Origin: Fibrobacteraceae bacterium
Lineage (GTDB): Bacteria > Fibrobacterota > Fibrobacteria > Fibrobacterales > Fibrobacteraceae
DNA: 64,000 nt
Reading direction: 5' to 3'
NCBI GenBank assembly: GCA_017625775.1
Contig: JAGAKE010000002.1
Coordinates: forward strand, 124,001 to 188,000
The notes under the pieces are model-generated. The model saw only the letters and a list, made by a program, of their open reading frames with translations, had not been told where the DNA came from and did not search any database. Shown piece by piece: positions 1 through 64,000 of this stretch. The translations under genes were made by a program, and so were the position numbers. Numbering within the stretch: position 1 is the stretch's first letter; each line of letters begins with the position of its first letter.

Positions 1-1
1 T

Positions 2-175
2 TTGTTAGATCCGAGACAATTTGTTCGTGTTCATCGAGCTCACTTGTTGGCTGCGGATTATATAGCAGAAATTCAGCGCGAAGAAGCAGGGCGGCTTTGC
101 GTAGTTTTGAAAGACAAGTATAAAACGGTAGTTCCAGTTAGTCGTAATTTTGTAAAACGAGTCAGAAGCCTTTAA
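2..175 (+). CDS. LytTR-domain response regulator, 3' end only
   Basis: Only the last 57 codons are present; the gene begins before the window. The visible protein contains FVRVHRAHLL, then a run ending in VVPVSRNFVKRVRSL. This is the C-terminal half of a LytTR DNA-binding domain: the 'F.RVHRSHLV' strand, then the basic strand near the end. In family terms it would be the output domain of an AlgR/LytR-type response regulator that binds promoter repeats. The receiver domain cannot be seen. The gene is followed at once by a strong terminator, so it probably ends its own transcript. The family call is fairly secure; the regulon is unknown. Confidence 0.8.
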   Translation: MLDPRQFVRVHRAHLLAADYIAEIQREEAGRLCVVLKDKYKTVVPVSRNFVKRVRSL

Positions 176-193
176 TTTTAACGGAAAATCAAG

Positions 194-224
194 AAACGGC
201 GCCGGCAAATGCGGCGCCGTTTTC
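194..224 (+). terminator. Rho-independent terminator after the LytTR gene
   Basis: A perfect 10-bp stem (194-203 with 213-222, core ACGGCGCC) closes a 9-nt loop and is followed by a T-rich stretch. It lies only 14 nt before the lepB start, so lepB must use a promoter overlapping this region or depend on readthrough. Confidence 0.85.
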
Positions 225-237
225 TATTTTTGAATAT

Positions 238-1593
238 ATGGAACAAACTGAAAAAAATCAATCGTTCATCGTTCGTTTTGCGAAGGGAGCTCTTCGAGAA
301 ATTCTCGTGCCTGTGGCTCTTGCATTAGTTGTAATTCAATATGTGATACAAGCATTTCAAATTCCTAGTGGTTCTATGGAAGATACGCTTCTTGTAGGTG
401 ATTTTCTTTTGGGTTTGAAATTTGTTTATGGTTCTCCAATTCCATTTACTGACGATAAATTTCCTGCATTAGTGACGCCAGAGCGAGGAGATGTGGTAAT
501 TTTTCGTTATCCTGGGGAGCCAGAATACCCTGATTATGATTCCAAACGTTATACGCATTTAGTCAATGCTTTGATGTTAGGAAATTTTTATTGGGATTCT
601 GCTCCAGAAAATGGAAATCCACGTATTGTCCATTATGCCGATGGACCAAAAGATTTTATTAAACGTTGTGTTGCTTTAAGTGGCGATACCGTAGAAATGC
701 GAGCAGGACGTTTTTATTTGAATGGAAAGGAAATGAGTGATTTGCCTGGTTATGGTAAAAATACTGCTTTGACACGTTCTTTTTCTCCGCGAGATCATTT
801 GCCGGCATTTCGTCTTCCGATGCCTGGGGATACCTTGAATTTAGATTCCCTTTCTCTTTATGAACTTTGGCGAATTCGTTCCTTGATTGTACAAGAAAAT
901 CCAGATGTTCGAGTAGAACTTGATTTGCGCATGACTATTAATGGCTATCCTGCTCCCGATTTTGTTTTTGAAGATTTCCGAGTCCCGGTGGAAAGTGATC
1001 GTGGCTTGCTAATCAATGCAGTGCTTGCTAATCGACAAGCTGTAGGGATTTCGCTTCATCAAGGAGATACCATCACCGGAAACATTCCTTTCAGTTTTTT
1101 CAGTTCTTTATCTCGAACGGGTTTTTTGCCAATGGTTGATCCAAATCTTCGATTTGATTCCTGGAAACGTCCTGTTTCGTATATGAATTTTGAAGGAACT
1201 CAATTACAAGATTTAGAAAATCATATTCAGGCATTAAATAAGGCAGCAATTTCTATTGATTCTGCGGATACAACAGTCGTAGATTCTTTGCAGAAAGATT
1301 CTTATAAATTGGAGTATAAAATTTTGTTTGATGGTTCTCCAATTCATGAATATATAGTGCAGGCGCCTGTGTATTTTATGATGGGCGATAATAGAGATAA
1401 TTCGGCAGATAGTCGGTATTGGGGCGTAGTGGCTTCAAGAAATATCAAGGCGAAAGCTTTTGTAATTTATTTTTCTTTTGAAAATGCTGATAATACTTTT
1501 GCTTTAGGTAAACCTTATACATGGTGGCGCATTCCTTTCAAAATTCGTTGGAGTCGTCTAGGTAAGGTGATTCATTTGATTGGAGAAAAATGA
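238..1593 (+). CDS. lepB: Signal peptidase I
   Basis: Type I signal peptidase, the membrane serine protease that cleaves signal peptides from exported proteins. One N-terminal membrane segment (residues about 22-40) is followed by box B IPSGSMEDT with catalytic Ser46, then GDVVIFRYP, then box D FIKRCVALSGD with the catalytic Lys142. Box E, MGDNRDNSADSR, lies near residue 383. The protein is 451 aa against 324 in E. coli; nearly all the excess lies between box D and box E, as in the long LepB forms of the Bacteroidetes/Fibrobacter group. The ATG has no clear Shine-Dalgarno sequence. The stop overlaps the next start by 4 nt (ATGA), so translation of the two is probably coupled. Confidence 0.95.
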   Translation: MEQTEKNQSFIVRFAKGALREILVPVALALVVIQYVIQAFQIPSGSMEDTLLVGDFLLGLKFVYGSPIPFTDDKFPALVTPERGDVVIFRYPGEPEYPDYDSKRYTHLVNALMLGNFYWDSAPENGNPRIVHYADGPKDFIKRCVALSGDTVEMRAGRFYLNGKEMSDLPGYGKNTALTRSFSPRDHLPAFRLPMPGDTLNLDSLSLYELWRIRSLIVQENPDVRVELDLRMTINGYPAPDFVFEDFRVPVESDRGLLINAVLANRQAVGISLHQGDTITGNIPFSFFSSLSRTGFLPMVDPNLRFDSWKRPVSYMNFEGTQLQDLENHIQALNKAAISIDSADTTVVDSLQKDSYKLEYKILFDGSPIHEYIVQAPVYFMMGDNRDNSADSRYWGVVASRNIKAKAFVIYFSFENADNTFALGKPYTWWRIPFKIRWSRLGKVIHLIGEK

Positions 1594-3344
1594 ATTTATT
1601 CAAAACAATCATTTTTCTGTTCGCTTTAGCTTTGCTTATTGCTTGTGCTACCGTGGTTGCTCCCTCGGGCGGCCCTGAAGATAAATTACCCCCGAGAGTT
1701 TCGGCAATTTATCCTTCTCCAAATGCAACTAATTTGCCTACAGAATTGCTTGTTCGAATTGAATTTGATGAATGGATTCAATCTACTTTACCAAGAAATG
1801 CCGTAACTATTTCGCCGCCACTAGAAAAAAAACTCAGGTTTGAAGTCTCCGGAGATGTTTTAGAAATTACATCAAAGGGAGATTTAGATTCTAACACAAC
1901 TTATACCTTAACATTAGGAAACGCTTTAAAAGATTTGCGGGGAAATTCAATTTCACCGCCATTTCAATTATCCTTTTCTACAGGAAAACATATTGATTCG
2001 CTTTTTTTAATTGGTAGAATTTTATTGACGCCAGAAATGTTGAAAAACAAACACCTGCCAAGCGTTGCTCTTTATCCGCTTGGTTCGCAGGAAAGAAACC
2101 GAAGAAACTATTTACAAAAGTACAAAGATTCTACTCAAACAGAAGTAGATTCAGTTCCTGCATTGACAAAAGAAATTCCTTTGTTCTTTACTCAAACTGA
2201 TTCTACAGGATATTTTAAAGCCGTGGGACTTTCGCCAGGAAAATACCGTGTACTCGCCTTTGTTGATGCAAATGGAAATAGAAAGTTAGAACCATCAGAT
2301 GAATTAGCAGGGATTTATGGAGATATTTTACTGGATTCATTATTTAAAGATTCACTGTGGTTACCATTAGCGAATATAGATGATTCTCCTGTAACTTTAG
2401 ATTCTGTAAAAGCTCTTGGAAATACAATGATTCGTCCAGTTTTTAATCGCTCGGTGGTTTCTGAATCGCTTTTGGGATGCCGCTTATTTACAGCCACAAA
2501 AAATCTTTTAGATTCTTTGACACTTGTTTTAGGAACAAGTTCGGAACCGGTTTTTGCTTTGTCTAAAACATTAGAGGAAGATTCTACTTATCTGTTTTCT
2601 TGTGAAAAGGGAAATGATTCTTTAGGGCGGTCTTTAGATTCTTTGCGAAATGAAGTTGAATTTGTATGGAAGGCATTCCCTGCAGATACATTTCCGCCGG
2701 CAATTTCTGCTATTTCCCCAAAACAAGGAACAAAGTTTGTATTCCCTGAAGATTCTATTCATTTAACTTTTGATAAGGTGGTGATAGGAGATTCTCTGGC
2801 ACAAGAATTAATAGCAGTTGTTCGAAAAGATACTTTGTCTGTAATAGTGACTCGTTTAGATGCTGCAAATTTTTTCGTAAAAACAGAATCTCCTTTACCC
2901 TATGACGCTAAAGTTTCACTGATGCAACGTTATTTAGATTCTACTTTAGCGTTGCCTGATAGCTTAGGGGTGCGCGACACAATCGTAGAGGAAAAATATC
3001 GTTCACTTACTTCTTTTGAAATGGTTCCAAAGTTAAGACTTGCGTCATTACAAGGGAAAATTTCAAACGCTAATTCAAAAGTTAAGGTTCGTTTGCGTTC
3101 GGCAGAAACAGGAAAAGAGTATGAAAGTATATGTTCTGCTGAAGGTTCTTTTGAATTTAAAAAGTTAATAGATGGAAAATATTTGCTTGATTATTTTCAA
3201 AGTAATGAGAGCGGCTATATAGACGCAGGAAATATAAAACCGCTTCGTTTCGCAAAACCTTGGCGTTCTTTGGCAGATACATTGATTCTTCAGCCAGGAA
3301 ATAATGAATTGAAGGATTTGCCTGCTTTATTGCAAATAAATTAA
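1590..3344 (+). CDS. Lipoprotein with Ig-like (Big_5/SbsA) domain
   Basis: A secreted lipoprotein of 584 aa. The N-terminus is a short hydrophobic stretch ending in a lipobox, LLIAC, with Cys19 as the lipidated residue. Directly after comes a SbsA-type Ig-like domain (about residues 35-130), recognisable from P.V....P......P....I...F.E.I and a TYTLTLGNALKDLRGN stretch. A second similar unit (PPAISAISPKQGT..., around residue 370) follows. The middle and end resemble carboxypeptidase-regulatory-like beta domains (GYFKAVGLSPGKYRVLAF). It overlaps lepB by 4 nt and precedes the exonuclease-helicase gene by 12 nt, so it sits in an operon. A structural envelope role is likely; no enzymatic motif is visible. 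Confidence 0.8.
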   Translation: MNLFKTIIFLFALALLIACATVVAPSGGPEDKLPPRVSAIYPSPNATNLPTELLVRIEFDEWIQSTLPRNAVTISPPLEKKLRFEVSGDVLEITSKGDLDSNTTYTLTLGNALKDLRGNSISPPFQLSFSTGKHIDSLFLIGRILLTPEMLKNKHLPSVALYPLGSQERNRRNYLQKYKDSTQTEVDSVPALTKEIPLFFTQTDSTGYFKAVGLSPGKYRVLAFVDANGNRKLEPSDELAGIYGDILLDSLFKDSLWLPLANIDDSPVTLDSVKALGNTMIRPVFNRSVVSESLLGCRLFTATKNLLDSLTLVLGTSSEPVFALSKTLEEDSTYLFSCEKGNDSLGRSLDSLRNEVEFVWKAFPADTFPPAISAISPKQGTKFVFPEDSIHLTFDKVVIGDSLAQELIAVVRKDTLSVIVTRLDAANFFVKTESPLPYDAKVSLMQRYLDSTLALPDSLGVRDTIVEEKYRSLTSFEMVPKLRLASLQGKISNANSKVKVRLRSAETGKEYESICSAEGSFEFKKLIDGKYLLDYFQSNESGYIDAGNIKPLRFAKPWRSLADTLILQPGNNELKDLPALLQIN

Positions 3345-3356
3345 TGGAGAAAAAAA

Positions 3357-6050
3357 ATGAAATTGTTTGAAACTTTTGTAGCGATTGATTTAGAAACAAC
3401 TGGGTTAGATTTTGATAAAGATGAAATTATTGAAATCGCTTTAGTCCGTTTTGTAAATGGTAGCGTTCAGGAATCGTGTGATTTCCTTGTAAAACCAACT
3501 AAAGAGTTGCGCCCATTTATAGAGCATTTAACAGGCATTGATTCAGAAACTTTAGCAAGCGCAGAAGATTTCCCTGCTATAGCAGAAAAGGTTTTTTCGT
3601 TTATTGGTGACGCTCCTTTGGTCGCTCATAATGCACAATTTGATTTTCATTTTTTAAAAAACGCTTTTGCTAAAGTTGGAGTTCCTTTTGAAAATCATCC
3701 TGTATTTGATTCATTGGCACTATCGAGAATTGCTTTTCAAAAAGTACCTAATCATAAATTAGAAACCTTGTTGAAATTTCTAAACATTGAACGTTCCGTG
3801 GCTCATAGAGCCTTGCCTGATGCAGAAGCTTGTGGAAAACTTTTTGTTCGAGCCATTGAAGAAATTCAAACATTCCCAAAAGAAGTTTTACAAATGTGTC
3901 AAGTTGTAGCTACGGGAACTCCTTGGGAAAAAATTTTTGAAAAAAATACAGAGATTCCTGATTGGCAGTTTGGAATGGAAAATGTTCAAGCTCCATCACC
4001 TATACTACCGCATAAATTTCCTTTTCGAGTGGCTAGTTTATTTTCTGAAAAAGGAAGTCTTTCTACTCAAATCAATAATTATGTAGAGCGTAAAGATCAA
4101 ATTGATTTTGCAAATGTTGTTGAAAGAAACATGCATAAGGGGGGCATCGCTGTATTAGAAGCAGGAACTGGTGTCGGAAAATCATTTGCTTATCTTTCGG
4201 CAGCTGCTTTGAAGGCGGCGTCAGGTGAACGTGTGGTGATTAGCACGGCAACTAAAACATTGCAAGAACAATTATTTAATCACGATATACCTGTATTGCA
4301 GTCCATATTTGGCGAACATTTACGCGTGGCTGTTTTGAAAGGACGTAACAATTACATCTGTTTACGTAAATTTGAAGAAATAAGAAAAAATTTTAATCAA
4401 GTATTAGCTAACGACGAAAAAGAAACATTCATGACCTTGTTGCCTTGGTTAGCAACTACCACGAATGGAGATATAAGTCAGAACACAGGATTTAATCATC
4501 AGCGAAATAAATTTCTTTGGAATAAATTATCAAGCGATGCATCAACTTGTTCTGGAGAAAAATGCCCATTCTATTCTCGTTGCCCAGCTTTGGCTGCGAA
4601 AAGAAAGGCGATGTCAGCGAATTTATTGCTAGTGAATCATTCTTTGTTTTTGTCTGATTTACTTTTAGATTTTGCAATTTTTCCTACTTATGAGCATATT
4701 GTTTTTGATGAAGCTCATCGTTTACCTTCTTATTCTGCCTCAGCATTTGGTCGTTCTTGTAGATTTTTTGATTTGAAAAATGTAAGCAGAATCCTTTCAG
4801 GAAATTCCGAGAAGGGCTTGCTTGCTTTAGCAGAAAGTGTATTGGATAAAACAGAACTTTTGGAAAATTTACGACAAGATATTCTTGAATCAGAAAAGTT
4901 ATTCCATCGATTCTTAATGAAAATTGGAAAACGTCTTGGAAAACAAAAACAAAATTCCCTCAGTTATTCAAATGGAATTTTAGCAGATTATGATGTGGAC
5001 CCAAAACCATTTCAAGAACAAATTTTGCATTTCCGCGAAGATTTAGAATCTTTAATAGAGTCTCTGCGCACTAAAACAGAAAATGAAAGTTTGTCTCGAG
5101 ATTTTGAAGGAGTTCTTTCCGCGCTATCTCGATTCTCGTCTGATTTTGATTTTCTTGTTCAAGCAGGTCGTGAAAAGTGGGCGTTCTATTTAGAAGAACC
5201 TTATAATCCCCATACGATTCGTTTGAACGCAAAACCATTAGAACCTGGGGAATTCTGGAAAGAAAAATTTTATACTTGGATTCGTTCGGTTACATTCACT
5301 TCTGCTACATTGTCGGTGAAAGGGAATTTAGATTATTTTGTAAGTAAAATGGGTATGCAGAAATTACCTCCTTACAAGAAACCTTTCTTAAAAATTTATC
5401 CTACAGCGTTGTCTTTGAAGAGCCAAAAGGTGGTAATTGCTGATTATTTGCCAAAGCCAAATGCGCCAGAATATCAAGAAGCTCTTGAAAATTTATTTAT
5501 CAGTTTATTGCCGAAGTTGTCTGAAAATACCATGGTGCTATTTACGAGTTTGCACGCCATGACTTTAGCTTATCAAAAATTATCGCCGCTATTTTCAAAA
5601 GCAGGAAAGTTATTGCTCTGTCAAAATATTGATGGTTCTTTAGAAAGTTTAACAGAAATTTTCCGAAAAAGCAGAGGCGCTTGTTTGCTAGGTTGTCAAA
5701 CCCTTTGGGAAGGAGTTGATTTGCCGGGCGATGCTTTGAAAAATTTAATTATTCCAAAGCTTCCCTTCCCTAATCCGTCCGATCCTTACATTGCTGCTAA
5801 AGTAGATTTTATGAAATCTGCGGAACAAAATGTTTTTAAAGAATTGTTTGTGCCAGAAGCTTTCTTAGGGTTGCGACAAGGAATAGGTCGCTTAATTCGT
5901 TCGGAAACTGATTCTGGAGTAGTTTTGTTGTTAGATAATAGATTGCTAACAGAAAGCTATGGAAAAACATTCCATCGGATATGGGATGAAAAACATTCAG
6001 TTGTTTCTTCTTTAGAAGCATTACAGAAGTGTTTTCCAAATGACTTTTAA
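3357..6050 (+). CDS. dinG: DnaQ-type exonuclease fused to a DinG/XPD-family helicase
   Basis: An 897-aa fusion. Residues 1-170 are a DEDDh 3'-5' exonuclease: AIDLETTGL with Asp11 and Glu13, LVAHNAQFDFHFL, and HRALPDAEACG. From about 235 a superfamily-2 helicase follows: Walker A GTGVGKS (Lys275) and DEAH box (451-454). Motif VI appears as GIGRLIRSETDSG near residue 845. Four cysteines (335, 398, 403, 409) sit where XPD and E. coli DinG bind a 4Fe-4S cluster; B. subtilis DinG, the best-known exonuclease fusion, lacks it. The protein probably unwinds and trims damaged or R-loop DNA 5'-3'. A good Shine-Dalgarno (GGAG) precedes the ATG. Product certain to family level; the symbol is by homology. 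Confidence 0.9.
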   Translation: MKLFETFVAIDLETTGLDFDKDEIIEIALVRFVNGSVQESCDFLVKPTKELRPFIEHLTGIDSETLASAEDFPAIAEKVFSFIGDAPLVAHNAQFDFHFLKNAFAKVGVPFENHPVFDSLALSRIAFQKVPNHKLETLLKFLNIERSVAHRALPDAEACGKLFVRAIEEIQTFPKEVLQMCQVVATGTPWEKIFEKNTEIPDWQFGMENVQAPSPILPHKFPFRVASLFSEKGSLSTQINNYVERKDQIDFANVVERNMHKGGIAVLEAGTGVGKSFAYLSAAALKAASGERVVISTATKTLQEQLFNHDIPVLQSIFGEHLRVAVLKGRNNYICLRKFEEIRKNFNQVLANDEKETFMTLLPWLATTTNGDISQNTGFNHQRNKFLWNKLSSDASTCSGEKCPFYSRCPALAAKRKAMSANLLLVNHSLFLSDLLLDFAIFPTYEHIVFDEAHRLPSYSASAFGRSCRFFDLKNVSRILSGNSEKGLLALAESVLDKTELLENLRQDILESEKLFHRFLMKIGKRLGKQKQNSLSYSNGILADYDVDPKPFQEQILHFREDLESLIESLRTKTENESLSRDFEGVLSALSRFSSDFDFLVQAGREKWAFYLEEPYNPHTIRLNAKPLEPGEFWKEKFYTWIRSVTFTSATLSVKGNLDYFVSKMGMQKLPPYKKPFLKIYPTALSLKSQKVVIADYLPKPNAPEYQEALENLFISLLPKLSENTMVLFTSLHAMTLAYQKLSPLFSKAGKLLLCQNIDGSLESLTEIFRKSRGACLLGCQTLWEGVDLPGDALKNLIIPKLPFPNPSDPYIAAKVDFMKSAEQNVFKELFVPEAFLGLRQGIGRLIRSETDSGVVLLLDNRLLTESYGKTFHRIWDEKHSVVSSLEALQKCFPNDF

Positions 6051-6101
6051 AATCATTGTTGTATAAATTATTAAATTTGTTTTTTTTCAAAGGTGGTTAT
6101 T

Positions 6102-7991
6102 TTGCTTTCCCTGCGGTCTCATTTTGAACAGATGGAAAAACCGATTTTGCGAGATGTTTATGCTAGAACATTTTCATTAAAGGGTTTGGTTAATAACACT
6201 TTATTGTTGAAAGAACTACTAAAATTTTACGAGGGCGAAGATCGTCTTTCGGAATTGTTCGAAAGTTGGGATTCATTACAGAAACGAGTTTTTTCCTTAA
6301 TTGCATATAGTGGAGAACGGGGTTTGCGTTTTCGAGAATTGAGGCTCGCTGTTCCTGTAGGGCAAATCAATTCGTTGAAATCTTTTTTAACATACCTTTG
6401 TGAAAATTTTATTGTCTGGAAAACACAAGGGGAACAAGAAAACGTTGTGTATCGAGTTTTTTTTGATTCATACGTTTTCGCCATGAAACAGCAAGATTTC
6501 CAATCAGAAAAACCTAGAGGTCAGTTATTTTCTTATGACTCTTTGTTGGATTATCATGTGAGTCGTTTAGCTTCTTTTTTGAAGTTAGGAAAATTGAAGG
6601 CGACTACTTTAGGTGATTTGCAGCGCCGTTCTATGCAGTGGTGTGAGCAAAGCATTACTCATTCTTTAGTTTTGTCTTCAAAAGCGCCTTCCGATGAAGT
6701 GATGCTTATTTTGCAATTTTTCTTGGACTCTGGTTGGATTGTCAAAACAGAAGATTCGCAATTATTTTTAGCAGATTCAGTAATTCCGTTTTTAAACAAA
6801 AATGGATTTCGTTTGCATCAAGAGATTTTTCATTGGTGGTTGAAAACTCGATTTAATTCAGAAAAGAAAATGCTCGGGCCCGTGCTTGAATTATTAAAGC
6901 AACCCGTTTCTGTTTCTAAGGTAGTCGAATATTTTTGGCCGTTAGATCCATGTGTTCGTTTAGGAATAGCAAAAACTTCAATCCCATTTGATCAGCTCCC
7001 AAGACCGCTACGAGAATTGTGGTTTTTAGGAATTGTGGATTTTTACGTAAATAGAAATTATGAAATAGAATCTGTTGTTTGTAATTGTTCTGGCAAGGAT
7101 CGTTCTGAAAAAGTTGTGAATGCACAAAATGCAAATATTTCAGCACTTCCAAATTTCGAATTTGTGATTCCAACCTCTGTATCTCCTAGAGTTTTATTTT
7201 ATGCATCTTGTTTTGCTATTCCGGAAAATGATGAATCAATTCTTCGTTTCCGCTTAGAAAGAGAAAATTTTTTAGAAGCCTTAAAAGCCGATTTTTCTGA
7301 GCAAGAAGTAAGGCAGTTCTTTAGCTGGCTGAATCCACCAGCGAATGTTTTGAATGCATTAGAAGAGTGGGCTGCTGTGTTTTTTGGCGCTTCTATTTTT
7401 ACGGCTAGAATTTTAAAAATTGTTGACAAAAGTATTTTTGATGATTTGTGCAATTTCCCTCAATTCATGGAATTTATTGTAGCTCCAATTCCAGAATATG
7501 GTTTTTTAATTCGCCCAGAATGTGAATTCGCTATTAGGGAATTGCTTGTTCATTATGGACTCACGCCAGCTTTTGATAGGGACTTATCTTCATTACAAAC
7601 TGTTGAAAGTTTTTCTTGGTCTAATAGTTTTGCAACACCTTTTCCTCAGGAACAAACGCCCAATTTTCTTTTAGAAGTAAAAAGTAAAGACTCTTCGACC
7701 ATAGAAAATGGAAAAAAGAATTTTGGCGAAGATTTTCAGCAATTTGATATTTCTGGTTTGGTGAAAGCATTGCGCTATGCCAAAACTTCCGAAACGCTTT
7801 TTGTTGCTCGTATTTCTGATTCAACGCGAAAAACGGCTAAGGTTCAAGAAAAAACTTTCAGTGTCCAAAGCCTAAGATTATCTCAAATGCCTTTTATCGC
7901 AAAAGTGGTTGAATTAGGAAAGAATGTAGAACAGGAATTGGATTTATCTCATATTCGTGAATTAAAATTGCTACACAAGAAAAAAGATTGA
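6102..7991 (+). CDS. Helicase-associated (Helicase_C_3-like) domain protein
   Basis: A 629-aa protein without Walker A or DEAH motifs. Residues about 340-490 match the arrangement of the Helicase_C_3 / XPB-associated domain: FEFVIPTSVSPRVLFYASCFA, a strand-helix run, then FIVAPIPEYGFLIRPE and a C-terminal ...LLVHYGLTPAF. That domain is found at the end of some bacterial XPB-like helicases and in stand-alone proteins. The start is uncertain. TTG at 6102 has AAAGGTGG five bases upstream; GTG at 6093 lies inside that ribosome site, and ATG at 6132 has none, so TTG is preferred. It follows the dinG-like gene after 51 nt and may work with it, which is inference. Confidence 0.6.
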   Translation: MLSLRSHFEQMEKPILRDVYARTFSLKGLVNNTLLLKELLKFYEGEDRLSELFESWDSLQKRVFSLIAYSGERGLRFRELRLAVPVGQINSLKSFLTYLCENFIVWKTQGEQENVVYRVFFDSYVFAMKQQDFQSEKPRGQLFSYDSLLDYHVSRLASFLKLGKLKATTLGDLQRRSMQWCEQSITHSLVLSSKAPSDEVMLILQFFLDSGWIVKTEDSQLFLADSVIPFLNKNGFRLHQEIFHWWLKTRFNSEKKMLGPVLELLKQPVSVSKVVEYFWPLDPCVRLGIAKTSIPFDQLPRPLRELWFLGIVDFYVNRNYEIESVVCNCSGKDRSEKVVNAQNANISALPNFEFVIPTSVSPRVLFYASCFAIPENDESILRFRLERENFLEALKADFSEQEVRQFFSWLNPPANVLNALEEWAAVFFGASIFTARILKIVDKSIFDDLCNFPQFMEFIVAPIPEYGFLIRPECEFAIRELLVHYGLTPAFDRDLSSLQTVESFSWSNSFATPFPQEQTPNFLLEVKSKDSSTIENGKKNFGEDFQQFDISGLVKALRYAKTSETLFVARISDSTRKTAKVQEKTFSVQSLRLSQMPFIAKVVELGKNVEQELDLSHIRELKLLHKKKD

Positions 7992-8028
7992 AATTAAAAT
8001 TATTTCTACTTTCGCAGAACTACTGGAT

Positions 8029-8328
8029 TTATTTTTCTGATTTGAGTTGAATAAATTGATAGCCAATTTCTCCTTTTTTGGCCATGCCAAATTTTGTTCG
8101 AGCAATAAATTCCATGTAGAAAGAATCAGAAGAGAGCTTTTGAATGATTTCCTCTTGCTGGTTTAGTATTTGTTGTAAAGAATCATTTTTTCTAGTCAGA
8201 ATTTCTATTTCTTGCTGAATTCGATTTTGTTCTTGTAGGCCGCCTTTCTGAAAACAAAGATAAAGAGTCGCACAAATTACTAAAAGTGCGATAATCGTTA
8301 AGAACCAATGATTCTTTAATTTGTTCAA
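8029..8328 (-). CDS. FtsB/DivIC-family septum formation protein
   Basis: A 99-aa bitopic membrane protein. A short basic N-terminus (MNKLKNH) precedes one membrane segment (about residues 9-26), then a coiled coil (residues 30-65, with spaced I/L and many E/Q/N) and a short globular end with EFIARTKFGMAKKGEIGY. That terminal 'AR...GM...GE' pattern is characteristic of FtsB/DivIC, which joins FtsL and FtsQ in the divisome. Length matches the family (about 100 aa). The ATG overlaps the dprA stop by 4 nt, so the two are co-transcribed and probably coupled. Confidence 0.85.
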   Translation of the reverse strand: MNKLKNHWFLTIIALLVICATLYLCFQKGGLQEQNRIQQEIEILTRKNDSLQQILNQQEEIIQKLSSDSFYMEFIARTKFGMAKKGEIGYQFIQLKSEK

Positions 8329-9206
8329 GAAAACTCCTTTTCGAAGAAATAGCGGAATCCGTCTTCGCTAGAAACTAGACCGGCGAGTTCTAATTCTGTT
8401 AATATAGCAAATAAAGAATTCATCAGTAGTCCAGATTGAGTAGCAAGTTCTGTTAAGGTTCGGACAAAACCAGCCGATTTTTTATAAAGCGATTGAGCTT
8501 CTTTGCTGAGTCCTGTTGCTTTACTTTCTTTGGAACTTTTTTCTGACAAGCTAAATAATCCGCACAAAGCGGCCAAATCTTCTGGGGCGTAAATAGGTTT
8601 TGCTTTTCCGCTTCGCAGTAAATCCAATGGTCCTTGTGCCGTTTCTTGAAAATAATTTCCGCAAACGGCATAAAGTGGTCGATGAAATTGATTGGCAAAA
8701 TCAGCTGTAATCATAGAGCCGCCTTGTATTTTGCTTTCGACAATAACTGTTGCTTTTGATAATCCTGCGATAATTCTATTCCTTGCGGGGTAGTGAGATT
8801 TGAATCCTGGCGTGTCATTTGGTAATTCGCTAATAATTGCGCCACCGCTTTCTAAAATTTTTTCGGCAAGAATTTTTCGCTCGCCATTTATTTTTGCTGA
8901 TAACCCTTGTGCTAATACTGCAATCGTGGGAACACCAAAATCAAGAGCTGCTTGATGACTATAAAAATCAATTCCTTGAGCCAAACCGGAAACGACAACG
9001 GCTTCTGTATTTTTTAAACTAGCGACTAATCGTCTGCAACAATCTTTGCCATAAGGGCTTGGTCTTCGAGTGCCTACAAGTGCAATTGGAAATCCATCAG
9101 GAATTTTTCCTAGCACAAACAACTGTTTGGGTTTTGTGGGAATTAATTGGAGTAAAGCGGGAAATTGTTCAGGTGAAATGGTTTGTGGAAAGTTATTTTT
9201 GTTCAT
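8325..9206 (-). CDS. dprA: DNA-processing protein DprA
   Basis: Loads RecA onto incoming single-stranded DNA during natural transformation; also called Smf. The 293-aa protein has the Rossmann-like DprA fold: PIALVGTRRPSPYG, then VVVSGLAQGIDFYSHQAAL, GGAIISELP, and YPARNRIIAGLSKATVIVES with SMITADFA. A C-terminal winged-helix segment (TELATQSGLLMNSLFAILTELELAGLV) follows. The start chosen is the ATG whose Shine-Dalgarno AAAGGA lies inside the divergent mazG gene; longer in-frame readings run through mazG. It is followed by the ftsB-like gene. Whether this organism is competent cannot be told from the window. Confidence 0.92.
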   Translation of the reverse strand: MNKNNFPQTISPEQFPALLQLIPTKPKQLFVLGKIPDGFPIALVGTRRPSPYGKDCCRRLVASLKNTEAVVVSGLAQGIDFYSHQAALDFGVPTIAVLAQGLSAKINGERKILAEKILESGGAIISELPNDTPGFKSHYPARNRIIAGLSKATVIVESKIQGGSMITADFANQFHRPLYAVCGNYFQETAQGPLDLLRSGKAKPIYAPEDLAALCGLFSLSEKSSKESKATGLSKEAQSLYKKSAGFVRTLTELATQSGLLMNSLFAILTELELAGLVSSEDGFRYFFEKEFS

Positions 9207-9207
9207 T

Positions 9208-9996
9208 ATGAAATATTCCTTTGATGATTTAGTAAAAATATTGGAAATGCTGCGTTCTGAAAATGGTTGCCCTTGGGACAAAGCTCAAGACACGCGTTCT
9301 TTGTTGCCTTATTTGATTGAAGAATCTTATGAATTCATTGATGCAGCTCAAAAGGGTTCCTATGAAAATATGCAAGAAGAACTTGGAGATGTTTTACTTC
9401 AAGTTGTTTTTCATGCTGAGGTTTGTAAAGAAAAAGGCATCTTTAATATTCAAGATGTTATTCAGGGAATTTGTGAAAAAATGGTTCGCCGTCATCCGCA
9501 TGTTTTCGGAAATGCAGTCGCCACTGATTCTTCTGCGGTCAGTAAGCAATGGGAGGCGATTAAGGCCGAAGAAAAAGCTAAGACGGGAAATGGCGTTCAA
9601 TCGGCAATGGACAAAGTGCCAAAAGGATTGCCTTCTCTTTTCAGAGCGCAAGAATTGCAACGTCGGGCTGCAAAATCTGGTTTTGATTGGCAACATGCTA
9701 AAGACTCCATAGAAAAAGTTTTGGAAGAATTTAGGGAATTTGTCGAGGAAAAACAAGTGGCTTCGTTTCCCTCTAAAGAACGCCTTGAAGAAGAGTTAGG
9801 AGATATTATTTTTTCTTTGACTAACTACGCCAGGCATTGTGGTTTAAATGTAGATACCGCTTTAGCTCGCTCAAACGCCAAGTTTGAAAAGAGATTTCGA
9901 ACGATGGAAAATATGGCAAGAAATCAAGAACTAAAAAAATTGTCTGATTCTGAACTTTTAAGTCTTTGGAAAAAGGCTAAAGAATGTTTAGAATAA
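9208..9996 (+). CDS. mazG: Nucleoside triphosphate pyrophosphohydrolase MazG
   Basis: Hydrolyses (d)NTPs, including damaged ones, to monophosphate and pyrophosphate. The 262-aa protein has the tandem MazG layout. The N-terminal unit shows GCPWDKAQDTRSLLPYLIEE, then EELGDVLLQVVFHA with the Mg-binding E-x-x-E and E-x-x-D pairs. The second unit has VLEEFREFVEE and EEELGDIIFSLTNYARH near residues 170-215. The ATG lies one base from the divergent dprA ATG. Its Shine-Dalgarno is poor (GGAAAG, 15 nt away); a TTG at 9199 would be better spaced but is less family-like. Its 3' end overlaps convergent aroC by 9 nt. Confidence 0.93.
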   Translation: MKYSFDDLVKILEMLRSENGCPWDKAQDTRSLLPYLIEESYEFIDAAQKGSYENMQEELGDVLLQVVFHAEVCKEKGIFNIQDVIQGICEKMVRRHPHVFGNAVATDSSAVSKQWEAIKAEEKAKTGNGVQSAMDKVPKGLPSLFRAQELQRRAAKSGFDWQHAKDSIEKVLEEFREFVEEKQVASFPSKERLEEELGDIIFSLTNYARHCGLNVDTALARSNAKFEKRFRTMENMARNQELKKLSDSELLSLWKKAKECLE

Positions 9997-11073
9997 ATTT
10001 TGACGAGCGCGGTTTCTTAAGTAAAGATCAGCAAGCACAAGAGCTGCCATACTTTCAACGATAACTGGTGCTCGCACGGCAACACAAGGGTCGTGTCTGC
10101 CGCGAGCCGCTAAAACGCCAGATTCTCCTAATTTGTTCACAGTAGGTTGTTCTTTCGCGATAGTAGCAGTTGGTTTAAAAGCAATCCGGCAAAGGATATT
10201 TTCGCCATTTGTAATTCCGCCTAAAGTTCCGCCTGCAAAATTTGTTTTTGTTGAAAATTTTCCGTTTTGGTAAACAGGAATATCGTTATGTTCGCTTCCT
10301 CGCATTTTAGCAGCAGAAAATCCAGAACCTATTTCAAAACCTTTGGTTGCAGGAATGCTTAACATTGCTTGAGCAAGTAAAGCTTCTGTTCTATCAAAAG
10401 CTGGTTCGCCAAGACAAGCAGGAACATTTTTAATTAATAGGGTTACAATCCCACCAACGCTATCTTTATTCATTTTAGCATCTGCAATTTCTTTTTCCAT
10501 TTTAGCAGAAGCCGTTTTGTCTGGACAACGAACAGGAGATTCTTCAATAGCTTCTAGCGTTACTTCATCTAAAGAAATATTAGAAGAAATATTTCCAACA
10601 TCAGAAACCCAAGCCAAAAATTCTGTATTCGTTAAATCTTGAAGCATTTTACGGGCGATACTGCCTGCAGCAACTCGAGCGGCCGTTTCTCTAGCAGAAC
10701 TTCTGCCACCGCCGCGGAAATCACGGAACCCATATTTTAAATCGTAAGTTAAGTCAGCGTGTCCGGGTCTATACCAAGTTTGCATTTCTGAGTAATCACC
10801 ACTTCTTTGATCTTCATTGAAAATGGCTAAAGAAATTGGCGTTCCTGTGGTTTTTCCTTCGAAAACGCCCGAAAGAATCTGAACCTTATCCCCTTCTTTT
10901 CTTGGGGTGGTCATAGAATTTTGCCCCGGGCGTCTTTTATCTAGGTAAATTTGTAAATCTTCTGGGCTAAGAGAAATGCCTGCAGGGCAGCCATCAATGG
11001 TTGCACCTATTCCTGCTCCATGGGATTCGCCCCAAGTAGAAATTGTAAATATTTTGCCGAATGAACTTGACAT
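9988..11073 (-). CDS. aroC: Chorismate synthase
   Basis: Last step of the shikimate pathway: converts EPSP to chorismate using reduced FMN. The 361-aa length is normal. All three family signatures are visible: WGESHGAGIGATIDG (residues 14-28, active-site His18), GHADLTYDLKYGFRDFRGGG with the following RSSARETAARVAAG (about 105-140), and RHDPCVAVRAPVIVESMAA near the C-terminus. It is monocistronic on the minus strand and convergent with mazG, the stops overlapping by 9 nt without a terminator hairpin between them. Identification is secure. Confidence 0.97.
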   Translation of the reverse strand: MSSSFGKIFTISTWGESHGAGIGATIDGCPAGISLSPEDLQIYLDKRRPGQNSMTTPRKEGDKVQILSGVFEGKTTGTPISLAIFNEDQRSGDYSEMQTWYRPGHADLTYDLKYGFRDFRGGGRSSARETAARVAAGSIARKMLQDLTNTEFLAWVSDVGNISSNISLDEVTLEAIEESPVRCPDKTASAKMEKEIADAKMNKDSVGGIVTLLIKNVPACLGEPAFDRTEALLAQAMLSIPATKGFEIGSGFSAAKMRGSEHNDIPVYQNGKFSTKTNFAGGTLGGITNGENILCRIAFKPTATIAKEQPTVNKLGESGVLAARGRHDPCVAVRAPVIVESMAALVLADLYLRNRARQNLF

Positions 11074-11143
11074 ATCTCAAAATATAGAATTATCTAAAAT
11101 ACACTTCTAAAAAGGAGATAATTGTAAATGTTTTTTTTGAATA

Positions 11144-11173
11144 TTGACAATGTTACAAAAAATTTACTAGATT
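11144..11173 (+). promoter_or_regulatory. Probable sigma-70 promoter for the 11195 gene
   Basis: A perfect -35 box TTGACA (11144-11149) is followed after 18 nt by TAGATT (11168-11173), matching the TAnnnT pattern of a -10 box. It lies 21 nt upstream of the ATG at 11195. The -10 is not strong. Confidence 0.4.
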
Positions 11174-11194
11174 TCAACTACTTTTGAGGCCATT

Positions 11195-11779
11195 ATGAAT
11201 AGAGTAGTTTTTCTTATCTCTTTTTTGATGTTTCATGTTTTTGTCGCGGCATCTACCTTAACTGGAGATAAAAACGAGTTTGCTGGCATCCCGTTTGGTA
11301 TGGACCGAGAAACGGTAATTGAAGAAATATTGAAATTAGGGTACGAACCGTATGGTATGGCTGAATCAAGTGACAGAATTGTTATTCCAGTGTTTATGAT
11401 GGGCGAACTTCCTGTTCAAGTGGATTTTCTTTTTAATCGCAATGAAAAATTTTATTCTTTTGAAATACGAACTGGTAGAATTGAAGCAGCACGTATGCCG
11501 AAGGTTTTTGAAGCGGCTTCTTACATGGGGGAACAGTTCAATTTAAAGTATGGAGCGCCAGGCAAATCTAACCCATTACAAGAAGCTAACTTGCGCGAAG
11601 GTTTAAATCTTTATGAAGAATGGTTTTCCGTTCGTTTGCTAAATGTATTTACCGCAATTGTTTCTAAAGATGGTCGTTTTTATACCATCGGTTCTGTAAC
11701 GCATCGTGTATTATCTGGGGAAAAAGCTCAAAAACAAAAATCAAGTGCGGCGACTTCTGTTAAAAAGGCTGCGTTTTGA
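11195..11779 (+). CDS. Secreted protein of unknown function
   Basis: A 194-aa protein with a clear signal peptide (MNRVVFLISFLMFHVFVAAS, cleavage likely near residue 19-20). The mature part begins FAGIPFGMDRETVIEEILKLGYEP, a pattern common in small periplasmic proteins where a short helix follows 'G.pfG.sre.v...l...G'. The core is probably a mixed alpha/beta fold. The C-terminal 20 residues are a charged, low-complexity tail (KAQKQKSSAA). I do not recognise a family. Its TGA overlaps the TTG start of the CE2 esterase, so the two are translationally coupled and may act together in the envelope or on polysaccharide. Confidence 0.65.
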   Translation: MNRVVFLISFLMFHVFVAASTLTGDKNEFAGIPFGMDRETVIEEILKLGYEPYGMAESSDRIVIPVFMMGELPVQVDFLFNRNEKFYSFEIRTGRIEAARMPKVFEAASYMGEQFNLKYGAPGKSNPLQEANLREGLNLYEEWFSVRLLNVFTAIVSKDGRFYTIGSVTHRVLSGEKAQKQKSSAATSVKKAAF

Positions 11780-12822
11780 AAGCTATAAGTTTTTTGGGAC
11801 TTTTGTTAATGCTTGCGATACATTCTTTAGCTAGTGATTTTTCTCATACTCAGTTTGTTGGATTGTGGGAAGAAAATTCAAATTTCTACAGAACAAGTGC
11901 GCCTGGAGCCAAAGTTTCTTTTAGAATATCAGGCGGAAAACTTGCTTTAGAAATGGCAGGAAATTCCTATTGGCAAGTTATTTTAAATGGTAAGCATGTA
12001 AAGAAAATACTAGTCACTGAACGCGCTTTTTATACGATAACCGATTCTCTTGCTCGCGGAAATTATTTAGTAGAAATTGTTCATTGCAGTGAGTCTTTAC
12101 CTGGTGAATCCTTTGTTTATGGCGTTCAATTATCTAAGTCAGAAGAATTTTTACCAATAGTAAAATCTTCGCGTCGTATAGAATTTATAGGGGATTCTTA
12201 CACTGTAGGTTATGGGGTTGAAGCCTTGGGTCCTGAAGAAGGAACAGTGGAAGAAACTACAAACACTACAAAAAGTTATGCTTATTTGATTGCTGAAAAA
12301 CTTCGTGCTGATTACAGAATTTCGGCTTTTAGCGGTCGAGGTCTTGTTCGTAATTACGCAGGAATTGAACCTAAATGGCCTATTCCAGAATTGATTAAAT
12401 ATACGGTTCCGGGTATGGCTGCTTCTGATAAAGGTGGAGCATTACGAGATTTTTCTGCTTGGGTGCCAAGCGTAATGGTTATTTTTGTTGGAATTAATGA
12501 TTTTCAGGGAGAAGGCGAACATCCTTCCCAAGCAGAATTTGTAAAAGCATACCGAGAAATGCTCTCCAAATTTCGAAAAAATTACCCCGGAGTGAAATTT
12601 TTACTAGTAGCTACTAAAGTTTGGCCTGAAGATTTATTGATTCCGGCTGTTCAACAAGTTTTTGAAGAAGAAAATAAAGCTGGTTTTAAAGATATTGCCA
12701 TGAAAGTTGTATATTCAGAAAATACGGCTTTACATGGTCATCCAAATGAACGTTCTCAAGCAGAAATGGCTAGAATTCTCTTGCCTGAGGTGGCTCGATT
12801 GGGTGGTTTTTTGAGCCGATAA
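11776..12822 (+). CDS. CE2-family acetyl-xylan esterase (SGNH hydrolase)
   Basis: Secreted carbohydrate esterase that removes acetyl groups from xylan or mannan. Residues 1-19 form a signal peptide. An N-terminal beta-jelly-roll (about 25-125) comes before the SGNH domain, the order typical of CE2. The nucleophile is in FIGDSYTVGYG (Ser141), the oxyanion Gly in FSGRG, the Asn in VIFVGINDF, and the catalytic His in HGHPNERSQ (His322 by position). CE2 enzymes often lack the Asp of the usual triad. Translation starts at TTG, placed over the stop of the preceding gene with AAAAAGG seven bases upstream. It would deacetylate hemicellulose to expose cellulose to the GH9 enzymes in this window. Confidence 0.87.
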   Translation: MKAISFLGLLLMLAIHSLASDFSHTQFVGLWEENSNFYRTSAPGAKVSFRISGGKLALEMAGNSYWQVILNGKHVKKILVTERAFYTITDSLARGNYLVEIVHCSESLPGESFVYGVQLSKSEEFLPIVKSSRRIEFIGDSYTVGYGVEALGPEEGTVEETTNTTKSYAYLIAEKLRADYRISAFSGRGLVRNYAGIEPKWPIPELIKYTVPGMAASDKGGALRDFSAWVPSVMVIFVGINDFQGEGEHPSQAEFVKAYREMLSKFRKNYPGVKFLLVATKVWPEDLLIPAVQQVFEEENKAGFKDIAMKVVYSENTALHGHPNERSQAEMARILLPEVARLGGFLSR

Positions 12823-12881
12823 AACATCACTTCTTGAATTTTCCTTCCAATATTGCTTTTTTTTATTGAAATAAAAAAGAA

Positions 12882-14282
12882 ATGGTTCGCGTTTCTCTTT
12901 TTTTATATATATTACATTTGTTCATTTTTTTAGTAGGAATGGCAGTAACAGGAATGCATAAAATCATCCATAAAACTTTAGCGTTGTTTAGAATGAATGT
13001 TCTAATTTTGGTGCTGCTTATTTTTACTGTGGTGGCCCTTCTAACGCATAAGTATGGATTGAACTCGCTATATAATATTGATGTGGCAAGTTATCCTTAT
13101 ATAGTTCCTACATCTGATTCCCTTGATGGTGGAAATTCGACTGTAAAATTATTACGAACAGATTCTTCTATCATAATGGATTATGAACTTCGCGAGGGAA
13201 TGCCTTATCCGTATGCAGGACTTCAAATTTACCTTGGCGATGGCAAAACAAAGGGAAAAGATTTATCTGCTTATGACAGCATTTTTCTTTGGATTAAACC
13301 TCGTGGAGAAGGCGCTGTTCGTTTATATTTACGCGGTTATGATAAAGATATTTATCGTGAAGGTGACTTAACTTCATTAAAATTTAATGAATTAGAATTT
13401 TTCCCATTAGAAGAAACCTACCCAGCTGTTTTTGTTCCGCAGGAATTGCGTGTTGCTAGTTGGTGGGTAGCTCAAAATGCAGTGAACGTTCATAAGGCTA
13501 GAGTTGATATTTCTAATGTTCCTCTAATCGAAATTCAAACAGGAACAGGGGCGTCTTTAGGGTATGGAACTTTTGAAATCATGGGTATTTGCTTTAAAGG
13601 GAAAATGATTTCAGAATTGCATTTAGTTTCTGTATTGATTTTTGCTTGGTTTATTACTTTCTTAGTGATTTTGCTTTTCCGCTTTATGGATTATCGCCGG
13701 GCACAAAAAATCAATAAAGAACGTCAAAAAGAATTGGAACGCAACCTAGCTGCTCTTGAAGTGGTGAAAAATAACTATGAACGTGAAAGTAAAACAGACC
13801 CATTAACAGGTTGTTTGAATAGAGCTGGTTTTGTAGATGTTTTAACTCGTGAACAAGAACGTTTAAATAAACATGGAATTCCTGTTTCTTTCGTGATTAT
13901 GGATATTGATCATTTTAAAGATGTGAATGACACATTTGGTCACAATACAGGCGATGAAGTTTTATTAAATCTTTCTCGATTGATTCAAAGTAAAATCAGA
14001 AATACTGACGCTCTTGTTCGTTGGGGCGGTGAAGAATTTGTGGTACTTTGCGGCGATACTCCGTTGCAAAACGCTCAGTTCCTTGCTGAAAAATTAAGAG
14101 CTACTGTAGAAGCATCTGTTTTGATTAAGCAACGTCAAATCACATGTTCTTTTGGTGTGGCTGAAATGGTGCCTGGTGAAGATCCGAAAAACTTATTTGA
14201 ACGCGCTGATAAAGCACTTTATTCCTCCAAAGAAGGTGGGCGTAATAGGGTAACAAGTGCAGCGTTCCGAGGTGGCGCTTAG
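12882..14282 (+). CDS. Membrane diguanylate cyclase with a periplasmic sensor domain
   Basis: Makes c-di-GMP from two GTP. Layout: a membrane segment at about residues 38-56, an extracytoplasmic beta-rich domain (about 65-240) resembling a carbohydrate-binding jelly roll, a second membrane segment (about 248-268), a short coiled coil, then a GGDEF domain. The signature is GGEEF (about 382-386), preceded by RNTD five residues upstream, an intact I-site for product inhibition. Both motifs suggest an active, feedback-controlled enzyme. The start is doubtful: the first 24 residues add an extra hydrophobic stretch, and ATG 12954 would give a more sensible topology with the basic HKIIHK segment in the cytoplasm. 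Confidence 0.85.
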   Translation: MVRVSLFLYILHLFIFLVGMAVTGMHKIIHKTLALFRMNVLILVLLIFTVVALLTHKYGLNSLYNIDVASYPYIVPTSDSLDGGNSTVKLLRTDSSIIMDYELREGMPYPYAGLQIYLGDGKTKGKDLSAYDSIFLWIKPRGEGAVRLYLRGYDKDIYREGDLTSLKFNELEFFPLEETYPAVFVPQELRVASWWVAQNAVNVHKARVDISNVPLIEIQTGTGASLGYGTFEIMGICFKGKMISELHLVSVLIFAWFITFLVILLFRFMDYRRAQKINKERQKELERNLAALEVVKNNYERESKTDPLTGCLNRAGFVDVLTREQERLNKHGIPVSFVIMDIDHFKDVNDTFGHNTGDEVLLNLSRLIQSKIRNTDALVRWGGEEFVVLCGDTPLQNAQFLAEKLRATVEASVLIKQRQITCSFGVAEMVPGEDPKNLFERADKALYSSKEGGRNRVTSAAFRGGA

Positions 14283-14674
14283 TGTTAAACAAAATCAAGT
14301 ATCTTTTTTTTCTTCTAGCTTTTCTTTTAATGATTGGCTGTGCCGGTTCTAAAAAATCGGAAGTGCAATTTGTTCCATTACAAATTTCATGGGAAACACT
14401 AGACGAACTAAGTACAGATGATGAGTTGGTTTCTAAATGTATGGTGCGCTTAACGAATTCCATTATGGAAAATTCTGAAGTGCAGAAAGAAGCGTCTTCG
14501 TCGGAATTTTCTTATTTGGCTACTATTTCCAAAACTTCTGAAAATAAAGATTCTCAATCATTATCGTTTGAAGGAAAATGTTCATTAGAAGCCGTTGTTA
14601 CAAATAAAACGCTTTGCCATTGGAAAGCGTCATGTGATTCAAGTGGAAGCGTTTTATTAGAATTTGTGAAATAA
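14282..14674 (+). CDS. Small lipoprotein of unknown function
   Basis: A 130-aa protein with a lipoprotein signal peptide: a basic start, a hydrophobic core and lipobox LMIGCAG with Cys20. The mature part is rich in Ser, Glu and Lys. It has four cysteines, two of them in a late CHWKASC motif that could form a disulfide. No family is recognised. It starts with GTG overlapping the TAG of the diguanylate cyclase gene, so it is co-translated with it. That makes a partner or ligand-presenting role for the sensor possible, but this is only inference from position. A strong terminator follows directly. Confidence 0.65.
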   Translation: MLNKIKYLFFLLAFLLMIGCAGSKKSEVQFVPLQISWETLDELSTDDELVSKCMVRLTNSIMENSEVQKEASSSEFSYLATISKTSENKDSQSLSFEGKCSLEAVVTNKTLCHWKASCDSSGSVLLEFVK

Positions 14675-14700
14675 AAAAGCTCTAAAAAGAGCTTTTTTTT
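14674..14700 (+). terminator. Rho-independent terminator
   Basis: The 10-bp stem AAAAAGCTCT / AGAGCTTTTT closes a 4-nt loop and is followed by further Ts. It ends the diguanylate cyclase / lipoprotein transcript. Confidence 0.88.
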
Positions 14701-14755
14701 GAATTAAACGAAAAAAACTCTCTTCAACCTCTAAAGAATTAAATATCTTTGTGGT

Positions 14756-15637
14756 ATGCGTACAGAAGAGCAGAATTTGGCTATACAATATCTGTCTGAC
14801 ACTGCAAAAGCGGTGGAAGCAAAGTTTGACGAATATTTACCATCTCCTACTATAGAACCATGCCGGTTGCATGAAGCAATGCGCTATTCTATGTTTGCTG
14901 GAGGCAAGCGTTTGCGGCCTGCTTTAGTGAAGGCTGCTTTTGAGTTGTTTGGCGGACAAGGGGAATCGGTGTGGTATGCGATGAGCGCTTTAGAAATGCT
15001 TCATACCTTCTCTTTGATTCATGATGATTTACCTTGTGTAGATAACGATGATATGCGTCGTGGAAAGCCGACTGCTCATAAAAAATTTGGTGAGGCTACT
15101 GCGGTTTTGGGTGGTGATGCTTTATGCATACTTGCTTTTGAATTAATGGCTAAAACAGGAAATGCTAAAGCTATTGAAATCCTTGCTCGTCAGTTGGGTA
15201 CGTTTGGTATGATTGGCGGCGAAATGCGAGATGTTGAGTGTGAAGGAAAAACCGTAACATTGGATGTTGTCGATTATATTCATTATCATAAAACAGCCGC
15301 TTTGATTGAAGCTTCTTTGTGCATTGGTGCGGAATTAGCTGGAGCTAGTGCGAAAGACATTGAAATTATTCAAAAGTTTGGAAAATCTATTGGATTAGCT
15401 TTTCAGGTGGTAGATGATATTTTAGATATTGTTTCTACTACAGAACAATTAGGTAAAGATGCAGGTTCCGATGAAGAAAGAGGAAAAGCTACTTACCCTT
15501 CAGTGATTGGCCTAGAAGCATCAAGAGAACGAGCGATGGCTTTGTATCGAGAAGCGATTGCAGAACTTGATGCTTTAGAAGGTAATACAGAAGTACTGCG
15601 TTCCATAGCTGCTTTTATTGTGACTAGAGTAAATTAA
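14756..15637 (+). CDS. ispA: Polyprenyl (farnesyl/geranylgeranyl) diphosphate synthase
   Basis: Condenses isopentenyl diphosphate with allylic diphosphates to make C15 or longer prenyl chains for quinone and undecaprenyl carriers. The 293-aa protein has GGKRLRPAL (about residues 43-51), a first Asp-rich motif HDDLPCVDNDD with the two-residue insertion typical of bacterial FPP synthases, and a second Asp-rich motif DDILD (about 221). The residues ahead of the first motif (SLIHDD) fit a medium-chain enzyme. The stop is two bases before dxs, so isoprenoid precursor synthesis and chain extension are one operon. The class is certain; exact chain length is inferred. Confidence 0.92.
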   Translation: MRTEEQNLAIQYLSDTAKAVEAKFDEYLPSPTIEPCRLHEAMRYSMFAGGKRLRPALVKAAFELFGGQGESVWYAMSALEMLHTFSLIHDDLPCVDNDDMRRGKPTAHKKFGEATAVLGGDALCILAFELMAKTGNAKAIEILARQLGTFGMIGGEMRDVECEGKTVTLDVVDYIHYHKTAALIEASLCIGAELAGASAKDIEIIQKFGKSIGLAFQVVDDILDIVSTTEQLGKDAGSDEERGKATYPSVIGLEASRERAMALYREAIAELDALEGNTEVLRSIAAFIVTRVN

Positions 15638-15639
15638 GT

Positions 15640-17511
15640 ATGCATATTCAGGATATTCAAACGCCTCAAGATATAAAGAACCTTTCCATTAAGGAATTGG
15701 AAGTATTAGCTGAAGAAATTAGAACCACTATTATTGGACAAGTTTCAAAACATGGTGGTCACTTAGCTTCTTCTCTTGGCGTGGTTGAGCTTACACTCGC
15801 ATTGCATCAAATTTATGATTTGCCCAAAGATGTTATGGTGTGGGATGTTGGTCACCAAGCTTATGTCCATAAATTATTGACTGGGCGCTTTAATCGTTTT
15901 AATACGCTTCGTCAGCAAGGTGGCTTATCTGGTTTTTTAAAGCGTTCTGAAAGTGAGTATGATCAGTTTGGCGCAGGTCATGCTTCTACTTCTATTTCAG
16001 CTGCTTTAGGTTTTGCTGTTGCTCGTGACCACTTTGGAAAAGACAATAGCGTTGTTGCTATTATCGGAGATGGTTCCTTGACTGGTGGTATGGCTTTTGA
16101 AGCCTTAAATAATGCCGGTGTTTTAAAACAAAATATTACAATCATCTTGAATGATAATAAGATGAGTATTGCACCGAATGTAGGTGCATTTTCAAAATAT
16201 TTAAACAGAATTATTTCAGACCCGAAATACAATAAATTACGCAGTGATGTTGATAAAACAATGCAACGTATTCCAGGCGTTCTTGGTTCTCGATTTAGAG
16301 ATCTTTTTGCCGCTATGGAAACAGCTACAAAGTTTGCATTTAAACCAGGTCGTCTTTTTGAAGATTTAGGAATTCGATATTTTGGACCTATTGATGGTCA
16401 TAATCTTGCAGAATTGATTCCGCTTTTAAAACAAGTAAAGGAATCTCCTGGGCCATGTTTAGTGCATGTGGTTACAGAAAAAGGTCGTGGATTAGCACTT
16501 GCCGAAAAGAATCCAACAAAATGGCATGGTTGTAATCCGTTTGATCCAGAAAGTGGCTTGCCGTTGTCTCCAGGAAATTCTAATCCATCATTGACATCTA
16601 TTTTTGGTAAAACTGTTTTAGAATTAGCTAAAGAAGATTCAAGAATTTTGGGAATTACTGCTGCCATGCCTTCAGGTTGTGGTTTAGATATTGTAGCTCA
16701 AGAATTGCCAGACCGCGTAGTTGATGTTGGAATTGCCGAAGAGCATGCAGTGACTTTTGCAGCAGGGCTTGCTTGTGCGGGTGTTATTCCGATTGTGGCA
16801 ATTTATTCCTCCTTTATGCAGCGTGCTTATGACCAAATCATGCATGATGTGGCTCTTCAAAATCTTCATGTTGTATTTGCTTTAGATCGAGCTGGTCTTG
16901 TTGGGGCAGATGGTCCTACTCATCATGGTGCATTTGATTTAAGTTTCTTGCGCTCTGTACCAGGCCTTGCAATAATGGCTCCTTCTGATGAACATGAAAT
17001 GCGAGCTATGTTGATTTCTGCCGTTAAGGAAATTCAAGGTCCTGTAGCTATTCGCTATCCACGAGGTAATGCGTTATCTAATGAATGGAAAGAATCTCTT
17101 CCAGAAATTCCTTACGGAAAATTTTTGGTAGAAGAGGAAGGCGAAGAAATATTATTGCTAGGTGCTGGATTCATGTTGCAAGAACTGAAGAAAACGGCAA
17201 AGATTTTGCAAGCTAAAGGTAAAAAGCCTACTCTTGTGAACGCCCGGTTTATCAAGCCTTTGGATACTGAAGCATACCGAGAACTTTTCGAAAAGCATTC
17301 TCTGATCGTTACTTTAGAAGACAATACTCTAGTTGGAGGTTATGGTTCTGCTATAGCAGAAATGCTTGTAGATTTTAATCTAAAGAACAAAACAATTCTT
17401 CGCTTTGGTTTGCCAGATGATTTTGTAGAACATGGTGAAGTTTCTAATTTGTACAAACAATTGAAAATTGACGGCGAATCAGTCGCTGAAAAAATAATGG
17501 AAGTCTTATAA
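15640..17511 (+). CDS. dxs: 1-deoxy-D-xylulose-5-phosphate synthase
   Basis: First enzyme of the MEP isoprenoid pathway; joins pyruvate and glyceraldehyde-3-phosphate using thiamine diphosphate. The 623-aa length is standard. Visible are the N-terminal VWDVGHQAYVHKLLTGR with conserved His, the thiamine-binding GDGSLTGGMAFEALNN, and the transketolase-type EEHAVTFAAGLA with SSFMQRAYDQIMHDV. The C-terminal domain (about 490-620) is complete. No Shine-Dalgarno precedes the ATG; coupling to ispA is likely. Its stop codon shares one base with the next gene's ATG. Confidence 0.97.
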   Translation: MHIQDIQTPQDIKNLSIKELEVLAEEIRTTIIGQVSKHGGHLASSLGVVELTLALHQIYDLPKDVMVWDVGHQAYVHKLLTGRFNRFNTLRQQGGLSGFLKRSESEYDQFGAGHASTSISAALGFAVARDHFGKDNSVVAIIGDGSLTGGMAFEALNNAGVLKQNITIILNDNKMSIAPNVGAFSKYLNRIISDPKYNKLRSDVDKTMQRIPGVLGSRFRDLFAAMETATKFAFKPGRLFEDLGIRYFGPIDGHNLAELIPLLKQVKESPGPCLVHVVTEKGRGLALAEKNPTKWHGCNPFDPESGLPLSPGNSNPSLTSIFGKTVLELAKEDSRILGITAAMPSGCGLDIVAQELPDRVVDVGIAEEHAVTFAAGLACAGVIPIVAIYSSFMQRAYDQIMHDVALQNLHVVFALDRAGLVGADGPTHHGAFDLSFLRSVPGLAIMAPSDEHEMRAMLISAVKEIQGPVAIRYPRGNALSNEWKESLPEIPYGKFLVEEEGEEILLLGAGFMLQELKKTAKILQAKGKKPTLVNARFIKPLDTEAYRELFEKHSLIVTLEDNTLVGGYGSAIAEMLVDFNLKNKTILRFGLPDDFVEHGEVSNLYKQLKIDGESVAEKIMEVL

Positions 17512-18710
17512 TGAACGATAATAAATCGCAGTCCAAAAGAACAGTTCGGACTACTTTGAATCGCAAGTTTGGAGTCAGTGAAAAAGCTTTCGAAAGAAAG
17601 TATTCAAAAACTGAATCTTCTTTATCAAAAGACAGAACTGAACAAAAAGAAGGTGGCTTTGCTCCACGTTCATTCGGTAATAGAAAACAAGAATCAGAAG
17701 GTCGCTCTTTTGATAAAAGAGGTCGTTTCGGAGATAAACGTTCATTTGGTGAACGTAGATCTTTTAGAAATGACAATCGTCGTTCGTTTGACAAGCGTCG
17801 GGTATGGAAAGAAGAGGATGCTCCTATTTATAGACGTCGTCCAGAAGAGAAACCAAAGCCAGATTTTGAAACTCAAAAAGATGAACGAATTCTTGAGGAA
17901 AATGTAATCCAAGCAACAACTGCTTCCGATGAAGTGGTTCCTCCATGGTTTAAGAAAATTTTAGCGCTAACTACTGAAAAGGGTAGAGAACGAGAAGGTA
18001 ATTTCTTGGGTGAAGGAATCCATGTAGTTCAAGAGTTGGTCACTCATCATGCTGATCAAGTTCTTGCGGTTTATTATGCAGAATCTTTTCAGAACACGGA
18101 GTTGCTTGATTTAGTTCGTGCCTCTGGCATTCGTTTGCATGATATTTCTGATGAATTAATGGAAAAAGCATCCACAACTGTGACTTCACAGGGAATTTTT
18201 GCTGTATGTCGTCAAGCAAGCCGCAGGCCAAATTATGAAACGAGCCGCAGCGTAATTACTATTGTAGATGCCGTCCAAGATCCAGGAAATTTAGGTACAC
18301 TTTTCCGCACTAGTTTAGGTTTTTCCTCTGGCGGAATGATCCTTGGAAAAGGAACCGTAAGTGCGTTTAATCCAAAAGTTGTTCGTGGTTCTTCGGGTAC
18401 ATTTTTGCGTGTTCCTTTTGAATCAGATGCTGATTTAATTGAACGAATCAATTTCCTTCGTCAAAAAGGGTATTTGATTGTAGCAACTGATTTGCATGCT
18501 CGTCAATCTTTAAGAGATTTACCTCCAAGAAAATTGAAAAAGATTGCATTCTTGGTAGGTAACGAAGGGGCTGGTACTAATTCTTACTTAATTGAATTAG
18601 CTGATGAAACTGTGAAAATTCCAATGAGCAGTGAATTAGAATCTTTAAATGTAGCCGTAGCACATGGTATTTTGTCTTACGAAATAGCGCTTTTGCAAAA
18701 GGATATCTAA
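17511..18710 (+). CDS. SpoU/TrmH-family RNA 2'-O-methyltransferase with a basic disordered N-terminus
   Basis: Transfers methyl from SAM to a ribose 2'-OH of rRNA or tRNA. The C-terminal half is a SPOUT knot: VDAVQDPGNLGTLFRT (motif 1), LVGNEGAGTNSYL (motif 2) and PMSSELESLNVAVAHGILSYE (motif 3). A substrate-binding domain (about 150-235) precedes it, as in RlmB/TsnR-type enzymes. The first 130 or so residues are unusual: low-complexity, highly charged, with repeated RSF units (RSFG, RSFD, RSFR) among Arg, Lys, Asp and Glu, and probably disordered and RNA-binding. The ATG overlaps the dxs stop by one base. Target nucleotide is not predictable here. Confidence 0.88.
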   Translation: MNDNKSQSKRTVRTTLNRKFGVSEKAFERKYSKTESSLSKDRTEQKEGGFAPRSFGNRKQESEGRSFDKRGRFGDKRSFGERRSFRNDNRRSFDKRRVWKEEDAPIYRRRPEEKPKPDFETQKDERILEENVIQATTASDEVVPPWFKKILALTTEKGREREGNFLGEGIHVVQELVTHHADQVLAVYYAESFQNTELLDLVRASGIRLHDISDELMEKASTTVTSQGIFAVCRQASRRPNYETSRSVITIVDAVQDPGNLGTLFRTSLGFSSGGMILGKGTVSAFNPKVVRGSSGTFLRVPFESDADLIERINFLRQKGYLIVATDLHARQSLRDLPPRKLKKIAFLVGNEGAGTNSYLIELADETVKIPMSSELESLNVAVAHGILSYEIALLQKDI

Positions 18711-18711
18711 A

Positions 18712-19578
18712 ATGGCAAATACATTTTCTTCAACTTTAGAACAAAGAATTGCTGATTGTGGAAATCCAATATGCCTTGGTATGGATCCAGTTTTAAAATT
18801 GATTCCAGCAAAAGGGGATTCCGCAGAAGAAAAAATTTATCGATTCTATAGTGATATTTTAGAAGAATGTGTGCGCCGAAATATTTTTCCAGCAGTGGTA
18901 AAACCAAATAGTGCTTATTACGAGTGTGTTAGTGTTGAAGCATTGACTGTGTTAAAAAAGCTAATTCATGATTATCGTCAGGAAAAAATTCCTGTTGTTT
19001 TGGATGCAAAACGCGGAGATATTGGTAAATCTAGTGCGGCGTATGCGAATGCTGCTTTTCAAGTGTATGGTGCAGATGCTGTAACGGTGAGCCCTTGGAT
19101 GGGAGCTGACTCTGTAGGTCCGTTTTTAAATCATGAGCTTCAATGTGGCGTTTATGCTTTGCTGCGGACAAGCAATAAAGGTGCTGCTGATTTTCAAGAT
19201 TTGCCTGTAGTAGAAAAGGATAGAGCTTTTTATGCTGTGGCAGAAAAATTGATTGAATGGGACAACGGAAATTTAGGAGCTGTTGTTGGAGCAACCAATT
19301 TACAAGAAATGGAAAACATTACACGTTTCTTTGCGGAACGGAATCATGAAATTCCTTTTTTGATTCCAGGAGTTTCTATTTCAGGTGTTCCTGGCGGACA
19401 AGGCGGTGATGCAGTTTCTGTATTGAATGCAATTCGTCAAGGTGGTGGAAAAAGAAATTTCCATGTGTTAAACAGTTCTAGCGGATTGAATTATGCTTGG
19501 CAAGCGTCTAATGAACCAGATCGATACGCTTCTTTATGTGTAGATGCTTTAGAACGTCTAGCTGATTCTTTGCACTAA
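18712..19578 (+). CDS. pyrF: Orotidine 5'-phosphate decarboxylase (type 2)
   Basis: Final step of UMP synthesis. The 288-aa protein belongs to the longer type 2 subfamily. It has GMDPVL near the N-terminus, AVVKPNSAYYE, and the catalytic VLDAKRGDIGKS with Asp98, Lys100 and Asp103. Phosphate-binding IPGVSISGVPGGQGGD follows near residue 220. A Shine-Dalgarno AAAGGA sits seven bases before the ATG, inside the previous gene's end. It closes the four-gene run that starts at ispA and ends at a bidirectional terminator. Confidence 0.95.
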   Translation: MANTFSSTLEQRIADCGNPICLGMDPVLKLIPAKGDSAEEKIYRFYSDILEECVRRNIFPAVVKPNSAYYECVSVEALTVLKKLIHDYRQEKIPVVLDAKRGDIGKSSAAYANAAFQVYGADAVTVSPWMGADSVGPFLNHELQCGVYALLRTSNKGAADFQDLPVVEKDRAFYAVAEKLIEWDNGNLGAVVGATNLQEMENITRFFAERNHEIPFLIPGVSISGVPGGQGGDAVSVLNAIRQGGGKRNFHVLNSSSGLNYAWQASNEPDRYASLCVDALERLADSLH

Positions 19579-19597
19579 TAAATTGAAAAATTCTAAA

Positions 19598-19624
19598 AAA
19601 GCGAAGCTCTAAAGGCTTCGCTTT
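19598..19624. terminator. Bidirectional terminator between pyrF and GH9
   Basis: The 10-bp stem AAAGCGAAGC / GCTTCGCTTT is flanked by As on the left and Ts on the right, so it can stop transcripts from both convergent genes. Confidence 0.85.
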
Positions 19625-19666
19625 AAATTTTTTTGTTTGGGTGTAATAATTACTGTTTTGGATTTA

Positions 19667-21370
19667 TTATAACCCTTTTCCTTTTAGGTAACCATTGCCA
19701 TTATAGATAGAATACAAGGCTCCGGCTAAATAAGCAAGAGGAGCGTTCCAGTTAATAGCAACTTCATTTGTTGCATAACTACAACGATCGTCAGTATAGG
19801 CTAAAGCTGGTTTATTAGCGGCGGCATAATCATCACATTTCCAATTTTCAGGCCCAATGTCTTGCTTGCCGAGGTGAGGTCCGCCTACTAACATTCCAGG
19901 AATCGGGTCATCAACTAAATCAGATTCGCTCGGTCTATGGTGTGGGTTTTTAGGGCTGCGTGCTCCGAAACCAGTTACATAAGACATTTGGAACGGGTTT
20001 TTTCCAAGAAGGTAATCTAAACTCCGTTGAGCTCCATTTAAATATTCTGTTTTTCCTGTAAGATAATAAGCGTGCAACAAAATAATTCCGTTATTTGCCA
20101 TAGCACTATTTGAACCCCAATTCCAATTCCAAGGATGAGTCGGAAGTTTATAAGCTGAAGAGTCGCCAAGTTTTTTTAGATTGTCGGCTTCTTGTAATAG
20201 AATTTTTTGAGCAACTTTAGAAAGAGAATCTCCAAATGTTTTTTGGTCAAGAGCTATTCGATAAATTGCTAAGAAGTTTACGTCTCCCCACCATGGTCCA
20301 TTATGATTCATAGCGTTTTGTTTTAGCTCATCAAGATAATTCTTGTTCCCGGTAGCTCGGTAAAGTTCTGCCGCAGCAAATCGGAATTCGTCAAGTGCAT
20401 CTTCTGTTTTATGAACATAAGAGCCTGTTTCAACATCTTTTGGTTGTTCATAAATTATTTTGGGATTTTGCTTAGCCCATGTATAAGCTTTTTCGGCAGC
20501 AGTTAATAATTTTTTGGCGTATTGGGAATCAAACTTTTTGTAAATGGTGGAGGCTTGAGCCATTACTCCAGCAAAGTCAAGAGAGGCAACAGTATTTTTG
20601 CCAATAGCAAAACGTTCAGCAACATCTTGTTCTGGCATTACAGAACCACAAAATTTAAGAGATGTAAGTTTATGAAAAACGCCGCCATCTTTATCTTGCA
20701 TTGAAAGCATCCAATCAAGATTCCAACGAATTTCTTCTAACAAATTAGGGTAATTAGAAAATTCAACAGGAATGTTTAAAGAAAGAGAATCAAAAGTTTT
20801 TGGAAAGTGTTCGTAAAGTTCTAATAGAGTAAAAACGGTGATGCCAGAATTAACAATGTATTTGCCGTAATCGCCAGCGTCATACCAGCCTTTAGGGCTT
20901 TTTATAGCTCTTTTTTCTCCGTATATTTTAACTTGGGTGTCTGCATGCCCAGCGGCTCTAGCCCATTTCCCAGCAAATTTTGCTTCAAGGTTCATTCCTG
21001 CTCTTTGGTAATAGAACCATTTTAATGCACTTTTGGTTAAATCTAGATAAGGAGCTTTTTGAATTTCAAAGGGAGTTCCAATAAATTCATTAGCGCGTCG
21101 TAAACGATAAGTACCTGCTTTTTTTATTGAAGATAAATTAAAAACTTGTGTTTCTTCTCCACTTGCATCCCATTCTCCGACATAAGGAGCTTTCAAATTT
21201 AAAACAGATTTGCCGGTATTTAAATCATATACTTCTAATGGTGAAGCGTCATTACCTGGAATAACAACCGTTTTTTCTCCTTGTGTGGCAAAACCAAGTA
21301 AATTCATTGCTGGCATAGCAGCCAAAACAGAAACCGAAGCTAAAAGTGGGTAAATGAAAGTAATTTTCAT
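19667..21370 (-). CDS. Secreted GH9 endoglucanase
   Basis: Cellulase of glycoside hydrolase family 9. The first about 20 residues are a signal peptide. An N-terminal Ig-like domain (about 25-105, CelD_N type) ends in GTYRLRRANEFIGTPFEI. The (alpha/alpha)6 barrel follows: GWYDAGDYGKYIVNSG with Asp164 and Asp167 (base and water-orienting), NPHHRPSESD (His477/478, substrate binding) and NEVAINWNAPLAYLAGAL with the general acid Glu536. No carbohydrate-binding module or extra C-terminal domain is seen; it ends shortly after the barrel. It is monocistronic. The second GH9 gene in this window has the same layout plus a C-terminal tail. Confidence 0.95.
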   Translation of the reverse strand: MKITFIYPLLASVSVLAAMPAMNLLGFATQGEKTVVIPGNDASPLEVYDLNTGKSVLNLKAPYVGEWDASGEETQVFNLSSIKKAGTYRLRRANEFIGTPFEIQKAPYLDLTKSALKWFYYQRAGMNLEAKFAGKWARAAGHADTQVKIYGEKRAIKSPKGWYDAGDYGKYIVNSGITVFTLLELYEHFPKTFDSLSLNIPVEFSNYPNLLEEIRWNLDWMLSMQDKDGGVFHKLTSLKFCGSVMPEQDVAERFAIGKNTVASLDFAGVMAQASTIYKKFDSQYAKKLLTAAEKAYTWAKQNPKIIYEQPKDVETGSYVHKTEDALDEFRFAAAELYRATGNKNYLDELKQNAMNHNGPWWGDVNFLAIYRIALDQKTFGDSLSKVAQKILLQEADNLKKLGDSSAYKLPTHPWNWNWGSNSAMANNGIILLHAYYLTGKTEYLNGAQRSLDYLLGKNPFQMSYVTGFGARSPKNPHHRPSESDLVDDPIPGMLVGGPHLGKQDIGPENWKCDDYAAANKPALAYTDDRCSYATNEVAINWNAPLAYLAGALYSIYNGNGYLKGKGL

Positions 21371-21507
21371 AAATCCTCATTTAAATAATAAAACTTATTC
21401 TAAAAATTCTTTGTTTATGAAGATATACTTATATTTTGTAAAGCGTTTTAGCTCAAGTGTTTTTTTTGTATTCTTCAGTAAACAAGGTTGAAAAAAGTTT
21501 AAAAGCT

Positions 21508-22200
21508 ATGAACATTGAAAAAAGTGAAGTCAAAGCAGTCTTTTCAAATCAAGATGGTCCGCATACTAATCTGCAAGAATTAGTATTGAAATATATTCAA
21601 ACGAAATATTTGCGCCCAATTGCCGAGCATACACAAAAAGCTTTTGAACTTGCAAAGGAATTTGTGAAAAGGCGAAATTGCCCTATTATTTTAGATTCTG
21701 GTTGTGGAACAGGGCGTAGCACGCAAGTTTTAGCTTCAAAATATCCTAATTTAACCATTATTGGAGTTGATAAATCGGAAGTGCGTCTTTCTCGTTCAGG
21801 AATGCCTCAAAAAAATGTAATGTACGTGCGTGCGGAGTTGCTTGATTTTTGGCGGTTAGCTTTACAAGAGAAATGGCCTATTCAATACCATGCTTTGTAT
21901 TACCCGAATCCTTGGCCTAAAGAATCAGAGGCTGGGCGTCGTTTTCATTTGCATCCTATATTTCCCACATTGCTTTCGTTAGCTCCATATACAGAACTCC
22001 GTACGAACTGGGAAATTTATGCAGAAGAATTTTCAATGGCGGCTTGTTTGGCTTCTGAAAAAATGGGCCTTCATCTATCCATCGAAAAACATAATTTCCA
22101 ACCAACCATTCCAGAAACCGCATTTGAAGAAAAGTATGCAAAAGCAGGGCAAATTTTGTGGAAAGTTATTTGTAAAACGAAAAATACTTCTGTTTTTTAA
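21508..22200 (+). CDS. TrmB-like tRNA (guanine-N7-)-methyltransferase
   Basis: A class I SAM-dependent methyltransferase of 230 aa. The SAM-binding strand is ILDSGCGTGRST, followed by IIGVDKSEVRL. The TrmB hallmark YPNPWPK (usually PDPWPK) is followed by RRFHLHP where TrmB has RR..RR..P, and a late TNWEIYAEEF corresponds to the family's 'T D...Y' stretch. It would methylate G46 of tRNA; the changed P-N and the missing KxRH make this less certain than a textbook TrmB. The start is set at ATG 21508; the upstream GTG (21457) would add 17 poorly conserved residues. It is convergent with the next gene. Confidence 0.72.
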   Translation: MNIEKSEVKAVFSNQDGPHTNLQELVLKYIQTKYLRPIAEHTQKAFELAKEFVKRRNCPIILDSGCGTGRSTQVLASKYPNLTIIGVDKSEVRLSRSGMPQKNVMYVRAELLDFWRLALQEKWPIQYHALYYPNPWPKESEAGRRFHLHPIFPTLLSLAPYTELRTNWEIYAEEFSMAACLASEKMGLHLSIEKHNFQPTIPETAFEEKYAKAGQILWKVICKTKNTSVF

Positions 22201-22203
22201 TTT

Positions 22204-22779
22204 TTAAAGAACTACGAAACATCGTGCGTAGCTTACAAAAGAAGTATCAGTAGAATTTAAAACAGAAAAGTCGCCGTTATTTGAAAACTGCAAATTTCCA
22301 ATAATTACTTTTTCTTGACTTGAAAAAACTTCCTTAGGAATGTAGGAGCGCATAGCAATATTTTTACCATTTGAAACCATTTCTTTTAAATGAGAAATAT
22401 TTTCTAGTGAAGAAAATTCTGGTGGAGCGAGGCTAACCCAATCAAATGAATTTGAATAGGCTGATTTTGGACATGGAGTGTTAAATGGAAAAGTAGGATT
22501 TTTATATAAGCAGCCAAAATTTTCAGAGCAATTTAGTGAACCTGGTTTGTAACGGATGTTTTCCATAAAAAGAACATTATTGTGTTTTTTTTCAGTCCAT
22601 TGAATAGCGAAATATTTATTGGAGTCTCTTGAGTCTATGAATTGTATCCAACACTGATTTTTAGTTCCTGGAACTTTTGCTAAACAGGGAAATGCCTCCG
22701 TTTCTTTTGAAAAAAAGAGAAAAAGAAAAATAACACAAGAAATTAAAACACAAATAGAAGCAAAAATTTTGCGTTTCAT
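22204..22779 (-). CDS. Membrane-anchored or secreted protein of unknown function
   Basis: A 191-aa protein with a basic start (MKRKIF) and a strong hydrophobic stretch (about residues 6-24), which may be a signal peptide or an anchor. The extracytoplasmic part holds several cysteines (C32, C43, then four between about 83 and 103, and one near the C-terminus), suggesting disulfides. The ending SYARCFVVL is hydrophobic. No family is recognised, and the AT-rich codon use matches neighbours. It is convergent with the TrmB-like gene, three bases between stops. A real gene is supported by the signal sequence and by the undisturbed reading frame filling the gap. Confidence 0.6.
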   Translation of the reverse strand: MKRKIFASICVLISCVIFLFLFFSKETEAFPCLAKVPGTKNQCWIQFIDSRDSNKYFAIQWTEKKHNNVLFMENIRYKPGSLNCSENFGCLYKNPTFPFNTPCPKSAYSNSFDWVSLAPPEFSSLENISHLKEMVSNGKNIAMRSYIPKEVFSSQEKVIIGNLQFSNNGDFSVLNSTDTSFVSYARCFVVL

Positions 22780-22965
22780 AAAAACCTCTTACAGAAAGAG
22801 TATATAACAAGAATTCATGAGTAAAAAAAGAGTTTTTCACAAGTGTTCCAACTTGGAATAGTCTAAAATGGATTGTTTTTTTTGCTTTATCAACTTGTTT
22901 TTTGCTTTCAAAATTTACTTAGTAAAAAAAAGAGATATTTTACATACGTTGAGGCTTTAACTATA

Positions 22966-24945
22966 ATGAAACTTTTTGACGAACATTTTTTGCTTAGAAT
23001 TTTGCTTATCGTTGTAGGTACGCTTTTTTCAGTATTTATGGACGATCTAATAGCATTTGAGGCTCATCCTTATTGGATTATTCCTTATTGTGCTAGTGTA
23101 ACTTTTTTGTTTTTTACGGCTCTTTTTTACCGTTTCCCTCCTTCAATTTCATTAAATAAAATTCGTAAAGATTTAGAAGTTCCAGACCCTTCTACTAATA
23201 TGGGGCTTGTTCAATCAGATGGTTTACAACGTGCGTTAGAAGAAAAAGAATCTCTTTTGAATATGTTCTTTTCTCATTCCTCTGATGGTTTTTGGGTCTT
23301 TGATTTGCCAACTGGTAAAGTTCAATGGTCTGCAAGGGCTGCGGAACTTCTTGGTGTTCCTTTGGATGAATTGGGAACTTCTTTAGATAGTTTACGTAGC
23401 TTGATATTTGAAAGTGATTGGACAAAATTCAGTAATATGCTTTCAATATCATTAGAATCTAAGCAAAAATTTTCATTAGATGCTCGTCCAATTTTAGGAA
23501 AAAATATTATTGCAATTTCCGGAATTCCTCAGCTAAATGCAGAAGGGCGCCCTATTCGTTTATTTGGTTCTTTTGTTCCAAAAGCAGATATTCTTTCCTT
23601 TAAAAATCCATTCTTCTTAGATGAATTGACAGGGTTAAAAAATAGACGTTATTTCTTAGAACATTTAAAAGAAAAGGTTAGTTATTCCGAATTACACCAA
23701 GATTATTCATTCGCTTTGCTTTTAATTGATATTGATCATTTTGGTCGAATTAATGATGTTTATTCTCCGCAGTTTGGCGATTGTGTTTTAAAATTGATAG
23801 CGGAACGCATTGTATCTTCCTGTCATTCTCAAGATTGTGTAGCAAGAATTAGTGCCGATATTTTTGGTATTTTATTGCATGATGTTCCAATAGGAAAAGA
23901 TAAATCAGAATTAGTTGAGTTTGTTCAAAGTCTTCATTCAAAAATTCGACAACCACTTCAATTGGAAGGTAAAGAATTGCTGATTGGAGCGTCAATGTCG
24001 GTTATTTTAAATCGGGATTTAGATGCTAGTGAAGATTTGATGAGTCATGCGACAACGCTTTTGCATAATTTGAAATCTGGAGATTGTCGAGGAAATATTC
24101 AGTTCTTCTCTGGAGGTCTTCGAGAAAAAGCAATGCAGGTTTATCAATTGGAATATGAACTTCGCAAAGCAATTCAGGCAAAAGCATTTACTTTAGTTTA
24201 TCAGCCTGTGGTTGATATTGAACATGGAAATCGTGTTGTTTCCTTTGAGTCGCTTGTGCGTTGGAATAATTCAGAGCGAGGAATGGTTCCGCCATCAGAA
24301 TTTATTCCGATTGCAGAAGAAACTGGTTTGATTGTTCCATTAGGAGAACTTATTTTACGAGGTGCTTGCCGCCAGGCAAAAGAATGGGTGGATTTAGGTT
24401 ATTCCGATTTAAGAATAGCTGTTAATTTTTCTGCTAAACAATTTTCTCAAGGAGATTTAGTAAAAACACTTCAATCAATATTAGCAGAAACTGGTTTGAA
24501 CCCAAGGAATTTGAAAATGGAAATTACGGAATATACCGTAATGAATGATACTGAAAAGACAATAGAAATGATGCGACAATTAACGGCAATGGGAGTTGAA
24601 ATTTCCATTGATGATTTTGGAACGGGCTTTTCTTCACTGTCTTATCTAAAGAATTTCCCAGTACATACTTTGAAAATTGATAAGTTCTTTGTGGATTCTG
24701 CGGTGGAAAAAGAAGAAGATGCCGCGTTTGTTCGCATGATTATAGGAATTGCTAAATCCTTAAATTTGGAATTGATTGCTGAGGGTGTTGAAACAAAAGA
24801 ACAATTGGAATTTTTACGTTCTGAAGGTTGCTCTATGATTCAAGGCTATTACTTTAGTAAACCATTACCCCCGGCAGAAGTTTTAACATTCTTGCAACAT
24901 AGCAATGGTTTAAATCGCTCTTCTTCAATTAAACAACTTGCTTAA
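22966..24945 (+). CDS. PAS-GGDEF-EAL protein; probable c-di-GMP phosphodiesterase with a dead cyclase domain
   Basis: A 659-aa membrane protein. Two hydrophobic segments occur in residues 8-50, then a PAS-like region (about 85-190, with SSDGFWVFDLPTG), a GGDEF domain and an EAL domain. The cyclase motif is degenerate: where RxGGDEF should stand the protein reads RISADIF, so no cyclase activity is expected. The EAL domain keeps the catalytic set: FESLVRW (EAL as ESL), the ITE glutamate, DDFGTGFSSLSYLKN, LKIDKFF, AEGVET and QGYYFSKP. It should therefore hydrolyse c-di-GMP. The ATG at 22966 was chosen over a TTG 93 nt upstream. The stop overlaps convergent tatD by 4 nt. Confidence 0.88.
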   Translation: MKLFDEHFLLRILLIVVGTLFSVFMDDLIAFEAHPYWIIPYCASVTFLFFTALFYRFPPSISLNKIRKDLEVPDPSTNMGLVQSDGLQRALEEKESLLNMFFSHSSDGFWVFDLPTGKVQWSARAAELLGVPLDELGTSLDSLRSLIFESDWTKFSNMLSISLESKQKFSLDARPILGKNIIAISGIPQLNAEGRPIRLFGSFVPKADILSFKNPFFLDELTGLKNRRYFLEHLKEKVSYSELHQDYSFALLLIDIDHFGRINDVYSPQFGDCVLKLIAERIVSSCHSQDCVARISADIFGILLHDVPIGKDKSELVEFVQSLHSKIRQPLQLEGKELLIGASMSVILNRDLDASEDLMSHATTLLHNLKSGDCRGNIQFFSGGLREKAMQVYQLEYELRKAIQAKAFTLVYQPVVDIEHGNRVVSFESLVRWNNSERGMVPPSEFIPIAEETGLIVPLGELILRGACRQAKEWVDLGYSDLRIAVNFSAKQFSQGDLVKTLQSILAETGLNPRNLKMEITEYTVMNDTEKTIEMMRQLTAMGVEISIDDFGTGFSSLSYLKNFPVHTLKIDKFFVDSAVEKEEDAAFVRMIIGIAKSLNLELIAEGVETKEQLEFLRSEGCSMIQGYYFSKPLPPAEVLTFLQHSNGLNRSSSIKQLA

Positions 24946-25715
24946 ATTCCATAAACAAAGTGCGTGTTTTTTCGAATAACATCGTATAATTCTTCTATTT
25001 CAACATTTTTGATTTCAGCTAATTTTTCTGCAATAGCAGGAATCATTCCGCTATGAGCAGGAGTTCCACGGAATGGGACTGGCGCTAAATAAGGAGCGTC
25101 TGTTTCGAGAAGCATGCGCTTTAATGGAACTACGCTTGCGGCCATTCTTACATTATCGGCGTTTTTAAAAGTAATGATTCCTGTAAAGCCAATAAAAATG
25201 TTATCGCTAATAGAAAGTAATTTTTCTGCAAACGGCGCATTTGAAGTAAAACAGTGTACATGGATTTTTGTGTCGTTCAGAGGAGCATTTTTCAAAATGG
25301 CAAGGCTATCTTCTTCTGCTTCCCTAAGGTGCAGCACAAGCGCTTTTTGAGTTAAAAGAGCTTGCTTAAGTTGATCTTCAAAAACAATACATTGCTCGGT
25401 TTTATTTTCTTTCCCGTAATGATAATCTAAACCAAATTCTCCACAACCTACGCAACGAGGGTGACTCCAATAATCTGGAAGCAAATATTTTGCTTCATTG
25501 TAAGCGTTTGCGTATTCAGGGTGAACTCCGTAAGTGGCGTAAACATCGGCGTAGGATTCGCTTCTAATTCTGGCGTCTTCAAAATCATTAGGTGCACAGG
25601 CAACATGTATATAAGCTTCTGGAGCGAATTCTATTCTTTCGCGAAGAGAATCAAATGATTCAGCAGAGTGTTCTTCGTAAGTATCTAGGTGGCAGTGAGT
25701 ATCGATAAATGTCAT
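24942..25715 (-). CDS. tatD: TatD-family metal-dependent DNase
   Basis: Metal-dependent hydrolase of the amidohydrolase superfamily; TatD proteins act as 3'-5' DNases or D-aminoacyl-tRNA deacylases. The 257-aa length is typical. Metal ligands are visible in order: IDTHCHLD (His7, His9), GEFGLDYHY (Glu), VLHLREA (His), IHVHCFTSN (His) and LLETDAPYL (Asp). The ATG overlaps the greB stop by 4 nt, forming a greB-tatD operon. Its own 3' end overlaps the convergent EAL gene. Confidence 0.92.
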   Translation of the reverse strand: MTFIDTHCHLDTYEEHSAESFDSLRERIEFAPEAYIHVACAPNDFEDARIRSESYADVYATYGVHPEYANAYNEAKYLLPDYWSHPRCVGCGEFGLDYHYGKENKTEQCIVFEDQLKQALLTQKALVLHLREAEEDSLAILKNAPLNDTKIHVHCFTSNAPFAEKLLSISDNIFIGFTGIITFKNADNVRMAASVVPLKRMLLETDAPYLAPVPFRGTPAHSGMIPAIAEKLAEIKNVEIEELYDVIRKNTHFVYGI

Positions 25716-26182
25716 GGGTAAGTAACCTCAACAATTAAATATTCTAAAGTTCCTTTTGGAACAGACACTTTGACTGTATCGCCTTGTTTTTTTCCTATAA
25801 GAACCTTTCCTACTGGTGAAGAAATGCTGATTTTTCCTTGAAGAGGGTCAATTTCCTGGGGTCCGACTAGAGAATATTTTTTTTGTTTCTTTGTTTTTGT
25901 TTCTTCTAATGAAACCATCGCTCCAAATCGAATGGAGCCATCATTTGGTTCTGTTGTGGAAACAATTTTAGCGTCATCTAAAATTTTATCAAGAAAACGA
26001 AGTCTTTTGTCAATTTCTCTTAAGCGCATGCGACCATAAGTATATTCAGCATTTTCTGAACGATCGCCTTCTGCGGCGGCATCAGAAACACGTCGTTGCA
26101 CAGCAGGGCGTTCTGTATATTTTAAATGTTGCCATTCAGCTTTGAGTTTTTCAAAGCCATCTTTTGAAATTAGGTGAGCCAT
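25712..26182 (-). CDS. greB: Transcription elongation factor GreB/GreA family
   Basis: Rescues backtracked RNA polymerase by stimulating transcript cleavage. The 156-aa protein has the N-terminal coiled coil with RRVSDAAAEGDRSENAEYTYGRMRLREIDKRL, shown here in part: the loop Asp and Glu of GDRSENAEY sit at the coiled-coil tip that reaches the active site. The C-terminal FKBP-like domain (about 80-156) includes SISSPVGKVLIGKKQGD. REIDKRLRFL and the residues after it follow E. coli GreB more closely than GreA. ATG 26182 is chosen over a TTG three codons upstream. Confidence 0.9.
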   Translation of the reverse strand: MAHLISKDGFEKLKAEWQHLKYTERPAVQRRVSDAAAEGDRSENAEYTYGRMRLREIDKRLRFLDKILDDAKIVSTTEPNDGSIRFGAMVSLEETKTKKQKKYSLVGPQEIDPLQGKISISSPVGKVLIGKKQGDTVKVSVPKGTLEYLIVEVTYP

Positions 26183-26310
26183 AAGTCGCAATGTAGAAAG
26201 TTTTTAGACTTTATCACTTTATTATATCTAAAAGTATGTATGTCTTAGAAAGAAGTTTGTGAACAAAAACTCCCTTTCTTTTTTATTAGAAATAGCTACA
26301 TTTTTGTTGT

Positions 26311-28173
26311 ATGAAAAAGAAAGTTGAGCGTGTTCCTAACCCCAATCCTCGTTATGTTCGAATTTTTCGAGTGAATTTTAATCGAATGTTTCCTGTCCGT
26401 CAGGATGCTTTGAAGGTTGCTTTTTCTGTTGCCGCTGGTGTTTTTATTGGAATTTGGCCAACTATAGGCGTTGCTATTTTATTGACCATTGCTTTTTGTT
26501 CGGTATTCCGCTTGCCAAAAATTCCCGGAACGGTTGCTTCTTTTGTTGCAAATCCCTTAACTCAATTTGGATTTTTCTACCCCGCAGGATATTTTATTGG
26601 CTGCGCAATTGTAGATCCAGCTCCAATATCATTTGATTTTCTTGAAAAAATAAAAACACTTTCTTTTAGTAATGTGGTTAGTGTGGTTCAAGAACTTTGG
26701 CAAACTGCGGCAGGGCATTTTGTATCTTTTTTAATCGGAATCACTATTGTCGCGGCTGTTTTTGCAATTATCTTTTGGGGCTTAGCTTATGGAATTGTTT
26801 TATACCGTCGCAAAAGACATTTAGAAATGAAAAACAAGTTTATGCAGAGTTTAATTCAAGAAGATGTCGATCTTTTAAGGGATATTCGTAAACAAGAAAA
26901 AATCAAGCAAGAAAAAGGAAAACAAACTATGATGCAAATCTACCCATTTAAGGCGTTGCGTCCTGTAAATCCAGCAGAGGCAGGGGAAATTTCCGCTCTT
27001 CCTTACGATGTGATGAATCGTTCAGAAGCTAAGGAAATGGCAAAAGGCGCTCCTCATTCTTATTTGCGCGTTACTCGTGCAGAATTAGAATTAGACGATT
27101 CTATTGATGCTTATGATCCGCAGGTTTATACTCACGCTAAGGAAAATCTTGATAAGATGATTGCCGAAGGTGTGATTGCTCATGAAAAGAAAGATTGCCT
27201 TTATGTGTATCGTCAAACAATGGAAGGGCGAGAACAATATGGGCTAGTTTGTTGTGTTCGTGCAGAAGATTATTTTAATGGAACTATAAAGAAGCATGAA
27301 CTTACTCGAGCAGATAAAGAAGAAGATCGCTTGCGTCATGTTTTGACTACTAATGCAAACACAGGTCCTGTTTTTCTGACTTATCGTGATTGTGGCCAGT
27401 TTGATTTGTTTGGAAAAGTTCGTGAACGCGCTCCATTGTATGACTTTGTTTCAGAAAAAGATGGCTTTGGACATACAGTTTGGATTATTGATAATGATGA
27501 AGAAATAGAAGCTATTCGCAAATCTTTTGAACTAATACCAGTGACTTACATTGCAGATGGTCATCATCGTAGTGCGGCGGGGGCTCGTGCGGCATTAGCA
27601 AGAAAAGAATTAGATGAAAATCATAAAGGGAACGAGGAATACACGCGTTACTTGGCTATTCTATTCCCTTCCACGCAGTTAAAAATTTTGGATTATAACC
27701 GAGTATTAAAGTCTCTGAATGGAAGAACGCCAGAACAACTTCTTGAAGAATTGAATTTAATTTTCAAGATTGAAAAATTATCTGGAATGCAGAGTCCGGA
27801 AAAACAAAATCAAGTAAATCTCTATTTGGCCGGTTCGTGGTATGCTTGTTCTTTCCGTGAAGAATTGCTTCAAAACTTAGGCCCTGTAGATAGTTTAGAT
27901 GTAGCTCTTTTGCAAAAGCATGTTCTTTCACCAATGTTTGGAATTGAAGATCCGCGTACTTCTTCTCAAATTGATTTTGTCGGAGGTATTCGTGGGCTAG
28001 GTGAGTTAGTTCGTCGAGTTGATTCTGGGGAATGTGCTTGCGCATTTGCAATGTATCCTACTACTTTAGATCAACTGATGGCTATTGCTGATGCTGGTGA
28101 AATTATGCCCCCAAAAAGTACTTGGTTTGAACCAAAACTTCGTGATGGGTTATTAGTACATACATTAGACTAA
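26311..28173 (+). CDS. DUF2062-DUF1015 fusion protein
   Basis: A 620-aa protein made of two families usually found separately. Residues about 18-180 are DUF2062: RQDALKVAFSVAAGVFIGIWP, then PNPLTQ-like ANPLTQFGFF, with three or so membrane segments and a basic cytoplasmic end. Residues about 209-615 are DUF1015: IYPFKALRPV, SALPYDVM, IADGHHRSAAGARAAL and a closing IMPPKSTWFEPKL. In the DUF1015 family this GHHR motif is highly conserved, but its chemistry is not known. The linker is Lys/Glu/Gln-rich. An internal ATG at 26929 has AAAAAGGA upstream and could yield DUF1015 alone. The outer ATG at 26311 has no clear ribosome site. Confidence 0.85.
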   Translation: MKKKVERVPNPNPRYVRIFRVNFNRMFPVRQDALKVAFSVAAGVFIGIWPTIGVAILLTIAFCSVFRLPKIPGTVASFVANPLTQFGFFYPAGYFIGCAIVDPAPISFDFLEKIKTLSFSNVVSVVQELWQTAAGHFVSFLIGITIVAAVFAIIFWGLAYGIVLYRRKRHLEMKNKFMQSLIQEDVDLLRDIRKQEKIKQEKGKQTMMQIYPFKALRPVNPAEAGEISALPYDVMNRSEAKEMAKGAPHSYLRVTRAELELDDSIDAYDPQVYTHAKENLDKMIAEGVIAHEKKDCLYVYRQTMEGREQYGLVCCVRAEDYFNGTIKKHELTRADKEEDRLRHVLTTNANTGPVFLTYRDCGQFDLFGKVRERAPLYDFVSEKDGFGHTVWIIDNDEEIEAIRKSFELIPVTYIADGHHRSAAGARAALARKELDENHKGNEEYTRYLAILFPSTQLKILDYNRVLKSLNGRTPEQLLEELNLIFKIEKLSGMQSPEKQNQVNLYLAGSWYACSFREELLQNLGPVDSLDVALLQKHVLSPMFGIEDPRTSSQIDFVGGIRGLGELVRRVDSGECACAFAMYPTTLDQLMAIADAGEIMPPKSTWFEPKLRDGLLVHTLD

Positions 28174-28213
28174 GGTTACTTTATAAAACTAAAAATAATT
28201 GTTTGTAAAGTTC

Positions 28214-28245
28214 AAAATAATCCCCGCTAGCGGGGATTATTTTTA
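28214..28245 (+). terminator. Rho-independent terminator after the DUF2062-DUF1015 gene
   Basis: A long palindrome (AATAATCCCCG pairing with CGGGGATTATT, centre CTAG) followed by a T run. It separates the fusion gene from the rubrerythrin promoter. Confidence 0.85.
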
Positions 28246-28285
28246 TATAAAACGATTAAGCAATGAAAAAAACATAAAATAAATC

Positions 28286-28314
28286 TTGACAATGGTTGTA
28301 ATTGTTGTTATATT
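28286..28314 (+). promoter_or_regulatory. Rubrerythrin promoter
   Basis: A perfect -35 TTGACA (28286-28291), a 17-nt spacer and -10 TATATT (28309-28314). The -10 overlaps the PerR-like operator by three bases, so repressor binding would block RNA polymerase. Confidence 0.75.
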
Positions 28315-28328
28315 GTAATCATTACAAT
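28312..28328 (+). promoter_or_regulatory. PerR-type operator
   Basis: A perfect 8-1-8 inverted repeat, ATTGTAAT-C-ATTACAAT, close to the PerR/Fur-family box (consensus core TTATAATnATTATAA). It overlaps the -10 element of the rubrerythrin promoter, and a PerR gene lies directly downstream. Peroxide-responsive repression of rubrerythrin, possibly with perR autoregulation, is the natural reading. Confidence 0.75.
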
Positions 28329-28359
28329 TTAATTCCTAGATATAGGAAAGGAGACAATT

Positions 28360-28917
28360 ATGAAAGTATGGATTTGCAGCGTTTGCGGTTACGTTCACAT
28401 GGGACCTGAAGCTCCTGAAGCTTGCCCGCAGTGCAAAGCTCCAAAAACAAAGTTTAATGAAAAAGTAGAATCTAATAACGATAAAATTGTTTGGGCTGAT
28501 GAACATAAAATCGGCGTGGCTCAAGGTTTAGATCCAGAAGTTATTCAAGGACTTCGAGAAAATTTTGCAGGTGAATGTACTGAAGTAGGTATGTATCTTG
28601 CCATGAGTCGTCAGGCAGATCGTGAAGGCTATCCAGAAGTTGCTGAAGCTTACAAGAGAATTGCCATTGAAGAAGCTGAACATGCAGCAAAGTTTGCAGA
28701 ACTCTTAGGTGAAGTAGTTTATGCTGATACTAAGAAAAATTTGGAACTCCGCGTTGCTGCTGAAGCAGGAGCTACAGAAGGAAAACTTCACTTAGCGAAG
28801 AGAGCTAAAGAACTTGGCTATGATGCAATTCATGACACCGTTCATGAAATGTGTAAAGATGAAGCTCGTCATGGTTCCGCATTCCAAGGCTTACTTCGTC
28901 GTTATTTCTCTAAGTAA
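28360..28917 (+). CDS. rbr: Reverse-type rubrerythrin (N-terminal rubredoxin domain)
   Basis: Non-haem iron peroxidase that reduces hydrogen peroxide to water in anaerobes. The domain order is reversed compared with classical rubrerythrin: residues 1-35 are a rubredoxin-like FeS4 domain (Cys6, Cys9, Cys22, Cys25), then a linker and the four-helix ferritin-like domain. Di-iron ligands are visible in [22 protein letters not shown] (ExxH) and DEARHGSAF (ExxH), plus a Glu in [11 protein letters not shown] strong Shine-Dalgarno (AAAGGAG) precedes the ATG. Expression is probably controlled by the operator overlapping its promoter and by the PerR encoded next. Confidence 0.95.
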
Positions 28918-28928
28918 TTAAACTTTGG

Positions 28929-28958
28929 CGGTGCTGGGGAAACCCACACCGTTTTTTT
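28929..28958 (+). terminator. Terminator or attenuator between rubrerythrin and perR
   Basis: Stem CGGTG plus TGGG (one bulged C) closes a GAAA tetraloop, with CCCA and CACCG on the other side and seven Ts. The T run touches the perR ATG, so the hairpin covers the whole space where a ribosome site should lie. Confidence 0.8.
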
Positions 28959-29363
28959 ATGGAACAGATAATTAAGAAATTAAATCAGAAGAATCTTCGT
29001 CCTTCAATTCAAAGGATAAAGATTCTTTATTATCTTGAGAATAAAAAAAATCACCCTACGGTGGATTGTATTTATCAAGATATTTTGCCTGAAATTCCTA
29101 ATTTGTCTAGAACTACAGTTTATAATACTTTAAATGTCTTGCTTGAAAACGATTTAGTGATTCAATTAGATTTTGGTGAGGGGTGCTTACGTTATGATGC
29201 AGATACAACACCACACTCACATTTCTTTTGTAGAAAGTGCGGCAAGGTATTTGATTTGAAAATTTCACCAGAAGATATTGCTTCTAAAATTCCTACAGGA
29301 TTTTCTGTTCAAGAAACTCAGCTTTATGCTTTTGGTTGTTGCGAAAAGTGCTCAAAAACTTAA
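28959..29363 (+). CDS. perR: Peroxide-responsive repressor PerR (Fur family)
   Basis: Metal-dependent repressor of oxidative-stress genes. The 134-aa protein has the Fur winged helix (HPTVDCIYQDI, then SRTTVYNTLNVLLENDLV). All five regulatory metal ligands of B. subtilis PerR can be placed: His32, Asp80, His86, His88 and Asp99; Asp rather than Glu at the last site is the feature that separates PerR from Fur. Structural zinc is held by Cys91, Cys94, Cys128 and Cys131. There is no Shine-Dalgarno: the ATG directly follows a terminator T run, so most perR mRNA should come from readthrough of the rubrerythrin transcript. Confidence 0.9.
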   Translation: MEQIIKKLNQKNLRPSIQRIKILYYLENKKNHPTVDCIYQDILPEIPNLSRTTVYNTLNVLLENDLVIQLDFGEGCLRYDADTTPHSHFFCRKCGKVFDLKISPEDIASKIPTGFSVQETQLYAFGCCEKCSKT

Positions 29364-30028
29364 GTTCTCAATTTTTCCAGTGCTTCGTTAGGACCTAGCA
29401 AAAAGAGAATATCTGTATCTTTTAATTCATAATCTGCTAGGTTTCCTAATTTAGGCTCTTTTTCTAAAGTATCCCGAATAGCAATAACTTGCACTCCATA
29501 CTTACTTGTGAGAGATAGTTGCTTGAGTGTTTTTCCGTAAAAAGCTTCTGGACATGCTAGTTCTACAATAGAATATCCTTCAAGGAATGGCAGGTAATCT
29601 AGCATATTTGGCCTGTCTAGACGGTTTGCTAGAGCAATGGCCATATCGCGTTCTGGATGGAAAATATTATCTTGAGGAATTCCAAGTTTTTCTAGAATAG
29701 CTGATTGTTCTGGGCTTGCACTTTTAGCAAAAATCTTAGAATCAGCAATGCCAAGATCTTTTAAATTTAAAATAGTGAGTAAGGAAGATTCTAAATCCTC
29801 ACCGATACAGCATATAATAAAATCAGCTCGTTGTATAGGTAATGCTAATAGTTGTTTTTTTCGTGTGCTATCTGCTACAACAGCTTGAGTAACAGAAGAC
29901 GCTATATCTTGAATTTTATCAGGATTTTTATCTATAGCAAGAACTTCGTATCCGAGACCGTTCAATTGTTTTGCAAGAAAAAATCCTGTTGAACCAAGAC
30001 CAATAACCATGAATTGTTTTGAAGCCAT
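29360..30028 (-). CDS. TrkA/KtrA-family potassium channel regulator
   Basis: Cytoplasmic regulatory subunit of the K+ uptake system. The 222-aa protein has one RCK_N domain (residues 1-125; nucleotide-binding GLGSTGFFLAKQL and an acidic strand end VLAID) and one RCK_C domain (about 140-222). A single RCK pair fits the KtrA/short TrkA type rather than the tandem E. coli TrkA. The ATG lies one base after the stop of the membrane subunit; the GGTAGG just before that stop can serve as ribosome site. Its 3' end overlaps convergent perR by 4 nt. Confidence 0.9.
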   Translation of the reverse strand: MASKQFMVIGLGSTGFFLAKQLNGLGYEVLAIDKNPDKIQDIASSVTQAVVADSTRKKQLLALPIQRADFIICCIGEDLESSLLTILNLKDLGIADSKIFAKSASPEQSAILEKLGIPQDNIFHPERDMAIALANRLDRPNMLDYLPFLEGYSIVELACPEAFYGKTLKQLSLTSKYGVQVIAIRDTLEKEPKLGNLADYELKDTDILFLLGPNEALEKLRT

Positions 30029-30029
30029 T

Positions 30030-31412
30030 TTAACCTACCATAATATTTTCTTCTGAATACCAAATGCCATTATCTCGATTAGGAGAAACAACTGCTGATA
30101 TTAAGAAAAGAGGACCAAGTCTTCCTATAAACATAACAAAACAAATAACCACTTCTCCAAAGCTAGAAAGTTCTGAAGTGATTCCTAGTGAAAGTCCGCA
30201 GGTTGCGTATGCACTGCTAACCTCAAAAAGAATTTTTATGAACTGAATTCCTGTATCGGTATATGGAGCGTTTCCGTTTTCTGTAATCAAAAGAAGTAAT
30301 GTGGCTAAAAAGATGACAATTACTCCGATGATGAAAATATAAACGGCTTTATTTACAGTTTCCTGTGGAATGGTCCTTCCAAAAACCATCGTATTTTTTT
30401 TACCGAGTAAGCGATTAATTCCAAGAACGGCAATAACAGCTGCGGTTGTTGTTTTAATTCCACCACCGCAACTACCTGGGTTAGCTCCAATAAACATAAG
30501 TAATGTGGTTAGTAGTAAGGTACCACTTGAAAGCATTCCAAATTGTGATAAGTTTAAACCGGCAGTTCTAGAAATAGAACCATACGAAATGGCTGCAAGG
30601 ATTTTTTCTCCGAATGGAAGATTTTCTAGGGAATTCCCAAATTCCATAAAAAGGAAAAAGCAGGAAGCGAATACAACTAAGATGATAGTTACAAGAGAAG
30701 CGAGTTTTGTGTGTAAAGAAATTTTCTTTTTTGAAGAAAATAAATTGGGAAGTTCTGTTATTGCTAAAAATCCAAAACCGCCTGCTAAAACGAGCAAACT
30801 AGAAGTAATGACAACAATTGGATTAGAGCCGTATTGAATCAAAGAATCTGGGTATAAAGAAAAACCTACATTACAAAAGGTACTAACTGTTTGAAATAGC
30901 GCCGAAAAAAATCTGTCGTAAATTTCAGCTTCTTTAAATTGAGTAAAGTACACAATCAACCCAACGGCTTCTATTCCAAAGGTAAAAGGCAAGACAGCCT
31001 TTAACACCTTAGTTGGAGCTAGATTCTCTTGAGAAAATTGATCTAAAAAAACAGATTGGTGACTGAATCCTGGTCGCATTCCTGCAAGCAAAATCAATGT
31101 AGTAGAAATGGTCATAATGCCAAGTCCACCGATTTGCATTAAAAATAAAATAACGTAATGTCCAAAATGCGAATAGGTTGTTCCTATATCTATAGTAGCA
31201 AGGCCCGTTACACAAACTGCAGAAGTAGAAATGAAAATATGGTCTAAAAAACTGGTGTCTTTTTGATGAGCAATTGGTAAAGCAAGTAAAAGAGCTCCAA
31301 TAAGAATAAAACCAAGATAGCCCAAAACCACCCAAAGAATGGGGTTTGAAATTTTCTTTCGTCGAACAACCTTTGTTTCTAAAGGCATTGAAGAAAAAGA
31401 CGATAAAAGCAT
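30030..31412 (-). CDS. TrkH/KtrB-family potassium transporter
   Basis: K+-translocating membrane subunit, 460 aa, about eight to ten membrane segments with four re-entrant P-loops. Selectivity-filter glycines occur in SAVCVTGLATID (loop 1), STFCNVGFSLYPDS (loop 2), GANPGSCGGGIKTTT (loop 3) and SAYATCGLSLG (loop 4). The length and single-RCK partner fit KtrAB-like systems. No strong Shine-Dalgarno distinguishes the first ATG from a second eight codons in. It is transcribed with the TrkA-like gene and divergently from the UDP-glucuronate decarboxylase gene. Confidence 0.93.
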   Translation of the reverse strand: MLLSSFSSMPLETKVVRRKKISNPILWVVLGYLGFILIGALLLALPIAHQKDTSFLDHIFISTSAVCVTGLATIDIGTTYSHFGHYVILFLMQIGGLGIMTISTTLILLAGMRPGFSHQSVFLDQFSQENLAPTKVLKAVLPFTFGIEAVGLIVYFTQFKEAEIYDRFFSALFQTVSTFCNVGFSLYPDSLIQYGSNPIVVITSSLLVLAGGFGFLAITELPNLFSSKKKISLHTKLASLVTIILVVFASCFFLFMEFGNSLENLPFGEKILAAISYGSISRTAGLNLSQFGMLSSGTLLLTTLLMFIGANPGSCGGGIKTTTAAVIAVLGINRLLGKKNTMVFGRTIPQETVNKAVYIFIIGVIVIFLATLLLLITENGNAPYTDTGIQFIKILFEVSSAYATCGLSLGITSELSSFGEVVICFVMFIGRLGPLFLISAVVSPNRDNGIWYSEENIMVG

Positions 31413-31601
31413 GAGTCAAAGATAAAAAATAGTGCTTAACGTAAGGAATAAAAAAAAGTTTTTTTGTAAAAGCTAAAAAGAATAAAATATTTTTTACAAT
31501 ATGCTTAGAATGTAATTGATTAGGAAAAAGTTTGCTTGTCTTAAAAAAAAGAGTAATTTGTTTTTCTTACATTTAATAAAGTTTTCTATTTCGGAGTTTT
31601 T

Positions 31602-32537
31602 ATGCGTTGTTTAGTGACTGGTGGTGCGGGATTTTTGGGAAGTCATTTGTGCGAACGACTTTTGAAAGACGGGCATGAAGTGATTAGCTTAGATAATTAT
31701 TTTACAGGCCGCTTGTCTAATATTTCTCATTTACGAGATAATAAAAGTTTTGAAGTCATTCGTCACGACGTAACAGAACCGATTTTACTAGAAGTAGATA
31801 GAATCTTTAATTTAGCTTGTCCTGCAAGTCCTGTTCATTATCAGCATAACCCCGTAAAAACTATAAAAACAAGCGTGATGGGTGCTATTAATATGCTAGG
31901 AATGGCAAAACGAGTTCATGCACGAATTTTACAAGCTAGCACCAGTGAAGTTTACGGAGATCCTGCAGTTCATCCACAAAAAGAAGAATATTGGGGAAAT
32001 GTGAATCCGATAGGAATTCGCAGTTGTTATGATGAGGGAAAGCGAGTTGCTGAAACCTTATTTATGGATTATCATCGTCAGAACAATGTGGATATTCGAA
32101 TTGTTCGCATTTTCAACACTTATGGACCTCGAATGCTTCCTAATGATGGGCGAGTTGTCAGCAATTTTATTGTTCAAGCATTAAAAGGAGAGCCGATTAC
32201 CATTTATGGAGATGGAAGTCAGACTCGAAGTTTTTGCTACGTAGATGATCTTATTGAATGTTTTATACGAATGATGAATCAAGAAAAAATTGTAGGACCA
32301 GTCAATGCAGGAAATCCAAGCGAATTTACAATGATTGAACTCGCTAAAGAAGTTTTATCGCTTACAGGTTCGAAAAGTCCAATTGTTTATAAAGATTTGC
32401 CAGGCGATGATCCAAAGAAACGTAAGCCCGATATTACTTTGGCGCGTTCAGTGCTTGATTGGGAACCTAAAATTTCTCTTCAAGAAGGGTTATCCAAAAC
32501 AATTGCTTATTTTGACAATTTACTAAAGAATAGTTGA
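31602..32537 (+). CDS. UDP-glucuronic acid decarboxylase
   Basis: Converts UDP-glucuronate to UDP-xylose in an NAD-dependent Rossmann enzyme of the extended SDR family. The 311-aa protein has [10 protein letters not shown] near the N-terminus, [15 protein letters not shown], and the active-site YDEGKRVAE with Tyr and Lys, a wording typical of UXS enzymes. RTYGPRM-like [19 protein letters not shown] follows. Ribosome site GGAG precedes the ATG. No other nucleotide-sugar or polysaccharide gene is adjacent, so the product's destination is unclear. The next gene begins, on the other strand, at the following base. Confidence 0.92.
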
Positions 32538-33164
32538 TTACTCTTTGCAGCCAATAACACTACAGATGGGACAGTCTGAAATTATGTGTCCTCTGGCTTT
32601 GCAGTAGGTTCTTCCAAAATAAATGATTTGCAGATGAAGTTTTTCCCAAGCACTTTCGGGAAATATTTTCTTTAAATCCCTTTCTGTTTTTTCAACAGAC
32701 TCTCCATCGCTTAGTTGCCAACGCTTAGCAAGTCTATGAATATGAGTATCTACAGGAAATGCCGGAATTTTAAAAATATGACTCAACACAACACTAGCAG
32801 TTTTATGCCCAACGCCAGGAAGAGATTCTAGTTCTGCAAATGTTTGAGGCACTTCACCAGAATATTTTTCTAATAGAATTTCAGACAGGGAAAAAATATG
32901 TCGCCCTTTTGTTTTAAAGAACCCACAAGGCTTAATAATCTCTGTGATTTGCGCTTCACCTAATTCAATCATCTTTTTAGGAGAATTGGCTTTTTTAAAT
33001 AAAATATCTGTAACTTGATTCACGCGTTTGTCTGTACATTGAGCACTTAGCAAAACGGCAATGAGAAGCGTGTAGGCATCTTGATGATTTAATGGAATTG
33101 GCGGCGATGGAAATAATTCATCTAACTTGCTGGTGATAAAGACTAGGCGTTCTTTTTTATTCAT
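32538..33164 (-). CDS. nth: Endonuclease III
   Basis: Base-excision repair glycosylase/AP lyase for oxidised pyrimidines. The 208-aa protein shows the helix-hairpin-helix LPGVGHKTASVVL with the catalytic Lys and the downstream FPVDTHIHRLAKRW with the catalytic Asp. The C-terminal Fe-S cysteines are present but spaced C-x9-C-x2-C-x4-C (YCKARGHIISDCPICSVIGC) rather than the usual C-x6-C-x2-C-x5-C. It precedes nothing in its own direction and follows cysE by 3 nt, suggesting co-transcription. Confidence 0.93.
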   Translation of the reverse strand: MNKKERLVFITSKLDELFPSPPIPLNHQDAYTLLIAVLLSAQCTDKRVNQVTDILFKKANSPKKMIELGEAQITEIIKPCGFFKTKGRHIFSLSEILLEKYSGEVPQTFAELESLPGVGHKTASVVLSHIFKIPAFPVDTHIHRLAKRWQLSDGESVEKTERDLKKIFPESAWEKLHLQIIYFGRTYCKARGHIISDCPICSVIGCKE

Positions 33165-33167
33165 GAA

Positions 33168-33953
33168 TTAAATATCTTGGGTGAAATCTTGCTGCATGTT
33201 AAAACTAGGCATTTCATCTTTTGGGTGTCCGACTTCTACAGCAGGAACTCCAGCGAATGTCGTATGTGCAGGAACATCTCCAAGAACCACGGCCCCTGCG
33301 CCTATTTTTGCTCCATCGCCAATTTTTATATTTCCCAAAAGCTGAGCATGAGCTCCAAGCATTACTCCATTTCCAATTTTAGGATGACGATCTCCGCATT
33401 CATTTCCGGTTCCACCTAAAGTAACGCCGTGCAAAATGGAAACGTTATTTCCAATTATCGCCGTTTCGCCAATAACAATGTTGGTGGCGTGGTCAATCAA
33501 TAATCCCGAGCCAATGGTTGCCGCTGGGTGAATATCCATTCCAAATTTTCGGCAGATAATGCTTTGAAACATTTTTGCTGTAAATCGTTTCCCATTTTCC
33601 CAAAGAGCATGGGCGATTCTGTAAGCTTGCAAGCCTTGGAATCCTTTAAAAAAGAGCAAGGGTTCTAAATAACCAAGACAAGCAGGATCGCGTAATACAG
33701 TGGCGCATAAATCTTTTTTTGCTTGTTCTAAAATATCAGGAAATTGTTCAAAGCATGATTTAATTAAGGATTCTAACTTGTTTCTGTCGATGACTTCCCC
33801 AGCTAGTCCACAGGCAAGAGTGACGCCTAGCATTTCTGCAAAGGAATCTCTTGAAAGTATTTGTTCTTTTAGCATTGGAGATGCTAAAGGTTCATTCTTA
33901 TTAAAATTTTCAGCTTCTTGCTTTAATTGTTGAGTTAATTCATCTATTGTCAC
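33168..33953 (-). CDS. cysE: Serine O-acetyltransferase
   Basis: Makes O-acetylserine, the committed step to cysteine. The 261-aa protein has an N-terminal helical domain (to about 125) and a left-handed beta-helix of hexapeptide repeats with MDIHPAATIGSGLLIDHATN, GVTLGG and DRHPKIGNGVMLGAHA. The His of IDHATN and the Asp/His of DRHP are in the active site. Start by ATG just inside a divergent gap. It is upstream of nth on the same strand. Confidence 0.94.
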   Translation of the reverse strand: MTIDELTQQLKQEAENFNKNEPLASPMLKEQILSRDSFAEMLGVTLACGLAGEVIDRNKLESLIKSCFEQFPDILEQAKKDLCATVLRDPACLGYLEPLLFFKGFQGLQAYRIAHALWENGKRFTAKMFQSIICRKFGMDIHPAATIGSGLLIDHATNIVIGETAIIGNNVSILHGVTLGGTGNECGDRHPKIGNGVMLGAHAQLLGNIKIGDGAKIGAGAVVLGDVPAHTTFAGVPAVEVGHPKDEMPSFNMQQDFTQDI

Positions 33954-34008
33954 GCTAAAACCTCTTTGCCTACATTTGAAATATAAAATTTTGAATAGAA
34001 TAAGAATA

Positions 34009-34374
34009 CTATAATTTTATTCTGTTTGGTAATGGCTTGAAGAATCCATTTTTTCGTAATGCAGCCAAAACTTTTGGAATATCTTTTTCTTCAATACGAT
34101 CCATTTCTGTTAAAATATCATCGGTAATTCTTTTTTGTAATTGAAACGCTCTTGGAATCTCCTGATTAGCAGAACGAAACCATGCCACTTTTAATTTTTC
34201 AAGAAAAGATTTCCATGGGAATTGATCTTCAGCAGAAAGAAAAAATACACTTGGACGTAAGGCATCTTTTCCCTCTAATTTCATATAACCATTTTTATCG
34301 CATTCAAGAAGAACTGCTTGTCTTTTTTGAAAGGATGTTGCTTTTTGTTCTGGAATTTCAATAAGAATTGGCAT
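34009..34374 (-). CDS. Hypothetical protein
   Basis: A soluble 121-aa protein without signal peptide or membrane segment. It begins MPILIEIPEQKATSF and is rich in Lys, Glu and Leu with a helical second half. An aromatic patch, FLSAEDQFPWKSFLEKLKVAWF, may be the core. No family is recognised. The longer reading to 34419 overlaps the next gene and is unlikely; ATG 34374 gives a 14-nt gap to the upstream gene's stop at 34389. The continuous frame and operon position support a real gene. Confidence 0.55.
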   Translation of the reverse strand: MPILIEIPEQKATSFQKRQAVLLECDKNGYMKLEGKDALRPSVFFLSAEDQFPWKSFLEKLKVAWFRSANQEIPRAFQLQKRITDDILTEMDRIEEKDIPKVLAALRKNGFFKPLPNRIKL

Positions 34375-34388
34375 AATCGTTGTCTTTG

Positions 34389-34880
34389 TTAAAGTTCTAT
34401 GAGGTAAGAAAAATTCCACAGAAAACGAGTGGAGGAAGAATTGATTGGTTTGTATAGAGGAAAAAATGTTGATACTTGGAAGCCAAAAAGCCTTGCAGAA
34501 AGAGCGATAGATAAATCCAAATATTCTTTAGAATTATAATCCCAAAGGTAGGAGGTTTGGTTTGCTTTATTGAAAGCTTGGTTTTTCTTATTAGGCGCTT
34601 TGGCGTAGAGATGTCCGCAAGAAAATCCTGTTTCTAAAGAAAAGGGAAGTTCTGAAAAGAATTGATAGGCCAAAGTTCCTCTTGTAGAAACCCATAAGTC
34701 GTTGTCTGATTCTTTGTATCCCATGCCTTCAATTCGCAGAACAAAGGATTTTAATTGAACTCCTGTAACTAGATTAATAGGAGTGTGTCTTCCTGTAGAA
34801 ACACCAACTTCAAAAATTGGTCCAGCGTAAACAGAATGAACCATAAAAAAGAAAATAAAAATAACAAGAATGCGCAACAC
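34389..34880 (-). CDS. Small outer-membrane-like protein
   Basis: A 163-aa protein with a clear signal peptide ending HSVYA before GPIFEVGVSTG. The mature part has alternating hydrophobic and polar residues in short strands (FVLRIEGMGYK, STRGTLAYQFF, FSLETGFSCGHLYA, LSIALSARLFGFQVSTFF), as in a small eight-stranded beta-barrel, and ends in FLWNFSYLIEL. No family is recognised. It is probably co-transcribed with the hypothetical gene that follows it on the minus strand and is divergent from pdxB, with 31 nt between their starts. Confidence 0.6.
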   Translation of the reverse strand: MLRILVIFIFFFMVHSVYAGPIFEVGVSTGRHTPINLVTGVQLKSFVLRIEGMGYKESDNDLWVSTRGTLAYQFFSELPFSLETGFSCGHLYAKAPNKKNQAFNKANQTSYLWDYNSKEYLDLSIALSARLFGFQVSTFFPLYKPINSSSTRFLWNFSYLIEL

Positions 34881-34911
34881 ATTGTAAAAATAGAAAGCTA
34901 CATTGCAGAAT

Positions 34912-36057
34912 ATGAAACAGAAACTCCAAATTGTGGCAGATGAAGCGATTCCTTTCTTGCGAGGTGTGTTAGAACCATACGCAGAAATACATTATCTGCC
35001 AGGAGAGCAAATATCAAACCAAAACATAAAGCAAGCCGATGCGTTATTAGTAAGAACGCGAACAAATTGTAATCTTAGTTTACTTCAAAATACAGCAGTG
35101 CAAATGGTGGCGACTGCCACAATTGGAATGGATCATTTGGATACAGATTTTTTGCGAAAGGCGGGAATCCATTTTACAAATGCTCCGGCATGCAATGCAG
35201 GTAGTGTGGTTCAGTATATCATAGCAGTTTTGTTAGAAATTGCGAAGAAAAAATCGCTACGATTAAAGGATTTAACTTTAGGAATTGTTGGAGTAGGAAA
35301 TATTGGGAGTCGTGTCTTTGAAGTGGCAAAGCATCTGGGGGTAAAAACGCTATTATGTGATCCTCCTAAAAAAGATGCAGAATTAATAGAAAATGCTGTT
35401 TCGTTTGATTTTATTTGTCAATATTCCGACATAATAACCTTTCATACGCCATTAACAAGGCAAGGGAAATATCCTACTTATCATTTGTTTAATCATTCTG
35501 CATTAAGTTTATTGAAAAAAAATGCGTGGATTATTAATGCGGCTCGTGGCGAAGTAATAGATGGTCAAGCATTGCTGGAGGCGTTAAAAAATAGAATTTG
35601 TTCCGGTGTTGTTTTAGATGTTTGGGAAAATGAACCTAAAATTGATCAAAATCTTTTGCAAAATGTTTTTATAGCAACTCCACATATTGCTGGGTATAGT
35701 TTAGATGGCAAGGCAAATGCTACAGAACAAGTGGTGCGGCAAGTGGCTCATTTTTTTGATATTCCTGAATTGAAAAATTTTAAAGTTACTTCTTTGCCGT
35801 TAACTACGCCGATTCAGGTTAAGTTTTCAGAGGTGCAATCTTTTGAAGAGCAATTGCATTTTATATTCAAGCAATCGTATGATATTCTTCTTGATGATGC
35901 TTTCTTGCGAAAAAATCCTGATAAATTTGAAGTTTATAGAAAAAAGTATCCAGTTCGTCGAGAAGCATTGGCTTATACTTTGCATTTAGAAGGTGCTTTG
36001 CCGGAAACGATAGAATTTGTAAAATTTATGGGATTTAATGTAGTGGTAGAAAATTGA
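34912..36057 (+). CDS. pdxB: Erythronate-4-phosphate dehydrogenase
   Basis: Second step of the DXP-dependent pyridoxal phosphate pathway. The 381-aa protein follows E. coli PdxB closely: DALLVRTRTN, ATIGMDHLD, APACNAGSVVQY, the nucleotide-binding GIVGVGNIGSRV and LLCDPPKKDAE. The active-site residues occur in INAARGEVID (Arg), VVLDVWENEP (Glu) and TPHIAGYSLDGKA (His). The C-terminal PdxB-specific dimerisation domain is present. ATG 34912 is chosen over a TTG three codons upstream. dxs in this window supplies the other PLP precursor, DXP. Confidence 0.95.
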   Translation: MKQKLQIVADEAIPFLRGVLEPYAEIHYLPGEQISNQNIKQADALLVRTRTNCNLSLLQNTAVQMVATATIGMDHLDTDFLRKAGIHFTNAPACNAGSVVQYIIAVLLEIAKKKSLRLKDLTLGIVGVGNIGSRVFEVAKHLGVKTLLCDPPKKDAELIENAVSFDFICQYSDIITFHTPLTRQGKYPTYHLFNHSALSLLKKNAWIINAARGEVIDGQALLEALKNRICSGVVLDVWENEPKIDQNLLQNVFIATPHIAGYSLDGKANATEQVVRQVAHFFDIPELKNFKVTSLPLTTPIQVKFSEVQSFEEQLHFIFKQSYDILLDDAFLRKNPDKFEVYRKKYPVRREALAYTLHLEGALPETIEFVKFMGFNVVVEN

Positions 36058-36179
36058 TTTTTCTTGAATGTGATGATAATCAACTTAAAAATTCGTTTTT
36101 TTATAAGACAAATTTTGAAAATAACTGAAAAGTTCTATTTTTGAGAGGAACATTCAAACAAATCCTTTTAGAGGTTATG

Positions 36180-37037
36180 ATGAAAAAAAAGTTTTTAGCC
36201 TTTGCTGCTGTGTTGTTGGCTGGAGTTTCTACACTTCATGCTGAAAATGGAATGTTTTCTGGTTATTTGCCAGAAAATTGGACTGCTGATGTCGTTGCAT
36301 CTATGAAATATACTCGCCATTATTACAATAATTGGAGTGAAGATGGAACAAATACGTCAACTTGGTTGTTCCGTTATGATGCCGATATTAAAGGAAATTG
36401 GAAGTATGCTAATTGGCGCAATTTAATTAATCTTTCTTGGGGGCAAAATTATACAAAGGGTAACGGAACCCGTAAATCAGAAGATAAAATTTTCTGGGAA
36501 AGCACTGTTGATTTTAACTTATTTAAAGTCATCAAGCCTTATGCTGGTGGCCGTTTTGAATCTCAGTTTGTTAAGGGGTTCAGCTATGATGATGAAGGGA
36601 ATAAAACTCCTATTTCAACCTTCATGGATCCTGCTTATATCACGCAATTTGCTGGTCTAGCTTATGTTCCAAACGACATGTTTTCACAACGTCTCGCTTT
36701 TGCAAACCGTATGACTATTTCTGATGGTTATGGTTTCGCTGATGATCCTGATACTAAGAAATTTGAAGGCTTCCGCGACGAACCTGGTCTTGAAAGCATT
36801 ACTGAATTCAAGTATGGATTTATGGATATTGCTTCTTTCAAGAGCCGTTTGTGGGCTTTTGTGAATTTTGAAGGTGTTGAAGAAATTGATGGTCGTTGGG
36901 AAAACACTTTAGCTGTAATGTTGACCCCATATATTGAAATTTCTATTGGTGTTGAATTGTTCTACGACAAAGATCTTGATGAAGACATGCAATACAAAGA
37001 TTCCATGTTATTTGGTCTCACTTGGCGTTGGTTCTGA
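36180..37037 (+). CDS. DUF3078-like outer-membrane beta-barrel protein
   Basis: A 285-aa secreted protein. The signal peptide is MKKKFLAFAAVLLAGVSTLHA. The mature part shows the DUF3078 pattern: a W-rich start (SMKYTRHYYNNWSEDGTN), a strand with WLFRYDADIKGNWKYANWRNL, and repeated amphipathic strands, closing with a C-terminal aromatic residue (LTWRWF) as expected for a BAM substrate. The family is common in Bacteroidetes and Fibrobacter; its role is unknown. The second of two adjacent ATGs is preferred, five bases from GAGG. Its 3' end overlaps the convergent gene by 30 nt, and its terminator lies inside that gene. Confidence 0.8.
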   Translation: MKKKFLAFAAVLLAGVSTLHAENGMFSGYLPENWTADVVASMKYTRHYYNNWSEDGTNTSTWLFRYDADIKGNWKYANWRNLINLSWGQNYTKGNGTRKSEDKIFWESTVDFNLFKVIKPYAGGRFESQFVKGFSYDDEGNKTPISTFMDPAYITQFAGLAYVPNDMFSQRLAFANRMTISDGYGFADDPDTKKFEGFRDEPGLESITEFKYGFMDIASFKSRLWAFVNFEGVEEIDGRWENTLAVMLTPYIEISIGVELFYDKDLDEDMQYKDSMLFGLTWRWF

Positions 37038-37667
37038 TTTAATTATTTCCTGAATTGCTAAATCTATATTCCGTTCCCAAGAGTCTCTTTGGGAACGGAG
37101 TTTTTTTAATGATTCTTCGTCTGTTAAACTATTTTCTCGAAGAAGAATCAATTTATTGTATTCATCAAGTAAATTCGTTGCCTTAGGGTATTTTTCGATT
37201 AATTCATGAAAATTTTTTTGTATTTCAGAATCAGAATACAAACGAAGAATGGTGATTAGTTTTTTTTCTACATAAAGTTGTAAATCGCCTTTTTTTAATG
37301 CTTCGCTTGCTTCAAAATGTTCTAATGGAGTTACAGAATCTAACCATTTGGCTTCTTTTTCGAAAAGAGCGTTGTCTAATAGTAAGGCGTCAGGAGAATT
37401 AGAAAGTTTTACTTGTTCTTGTATAAATTCTTTATAATCTTGTTCTGGTAAAGAAATTCCCTCTTTGTTGCAGAAATCATAAAATCTTTTCAAATTTTTT
37501 AGGGTGGGTTGATTTAAAAGAGTCTCTTTTAAAACGGCTAATTTAACTGGGTTTGGTAGTTTTTGAAAGCTTGGATCTTTTTCGCTGTTAACTCGCAAAT
37601 GAAGAAAAAAAATACGAAAAAGCAAAAAAGCGATTAGTAAAGAAAAAATGAGTGAAAATAAAGACAT
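37008..37667 (-). CDS. Single-pass membrane protein of unknown function
   Basis: A 219-aa protein. Residues 1-22 form one membrane anchor (MSLFSLIFSLLIAFLLFRIF), followed by a long, highly charged, alpha-helical cytoplasmic or periplasmic region rich in Lys, Glu and Leu (for example LLRENSLTDEESLKKLRSQ). Helical repeats of TPR type are possible but not shown. No family is recognised. The start at 37667 has AGGT five bases upstream; the longer reading to 37778 has no ribosome site and a Lys-rich N-terminus. It overlaps the convergent DUF3078 gene by 30 nt and contains that gene's terminator hairpin in its last codons. Confidence 0.6.
   Translation of the reverse strand: MSLFSLIFSLLIAFLLFRIFFLHLRVNSEKDPSFQKLPNPVKLAVLKETLLNQPTLKNLKRFYDFCNKEGISLPEQDYKEFIQEQVKLSNSPDALLLDNALFEKEAKWLDSVTPLEHFEASEALKKGDLQLYVEKKLITILRLYSDSEIQKNFHELIEKYPKATNLLDEYNKLILLRENSLTDEESLKKLRSQRDSWERNIDLAIQEIIKSEPTPSETK
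37071..37107 (+). terminator. Terminator of the DUF3078 gene, inside a convergent CDS
   Basis: The 10-bp stem CCGTTCCCAA / TTGGGAACGG with an 8-nt loop is followed by seven Ts on the plus strand. It lies 34 nt past the DUF3078 stop and entirely within the 3' part of the minus-strand gene 37008-37667. Confidence 0.8.
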
Positions 37668-37951
37668 AAAATACCTGAAAAATTTTGTTTGAAAATATAT
37701 AAATCCAGAGCGTTTTTTTTTGTTGTGTTTTTTTAGAAGTAAGTAAAACTTTACTTTTAAAACGCGATTTGTAAACAAAAGATTGTAAAGAGCTTTGGTT
37801 TATGGTGAAAATCATCATTTTTTAGTCACAAAAAAGTGCGGCAAACTAAATTTTACGGTTTTTTGCAAAAAAGTTCAAGCCAATCTTCATAGAAAGTGTG
37901 TATATTTAGACAGAATAATTGTGTCCGGTAAAAAAATCGGATGGAGAAGGT

Positions 37952-40561
37952 ATGAACAAAATGAACAAGAAAATATTTCTTTCTTCCTTAGCGCTTTTCG
38001 GTGCATTTGGGATAGTTTCTGCCCAAACTACTCCAAAAGTTGCAGAATTGGATATTATCATTCGTGACTTTGAAGTAACTCATCCAGACTTCGAAAACTT
38101 CTCTCAAGAAGCTTCTGTTAATTTGAATGGTTCTTGGGTTTATCCCGGTTTCAGAGATGATGCAAACTGGAGTGCTAAGCGAGCAGATAATGCGACTTGG
38201 GGTTGTGGTAACAAAGATAACCCAACTCTTGGTGTGCAATTGGGTACCGATGGCTGGCCTGTCAATAGTGCCGTATTTCAAAATCTTTCCACTCTTCCGC
38301 CATACTTAAAAATGAAGGTTTCTAGTGGTGTGCCTGTTAAGTACGGTGAATGTAATGGTGGTAAATGGCGTGGTTATTCTCACGAAGCTTCTTGTAGCAT
38401 GATGTGGGAAGATCCTGTGTATGTAACCCCTGGTATGGTGCAAACTTATCTTCAGTTCCCGGTTGCTGGCGAAGATATGATGTACGAACCAGTTATTGTA
38501 AAAAACAGAAATGCTTGTGATAACCAATATTTTGAACAATGGTTTACTGGTAATACCAAAAGAACAAACACTGTTTTGCAGCTTCCAGAAGTTCCTAACC
38601 AAATCAATATTTACGAAGTGGATTACAACTGGAATAATGGTGGTTACTTCCCACTTGATGTTGTAGATGCCGCTAATAACTGGGGTGGAAGTCTCGAAGG
38701 TTCTGACCAATATGGTCCACAGTCTTTGTCAATTTTCTGCCCTCCATACCAATATCAATATGCAAGCACTCAGGCTGATTACACTGGTGCAAATACCGCT
38801 GGCCTTTGTAATGATTGGTTAGCAAATGGTGGTCCAAAGGTTCCTGGTGCTGCGATGGCTGCTGCTCAAGCAAACGGTGCTTTAGGTTCTCGTCACTTGC
38901 GTAACTACGGTTTCACCATGATGGGCTACGCAAAGTTCAAGTATAAAAAAGGTGCTGGTGAAGTTTTTGAATTCGCTGGTGACGATGACATGTGGATTTT
39001 CGTAGATGGCGTTTTGGCAGTTGATCTTGGTGGTACACACTTAGCAGCTCCAGGTAAAGCAGATATGGATTTCCTTTCTGCAAATGGCCATGGTTGTCAA
39101 GCAGGTGAACCTCTTTCTGGTAATGTAGGTGCTGGAGAAAACTGTGATCGTGATGTTGATGGAACTTGGAAAGATGGTTCTTGGCACCATTTGCACTTCT
39201 TCTATGCTGACCGTCAGACTGATGGTTCTAACATGAAGATCCGTTCTTCTCTCTCTGAACTTGCTCCTAGCCGTTATGGTCAACCAATGATTGGTGAAGC
39301 AACTGTAACTCCTGTGGAAGGTCAATGGGTTACAAACCTTATTTTGAATACACCACTTTCTGACCAAACTGTGGCTGCTATTCAAACTAGTGGTGCTACT
39401 GGAGGCGTTCCTGTAGTTGTTCGTCGTCCAATTACTACTACAGATGCCGCGGGTAATGTAACTATCGTAGGTTATGAAACCTTTGTTTACAAGGTAGATT
39501 CCTTTGAATTTGGTGCAGATAAGGGTGCTGATGGTGTTATTTACAAGATGACTGGTCTTCTTTATCCTGTAAGTCCAGATGGAACTATTGATTGGAGTAA
39601 CGGAACTATTCCACAAAGTGGTGATGAAATGTCCTTTAACTATCCAGTGTCAGATCCAACAGTTGAAGGTTACATTAAGGGCGTAACAGATAATCCATGG
39701 ATTCTAGCAAACCCAATTACCGCTACAAGTGGTCTTTCTACAGCAGGCCCAACTTGGGGTACTTCACAGTTGAAAGCAAGTATTGCTGAAAACTTTGATG
39801 TAGTTGATAAAACTATTGATCGTCCTGACTTTAACGTTGATGGCATGTTGAATGCTTCTGGTATGAGTGCTGGCGATGAACTTCCAAAGAATGCTACTGG
39901 TGAATTGCTTGTTTCTGTTTTGCCACTTGAAGCAGGTGAATTTGCTATGGGTGTTGATGGTTGGTTAAATCAGATATCCCCTGATGGAAAGAAGACAAAC
40001 CAAGATTATTATGCTGCAGCTGAACAGGGAAATCCCCTTCAAGATGGCTCTGTAATAGCAGGTGATCGTAATGGTGCTCCAATTTCTGTGAAGTCTAGAT
40101 CTAACAAGGCATATTGCTATGCTGATGACAAGGGTGTAGAAAGTTGTGCAAGTATTTCATTCTGGGTATCCCGTCCGTTCCAAGTAAACGTTCGTGTATT
40201 TGACCATCTTGGTCACTTCATTAGCCAATACACAGAAGAAATGAGTTCTGCGGAAATGGAAGCTTTGGCTCGCTCTTCTGGTAAGCAAGAAACTAGCGGT
40301 ACTTGCGCTAATAAGCCAACATTTAGTGGAGCTTTGGTAAGTGTTAAGCTTTACCCAATTTCTCAAAATGGTCGCAAGGTTGCTTCTGGACCATACATTT
40401 ATCAGGTTTCTTTGATTAAGGAATCTTGGGCAATGCCTGCTGATGGAAGCGGAAAACCTTACTGCTTCTACTACGCTGGTGGTTCTAGCCCAATTGGTGA
40501 AGAAGCTTATGAACGTAGTAGTTTCTCTAAAACATTGGGATACAGACGCGTTACTAAGTAA
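37952..40561 (+). CDS. Fibro-slime domain protein, probable surface adhesin
   Basis: An 869-aa secreted protein. The signal peptide ends GAFGIVSAQ. The fibro-slime domain is visible around residues 325-440: FKYKKGAGEVFEFAGDDDMW, then VDGVLAVDLGGTH, and later WHHLHFFYADRQTDGSN. In F. succinogenes such proteins are on the outer surface and linked to cellulose attachment. The DDDMW.F.DG...D.GG pattern resembles PA14-type lectin folds (inference). The rest is beta-rich with many Gly, Asn and Asp; the C-terminal region (about 735-840) looks like an extended Ig or sorting domain. Codons end in C or T more often than neighbours, consistent with strong expression. Both ATGs at 37952 and 37961 are usable; GGAGAAGG lies just upstream. 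Confidence 0.88.
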   Translation: MNKMNKKIFLSSLALFGAFGIVSAQTTPKVAELDIIIRDFEVTHPDFENFSQEASVNLNGSWVYPGFRDDANWSAKRADNATWGCGNKDNPTLGVQLGTDGWPVNSAVFQNLSTLPPYLKMKVSSGVPVKYGECNGGKWRGYSHEASCSMMWEDPVYVTPGMVQTYLQFPVAGEDMMYEPVIVKNRNACDNQYFEQWFTGNTKRTNTVLQLPEVPNQINIYEVDYNWNNGGYFPLDVVDAANNWGGSLEGSDQYGPQSLSIFCPPYQYQYASTQADYTGANTAGLCNDWLANGGPKVPGAAMAAAQANGALGSRHLRNYGFTMMGYAKFKYKKGAGEVFEFAGDDDMWIFVDGVLAVDLGGTHLAAPGKADMDFLSANGHGCQAGEPLSGNVGAGENCDRDVDGTWKDGSWHHLHFFYADRQTDGSNMKIRSSLSELAPSRYGQPMIGEATVTPVEGQWVTNLILNTPLSDQTVAAIQTSGATGGVPVVVRRPITTTDAAGNVTIVGYETFVYKVDSFEFGADKGADGVIYKMTGLLYPVSPDGTIDWSNGTIPQSGDEMSFNYPVSDPTVEGYIKGVTDNPWILANPITATSGLSTAGPTWGTSQLKASIAENFDVVDKTIDRPDFNVDGMLNASGMSAGDELPKNATGELLVSVLPLEAGEFAMGVDGWLNQISPDGKKTNQDYYAAAEQGNPLQDGSVIAGDRNGAPISVKSRSNKAYCYADDKGVESCASISFWVSRPFQVNVRVFDHLGHFISQYTEEMSSAEMEALARSSGKQETSGTCANKPTFSGALVSVKLYPISQNGRKVASGPYIYQVSLIKESWAMPADGSGKPYCFYYAGGSSPIGEEAYERSSFSKTLGYRRVTK

Positions 40562-40565
40562 AATT

Positions 40566-40597
40566 AAAAAGCCTTGATAACATCAAGGCTTTTTTTA
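40566..40597 (+). terminator. Rho-independent terminator after the fibro-slime gene
   Basis: Stem AAAAAGCCTTGAT / ATCAAGGCTTTTT with a 3-nt loop and more Ts. It is strong, and lies 14 nt before the next ATG. Confidence 0.9.
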
Positions 40598-40610
40598 GTA
40601 ATGGAATTTT

Positions 40611-41078
40611 ATGTTGAAGTATTTTGGGCTTTTGTCAATTTTAGTTTTTTCTTTTCAGAATGTTTTTGCTGAAAAACAAGATACTATTTGGAATAGGGCT
40701 TTGCTTACATGGTATGAATCTTATCCAGCCGCAGAAAGTGAAGAATGTATAATGTATAATGGTTGTCATTGGGAAGGGCTTTTTGCGGGTGTTTCTGGTA
40801 AGCAAACAGAAGAATGGGTAAAAAATCATAATATTATCGCTGTTCACGAAAAAGATTATGAAAAATATGCGTTAAAAACATTTCGCATAAAAAAGAACGG
40901 CGTAAGTATTGATGCTACTGTTTATGATATGTGCTCGGATTCAGATTGTAATGGTTGTTGCACAAAGAATGCAGGGAAAGTTGGTTTTTTGATTGATATG
41001 GAAAAATATACTATGGAACGGTTTGGGGGACAAAGTAGCGGTTTGGTTCAATGGATTTGTTTAGATTGTGATGAATAA
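40611..41078 (+). CDS. Small secreted protein, expansin/barwin-like (tentative)
   Basis: A 155-aa protein with a signal peptide (cleavage after FQNVFA). The mature part has about ten cysteines and a late block ATVYDMCSDSDCNGCCTKN followed by GFLIDMEKYTMERFGG and QWICLDCD. A strand with a buried Asp-x-Cys, a CC pair and then 'D....f..f' is the layout of the six-stranded double-psi barrel of expansins and barwins, which loosen cellulose. No second (CBM63) domain is present. The match is by pattern only. Sitting directly behind the fibro-slime gene and its terminator, it could help that adhesin's work on fibre; a bare cysteine-rich secreted protein is the fallback. Confidence 0.55.
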   Translation: MLKYFGLLSILVFSFQNVFAEKQDTIWNRALLTWYESYPAAESEECIMYNGCHWEGLFAGVSGKQTEEWVKNHNIIAVHEKDYEKYALKTFRIKKNGVSIDATVYDMCSDSDCNGCCTKNAGKVGFLIDMEKYTMERFGGQSSGLVQWICLDCDE

Positions 41079-41084
41079 AAAAGG

Positions 41085-41112
41085 AGCGGCTGCAATGGTG
41101 CATGCAGCCGCT
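41085..41112 (+). terminator. Hairpin after the expansin-like gene
   Basis: A perfect 10-bp stem (AGCGGCTGCA / TGCAGCCGCT) with an 8-nt loop. The T run starts only after a few bases, so termination may be partial. Confidence 0.6.
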
Positions 41113-41156
41113 AGGTGTTTTTGGGTGGGTATGTATGTGTTCTTTGTTCCCTAAAA

Positions 41157-41186
41157 TTAAACAAAAAATTATTGAGTGAGTATAAT
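41157..41186 (+). promoter_or_regulatory. Promoter of the TIGR02147-type regulator
   Basis: A -10 box TATAAT (41181-41186) with -35 TTAAAC (41157-41162, four of six consensus) across an 18-nt spacer. Start of transcription near 41193 would leave an 85-nt leader carrying two direct repeats. Confidence 0.55.
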
Positions 41187-41205
41187 ATTTTTGAAAAATA
41201 ATTAG

Positions 41206-41252
41206 AAAGTGTTCTCAAAACGTTCTTTTTTAATGAAAAAGTGTTCACAAAA
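41206..41252 (+). repeat. Two 15-bp direct repeats before the TIGR02147-type gene
   Basis: AAAGTGTTCTCAAAA (41206-41220) and AAAGTGTTCACAAAA (41238-41252) differ at one base and start 32 bp apart, three turns of DNA. They lie just downstream of the promoter, where a bound dimer or tetramer could block elongation or initiation. They are candidates for an autoregulatory operator. Confidence 0.6.
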
Positions 41253-41279
41253 TTCAAAAGAAAAATTATCTTATAGACG

Positions 41280-42113
41280 ATGAACGTTTTTGCTTATTAT
41301 AACTATCGTAAGTACCTGCAAGATTATTACGAATACCGTAAATCAATGCAGCGTTATTTTTCATATAGAACTTTTGCTAAAAAAGCTGGTTATACCTCTT
41401 CTGGATTTTATTTAGATGTAGTTAAAGGACGCAAGGCTTTAACCCCTCAAATGGTACCAAAGTTTATCACAGCTCTTGGACTTTCTGAAAAAGAAGGACG
41501 TTATTTCTCCTTAATGGTTGATTTTACGCATGCTGATAATCCAGAATCCAAACAAAAAATTTTTGATGAGATGTCGGCACTTTTGCCATGTTCTGTTCGC
41601 AAATTAAACAAGCAACAACAGGAATATTATAGTAAGTGGTATTATGTCGTTGCACGAGAAACATTGGCTATTTTAAATATTAATGAAAAGAACATTGCTG
41701 ATTTGGCCTTGTTTTTAAATCCTAGAATTTCTTTACCACAAGCAAAACAAGCAATAAAACTTTTATCAGAGTTGAAAATTATTGAAAAAGACGAAAATGG
41801 ATATTTCCGTCCTGCTCAGCAAACTATAGCAAGTGGGCGTGAAATTACTCCTCTTTTTGTTCATGGTTTTCAAAAGCAAATGATTGACATGTCAAAAGAT
41901 GCTCTTGATAATTACAGTACTGAACGTCGAAATATTTCTTGTACTACAATGAGTGTTTCTGCTGAAGGCTTGCAGAGAATTATTCATAAAATTGATCTTT
42001 TCCGTAAAGAAATCGTAGATATAGTTCGCTCTGATGAAGGGGAATCTATGGTTTGTGAATTAAATATTCAGTTTTTTCCCTTAACAAAGGAAAAAGAAGG
42101 GGTAGAAAAATGA
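41280..42113 (+). CDS. TIGR02147-family protein, putative DNA-binding regulator
   Basis: A 277-aa cytoplasmic protein of the lineage-specific TIGR02147 family, which is amplified in Fibrobacter. The N-terminal signature is plain: VFAYYNYRKYLQDYYEYRK, then SYRTFAKKAGYTSSGFY, GLSEKEGRYFSLMV and a central KWYYVVARE block. Residues about 28-75 look like a Cro/XRE-type helix-turn-helix; the C-terminal half fits DUF4423. No enzymatic motif. The stop overlaps the lipoprotein start by 4 nt (ATGA), so the pair is co-translated. Paired direct repeats sit between the promoter and the ATG. Function is unknown; a transcription factor tied to an envelope lipoprotein is inference. Confidence 0.88.
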   Translation: MNVFAYYNYRKYLQDYYEYRKSMQRYFSYRTFAKKAGYTSSGFYLDVVKGRKALTPQMVPKFITALGLSEKEGRYFSLMVDFTHADNPESKQKIFDEMSALLPCSVRKLNKQQQEYYSKWYYVVARETLAILNINEKNIADLALFLNPRISLPQAKQAIKLLSELKIIEKDENGYFRPAQQTIASGREITPLFVHGFQKQMIDMSKDALDNYSTERRNISCTTMSVSAEGLQRIIHKIDLFRKEIVDIVRSDEGESMVCELNIQFFPLTKEKEGVEK

Positions 42114-43441
42114 GGTTTTTGCTTCTTATTTCTGCGATTTTAATTTATTCTAGTTGTTCTAGTGAAAGCAGAGTTGCTGGAACTGCTACTGATACAGAAA
42201 ATACCTTGGCTGGAGTAGTTCTAACTTCAGATCAAAGTGTTGCTGCCGGTGCTTCAGTACATATACTTTCTCGTAAAGTTGGCTATGGAGAAAGTTCGGT
42301 ATTGTTTGAAACTAAGGCAGATAGTGCTGGTCGGTTTGCTTTTGAAGAAATGCCCAAGGATTCTTTTGATTTGGAAATTCATCTACTAGATGATTCTGGT
42401 GAAATGTTAGAAGTAGGAGTTATTCGTGATTTGTCAATTCAAGACACTTCATTCTTGAAAGTATCTCTAAAAAAGCCAGGCGTTCTTGTCGGTCATTTCA
42501 ATTATGAAGAAAATATTCCTGAAATAACAATTGGTTCTGCCTTCCGTTTTTCTGTTGAGCGCTCTGGAATTCAAGCTCATATTTTCGCTGGCGACTCTTT
42601 TATGATTCCAATTATTCTTGGAAATATCAATTTTGCATTTTATCCTTCAGATGACCAAGTTGTATTACGTTTACAATCGGATGGCTTTGGAGATTCTTTA
42701 GTTTATCAGGAATTTTCAGTTTTTGTAGAATCTGGAGATACTCTTGATTTAGGTGATGTTAAATGGGTGATTGAAGAAAAAACAGAAAGCCCTTGGAAAA
42801 AGAATAGTTATTTGGCTGGTTACGTACGTGACTCTGTAGGTAATCCAATTTCTGGTGCTGTCGTGCGATTGATTAGTGATATTTACGGCCTTTCTTTTGC
42901 ATTATCAGGGAAATCTTCAGTAGCTGACTTTGTTTATACCGATAAAGATGGCTTTTGGATTATGCCATTTCCAGCAAAGATGGAAAGGGATAGTATTCGT
43001 ATAGAAACAGAATTAAACAATGGTCATATTGCAGAATCTTCATTTATTTCAGCATCTGATTTGAAGGAAAATGAAGGTGATACATTATGGGTTGAAAATC
43101 TTGAGCCTCGTGAACCTTCATCCATAAATTTGAATGTTCGATTGGTTGTAAATTTAGAAGATACTACACAAGTAGATAATTGCTATATGAATAGTGTTGT
43201 GGTCGGATTAGTAGGAACATCAAAATTTAAGCGGATTGTTACGTGTGCTCCGATGGATTTACCGGGTTTGCCTTCTGGAGTACATTCCTTTGTGTTCTAT
43301 ACGTCTGATATGACTGTTTTGAACGTTTTGCAAGAAAGAGGGGAACCAATGGATTCATACATGCGTTTTATGGATGTTAATTTAACGCCTGGTGCGGTTC
43401 TTGACCGTCAATGGATAACTTATACTCCGCCTACTTTATAA
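42110..43441 (+). CDS. Lipoprotein with carboxypeptidase-regulatory-like domains, TIGR02147 partner
   Basis: A 443-aa lipoprotein: short hydrophobic leader and lipobox IYSSCSS (Cys16). Two carboxypeptidase-regulatory-like beta-sandwiches can be seen, LAGVVLTSDQSVAAGASVHI with SAGRFAFEEMP (about 33-105) and LAGYVRDSVGNPISGAVVRL with DKDGFWIMPFP (about 240-310). The rest is beta-rich without an active site. Its ATG overlaps the TIGR02147 stop, making a two-gene operon followed by a hairpin terminator. It may be exposed on the cell surface or the periplasmic face and report on the envelope or bound polysaccharide to the regulator, but no membrane-spanning link is visible. Confidence 0.8.
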   Translation: MRFLLLISAILIYSSCSSESRVAGTATDTENTLAGVVLTSDQSVAAGASVHILSRKVGYGESSVLFETKADSAGRFAFEEMPKDSFDLEIHLLDDSGEMLEVGVIRDLSIQDTSFLKVSLKKPGVLVGHFNYEENIPEITIGSAFRFSVERSGIQAHIFAGDSFMIPIILGNINFAFYPSDDQVVLRLQSDGFGDSLVYQEFSVFVESGDTLDLGDVKWVIEEKTESPWKKNSYLAGYVRDSVGNPISGAVVRLISDIYGLSFALSGKSSVADFVYTDKDGFWIMPFPAKMERDSIRIETELNNGHIAESSFISASDLKENEGDTLWVENLEPREPSSINLNVRLVVNLEDTTQVDNCYMNSVVVGLVGTSKFKRIVTCAPMDLPGLPSGVHSFVFYTSDMTVLNVLQERGEPMDSYMRFMDVNLTPGAVLDRQWITYTPPTL

Positions 43442-43460
43442 AAGCTCTTCTATTCTTCAA

Positions 43461-43505
43461 AAAAAATCCTTTGCCCCTTGCCAATGGTTAAGGATTTTTT
43501 AAATT
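43461..43505 (+). terminator. Terminator after the lipoprotein gene
   Basis: AAAAAATCCTT pairs with AAGGATTTTTT around an 18-nt loop and ends in Ts. The large loop makes it weaker than others here. Confidence 0.65.
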
Positions 43506-43517
43506 TGTCTTTGTTGC

Positions 43518-43588
43518 TGAGCTATGGTGTAATGGTAGCACAACAGATTCTGACTCTGTTTGTTTTGGTTCGAATCCAGATAGCTCAA
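43518..43588 (+). tRNA. tRNA-Gln (anticodon CUG)
   Basis: A 71-nt cloverleaf. Acceptor TGAGCTA pairs perfectly with TAGCTCA, the D-loop is GTAATGGTAGC-like, the anticodon loop is TTCTGAC (anticodon CTG) on a five-pair ACAGA/TCTGT stem, and the T-loop is TTCGAAT. No CCA is encoded; it must be added. Confidence 0.93.
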
Positions 43589-43591
43589 TAG

Positions 43592-43619
43592 AAATCCTGT
43601 CAGTGACAGGATTTTTTTT
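43592..43619 (+). terminator. Terminator after tRNA-Gln
   Basis: Stem AAATCCTGTC / GACAGGATTT, 3-nt loop, followed by Ts; three bases beyond the tRNA. Confidence 0.88.
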
Positions 43620-43699
43620 GTGGCCAATGTATTTTTATGGCAAGAAACTAAAATAGAATGAATGCATTTCTTTCAGAAAAGAATTTCTAGATTAAAGAT

Positions 43700-44473
43700 A
43701 TGGATTTTTTTGAGTATTATGCGAATTTATTTGGAACACGATGGGATTCATTACGTGAAGCTTTAGTACGTGAAAATCGTCCTATGGAATGGCGTGTAGG
43801 AGACGCTGAATCTTACTTTTTAGATGAGGCTTCCTGGTTTGCTGCGAATGCTCTTGCTGTGGAACCTGGTATGGATGTTTTAGATATGTGTGCGGCTCCG
43901 GGCGGAAAAACTTTAGTATTAGCAAAGGCGTTAGCTGGAAAGGGGAGTCTGCAAAGTAATGATCGGTCGCCAGATAGGCGAGAACGTTTGCGTCGAGTGA
44001 TTATGAATTCGTTACCAGCAGAATATGCCGCAATCGTTTCTGTTTCTGGTTATGGAGGAGAACGCTTTGGTCGATATCGTGCAGAATCTTTTGATAGGAT
44101 TCTTGTAGATGCTCCGTGTTCTTCAGAACGCCATGTCATATCTTCAAAAGAGCATTTGTCTTTATGGAATCCAAAACGAATAAAACGCCTAGCTGTGGAA
44201 CAGGGAGCTTTGCTTGCTTCCGCAGTAGATGCATTGCGGTTTGGAGGGGAATTGATTTATAGTACTTGCGCACTTGCCCTTGAAGAAAATGATGAAGTGG
44301 TAAAAAAAATTATGAAAAAGCGTCGCGGCCTCTTAGAAATTGTGGATTTAACGCCAAAATTTCAAGGAACGGAACGAACTGAATGTGGCTTACGCATGCT
44401 TCCAGACTTGTGTGATGGAAGGGGACCAATTTACTGTGCAAAATTAAGGAAAGTTATTCCTCCAGAAGTTTGA
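43700..44473 (+). CDS. RsmB/NSUN-family RNA (cytosine-5-)-methyltransferase
   Basis: Methylates C5 of cytosine in RNA. The 257-aa protein is shorter than RsmB (about 430 aa) and lacks its N-terminal NusB-like domain; the size is nearer the short NSUN4-like form. SAM-binding motif I is VLDMCAAPGGKTLVLAKAL (about residues 57-75). Catalytic motif IV is RILVDAPCSSERHV, and motif VI, with the second catalytic Cys, is IYSTCALALEEND. The target RNA cannot be deduced. It starts with ATG downstream of tRNA-Gln and overlaps the convergent rubredoxin gene by 20 nt. Confidence 0.88.
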   Translation: MDFFEYYANLFGTRWDSLREALVRENRPMEWRVGDAESYFLDEASWFAANALAVEPGMDVLDMCAAPGGKTLVLAKALAGKGSLQSNDRSPDRRERLRRVIMNSLPAEYAAIVSVSGYGGERFGRYRAESFDRILVDAPCSSERHVISSKEHLSLWNPKRIKRLAVEQGALLASAVDALRFGGELIYSTCALALEENDEVVKKIMKKRRGLLEIVDLTPKFQGTERTECGLRMLPDLCDGRGPIYCAKLRKVIPPEV

Positions 44474-44624
44474 AATGGCTTTTGTCTGCCTTGCATTTTG
44501 GACAAACAAAGGAATCAGGTAAGTCGTCGAAAAGTGTTCCGGGAGCAATACCCGCACTAGGAATTCCTTTTGCTTCATCATAAATATAACCGCAGATTCT
44601 GCAAATATATTTTCTGTAAATCAT
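44454..44624 (-). CDS. Rubredoxin
   Basis: A 56-aa protein too short to be picked up easily. It has the two rubredoxin knuckles YICRICGYIYDEAKG (Cys8, Cys11) and DSFVCPKCKADKSHF (Cys41, Cys44) that hold one Fe(Cys)4. The spacing and the GIPSAGIAPGTLFDDLP loop are family-typical. The ATG has a strong ribosome site, AAGGAG, four to five bases upstream, and the gene is divergent from bamA. It probably carries electrons to the rubrerythrin peroxidase encoded 16 kb away. The stop lies 20 nt inside the convergent methyltransferase gene. Confidence 0.93.
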   Translation of the reverse strand: MIYRKYICRICGYIYDEAKGIPSAGIAPGTLFDDLPDSFVCPKCKADKSHFKLLEE

Positions 44625-44776
44625 AATGTCTCCTTGGTTCTTGAGAGCTGTAAGTAAAATAAATATTGTGAGATTTAGAAAAAAGCCTTTTTTTCTCTTT
44701 TTATGTTGAATCTTTTGTCTTTTCTTCTGTTTAGCGTCGTTCTTTTTTGTATTTTTGAGACCGATATTTTTTTCGC

Positions 44777-44790
44777 GGTAGGTTTATCTG
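44777..44790 (+). promoter_or_regulatory. Ribosome site and CTG start of bamA
   Basis: GGTAGG (44777-44782) lies five bases before CTG (44788-44790). An in-frame TAG overlaps the ribosome site at 44779, so the start cannot be further upstream. The first canonical start, ATG 44836, would delete the signal peptide. Confidence 0.6.
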
Positions 44791-47553
44791 CTTTTTCGTT
44801 TTATTGCAATTGTTTTTGCCTTAGCAACTTTTGGTATGGCTCAGTTAATGAACCCAGCTGAAGAGTTTATGCTGGAAAATCGCGTGCGTCAAGTTCGCGT
44901 TGAAGGCATTGTGAACATGGATGAACGTTCTGTGTTAAGTCGTGTGAGTGTTCGTGATGGTCAGAGTTTCCTTCCTAACATTCTGTCTGACAAAATTAAA
45001 AGTAGCGTTTCTTCTCTTTATGAATCTGGGTATTTTGACGATGTATCTGCTTGGGTTGATTACACAGGGAATCCAAATGAGTTGGACTTGATTTTTAGAG
45101 TAAAGGAATTGCCTGCTTTAGACACTATTGAATTTGAAGGCTATGATGAAATTGCTGTTGAAGATTTAATGCTTAAAACTTCTTTGGTAAACGGTCAAGT
45201 ATATAGTAAAAGTCAGTTAGAAAGAGATAGACAAGCATTGCTAGCTCATTATCGTTCAGAAGGTTATTTGCTTGCTGAAGTCGGATACCGAGAAGAGAAA
45301 GTTTCTGATTATGAAAATAAGATTTTGTTTGTAATTCGAGAAGGCGAAAAAGTTAAAGTTCGTAAAATTACAATTGATGGAAATGAACATATTCCTGCCG
45401 AGGAATTTACCGATCACATGATGACGAAGATTGCTAATTGGTGGGGTGATGGGGAATTTAAAGAATTCGTCTTTGAAGGGGACCGCGACACGGTATTGAA
45501 TGTGGCTCGTCATTTTGGCTATTTAGATGCAGAACTTAAAGATTTTAGAGCAGAATATATGCCAGATTCTACTTGTGGTTTTTATATGGGACGCCTAGTT
45601 AAATCTGGTGAAAAATTAGAACGCTTGTATTCTCAAATGAATCGCGCTATTGAAGATACAACTCATTTGATGCATCGCATGGCAGGTAAAACCAGAGAAT
45701 TACCAGAACATCATTTTAGAAGGTATCGTGGAGAACGTGCTGATATGATGTCTATTCCGCTGCCATATATTGGCGATGAAGTAACGGCTAGTGAAGTTTT
45801 GAATGGACTAGTTCGTTATTCTAAATTGCGTAAAGAATGGATTGATAATTTGCCTGCAAGGCGTTGGGAAAATAAAAAGATTGATTCTTTGATTGCTCTT
45901 GGTAAGAAACGCCGTTCTTTCGATGAAAAACGCTTGGTTCGTTATACTTTGGAAGAATTTTTTCCAGTTCTAGCTCAGTATGATTCTTCTAAAGTTTCTA
46001 ATGCTATGGAAATTTTAATTTCTTTAAATGAAGGTCGTCGTTATTATGCTGGTGATGTTCATTTTTCAGGAAATGAAGTTCTACCTGAAGCCATGCTACA
46101 GCGTACGGTTCGTTTAGAAAAAGGAAAACCTTTTGATTACTATCAGTATGAAAGTACGAAAAAAGCAATTATGGATGCTTATCGTGAAGATGGTTACCTT
46201 TTTGCTCAGTACGAAGAGTCAAGAGAATTTGTAAATGATTCTGTGATTAATTTGAGTTTTAGGCTTTATGAAGGTTTGCCGGCTCAAATTCATAAGGTTC
46301 ATATTCACGGAAATACCAAAACTAAAGATAAGGTGATTCGTCGTGAAATTCGTTTGTTCCCTGGAGATACTTATCGTCAGTCTGCATTAGAACGTAGTTT
46401 CCGTGAAATTATGCAGTTGAATTATTTTGATATGGTTCTTCCAGATATTAAAGTGGTGAACGAACAAGAAGTGGATCTTGATTTTACGGTCACTGAAAAG
46501 GAAGCAGGAACTGGACAATTTAGTTTAGGTGTGGCTTATAGTGAAAGTGATGGATTGACTGGAACAGCTAGTGTTTCTATTCCAAATTGTTGTATGGGTG
46601 ATGGTCAAAGTGCTGCCGTTAGTTTTGAATACGGAGCGGACAAGAAATATGCATCGATAAGTTTTTCGGAACCATATTTCTTAGATATGCCAGTTAGTGT
46701 TGGCGCTAGTTTAAGTTATGGTTGGTGGAATCAAGATGATGATCCAGATATTACCCGTTATGGTGGTAGTGTTTATGTAGGTAAGCGATTGAAATGGCCA
46801 GATGATTATTTCTATGGTCAAGTAGGTTATAGCTGGTTAATGAATAAGCAAGGTGATAATGTTGATGGAAGTTTTGTTCGCTTTACTGGTATAGAATCAG
46901 CTTTGAATTTCCGATTGGTTCGGGATGATAAAAACTTGCCTCAATTCCCAACGGATGGTTCTCGCTATGAATTAGATATTCAAGTAGCTGATGATATTCT
47001 ATTTAGTGACTTTAGCTTTGTGAAAACGGAGGCTACGATTAAGTGGTGGTTCCCACTGTTCAGAGATAGGCTTACGCTTGCTTTGACAAATGAATATGGG
47101 GTAATCTTTGGAGAACCTTTACAGTACAGAACTTTGTATTCTATGGGCGGCGTTCTCGGTTATGAAGGAATGATGCGTGGATACAATTCGGGCTCTATTG
47201 GATACAGACGTTTAGGGCGTAGCTACCAATATATTGGGGCAGAAATTCAATGGGGAATTGTCCCTCAAGTATTCTACTTATTGCCGTTCTTCTTTGATGC
47301 TGGTAATGTTTTTGGTGATGTTTATGATCCATATTCAAAGGTATCGATGAAACAAAAAAATCCGTTGCGTGAATGGGACCCATCGTCTTTGAAACGTGAT
47401 ATTGGATTTGGTTTCCGCGTTGTGGTTCCAATGCTTGGTATTATTGGGTTTGATTTTGCTTGGCCGTTGGATCCGGGAGAAACTTATTCAGGCTATGAAG
47501 AAGATGGCGTAGGCTCAATGAATTTCAACTTTGTGATAGGTCAAGGTTTCTAG
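44788..47553 (+). CDS. bamA: Outer-membrane protein assembly factor BamA
   Basis: Inserts beta-barrel proteins into the outer membrane. Starting at CTG 44788 the 921-aa product opens with LLFRFIAIVFALATFGMA, a good signal peptide; starting at ATG 44836 it has none. Five POTRA domains precede the barrel: starts at about VRQVRVEG, IEFEGYDE, VRKITIDGN, AGDVHFSGNE and HKVHIHGNTK. The third is interrupted by an insert of roughly 135 residues, charged and helical (about 265-400). The 16-strand barrel includes the L6 MRGYNSGSIG (the usual VRGF region) and ends in QGF. The ompH gene follows after a 9-nt gap, the usual order. Confidence 0.92.
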   Translation: MLFRFIAIVFALATFGMAQLMNPAEEFMLENRVRQVRVEGIVNMDERSVLSRVSVRDGQSFLPNILSDKIKSSVSSLYESGYFDDVSAWVDYTGNPNELDLIFRVKELPALDTIEFEGYDEIAVEDLMLKTSLVNGQVYSKSQLERDRQALLAHYRSEGYLLAEVGYREEKVSDYENKILFVIREGEKVKVRKITIDGNEHIPAEEFTDHMMTKIANWWGDGEFKEFVFEGDRDTVLNVARHFGYLDAELKDFRAEYMPDSTCGFYMGRLVKSGEKLERLYSQMNRAIEDTTHLMHRMAGKTRELPEHHFRRYRGERADMMSIPLPYIGDEVTASEVLNGLVRYSKLRKEWIDNLPARRWENKKIDSLIALGKKRRSFDEKRLVRYTLEEFFPVLAQYDSSKVSNAMEILISLNEGRRYYAGDVHFSGNEVLPEAMLQRTVRLEKGKPFDYYQYESTKKAIMDAYREDGYLFAQYEESREFVNDSVINLSFRLYEGLPAQIHKVHIHGNTKTKDKVIRREIRLFPGDTYRQSALERSFREIMQLNYFDMVLPDIKVVNEQEVDLDFTVTEKEAGTGQFSLGVAYSESDGLTGTASVSIPNCCMGDGQSAAVSFEYGADKKYASISFSEPYFLDMPVSVGASLSYGWWNQDDDPDITRYGGSVYVGKRLKWPDDYFYGQVGYSWLMNKQGDNVDGSFVRFTGIESALNFRLVRDDKNLPQFPTDGSRYELDIQVADDILFSDFSFVKTEATIKWWFPLFRDRLTLALTNEYGVIFGEPLQYRTLYSMGGVLGYEGMMRGYNSGSIGYRRLGRSYQYIGAEIQWGIVPQVFYLLPFFFDAGNVFGDVYDPYSKVSMKQKNPLREWDPSSLKRDIGFGFRVVVPMLGIIGFDFAWPLDPGETYSGYEEDGVGSMNFNFVIGQGF

Positions 47554-47562
47554 GAGGTTTTT

Positions 47563-48072
47563 ATGTACAAATTACTTCTTTGCCTTTTGATGTGTTTTGC
47601 AAGTGTATTCGCTGAAGATGGTTTGCGCATTGCTCATGTGGATTCAAAACTTATCTTTGAAGGTTACAAGGGAACTAAAAATGCTCAAAATGAATTTGAT
47701 CGCCAAGTAGCGAAATGGGAGCAACAAGCGAACTTGCTTCAAAAGGAACTTTCTGCAATTAAAGAACGTTTAGATAAGCAAATGCTAATGCTTTCTGATG
47801 AAAAGAAACGAGAATTAGAAGCTGAATATGCTAAAAAGGAAACAGAATTAAAGGATTTTATTTCACGTGTTTATGGTCGTTCAGGAGAATTACTTTCTGA
47901 AAATGAAAAAGTGAGTGCTCCTATTATTCAGCTTATTCGTAAGGCTATTCAAGAAATTGCCCTTCAAGAAGGTTATGATATGGTTGTTGACCGAGCAACA
48001 GGGGCTGTGCTTTTTTGGAAAGCTGAAAATGATTTGACTCAAAAGGTATTAGATTATTTGAATTCAAGATAA
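47563..48072 (+). CDS. skp: OmpH/Skp-family periplasmic chaperone
   Basis: Holds unfolded outer-membrane proteins on their way to BamA. The 169-aa protein has a signal peptide (cleavage after SVFA), the N-terminal strand GLRIAHVDSKLIFEGYKG and two long charged coiled-coil arms (about 35-115). It closes with IALQEGYDMVVDRATGAVLFW, the C-terminal strand of the family. An ideal ribosome site, AGGAGG, precedes the ATG. It is in an operon with bamA and is convergent with ybjQ. Confidence 0.92.
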   Translation: MYKLLLCLLMCFASVFAEDGLRIAHVDSKLIFEGYKGTKNAQNEFDRQVAKWEQQANLLQKELSAIKERLDKQMLMLSDEKKRELEAEYAKKETELKDFISRVYGRSGELLSENEKVSAPIIQLIRKAIQEIALQEGYDMVVDRATGAVLFWKAENDLTQKVLDYLNSR

Positions 48073-48080
48073 GCTAAATG

Positions 48081-48395
48081 TTATTTCTTGAATTTAACAG
48101 CAGTTCCGTAAACAATGACTTCGGCAGCTTGAGCCATAACATTTGATGTTTGATATCGTACATTGATAATTGCGTCTGCGTTTAAAAAACGAGCTTCTTG
48201 TTCCATTCTTTTTGTTGCTTGTTCTCTTGCTTCATTTAGCATTTCAGTATAACCTTTTAGTTCTCCACCGATAATAGATTTTAATCCAGCAAAATAATCT
48301 CGTATAAAGTTTTTGCTGAATACAGTGCTTCCTTTTACTAAACGGAGCGTTTCTAGTTCTTTACCCTCAATGTAATCTGTGTTGACTAAAAGCAT
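48081..48395 (-). CDS. YbjQ/UPF0145 family protein
   Basis: A 104-aa cytoplasmic protein of the YbjQ family (PF01906, sometimes named heavy-metal-binding, without proof). The pattern is clear: an early Gly (YIEGKEL), VKGSTVFSKNFIRDYFAGLKSIIGGELKGYTEML, a helix with REQATKRME, then ADAIINVRYQTSNV and a final YGTAVKF. The family forms small oligomeric rings; function is unknown. Single gene, convergent with ompH (8 nt between stops). Confidence 0.9.
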   Translation of the reverse strand: MLLVNTDYIEGKELETLRLVKGSTVFSKNFIRDYFAGLKSIIGGELKGYTEMLNEAREQATKRMEQEARFLNADAIINVRYQTSNVMAQAAEVIVYGTAVKFKK

Positions 48396-48424
48396 AAAAA
48401 CTTCCTTTTTATGTTAATATATTA

Positions 48425-48453
48425 AAATTCCGCCGACTACGCCGGCGGAATTT
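48425..48453 (-). terminator. Terminator of the second GH9 gene
   Basis: An 11-bp stem, AAATTCCGCCG / CGGCGGAATTT, with a 7-nt loop. It lies past the 3' end of the minus-strand GH9 gene and before ybjQ. Confidence 0.75.
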
Positions 48454-48474
48454 ATGTTGTTTGGAGAAAAGAAA

Positions 48475-50349
48475 TTAATTAAGCTTTTTACCTTTTAAGT
48501 TGTAATAAATTTTCATTCCAGTCTTAGTTGTTTTTTCTAATTGCACGGAACCTTCTCTAAAAATCATACGAACTCCAGAGTCTAGATTTTTGCTGAAATT
48601 TGGCTTGCCAGAAGGAATTCCGTTAATTTCAAATTTTTCCACAGAACTATGGAGGTCGTAGGTTTTTCCGCTAGAAATAATTGCGTGAATGGACCCAGCT
48701 AAGTAAGCAAAAGGAGCGTTCCAGTTAATCGCTACTTCATTAGTAGCATAGCTGCAAGCATTGTCGTAATAAGACCTTGCCACGGCTTCGTTATCAATGT
48801 ATTTCTTTGCACAATCATTTGCACTTTTATTTGGACCTCCTACGAGCATTCCTGGAATTGGAGCGTCAATACCATCTGCTTGGCTTGGTCGATGATGAGG
48901 GTTAAAAACTTGGTTGACTCCATACCCAGTGAGATAAGAAAGATTAAGAGGATTTCTGCCTAACAAGTAATCTAAGATGCCTGTAGCTGCATTTAAATAT
49001 TCTTCCTTTTTAGTTAAAATATAAGCGTGTAATAAAACAATGCCCTTGTTTGCACCTACACTATTAGAACCCCAATAGAAATCCCCTTCGGTCATGGCTA
49101 CACCATAGCCATTGTTTTTAAGAGATTTTATATAATCATCAGCTAAATGTAATATTAAAGCTTTTGCCGAATCCACATCCACTTGTTCAAATACATCAGG
49201 ATTTGTTGCAATTGTAAAAGCAGCTAATGCAGATGTAGTTTGCCAACCCTGAAGTTTCCAACGTGATTTACCTAAGGGAAACTGCCGCATTACATCTAAA
49301 ACGGAATCGTTTCGAGTAATACGGTATAATTCTGCACTTGCCCAAATTTGCTCATCTACGGCGTTTCCATCTTCATAAGTTCCTGTTCCTACATCAGATG
49401 GTTGTTCAAAGAAATCATAAGGGTGTTCTTTTGCCCACCAAAATGCTTTGCCGGCAGCATCTGCCATTTTTTTTGAAAATTCAGAATCATAAGGCTTATA
49501 AATTTCTGATGCTAAAGCAAGAACAGCAACAAAGTTCCAGGTAGCTGTGTTACTTTTTCCTATAGCAAATCGAGGTTTTGTATCTCTATCTGGCATAACA
49601 GTTCCAGAAAATTGCTTCGTTGTAAGTTTATGGAATACACCACCATCTTCTGGATCTTGCATAGTGAGCATCCATTCTAAGTTCCAACGAATTTCATCAA
49701 GAATATCAGGAACATCATTTTTACTTTCCGGAATGTTTAATGAAAGGGTCTTGAAATACTCCTTATTGTGTTGATATAGTTGAAGTAGTGTATAAGTTGA
49801 AATACCTGAATTAACAATGTATTTGCCGTAATCACCAGCATCGTACCAACCCTTTGGGCTGGCAAATGTGGCCATCAATTCTTTGCCAAGTAAAGAATGG
49901 TATCTAGCGGCTGTATCGGGGTGTCCCATAGGGCGAGCGTAAATTCCTGCAAATTCTTCTGTTAATTCCATAGAAGCTCTTTGATAGTAGAACCAGCGAA
50001 GTGAAGCAACAGTCACATCTTCTAAAACTTTATCAGAAATAATTATGGGGTGGCTAATAGCGGAATCTCCAAGGTAAGCAATATAAGTACCTGGTTTTTG
50101 TATTTCAGAAAAATCTACAAGTGATGCGTTTTCATTAGCTGGCTTCCAATAGGCGGCAGCAGGTGCTTTAACAGTTAAAACAGTTTGCTTTGTTGAATCC
50201 TTGAAGACTATATCTTTTCCTTCGGCTCCTACAACAGCTAGTTGTTTAACACCTTTGGTAGGAAATCCAACTTGATTATGATAAGCGGTGGCTGCAAATA
50301 AAGGAGTGCTAGCCAAAGAAATTAGAAGTAAAAAATTATGAAAACGCAT
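48475..50349 (-). CDS. Secreted GH9 endoglucanase with C-terminal tail domain
   Basis: Second GH9 cellulase, 624 aa. Signal peptide (cleavage near ATPLFAA), N-terminal Ig-like domain (about 22-108, ending YIAYLGDSAISHPIII) and the GH9 barrel. Catalytic Asp170 and Asp173 are in GWYDAGDYGKY, the His motif is NPHHRPSQAD and the acid Glu538 is in NEVAINWNAPFAYLAG. Unlike the first GH9, about 55 residues follow the barrel, ending TGMKIYYNLKGKKLN, which looks like the beta-strand end of a secretion or anchoring domain (T9SS-like or Fibrobacter-specific; inference). Terminated by a strong hairpin. Divergent from the phosphate transporter. Confidence 0.95.
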   Translation of the reverse strand: MRFHNFLLLISLASTPLFAATAYHNQVGFPTKGVKQLAVVGAEGKDIVFKDSTKQTVLTVKAPAAAYWKPANENASLVDFSEIQKPGTYIAYLGDSAISHPIIISDKVLEDVTVASLRWFYYQRASMELTEEFAGIYARPMGHPDTAARYHSLLGKELMATFASPKGWYDAGDYGKYIVNSGISTYTLLQLYQHNKEYFKTLSLNIPESKNDVPDILDEIRWNLEWMLTMQDPEDGGVFHKLTTKQFSGTVMPDRDTKPRFAIGKSNTATWNFVAVLALASEIYKPYDSEFSKKMADAAGKAFWWAKEHPYDFFEQPSDVGTGTYEDGNAVDEQIWASAELYRITRNDSVLDVMRQFPLGKSRWKLQGWQTTSALAAFTIATNPDVFEQVDVDSAKALILHLADDYIKSLKNNGYGVAMTEGDFYWGSNSVGANKGIVLLHAYILTKKEEYLNAATGILDYLLGRNPLNLSYLTGYGVNQVFNPHHRPSQADGIDAPIPGMLVGGPNKSANDCAKKYIDNEAVARSYYDNACSYATNEVAINWNAPFAYLAGSIHAIISSGKTYDLHSSVEKFEINGIPSGKPNFSKNLDSGVRMIFREGSVQLEKTTKTGMKIYYNLKGKKLN

Positions 50350-50425
50350 AATTTATCCTTTAAAAAAAGATTCGACATTAAACTAGCTTTATGAAAAAAT
50401 ATTTGAATCATGGAAAATGTTGAAA

Positions 50426-50445
50426 GTGTTTTCATAAGAAAACAC
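50426..50445. promoter_or_regulatory. Inverted repeat between GH9 and the Na/Pi transporter
   Basis: GTGTTTTC-ATAA-GAAAACAC, a perfect 8-bp inverted repeat with a 4-bp centre, 76 bp upstream of the GH9 start. It is preceded by AAA, giving AAAGTGTT as in the direct repeats before the TIGR02147 gene. It may be an operator for a dimeric factor; termination is unlikely as no gene reads into it from the left. Confidence 0.4.
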
Positions 50446-50595
50446 CCCTTTTTTATTGGAAAGAAATCAAATTTTAAAATTTATGTAAAAAAAAAGAACC
50501 ATTAAATTCGGAACAACATTCTCTTTTTTTAATTTTGTACAAGTTTTAAAAAGAGTAAAGATGAACGAATTGCAAATGCATTCAAAGGATTTTTT

Positions 50596-52287
50596 GTGTC
50601 GTTGATTTTAGAATCCTTGGCCTTTCTTTTAGGAGGGCTTGGCGTGTTCCTGCTAGGAATGCGCTTTATGTCCGACGGACTTCAGACAGTAGCAGGACCT
50701 TCACTTAAAAATTTGATTGGGGCTGTAACTAACAACCGTTTTCTTGGGGTGCTAGTTGGGTTGGTGGTTACTTGCCTAGTGCAATCTAGTGCGATTACAA
50801 CTGTAATGGCCATCGGTTTTGTAAATGCCGAAATGATGCTATTGAAGCAGGCGATTGGTGTCATTATGGGGGCAAACGTTGGAACGACCATTACAGGCTG
50901 GGTTCTTGTTTTAGATATAGGGAAGTATGGTTTGCCGCTAGCAGGAATTTGCGCCCTATTTTTCTGCTTTGCGAAGAATGAAAGATTGCGTTATACCATG
51001 TATGCCATATTGGGGGTAGGCCTTGTTTTTATTGGGCTTGAAACGATGAAAGACGCTCTTGAACCCTTGGCAACTTCAGAAAAGTTTAGAAGTGTTTTTG
51101 CGATGTTCTCTGCAGACACTTTCCCAGGTATTATAAAGTGTGTGGTTGTAGGTTGCTTATTAACAGCTTTAGTCCAATCCTCGTCTGCAACTTTAGGTGT
51201 GACAATTGCTTTAGCTTACCAAGGTTTAATTTGTTTTGAAACTTCTGCGGCTTTAATTCTTGGTCAAAATATTGGTTCTACGATTACTGCTTTTATTGCA
51301 TCTATTGGAACTTCTAAAGCAGCCCGTCGAGTTGCTTTGTTCCATATTATCTTCAATGTGCTAGGCGTTTTGTGGGTTGTTTTACTCTTTAGACCATATT
51401 TACATTTTATTCAATTTACTCTTGAGCATCTTTTGAATATAGCGCCTTCAGCGGTAACTCCTCGTATTGAATACTCAAAAGAAAATATTACGACGGCTAT
51501 AGCAACATTCCATACCGCATTTAACGTTGTGAACCTTTTTGTATTCTTGCCATTCACTGGTTACATTGCAAAAATTTTGGAAAAATGTTTTAATCGTCAT
51601 GCTCCACAAAAGAAGCTTGTTGCTACGAAATTAGAAAATCAATTGCTTTCTTCTCCATTTGCAGCAATCACTCATTCTGGACGTGAAATTTTAGGAATGG
51701 GGGAACGAGTAAATGTGATGTTAGACGATTTAGCTGAATGTTTAAAAAATGGTCCAGAAAGTAAAAAACGTAAAGAAGCTGTTTTTGCTGGGGAAGCTCA
51801 TTTGGATTCTGCTCAAGAAGAAGTGACAAATTTCTTAACTCGTTTGTTATCAGGTAGGGCTTCTCAAAGTATCGCAAACGATGCAGAACGTCAACTTCGT
51901 ATGAGTGATGATTTAGAAACGGCTTCGGATTACATTGCGCAAATTTTAAAGTTGCATTTGCGTTTGCAAGATAATAATTTGCAGTTTGATGAAGAACATT
52001 CACAAGGCTTGCTTTCTTTACATGAGAAGAATAAGGCTCTTATAGAATTAGTTTTGCAACAAATTAACAATCCTCGTGATTTCCAACAATTAGAAGCTAT
52101 TCAGCAGGCTGGTTTTGAAATCACTCAATTAGTTCGTAGTTTAAGAAGTATGCACTGGAGTCGTTTAGCTGAAGAACAATATGAACCGTTAATTTCAACA
52201 ACTTATACAGATATGCTTTCTTCATATCGAAAAATTAAAGAACATTTAGTGCAAGTTGCTGAAACAATTTCTCTTCCATCAGCCTAA
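50596..52287 (+). CDS. Na+/phosphate cotransporter family protein with PhoU-like tail
   Basis: A 563-aa membrane protein of the NptA/PNaS family. The two inverted QSSA repeats are present: TCLVQSSAITTVMAIGF and ALVQSSSATLGVTIAL, each followed by GANVGTTITG or GQNIGSTITAF. About eight membrane helices occupy residues 1-340, and a PhoU-like four-helix cytoplasmic region fills the rest (about 370-550). Transport of phosphate with sodium, likely import or efflux, is inferred from family. The start is GTG with AAAGGA six bases upstream; ATG codons in the leader are out of frame. Terminated by a strong hairpin. Confidence 0.9.
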   Translation: MSLILESLAFLLGGLGVFLLGMRFMSDGLQTVAGPSLKNLIGAVTNNRFLGVLVGLVVTCLVQSSAITTVMAIGFVNAEMMLLKQAIGVIMGANVGTTITGWVLVLDIGKYGLPLAGICALFFCFAKNERLRYTMYAILGVGLVFIGLETMKDALEPLATSEKFRSVFAMFSADTFPGIIKCVVVGCLLTALVQSSSATLGVTIALAYQGLICFETSAALILGQNIGSTITAFIASIGTSKAARRVALFHIIFNVLGVLWVVLLFRPYLHFIQFTLEHLLNIAPSAVTPRIEYSKENITTAIATFHTAFNVVNLFVFLPFTGYIAKILEKCFNRHAPQKKLVATKLENQLLSSPFAAITHSGREILGMGERVNVMLDDLAECLKNGPESKKRKEAVFAGEAHLDSAQEEVTNFLTRLLSGRASQSIANDAERQLRMSDDLETASDYIAQILKLHLRLQDNNLQFDEEHSQGLLSLHEKNKALIELVLQQINNPRDFQQLEAIQQAGFEITQLVRSLRSMHWSRLAEEQYEPLISTTYTDMLSSYRKIKEHLVQVAETISLPSA

Positions 52288-52309
52288 TTTGTAATTTAAA
52301 TTATGGAGA

Positions 52310-52338
52310 AACGCTAGGAAAATCCTAGCGTTTTTTTT
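52310..52338 (+). terminator. Terminator of the Na/Pi transporter gene
   Basis: Stem AACGCTAGGA / TCCTAGCGTT with a 3-nt loop, followed by six further Ts. Confidence 0.88.
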
Positions 52339-52351
52339 GAGGTAACGAAAA

Positions 52352-52371
52352 ATCCCCGCGAACGCGGGGAT
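52352..52371 (-). terminator. Terminator of serS
   Basis: Perfect 9-bp stem ATCCCCGCG / CGCGGGGAT with a 2-nt centre; five As lie just before it on the plus strand, giving a T run on the minus strand. Confidence 0.8.
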
Positions 52372-52389
52372 GATTTTCAAAATGGAATA

Positions 52390-53658
52390 TTATTTTATTT
52401 CGATTTTTTCAAGTCCACCCATATAAGAACGAAGAACTTCCGGAATGATTAAGGAACCATCTGCTTGTTGATAATTATCGCAAATCCCAACCATTACTCG
52501 AGGTGTTGCAAGTCCGGAACCATTTAAAGTATGTACAAAGGTGTTCTTTCCATTAAGTTTAGTGCGGATACCTGCACGACGTGCTTGGAAATCTTCGAAA
52601 TTAGAACAAGAACTTACTTCTAACCACTTCTTTTCAACAGGAGCGTAAATTTCTAAATCGTAGCATTTAGCGGCTCCAAAACCTAAATCACCTTTACAGA
52701 GTTCAAGACGTCTGTATGGCAATCCGAGTTTTTCAAGAAGCATTTCACCAAATCGCGTGAGTTCTTCATGAGCTTCATAACTTTTTTCAGGGTGAGCGAA
52801 GTACACCATTTCCACTTTGTTAAATTGGTGTAAACGAAGAAGTCCACGAGTGTCTTTTCCGTAACTACCAGCTTCACGACGGAAACATGCGGAATAAGCA
52901 CACAAACGTTTGGGCAATTCGCTTTCAGGAATAAATTCCTCTGCATAAAGATTTGTGACAGGAACTTCTGCTGTTGGAATTAAGAACAAATCATCGTCTT
53001 TGTCGCAACGATACATGTCTTCTTCAAATTTTGGCAATTGACCTGTTCCTCTCATTGTTTTACGTAAAACGAGGTAGGGCGGAATGATTTCTTCAAAACC
53101 AGCTTCGCGGTGAGCATCTAAGAAGAATTGAATTAATGCACGTTCAAGTCTAGCTCCAAGTCCACGATAAACAGGGAAACCGCTTCCGGCAATTTTTGCA
53201 CCACGTTCAAAATCAAATAAACCAAGACGTTCGCCAAGAGTTTTATGATCTAGTGCTTCAAAGTCAATAACTTTAGGTTCGCCCCAAGTAGCTCTAACAA
53301 CATTATCTTCGCTAGATGTTCCTTCCGGAGCATTTGGAGCAATGTTTGGAACATGCATTAATTTTTCTGTTTGTTCAAAATCAACAGCTTTGGCAGCAGC
53401 ATCTAGTTCTGCAATTTTTTCTCCAAGAGCTCGCATTGCAAGAACTGCATCATCTGCATTTTCGCCTTTCTTTTTTAACTCACCAATTCTTTTAGATTCT
53501 GAATTGCGTTCTGCTTTTAATTTTTCTACTTCAGCAAGAATAGAACGGCGTTTTTCGTCAAGAGAGAGAATTTCGTCAATCTCAACGGCAGTTCCCTTTT
53601 TGCGGGTTTCTTCTTTATAAAATTCTGGATTTTCACGAATTTTGCGAATGTCAAGCAT
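52390..53658 (-). CDS. serS: Seryl-tRNA synthetase
   Basis: Charges tRNA-Ser. The 422-aa protein has the N-terminal antiparallel coiled-coil arm (about 25-100, KLKAERNSESKRIGELKKK) that grips the long variable arm. Class II motifs follow: motif 2 RLCAYSACFRREAGSYGKDTRG, written here in part as FRREAGSYGKD, and motif 3 GLATPRVMVGICDNYQ, with TAEVPVTNLY binding serine. The start is ATG 53658 (MLDIRKIRENPE) with GAGG six bases upstream; the longer reading adds 20 residues without support. Confidence 0.97.
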   Translation of the reverse strand: MLDIRKIRENPEFYKEETRKKGTAVEIDEILSLDEKRRSILAEVEKLKAERNSESKRIGELKKKGENADDAVLAMRALGEKIAELDAAAKAVDFEQTEKLMHVPNIAPNAPEGTSSEDNVVRATWGEPKVIDFEALDHKTLGERLGLFDFERGAKIAGSGFPVYRGLGARLERALIQFFLDAHREAGFEEIIPPYLVLRKTMRGTGQLPKFEEDMYRCDKDDDLFLIPTAEVPVTNLYAEEFIPESELPKRLCAYSACFRREAGSYGKDTRGLLRLHQFNKVEMVYFAHPEKSYEAHEELTRFGEMLLEKLGLPYRRLELCKGDLGFGAAKCYDLEIYAPVEKKWLEVSSCSNFEDFQARRAGIRTKLNGKNTFVHTLNGSGLATPRVMVGICDNYQQADGSLIIPEVLRSYMGGLEKIEIK

Positions 53659-53787
53659 AAAAAGCCTCTTGTATAAATTTGATGTAAATATAGTAAGCCT
53701 GCTTTCAAAAAAAAGCAAGGAAAAATTTAAACGAGCAAATTTTAAAATAAAAAGAGGTAAATAACCGAAAACAAGAATCAGTAATTT

Positions 53788-55020
53788 TTATGCAAATAAT
53801 TTAATAACGCGTTTTAAGGCAAGTATCGCTCGGTCTATTTCCCATTTTTCAGTATAGGCGCCCAAACTAAATCGAAGGGTGGCAGGTACTTGAAAACGTT
53901 TCATAACGGGTTCTGCACAATGGTGTCCACTTCTTACTGCAATATTTTCTTCATCTAAAATCATCGCAGCATCATGAGCGTGAATGTTTTTTAAAGTAAT
54001 GCTAACAAGAGAGCCTCTAGCTTTTGGGTTTCCTAAAACTTGAATTTCTGGAATGTCTTTGAATTGTTCAAGCATGTACTCTAAAATTTCAGATTCATGG
54101 GCTCTAATGTTCTCAATTCCGGTTTCTTCAATCCATTGGACTGCTGCTCCAAGGCCGATTACTTCAGCAATCGGGGGAGTGCCTGCTTCAAATCTGGCAG
54201 GAGGTTGTGCAAAGGTTGTTTTTTCAAAAGAAACACTTTGAATCATTTCCCCTCCACCAAATAAAGGAGGCATTGATTCTAGAATTTTGTATTTCCCGTA
54301 TAAAACGCCAATGCCGGTAGGACCATACATTTTATGACCTGAAAATGCTAGAAAGTCACAGTCAAGGTTTTGAACATCTATTTTAAGGTGAGCTATACTT
54401 TGCGCCGCGTCAATTAAAATCTTGGTTTCTGGAGACAACTGACGCACTTTTTTTATGATTTCGGCAATAGGATTGATAGTTCCTGTTACATTACTGATAT
54501 GAGTGAGGGCAACAATTTTTGTTTTACCCGGAATTATCAAATTTTCAATTGAATTTAATAGTAAATCGGCATCATCTGAAACTGGAATTACACTTAATTT
54601 GGCGCCTCTTTCTTCTGCAATGAGTTGCCATGGAACGATATTGGCATGGTGTTCTAAAGCGCTTATTAAAATTTCATCTCCGGAAGTCAAAAATTTACGA
54701 CCATAGCTCCAAGCGACTAGATTTATACTTGATGTGGTTCCGCTAGTGAAAATGATTTCATTTTCAGAGGCTGCATTGATAAAAGAAGCAATTTGTTTTC
54801 TTGTTTTTTCAAAAGCTTGCGTTGTTTTTTCGCTAATTTGATACACCCCTCTTTTAACGGAACTATAATGTTCCCGGTAAAAATCATCCATTATTTGGAT
54901 GACTGGCAGTGGCTTTTGAGTGGTTGCCGTGCTATCTAAAAAGGCAAAAGGTTTTGGATTATTATTTTTTTTTACCAAAACAGGAAATTGAGAACGAATT
55001 TTATCAACAGAATATGCCAT
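53788..55020 (-). CDS. sufS: Cysteine desulfurase (SufS/Csd type)
   Basis: PLP enzyme that takes sulfur from cysteine for Fe-S assembly. The 410-aa length fits group II. Visible are FLDSTATTQKP at the N-terminus, SALEHHANIVPWQ (PLP-stacking His), DAAQSIAHL (PLP Asp), FLAFSGHKMYGPTGIGVLYG (PLP Lys about 229), and the active-site Cys in AVRSGHHCAEPVMKRF. The last is typical of SufS, which normally needs SufE or SufU; no suf partner gene lies beside it here. Single gene, followed by a 129-bp gap to serS. Rubredoxin, Nth and the DinG-like helicase in this window all need Fe or Fe-S supply. Confidence 0.93.
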   Translation of the reverse strand: MAYSVDKIRSQFPVLVKKNNNPKPFAFLDSTATTQKPLPVIQIMDDFYREHYSSVKRGVYQISEKTTQAFEKTRKQIASFINAASENEIIFTSGTTSSINLVAWSYGRKFLTSGDEILISALEHHANIVPWQLIAEERGAKLSVIPVSDDADLLLNSIENLIIPGKTKIVALTHISNVTGTINPIAEIIKKVRQLSPETKILIDAAQSIAHLKIDVQNLDCDFLAFSGHKMYGPTGIGVLYGKYKILESMPPLFGGGEMIQSVSFEKTTFAQPPARFEAGTPPIAEVIGLGAAVQWIEETGIENIRAHESEILEYMLEQFKDIPEIQVLGNPKARGSLVSITLKNIHAHDAAMILDEENIAVRSGHHCAEPVMKRFQVPATLRFSLGAYTEKWEIDRAILALKRVIKLFA

Positions 55021-55301
55021 AACGGGTTCTATTATAGAAAATTTTATAAAAGAGTGTGCTTTAGGCTCATTTATCTCGACCTAGGTTTTAGGGCTAAAAT
55101 GTGATAAAAAGCAATTATTTTAAGCGTAAAAAAAAATATTACGGATAAATGAGAAAAAAAGATGTATAATATATGGGGTTTTTGAAAATTCTTCGAAAGT
55201 TTTTCTAGTCTTTAAGTTTGGTGTGTCTAGAAAATAGTATTGTTTCGTAGATTTTGGAAAAAATTCTAAAGGGTGGGTGTTGCAATCCTTTTAGGTAGGC
55301 T

Positions 55302-57695
55302 ATGAATAAAGTATATCGCTATTTAATTTGGGCCTCAAGTTTGTCCATCTTAATTGCTTGTAGTGATTCCTCTAACGAAGAATCTTCATTTTTGACTCCA
55401 GAGGACTCTCTCTCCTCTTCTTCTTTGGTAGTTTATTCGTCGTCGCATCCAATTGACTCTGATACTTCTGTTTCCTATGATACTATTTCTGTGTTCATTG
55501 ACGACACAACAGGCAAAGAATTACATTATCTAGGGAATTCTACTCTAAGAATCACAGAAGTCATGACTCAAAATATTTCATGGCTTGATCACGATGGAGA
55601 AGATCCAGGTTGGGTTGAAATTTATAATGCTGGCCCTGATACGGCTGATTTGCGTGGCTATTCTTTGGTAGAAAAATTAGACGAACCTCGTAAGTGGATT
55701 ATTGATAAGTTAATTATTCCGCCAGGAGAACTTCGAGTCGTTTTCTGTTCTGGAAAAGATTTTTCTGCTCCGTTACTTGGGTTAGATTCAAAAGGTCGGT
55801 ATTATCGGGCTCACACGAATTGGAAATTAGAAAAGGATGGCGGCTCGCTTTATTTAATAGATTATAATTGGGCTATTCGCGATTCAGTAAATTATCCAGC
55901 TTTAGATCCAGGGCTTTCTTGGGGAATTATAAATGGTGGAGAATGGCGTTATTTTGAAGTTCCTACCCCTGAAAAAAAGAATACGGTTTCAGAGTCATTT
56001 GAAGGCTTTGCTAGTGAATTTGCTTTAACTCCTGCGGGTGGATTTTATGCTGATGGTTTAACATTAGAAGTACCTCAAGTAGCTGGTGGAGAAATTCGTT
56101 GTACTGATGACGGCTCTGAACCAACACAAAATTCAGAGTTGTTTACAGAAGCTATGGATATTACACGTACAACAGTTATTCGTTGTGCCTTGTTTGAAGA
56201 AGGTAAAATTACAAATACAGTTATTACTGAAACATATTTTGTGGGCGAATCTATAAAAATGCCTGTAGTTGCCATTAGTGTTTCTCCTGAATTTTTCGCT
56301 AACCATTATATTAAATGTAGTTGCGGCAATCCGGATTGTTGTCCTGAAGGGCTTTATGAAGATGTTGAATTCCCTGTGCACGTGGAGTTCTTTGAAAATG
56401 GAAGTTCTACGGCAGCGAAAAGTTGGGACATTGATGCCGGAATTTCTTTGATGGGTAACTACAGTCGTATGGAAGATAAGAAGTCTGTAGCTGTTGTAAT
56501 GCGTGAACAATATCAAGATGGCCGTTTGCATTATCCATTGTTTACCACTCGTCCAGAAGCACAGAAATTTAAAGCGTTTAATTTGCGTAATAATGGGAAC
56601 CGTTTTGTATCAGATTATATTGCTGATGCAGCCGGTGGTGCTATTTTAGAAGGTAGTGGTGTTGATTACCAGCGTAGTCGTCAAGTAGTAGTGTTCTACA
56701 ACGGAGAATATTATGGTATTCATGATATGCGCGAACGTTTTAATGAACATTATGTGGAAACAAATTATGGTATTGATGCTGGTAGTGTAGATATTATCAA
56801 GCATCTTGGACATGATATTTCTGTAAGTGGCGGAAGTTCTGTAGGGTATGAAGAGTTGTTGGATTTTGTTGCTAAAAATGATTTTAGTGGAGCAAATAAC
56901 GCAAATTATACACTAGTTCAGGCCATGATGGATGTGGGGAATTTTGCTGATTATATGGCGGCAGAAATTTATATTCATAATGGAGACTGGCCAAATAATA
57001 ATGTTCGTGCGTGGCGTTCTCCAGAACAACCATGGAAATTCATGGTTTATGATTTAGATCATGGTTTTGATTGGAAATGGACTGTTTCTGGATTTAGTCA
57101 GAATTCTACGAATATGTTTGATTGGATAAAGCGTGGCGGTGGCGGCGGCGGTTCTTGTGCTGAAGCGGGCTGCTTTGCTAATTTGTTCAATAAGTTGATT
57201 CAAAACCCTGATTTTAAACGTCTGTTTGTGAACCGTTCGGCAGTAATGCTTGAAAAGTATTTGAATTCAGAGCGTTTAACAGCTACAATTGAGGCAATGG
57301 TTGCTACACTGGACCCAGACGAAATGGCTAGAGATTTAGAACGTTTTGATCGTGAAAAAAGAGGTTATGGATTTAGTGAAAGTGGCTCCTCAATTAAAGA
57401 ATGGGCAAAAACCAGAGATTCTTGGGTTCGTGAAGATTATGCCGAGGAATTTGGTGTTGGCACAACAGTGCCAGTAACACTTTCTGCTCAAGGTAACGGA
57501 ACGGTTCTTATGGAAGGAATGAATTTGCTTGAATCTGGTGCTTATACAGGAAATTTCTTTAGTGGTCATCCGATTCAATTAACAGCTGTTCCTTCCGGCG
57601 CTGGCGTTTTCTCTAAATGGGAAGATGGTTCTACTCAAAACCCAAGAATTGTGATTCCTACGGCGAAGGCTTCTTATAGTGCAGTATTTAAGTAA
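55302..57695 (+). CDS. CotH-kinase lipoprotein with lamin-tail domain
   Basis: A 797-aa lipoprotein. Lipobox SILIACSDSSN (Cys20) is followed by a Ser-rich linker. A lamin-tail domain (about 85-200; LRITEVMTQN, WVEIYNAG, DLRGYSL) comes next, then a chitobiase-like C-terminal beta-sandwich (about 250-320). The CotH domain (about 370-640) has FKAFNLRNNGNR, YNGEYYGIHDMRERF, WPNNNVRAWR and MVYDLDHGFDWKW; the last Asp matches CotH kinase's metal site. A final Bacterial-repeat unit (about 725-797) ends FSKWEDGSTQNPRI. In bacteria such proteins are surface-exposed; phosphorylation of secreted partners is inferred. It begins after a 281-bp leader. Confidence 0.88.
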   Translation: MNKVYRYLIWASSLSILIACSDSSNEESSFLTPEDSLSSSSLVVYSSSHPIDSDTSVSYDTISVFIDDTTGKELHYLGNSTLRITEVMTQNISWLDHDGEDPGWVEIYNAGPDTADLRGYSLVEKLDEPRKWIIDKLIIPPGELRVVFCSGKDFSAPLLGLDSKGRYYRAHTNWKLEKDGGSLYLIDYNWAIRDSVNYPALDPGLSWGIINGGEWRYFEVPTPEKKNTVSESFEGFASEFALTPAGGFYADGLTLEVPQVAGGEIRCTDDGSEPTQNSELFTEAMDITRTTVIRCALFEEGKITNTVITETYFVGESIKMPVVAISVSPEFFANHYIKCSCGNPDCCPEGLYEDVEFPVHVEFFENGSSTAAKSWDIDAGISLMGNYSRMEDKKSVAVVMREQYQDGRLHYPLFTTRPEAQKFKAFNLRNNGNRFVSDYIADAAGGAILEGSGVDYQRSRQVVVFYNGEYYGIHDMRERFNEHYVETNYGIDAGSVDIIKHLGHDISVSGGSSVGYEELLDFVAKNDFSGANNANYTLVQAMMDVGNFADYMAAEIYIHNGDWPNNNVRAWRSPEQPWKFMVYDLDHGFDWKWTVSGFSQNSTNMFDWIKRGGGGGGSCAEAGCFANLFNKLIQNPDFKRLFVNRSAVMLEKYLNSERLTATIEAMVATLDPDEMARDLERFDREKRGYGFSESGSSIKEWAKTRDSWVREDYAEEFGVGTTVPVTLSAQGNGTVLMEGMNLLESGAYTGNFFSGHPIQLTAVPSGAGVFSKWEDGSTQNPRIVIPTAKASYSAVFK

Positions 57696-57720
57696 TTGTT
57701 TAATTTAGAACTAAAATTTT

Positions 57721-57753
57721 TTCTGCTGGCAAAGCCAGCAGAATTTTTTTTTT
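57721..57753 (+). terminator. Terminator of the CotH lipoprotein gene
   Basis: Perfect 10-bp stem TTCTGCTGGC / GCCAGCAGAA with an AAA loop and a T run. Confidence 0.88.
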
Positions 57754-57759
57754 AGAAAT

Positions 57760-58749
57760 TTATAGTAATTTTTTGAAATATTCTTTTTCCTGTTGCCATT
57801 GAATGCCTGAAATATTTTTTTCGAATTCAGAAATTTTATCTAAGCATTGTTTTGCAAACAGATGAGTTCTGTTTGAGTTTAAATCTAAAATTTGGTGTTC
57901 TTTATTCTTTAGAAATTTTTCAACTTGCTGAACGTTTTTTATTGTTTCTGCTGAACAGTAAGTATTTAAAATTTTTTCGAAAATAATTATTTCAGCTAAA
58001 TTTGATAAATGAATCATATCGTCATCATAGTAGCGATAATCCCTAAGTTCATCCATCATAATTTCATAGCTCGGAAAATAACCCCCGTAAGGAATGTCTT
58101 TTTGTAGTAAATTATAAATGGAAAGTTGCAAAATTGATTTTGAAATAGTGTTTGCTTGCATTCCGTCATTTAAGTGTCGAATTGGAGAAACGGTAAAAAT
58201 GATTTTTAAATTCTTATTAAATTCATGAAGTTTGTTGGCTATGTTACTTAAAGCATTTGAAGCGTCATCTACAGAAATTAGTTTTCGTAGAAATGAATTA
58301 GAAGGCTGTTTGTGACAATTGGAAACCACTTGATTAGTTTCTTTTAAAAAATAAACAAAGCTTGTGCCTAAAGTAATAAAAACAACATCAGTCTTTTTTA
58401 GAAATTTATTTGCTCTTTCTATTGCTTCATTCAAGTGAGAAAGAGAAATTTCTTGTGAATTTTGTGATAAAGAACTATGAGCTTCAAAACTATGCCAAAG
58501 TAAGGAGTTTTTATCTTGGAAAATATCTTCTTTTGTGAAAATTTTTTTGTCAATAATATTTATAATCTGGCGTTCTATTGATAATGGATTATAAGTAACT
58601 CCGAAGGGATTTGTGTAAGTATTGAATTTTCTTTGATTAAATTTTTTAGATATGTTCTCGGCAAAACAAGAACCTAAAAAAAATAGGTTAGAGTTGTAAT
58701 CTATTTTGAAGTTTGATGGCGGAATTTTAATTTGAGTAAATGTTTTCAT
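57760..58749 (-). CDS. GSCFA-domain protein
   Basis: A 329-aa protein of the GSCFA family, named for its N-terminal motif, seen here as FFLGSCFAENISKKF. The GSCF Ser and later blocks VFITLGTSFVYF and FTVSPIRHLNDG suggest an SGNH-hydrolase-like fold. No catalytic activity has been assigned to the family. It is AT-rich but in line with neighbours. The start at 58749 (MKTFTQIKIPPSNF) is preferred; the longer reading adds an aromatic-rich stretch from intergenic DNA. It stands alone, and its stop is close to the CotH terminator. Confidence 0.85.
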   Translation of the reverse strand: MKTFTQIKIPPSNFKIDYNSNLFFLGSCFAENISKKFNQRKFNTYTNPFGVTYNPLSIERQIINIIDKKIFTKEDIFQDKNSLLWHSFEAHSSLSQNSQEISLSHLNEAIERANKFLKKTDVVFITLGTSFVYFLKETNQVVSNCHKQPSNSFLRKLISVDDASNALSNIANKLHEFNKNLKIIFTVSPIRHLNDGMQANTISKSILQLSIYNLLQKDIPYGGYFPSYEIMMDELRDYRYYDDDMIHLSNLAEIIIFEKILNTYCSAETIKNVQQVEKFLKNKEHQILDLNSNRTHLFAKQCLDKISEFEKNISGIQWQQEKEYFKKLL

Positions 58750-58835
58750 AATGTGAAAATATAAAAAGTAGAACTCAAGGAAATAATTGTTTTTGTTGTT
58801 TTGATGCCTGCTTAATTTGTATGTAATCACAAAAC

Positions 58836-58869
58836 AAAAAAAAGTTCTCGGTTCTTAAGAACCGAGAAC
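58836..58869 (-). terminator. Terminator of tRNA-CAU transcript
   Basis: A perfect 26-nt palindrome, GTTCTCGGTTCTT with its complement (58844-58869), followed on the minus strand by eight Ts. It ends the glycogen-synthase-like gene/tRNA transcript. Confidence 0.85.
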
Positions 58870-58872
58870 CAA

Positions 58873-58946
58873 TGGGGCCTCCCGGACTTGAACCGGGAAC
58901 CAACGGGTTATGAGTCCGTGGCTCTAACCGATTGAGCTAAAGCCCC
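58873..58946 (-). tRNA. tRNA with anticodon CAU (Met; Ile2 not excluded)
   Basis: A 74-nt cloverleaf. The acceptor GGGGCTT pairs with AGGCCCC (one G-U), the D-arm is GCTCAATCGGTTAGAGC, the anticodon loop is CTCATAA (CAT), and the T-arm is CCCGG-TTCAAGT-CCGGG. Anticodon CAU serves initiator Met, elongator Met, or tRNA-Ile2 after lysidine modification. The lowest anticodon-stem pair is A-C, and the 1-72 pair is G-C, against an initiator role. The 5' end is inside the upstream CDS. Confidence 0.88.
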
Positions 58947-60340
58947 GAAAATTCACCAAGGGTGAGTAAGTATTGTGCTATTGTTCTATCCCACTCATAG
59001 CGGAAATTATAAGCATTTTCCACAACACATTTCCAAGACGACAATTTATAAACTTCTTGACACTTTTTGATACTGCGAAGCATCATTACAGGGGATTTAG
59101 GGTCTTCTACTAAGAAGGCGTTTGCATTTTCCAGGCGATTATCCGTGTAAGATTTGAGCATACTGGCAACGCCAGTATCTTTTCCTGTAATTGGAATGGT
59201 TCCAGCGGCCAAAGCCTTAAGCAGAATAGATGAAGATGGTTCGCGCAAATTACCTGCAAATAAAATGTCTGAGCCTGCTAAATATTTTTTTAGCGTATTA
59301 GAATCTTTTCCTAATGGACGAACACAGAAATTATTTGGATACTCTGCGGCAACATTGTTGTAGTAATCCCATTCAGGTTGGTCTTTTTCCATTCCTACCA
59401 AAACAAATACATCTAGCCCTGCTAGGTCGGCTAATAATGTTGAGAGTGTTTCAGTTGTGTCACCAGCTTCTTTATCTAGATGTGCATAAAGCAAAAGTTT
59501 GTCGTTGAATTTTGTTCCGACTAGCTGTTCTAGTTCAAGTTTTGCATTTTGCTTGGCGACCTGTATAGGCAGTCCGGTGTCCTTATTGAAATCCCATAGA
59601 GAATAACTTACTCCGAACTGAATTCCTTTAATTTTTGAAGCATTGCGCTGTAAGAAACCAGTCATGCCGCCAGCAATATTTGTGTTGAGAATTGCATCCC
59701 TATAACCAGAGGATGGAAGCAAAACCATGTTAGCGTACAAGATTCCGGCTTTTAGCAAGCTCACTTTTCCCCAGTATTCATAACCATCCATATTATGGTC
59801 TGCGCGTGGTAGTCCGAGCTTTCCAATTTCCGTATCGGGTACTAGGAAATCGTATTTGATGTTATGGACTGTTAGGAAAAACGGAATTTTATCAAACTCA
59901 CTAGCATACAGGGAATGAATTAAATGCCCTGCTAAAGCGCCGCCCCATTCATGACCAAGTACAGCATTTGGTTTAAATCCTGACACCGCCGCAAATTCTA
60001 AAGCGGCAGAAGCTAAAAATGAATATCGGATGTGATTGTCTGCGTAGGGCTGGCTTGGTTCTCCGTAAACGTAGGGACGACCAAAAAATTCTTCATTGTA
60101 GATGTAAGTGTGATTTGAATTTTGCGATTTCCATATTTCAAAAGGCTTGTAATGCAGGCGTTCGGTTCCTTTGAAAATACATTGCATGTCGCTAGAATCG
60201 CTAAAAATTGCCTTATAATACGGAGAACAGGTCAGCGCCATAATGCCGCCGCAATCAAATGCGTCGGTAATGCGGTTCACTGCGGTAGCCAAAGCACTTG
60301 TTGAAAGTCCAGCTTCAGGTGAAATGACCAGTATATTCAC
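58937..60340 (-). CDS. Glycogen-synthase-like GT5/GT-B protein with degenerate motifs
   Basis: A 467-aa GT-B protein that follows bacterial GlgA in order: N-terminal strand ILVISPEAGL, HEWGGALAGHL, FLTVHNIKYDF, LPSSGYRDAI with the GMTGFLQRNASKIKGIQFGVSY block, then a C-terminal Rossmann half. Yet the critical pieces have changed. The ADP-glucose-binding KTGGL near residue 15 is absent, the RLTEQKG-type loop is HLDKEAG, and the EPCGLTQ motif is EPSSSIL. So it is probably not a normal glycogen synthase; it may use another donor or act as a regulator. The last four codons (...SGL and stop) lie in the tRNA's 5' end. Confidence 0.72.
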   Translation of the reverse strand: MNILVISPEAGLSTSALATAVNRITDAFDCGGIMALTCSPYYKAIFSDSSDMQCIFKGTERLHYKPFEIWKSQNSNHTYIYNEEFFGRPYVYGEPSQPYADNHIRYSFLASAALEFAAVSGFKPNAVLGHEWGGALAGHLIHSLYASEFDKIPFFLTVHNIKYDFLVPDTEIGKLGLPRADHNMDGYEYWGKVSLLKAGILYANMVLLPSSGYRDAILNTNIAGGMTGFLQRNASKIKGIQFGVSYSLWDFNKDTGLPIQVAKQNAKLELEQLVGTKFNDKLLLYAHLDKEAGDTTETLSTLLADLAGLDVFVLVGMEKDQPEWDYYNNVAAEYPNNFCVRPLGKDSNTLKKYLAGSDILFAGNLREPSSSILLKALAAGTIPITGKDTGVASMLKSYTDNRLENANAFLVEDPKSPVMMLRSIKKCQEVYKLSSWKCVVENAYNFRYEWDRTIAQYLLTLGEFSGL

Positions 60341-60491
60341 ACGCTCTCCAAATAAAAATTTACTCTTTTCTACTGAGCAATGTTAAAATATTTAATTAAA
60401 TTAAAATTTCAAAGGGTGAGGCGACTAAAATCAGTTGTTTTTGCTGCTTTTGGCGATAAATGGTACCACAATCAATAGAAGGAATCTATCC

Positions 60492-61541
60492 ATGAACCGT
60501 TTTTTCCTAATGTCTGCCATGGCAATGGCAATCGCATTGTCTGCCTGTAAAGGCGCTAACGAAAAACGTGGAGACGAACACTTGTCTGAAGGTCGTTTCC
60601 GCAATGCAATCAATATGTACCTAGAGGCGAAGAAGAAAGGCAAAGTTTCTGATGAGTTCTATGACAACTTTACCCTAGCTCTTGTTCGTGCTGCAGAAGT
60701 TGAAGCGAAGAAAGATCCGTTTAGCTCTTTGCTTCCAGGCTACCTTGATAAGGCCGCACAAAATGTTTCTTCTGTGAAAAATGTAGAAGTGCTTAAGGAA
60801 TACGCTCGCATTATGGCAAATGTGGGTAAAGTTCAAGTTTCTCAAGAAGGAACTGATTATGGTACAGTATTGAATGCTTTTGCATTTATTGATTCAGCTC
60901 AATCTGTATCTAAAGCAGCAGGCTCTGAAGCAGAAATTAAAGCAATTCGTTTAGAAGCAGAAAAAGGTTATGTAGCACAAACTTTGCAAATGGCAAAGGA
61001 TGAAGAAGATCCAGTTGTATCTGAATATCGTTTGCTTCAAATTGCAGAAGTCGCTCCTGAAAATGCTGATGTAAAAGCTGCATTGAACAAGAGTCGTGTT
61101 GGTACTCGTGGCTATTTCTTAATCTTTGGCGAAAACATCGGTGAACGTGCCTCGCCTCGTATTGATAAGTATGGTTATGTAATGGCATTCCCAACAATTG
61201 CTCTTTCTTCTGGTTCTTTGAAGGGTGAATTGCAAATTTGGGCTTCTACAGGAAACAATACAGAATTTGATGTTTCTAAGTTGAAACTCGTTTCTACCGA
61301 TGGACGCGAAGCAACCGTTAAGTCTTCTAACGGCGGTTGGTGTGATGCTGAAGTAGTGGTTGGAAAGAAAGGCGATGAACGTGTTGAAAAGAAACGCCAA
61401 AACTTCAAGGATAAAGGAAAGTTGTTGAACGAATTCCAATGCGGCATAAATGTTGTGTTCGTTTATGATTCAAACTTCGTTCCAGATTACATTGAATATA
61501 AAGATGAATACGGTATTGGTCGTAAGTACCTTGGTCAGTAA
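60492..61541 (+). CDS. Lipoprotein with TPR-like helical region
   Basis: A 349-aa lipoprotein. The signal peptide ends in lipobox ALSACKG (Cys19 or near). The first 200 residues are alpha-helical, opening with GDEHLSEGRFRNAINMYLEAKKKGK, a TPR-like pair; the C-terminal half (about 205-349) is a beta-rich domain beginning YFLIFGENIGERAS with a single paired Cys set. No family is recognised. Codons are richer in C-ending forms than neighbours, suggesting high expression. ATG 60492 has AAGGA eight bases upstream; upstream in-frame readings have no ribosome site. Divergent from the GT5-like gene. Confidence 0.75.
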   Translation: MNRFFLMSAMAMAIALSACKGANEKRGDEHLSEGRFRNAINMYLEAKKKGKVSDEFYDNFTLALVRAAEVEAKKDPFSSLLPGYLDKAAQNVSSVKNVEVLKEYARIMANVGKVQVSQEGTDYGTVLNAFAFIDSAQSVSKAAGSEAEIKAIRLEAEKGYVAQTLQMAKDEEDPVVSEYRLLQIAEVAPENADVKAALNKSRVGTRGYFLIFGENIGERASPRIDKYGYVMAFPTIALSSGSLKGELQIWASTGNNTEFDVSKLKLVSTDGREATVKSSNGGWCDAEVVVGKKGDERVEKKRQNFKDKGKLLNEFQCGINVVFVYDSNFVPDYIEYKDEYGIGRKYLGQ

Positions 61542-61567
61542 TTTCAGCTGAATCTAAATTTTTTGAG

Positions 61568-61597
61568 AGTGCGGTTTAATGCCGCACTTTTTTTATT
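61568..61597 (+). terminator. Terminator of the TPR-like lipoprotein gene
   Basis: Stem AGTGCGG / CCGCACT with a 7-nt loop, followed by seven Ts. Confidence 0.85.
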
Positions 61598-61711
61598 TAT
61601 GGGGTGGTAAAATCATGAAAAGATAATTATATTTGCATTTATGGGAATATTCGCATAAATCTCTTTTGGGCTGATTTTTGCAAAAAATTATTTGTAAAAT
61701 AGTAGGTGAAT

Positions 61712-62596
61712 ATGAAAATCATTAATATCTTAAATTCAGCAAAGTTTTCGCTTTCGTTTGAAGTGTTTCCGCCTAAAAAAGAAACTTCTTATGAAAGTGT
61801 AAAAAACGCTACAGAAGCAATTGCAGAATTGTCACCTTCTTTTATGAGTGTTACTTATGGTGCAGGCGGTGGCGTGAGCCAATATACTTTGCAAATAGCT
61901 AAAAATTTAAAGGAAAAATTTAATATTCCGATGCTCGCTCATTTAACTTGTGTTTCTTCTAGCAGAGAGACAGTAAAGGCAAGAATTGAGGAAATGAAGG
62001 CCGCAGGAATTCAAAATGTAATGGCTTTACGAGGTGATCTTACTCCAGAACTAATGGCTTCGAATCGCGAACATTGGGATTATCGTCATGCGGTAGAATT
62101 GGTTCGGGAATTGAAGGCTAGCGATGGAGATTTTTGTATAGGAGCGGCTTGTTATCCGGAGGTTCATCCAGAGAGTTCTAGTCAGCGAGAAGATATTCAA
62201 TTTCTAAAAGAAAAAGTAGATGCTGGAGTTGATTTTTTAACAACTCAAATGGTTTTTGATAATAATTTATTTTTTAATTTTTTATACAAATTAAGAGAAG
62301 CTGGTGTGCTTTGCCCTGTTATACCGGGAATTATGCCGATTACAAATGCAAATCAAGTTGAAAGAGCTATAAAACTTTCTGGCTCGTTTATGCCTCAGCG
62401 ATTTAAATCATTAGTAGATAAATTTGGTAGTGATGCAGAAGCTATGAAACAAGCAGGAATAATTTATGCTTCTGATCAGATTATAGATTTATACGCTAAT
62501 GGAATTAAGAATATTCATGTGTATTCTATGAATAAGCCAGATGTTGCCGAAGGAATATTCAGGAATGTCTCGGCAATGCTAGGAAAAGTGTTTTAA
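61712..62596 (+). CDS. metF: Methylenetetrahydrofolate reductase
   Basis: Reduces 5,10-methylene-THF to 5-methyl-THF for methionine synthesis. The 294-aa TIM-barrel protein matches E. coli MetF: LSFEVFPPK with the catalytic Glu, SVTYGAGGG, LAHLTC, GIQNVMALRGDL (FAD), YPEVHPES and FLTTQMVFDNN, and later PVIPGIMPI. The start is ATG 61712 with AGG five bases upstream, inside the longer GTG reading at 61706. No SAM or other riboswitch is apparent in the leader. It ends in a bidirectional terminator shared with the convergent outer-membrane gene. Confidence 0.96.
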   Translation: MKIINILNSAKFSLSFEVFPPKKETSYESVKNATEAIAELSPSFMSVTYGAGGGVSQYTLQIAKNLKEKFNIPMLAHLTCVSSSRETVKARIEEMKAAGIQNVMALRGDLTPELMASNREHWDYRHAVELVRELKASDGDFCIGAACYPEVHPESSSQREDIQFLKEKVDAGVDFLTTQMVFDNNLFFNFLYKLREAGVLCPVIPGIMPITNANQVERAIKLSGSFMPQRFKSLVDKFGSDAEAMKQAGIIYASDQIIDLYANGIKNIHVYSMNKPDVAEGIFRNVSAMLGKVF

Positions 62597-62603
62597 CTAA
62601 AAA

Positions 62604-62626
62604 AAATCCCGCCTTCGGCGGGATTT
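62604..62626. terminator. Bidirectional terminator after metF
   Basis: Stem AAATCCCGCC / GGCGGGATTT with a TTC loop, As to the left and Ts to the right; serves both convergent genes. Confidence 0.85.
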
Positions 62627-62651
62627 AAATTTCTGCTGAGATTCTAAAAAT

Positions 62652-63761
62652 TTAAAATTGAACTTGACCGCTGATTCCAAACGAAACGGTATTTGCCCCG
62701 ATGTGGCGCTTGTTGTAGCCACCCCAGAATACAAGTTCCGCATTGGCAGTTGGATAGAAATAAATGTTAGGTCCAATAAAATGGAACGTATCGTCGTCTA
62801 TTTCATTGCTTGGATCATGAAGTTCGTAAGCTAAACCAATGGCGAGTTTTTTGTGAAGACTAAAGGATGGCTCAATAGCGAATAAGGTTTGTTCATCGGT
62901 AAAGATTTGCTTTTCTACAGGTTCTTTTTCATCGGCGAGTAAAGCTTGGAAAAATGTTAAACCAATATTGAAAAAGTCATAAGAAAAGGAGGGCTCAAGT
63001 AAGAAAGTGTGAACGCCAGTTCCTTGATAAGGGTGTGTTCCCCAAGCAAGCATAACGCCATAATTCATTAAATCTTTGCTTTTTGAATAATTGATTTCTG
63101 TTCCAAAGAAATAAGTGTAGGAGCGCCCGATGTCATCGCCAAAAGCCCAATCGGCACTAGGGGTAATGACAAGATGTTCATCTGTTTTTGAAAGGATTTC
63201 AAATGGATAGGAACCATAGACAATGAGTGAAGAAATGTTGTTTTCGGCTGCTCCAATGTAAACACGTCCTTCTCCTAATTCCATTCCAACACCACGAACA
63301 GTTTCGTCGCGCTTGATAGCGGCATACCTGCCTGTGTCTCGCCAATAATAATAGTTGAAGGCTCCGGCGTTGTAGGTTAAATCACCGAAAAGGAATGCGG
63401 CTCCAGGTGTGAATTCCCAGCGGAATTGAATACCATCAAAATAGAACGCTGTGTATCTACCTTCAGAATCATCAATTGCTGTTGCTCTCGCTAAGCCATG
63501 ACGGATTTCAGAATCTTCGCGTTCACCATCTTGATTGATGAAAGTGCTTCTAGTTAAGGTGTTTACGGTTACAGAAAAATTTTCGTCCATATAAGCCGTA
63601 AGAGAAAGTCCGATATCTTGGTTGGCTGCATTAGTAGGACTGAAATCTTTGTCCCAGTATGAGGCATAATCAGCTTGAATATCGCCATTAATTTCTACAT
63701 CAGCAGCGAAAAGACAAGCGGCTGCAGTTAAAATGGTAATGGGCAAAATGGTTTTAGCCAT
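62652..63761 (-). CDS. Outer-membrane beta-barrel protein
   Basis: A 369-aa protein with a signal peptide (cleavage after CLFA) and amphipathic strands throughout, about 16-18 of them, alternating with Asp/Gly/Asn turns. The C-terminal strand is FGISGQVQF, ending in Phe as BAM requires. It is acidic and rich in Tyr and Phe, as in Fibrobacter porin-like proteins. No enzymatic motif. Specificity is unknown. Single gene on the minus strand. Confidence 0.75.
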   Translation of the reverse strand: MAKTILPITILTAAACLFAADVEINGDIQADYASYWDKDFSPTNAANQDIGLSLTAYMDENFSVTVNTLTRSTFINQDGEREDSEIRHGLARATAIDDSEGRYTAFYFDGIQFRWEFTPGAAFLFGDLTYNAGAFNYYYWRDTGRYAAIKRDETVRGVGMELGEGRVYIGAAENNISSLIVYGSYPFEILSKTDEHLVITPSADWAFGDDIGRSYTYFFGTEINYSKSKDLMNYGVMLAWGTHPYQGTGVHTFLLEPSFSYDFFNIGLTFFQALLADEKEPVEKQIFTDEQTLFAIEPSFSLHKKLAIGLAYELHDPSNEIDDDTFHFIGPNIYFYPTANAELVFWGGYNKRHIGANTVSFGISGQVQF

Positions 63762-63841
63762 ACAATTCCTTTTGAAGGATTAAAATTCAAGGGAAAAAAT
63801 AGAAAAAGTCTATTGCTTTTTTCCATAGTTGTTTTAAAATA

Positions 63842-63931
63842 ATGCTTGAAATTACGATTTTAGAGAATGAACGCCTAGCTTTAAAATATATGCTAATCAA
63901 GAAGTTTACGCGTTGTTATTGTCCTGAATGA
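63842..63931 (+). pseudogene. Possible response-regulator remnant (weak)
   Basis: A 29-codon reading frame whose product, MLEITILENERLALKYMLIKKF plus eight residues (given here in part), resembles the first strand and helix of a REC domain ('..I.IvEDE.lA..yl'). It ends after helix 1, and the frame after the stop does not continue the fold. No ribosome site precedes it. The 63762-63989 gap otherwise shows only AT-rich sequence. It may be chance. Confidence 0.25.
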
Positions 63932-63989
63932 TTATTTTTATTTGCTAGGAGTAGATGTATTTTTTAAATTTTGTTCATTCGGAGAATTT

Positions 63990-64000
63990 ATGAAAATATT
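63990..64000 (+). CDS. 5' end of a further gene
   Basis: ATG AAA ATA TT at the end of the window, with GGAG five bases upstream of the ATG. The product cannot be told from three codons. Confidence 0.45.

Follow-up and report, generated by a model that had tools for sequence, protein, structure and literature searches.

A TIGR02147 gene and the lipoprotein gene behind it, in a 64,000-nucleotide stretch of a Fibrobacteraceae genome (referred to here as the window), probably form a self-controlled two-gene cassette, in which a regulator with two predicted HTH domains would act on helically phased operators and the overlapping second gene encodes a tagged lipoprotein (Table 1). The recognition helix of the regulator predicts the box upstream of its gene, and the claim that the TIGR02147 protein is a DNA-binding autoregulator is therefore well supported at the level of sequence. 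A preliminary description of the locus had already proposed such an autoregulator within a regulator/lipoprotein module amplified in this lineage; the recurrent partner, the recurrent operator, and the relation between helix and box speak for that interpretation, but its placement of the promoter is probably incorrect, and the response of the regulator to the lipoprotein or its cargo that it also proposed is conjectural.

TABLE 1 Features of the cassette, with positions given in the window
Feature	Position	Strand	Characteristics
Site 1, TGTTCCCTAAAAT	41145..41157	+	Operator core repeated upstream, as GTGTTCCCTAAAAATAGACA in relatives; precedes the tandem by 56-57 or 64-67 bp and is found in nearly all orthologs
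TATAAT of the preliminary description	41181..41186	+	Consensus scan, TAAACA 17 bp upstream; not conserved
Site 2, AAAGTGTTCTCAAAA	41206..41220	+	Tandem, first half; kept in every ortholog examined
Site 3, CGTTCTTTTTT	41221..41231	+	Second half of the tandem; 11-bp step from site 2
Site 4, AAAGTGTTCACAAAA	41238..41252	+	Promoter-proximal, overlaps the -35 (TTCACA); in nearly all close orthologs the TTC precedes the ATG by 31-39 nt
Conserved -10, TATCTT	41267..41272	+	7 nt before the ATG, 17 bp from the site 4 TTCACA
TIGR02147/DUF4423 regulator gene	41280..42113	+	277 aa; NCBIfam 345 bits, Pfam DUF4423, model pLDDT 89
Partner lipoprotein gene	42110..43441	+	443 aa; signal peptide II and tag, followed by a beta-sandwich pair in two repeats; ATGA overlap, lipobox, CarboxypepD_reg, model pLDDT 86
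Tag, VAGTATDTENTLAG	42173..42214	+	Mature residues 7-20; conserved in the ortholog family, enriched in partners

The regulator is a full-length member of TIGR02147 (Fsuc_second) and Pfam DUF4423, scoring 345 bits against a cut-off of 50, with residues 1 to 270 aligned to positions 2 to 271 of the 272-position profile. As the preliminary description had stated, the family has no function assigned to it (this holds for both NCBIfam and Pfam) and is multi-copy in this lineage: it is present in 114 of 121 genomes of the phylum, a protein search found up to ~60 copies per Fibrobacterota genome, and the source genome of the window holds 5, counted in a partial genome of 1.98 Mb that is 71% complete. 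Orthologs of the regulator were found in named relatives, that is, in Fibrobacter and Fibrobacteraceae genomes, with identities among these orthologs of 69 to 84% for the regulator and 26 to 62% for the lipoprotein.

The previously noted ATGA shared by the two genes is present at 42110 to 42113, and since the genes overlap, they are presumably carried on one transcript and subject to coupled translation. A third conserved gene of the cassette was not found; the upstream neighbours vary between genera, and the conserved unit consists of two genes. Upstream on the same strand lie a gene for a Fibro-slime domain protein (TIGR02148; 37919 to 40561), which is not kept beside the ortholog elsewhere, and, between it and the cassette, a gene for a cysteine-rich protein of 155 amino acids with a signal peptide and no family match (40611 to 41078). 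A GC-rich perfect 10-bp inverted repeat with a T-rich tail on both strands (41085 to 41112) is likely to be a bidirectional terminator isolating the cassette. Directly 3' of the cassette is a tRNA-Gln(CTG) gene (43518 to 43588), after which comes an RNA methyltransferase-like gene, with synteny at 14 of 20 ortholog loci; as candidate members of the cassette, the tRNA and methyltransferase genes were rejected, the association being one of synteny only.

The structural model of the regulator contains a Cro/CI-type HTH at residues ~29 to 84 (helices 29 to 36, 42 to 48, 59 to 66, and 70 to 84), a winged HTH at residues ~104 to 178, and two long C-terminal helices. Profile searches of the PDB with the regulator returned C.BclI, HigA, and CI at residues 23 to 72 (weak E values, the best being 0.02) and a winged-HTH protein at residues 137 to 180 (again with a weak E value), and a fold search of the PDB gave no full-length match. 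DUF4423 is present in all 86 aligned TIGR02147 members, and the HTH assignment in a Pfam scan is weak in most of them; clearer matches to HTH_3 and HigA-type proteins were obtained with a TIGR02147 homologue (121.6 bits) encoded on a Bdellovibrio plasmid. Taken with the model and the weak PDB profile matches, this one homologue points to a predicted N-terminal HTH of the Cro/CI type, which is weak by Pfam. Family and domain profiles placed neither a sigma-70 family domain nor a membrane-spanning anti-sigma factor in either gene of the cassette; the preliminary description had seen no membrane link, and we likewise saw none, nor any membrane-spanning transducer in the cassette.

The lipoprotein neighbour recurs across Fibrobacterota, in line with what had been proposed. 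The survey covered 100 distinct TIGR02147 genes from ~30 Fibrobacterota genomes (~30 orthologs and 70 paralogs down to ~22% identity), and 93 of the 99 genes with room downstream are followed immediately 3' by a gene for an exported protein, nearly always a lipoprotein. Ninety of the 99 partners were scored as lipoproteins by an automatic rule, and three further exported partners were recognized by eye (L030, L122, and L097), the one at L097 being membrane anchored with no lipobox. The genes overlap in 79 of the 90 automatically scored pairs, and the pairing with a lipoprotein is seen even in deeply diverged paralogs and in different families of the phylum. No exported partner was found at 6 of the 99 loci (L054, L090, L099, L147, L153, and L156). 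An orphan group among the regulators without a lipoprotein (L147, L153, L099, and L090) has a palindromic box upstream (GTTGTTTCTAGACAAC or similar), and a near-invariant C-terminal proline is lost in three of its four members. Loss of this proline (P267) was rejected as a mark of partnerless regulators, since it is seen in only three of five of these and three partnered members also lack P267.

Beyond their N termini the partner lipoproteins diverge, and their downstream domains vary; in 61 scanned partners we found CarboxypepD_reg in 34, Laminin_G_3 in 10, FISUMP in 8, CBM_4_9 in 4, and pectate lyase in 2. The local lipoprotein has the lipobox YSSC at residues 13 to 16 (Cys at 42155), and the lipobox Cys is also present in the orthologs. 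The two carboxypeptidase-regulatory-like domains ascribed to it earlier were recovered both as PF13620 CarboxypepD_reg in two stretches and, in the model, as two repeats of a beta-sandwich pair, and in a fold search this model (pLDDT 86) resembles stacked pilin/CnaB-type domains.

The preliminary description had also noted two 15-bp repeats, 32 bp apart from start to start, and these were found as AAAGTGTTC(T/A)CAAAA at 41206 to 41220 and 41238 to 41252 (sites 2 and 4). The window holds no further copy at ≤1 mismatch, and at 2 mismatches there are 5 matches in total compared to 1.64 expected, a number reached in 0 of 100 shuffles. Features beyond that description are site 3, the upstream site (at 41145), and the conserved TATCTT at 41267 to 41272, and the copies of the GTTC core number four. 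The 11-bp step of the tandem formed by sites 2 and 3 is invariant in 20 of the 20 loci first aligned and is kept at L054 and L055, loci of two distant genomes with regulators of only 43% identity. The distance from the tandem to site 4 differs by lineage, in classes of 31/32, 60 to 65 (mostly 63/64), 73/74, 84/85, and 94 bp that fall near 3, 6, 7, 8, and 9 helical turns, respectively. In a scan of periods from 9 to 12.5 bp, the best period was 10.5 to 10.6 bp (R = 0.90 for all loci and 0.75 for distinct values), and a Monte Carlo test of phasing on the five spacing-class means gave a p value of 3.5e-4.

A strict tandem pattern was found in 18 of 18 genomes with an ortholog and in 0 of 6 without one (p ~7e-6). 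It matches about once per genome, always at the regulator gene where an ortholog exists, and the reversed control pattern gave 1 match in 61 genomes; an ortholog at 60% identity (in genome G007) has a variant core that the strict pattern misses. About one strict tandem per genome, at the ortholog, fits local autoregulation and not a regulon, and a motif-based scan, which could miss diverged sites, gave no evidence of a regulon under the GTGTTC box. The earlier proposal would have been refuted had the lipoprotein neighbour or the repeat failed to recur at other TIGR02147 loci; the neighbour recurs at 93 of 99 loci and the repeat at the ortholog in all 18 genomes. GTGTTC is limited to one orthologous group and its distant kin, and other TIGR02147 paralogs have different boxes, which follow the recognition helix. 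Generic repeat enrichment upstream of all paralogs was rejected, as the direct repeats with z>3 at 26 of 97 genes, compared to 6 of 100 controls, are largely those of orthologs; inverted repeats upstream of TIGR02147 genes were not enriched (11 of 97, compared to 13 of 100 controls).

A test of the recognition helix took the place of this generic enrichment test: 86 TIGR02147 members were grouped by the recognition helix of the N-terminal HTH and then compared with respect to the upstream box. TGTTCCC accompanies 18 of 25 SSG helices and 0 of 61 other members, TTTGTAT accompanies SPxFLK helices (13 of 14, compared to 6 of 72), and AGACAAC accompanies KDFI helices (5 of 5, compared to 0 of 81), with best raw p values of 3e-13 to 3e-8 that overstate the evidence, because members of a helix class share ancestry. 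The SPxFLK class, however, covers many paralogs and more than one genus. Judged from sequence, this relation between helix and box is the best evidence that the N-terminal HTH would read its own promoter. Paralogs of genome G002 (L084, L087, L095, L103, L130, L132, L134, L138, and L091) have a common SPxFLK helix and mostly the TTTGTAT box, and cross-regulation among these cassettes is therefore possible.

The repeats had been placed just downstream of a TATAAT promoter. This hexamer is present, but among six loci of the same architecture only one sister genome keeps a likeness to it (CATAAT), and since it is not conserved, it is unlikely to be the main promoter. The repeats lie instead at and upstream of a conserved promoter, with the last repeat overlapping its -35 and its -10 placed 7 to 8 nt 5' of the ATG. 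In most orthologs, the -10 takes the forms TATCTT, TAGATT, TATATT, or TATAAT at 7 to 11 nt before the ATG, and a 17-bp spacer separates it from the site 4 TTCCCA in 27 of 43 loci. Shine-Dalgarno-like sequences occur in 2 of 44 orthologs and 9 of 70 paralogs, compared to 171 of 334 long ORFs of the complete relative G017, a rough comparison since the control starts were taken as the farthest upstream ATG. The simplest reading would be a near-leaderless mRNA with site 4 lying over the -35.

The regulator would bind the tandem (sites 2 and 3) and site 4 over the -35, cooperatively and on one face of the DNA, and its binding would set the level of its own operon, most likely through negative autoregulation, which a signal would relieve or switch. 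The overlap of site 4 with the -35 makes repression somewhat likelier than activation. A positive autoregulator, which would recruit RNA polymerase from phased positions as a class I-like upstream activator and so replace a poor -35 (TTCCCA), is a tenable but less probable alternative: this -35 matches the consensus at only four of six positions and is itself operator, and the upstream sites are displaced by whole turns, which is what one expects of activators, but occlusion would explain a site over the -35 no less well. The lipoprotein would travel to the outer membrane and act at the surface as a beta-sandwich binder or adhesin. Paralogous cassettes would be separate copies that differ in their surface domains, and the multiplied TIGR02147 family then has the look of dozens of distinct surface modules, each under its own control.

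Behind the lipid cysteine, the partner lipoproteins have a common motif, AGGxxxExxN, which takes the form GTATDTENTVAG in orthologs and forms such as AGGSSEETNTIAG, GIEIGNP, and GSETGNPTKG in the other partners. A loose regular expression for this tag gave many false matches, and a stricter one was adopted, which matches 52 of 90 partners and misses true variants. In 800 kb of G017, the strict tag was found in 6 of 7 partner lipoproteins compared to 1 of 82 other lipoproteins (Fisher p ~8e-8, a kind of value that overstates independence where loci are related by descent); as the strict form misses many genuine variants, this comparison tests specificity and not coverage. Six of the 21 invariant columns of the lipoprotein ortholog family fall in mature residues 9 to 20, and AlphaFold gives residues 1 to 13, which are disordered in the model, a pLDDT of <50. 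Such strong conservation in a disordered tether suggests that the tag may be a linear recognition motif, and our guess is that it could link the lipoprotein with its regulator or with a common step of export or assembly.

The tag might alternatively serve as a lipoprotein sorting signal only, unrelated to the regulator, as does the signal for lipoprotein export in Bacteroidota, which is a short motif immediately after the lipid cysteine (PMC5080379). The tag likewise sits directly behind the cysteine, is predicted to be disordered, and precedes unrelated domains, but it is almost confined to TIGR02147 partners in the complete genome, where other lipoproteins are without it, and it differs from the Bacteroidota signal in its sequence and in being tied to one gene family and not to surface lipoproteins generally; we regard sorting alone as possible, though on balance doubtful. 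A far broader reading, in which the cassettes make up a phylum-wide system for surface sensing or surface diversification, with each dual-HTH regulator reading its lipoprotein via the tag, no membrane-spanning transducer, and an operator code and surface domain particular to each copy, seems to us unlikely; the regulator might in that case, for example, bind the unexported lipoprotein precursor during coupled translation.

Sensing of a peptide pheromone, in which the HTH regulator would detect a piece released from the signal peptide of the lipoprotein, as in PrgX/TraA, is very improbable. An HTH regulator does adjoin a lipoprotein here, and the fold search with the regulator lists a PrgX structure at low rank, but that match is insignificant (probability 0.08), the signal peptides of orthologs are not conserved though the regulator is ~75% identical, and the TPR peptide-binding domain that is a trait of RRNPP receptors was not found in the regulator, whose C terminus consists of the winged HTH and the helical tail. 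A toxin-antitoxin-like pair with a HigA-type autorepressor would account for an HTH resembling those of HigA antitoxins, for overlapping genes, and for an operator at the promoter, but is scarcely credible with a partner that is an exported lipoprotein whose surface beta domains differ between paralogs. That the repeats and the neighbour reflect chance in an AT-rich genome, or inheritance of one old locus by related paralogs, can be dismissed almost entirely, as the helical phase is kept despite changes in the spacer, the operator tracks the presence of the ortholog, and the lipoprotein association extends to deeply diverged paralogs and to different families of the phylum.

Among known systems, the Cro/CI-type (XRE) one-component autoregulators (C.BclI-type controllers and HigA) likewise have an N-terminal HTH, operator repeats at their own promoter, and a short overlapping operon; in contrast to these, the regulator described here has a second domain of a DNA-binding type, the winged helix, and a helical tail, and its partner is an exported lipoprotein. 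In Bacteroidota, ECF sigma/anti-sigma and Sus-type systems occur as many paralogous modules, each with a regulator and a surface protein. The TIGR02147 cassettes resemble them in their many paralogous modules and in partner domains that include carbohydrate-binding types, but the cassette yielded neither a membrane-spanning transducer nor a sigma factor or SusC/D. The DUF4423 regulator of the Bdellovibrio plasmid pBdHAGR1 (AP029177, L231:3486-5038) is joined by an ATGA overlap to an exported, nonlipidated protein that differs from the partner here in having an ordinary signal peptide and in lacking both lipobox and tag, suggesting that the coupling of the regulator to an exported partner may predate the tag.

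To what has been described for TIGR02147/DUF4423, this study adds the operators, the tagged partner, and the reading of the protein as HTH plus winged HTH. A literature search found no paper naming TIGR02147 or describing the module, which is weak evidence of novelty because most subscription papers lay outside the search; DUF4423 was found once, for a protein of Bdellovibrio that increases while the bacterium grows in its prey (PMC12546842). In the F. succinogenes genome paper, from which the term TIGR02147 is absent, regulators are scarce near cellulase genes and cellulase regulation is an unanswered question (PMC3079729). Envelope proteomics of F. succinogenes found four carboxypeptidase regulatory-like lipoproteins, which were lower on cellulose than on glucose (PMC6851124).

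The analysis offers a testable function for a family that fills the genomes of Fibrobacterota (114 of the 121 examined). A set of dozens of regulators, each paired with a box of its own and with a surface lipoprotein bearing domains of a lectin or carbohydrate-binding type, would plausibly make up a missing level of surface regulation in these fibre-degrading bacteria, and the relation between recognition helix and box would make the network predictable and directly testable.
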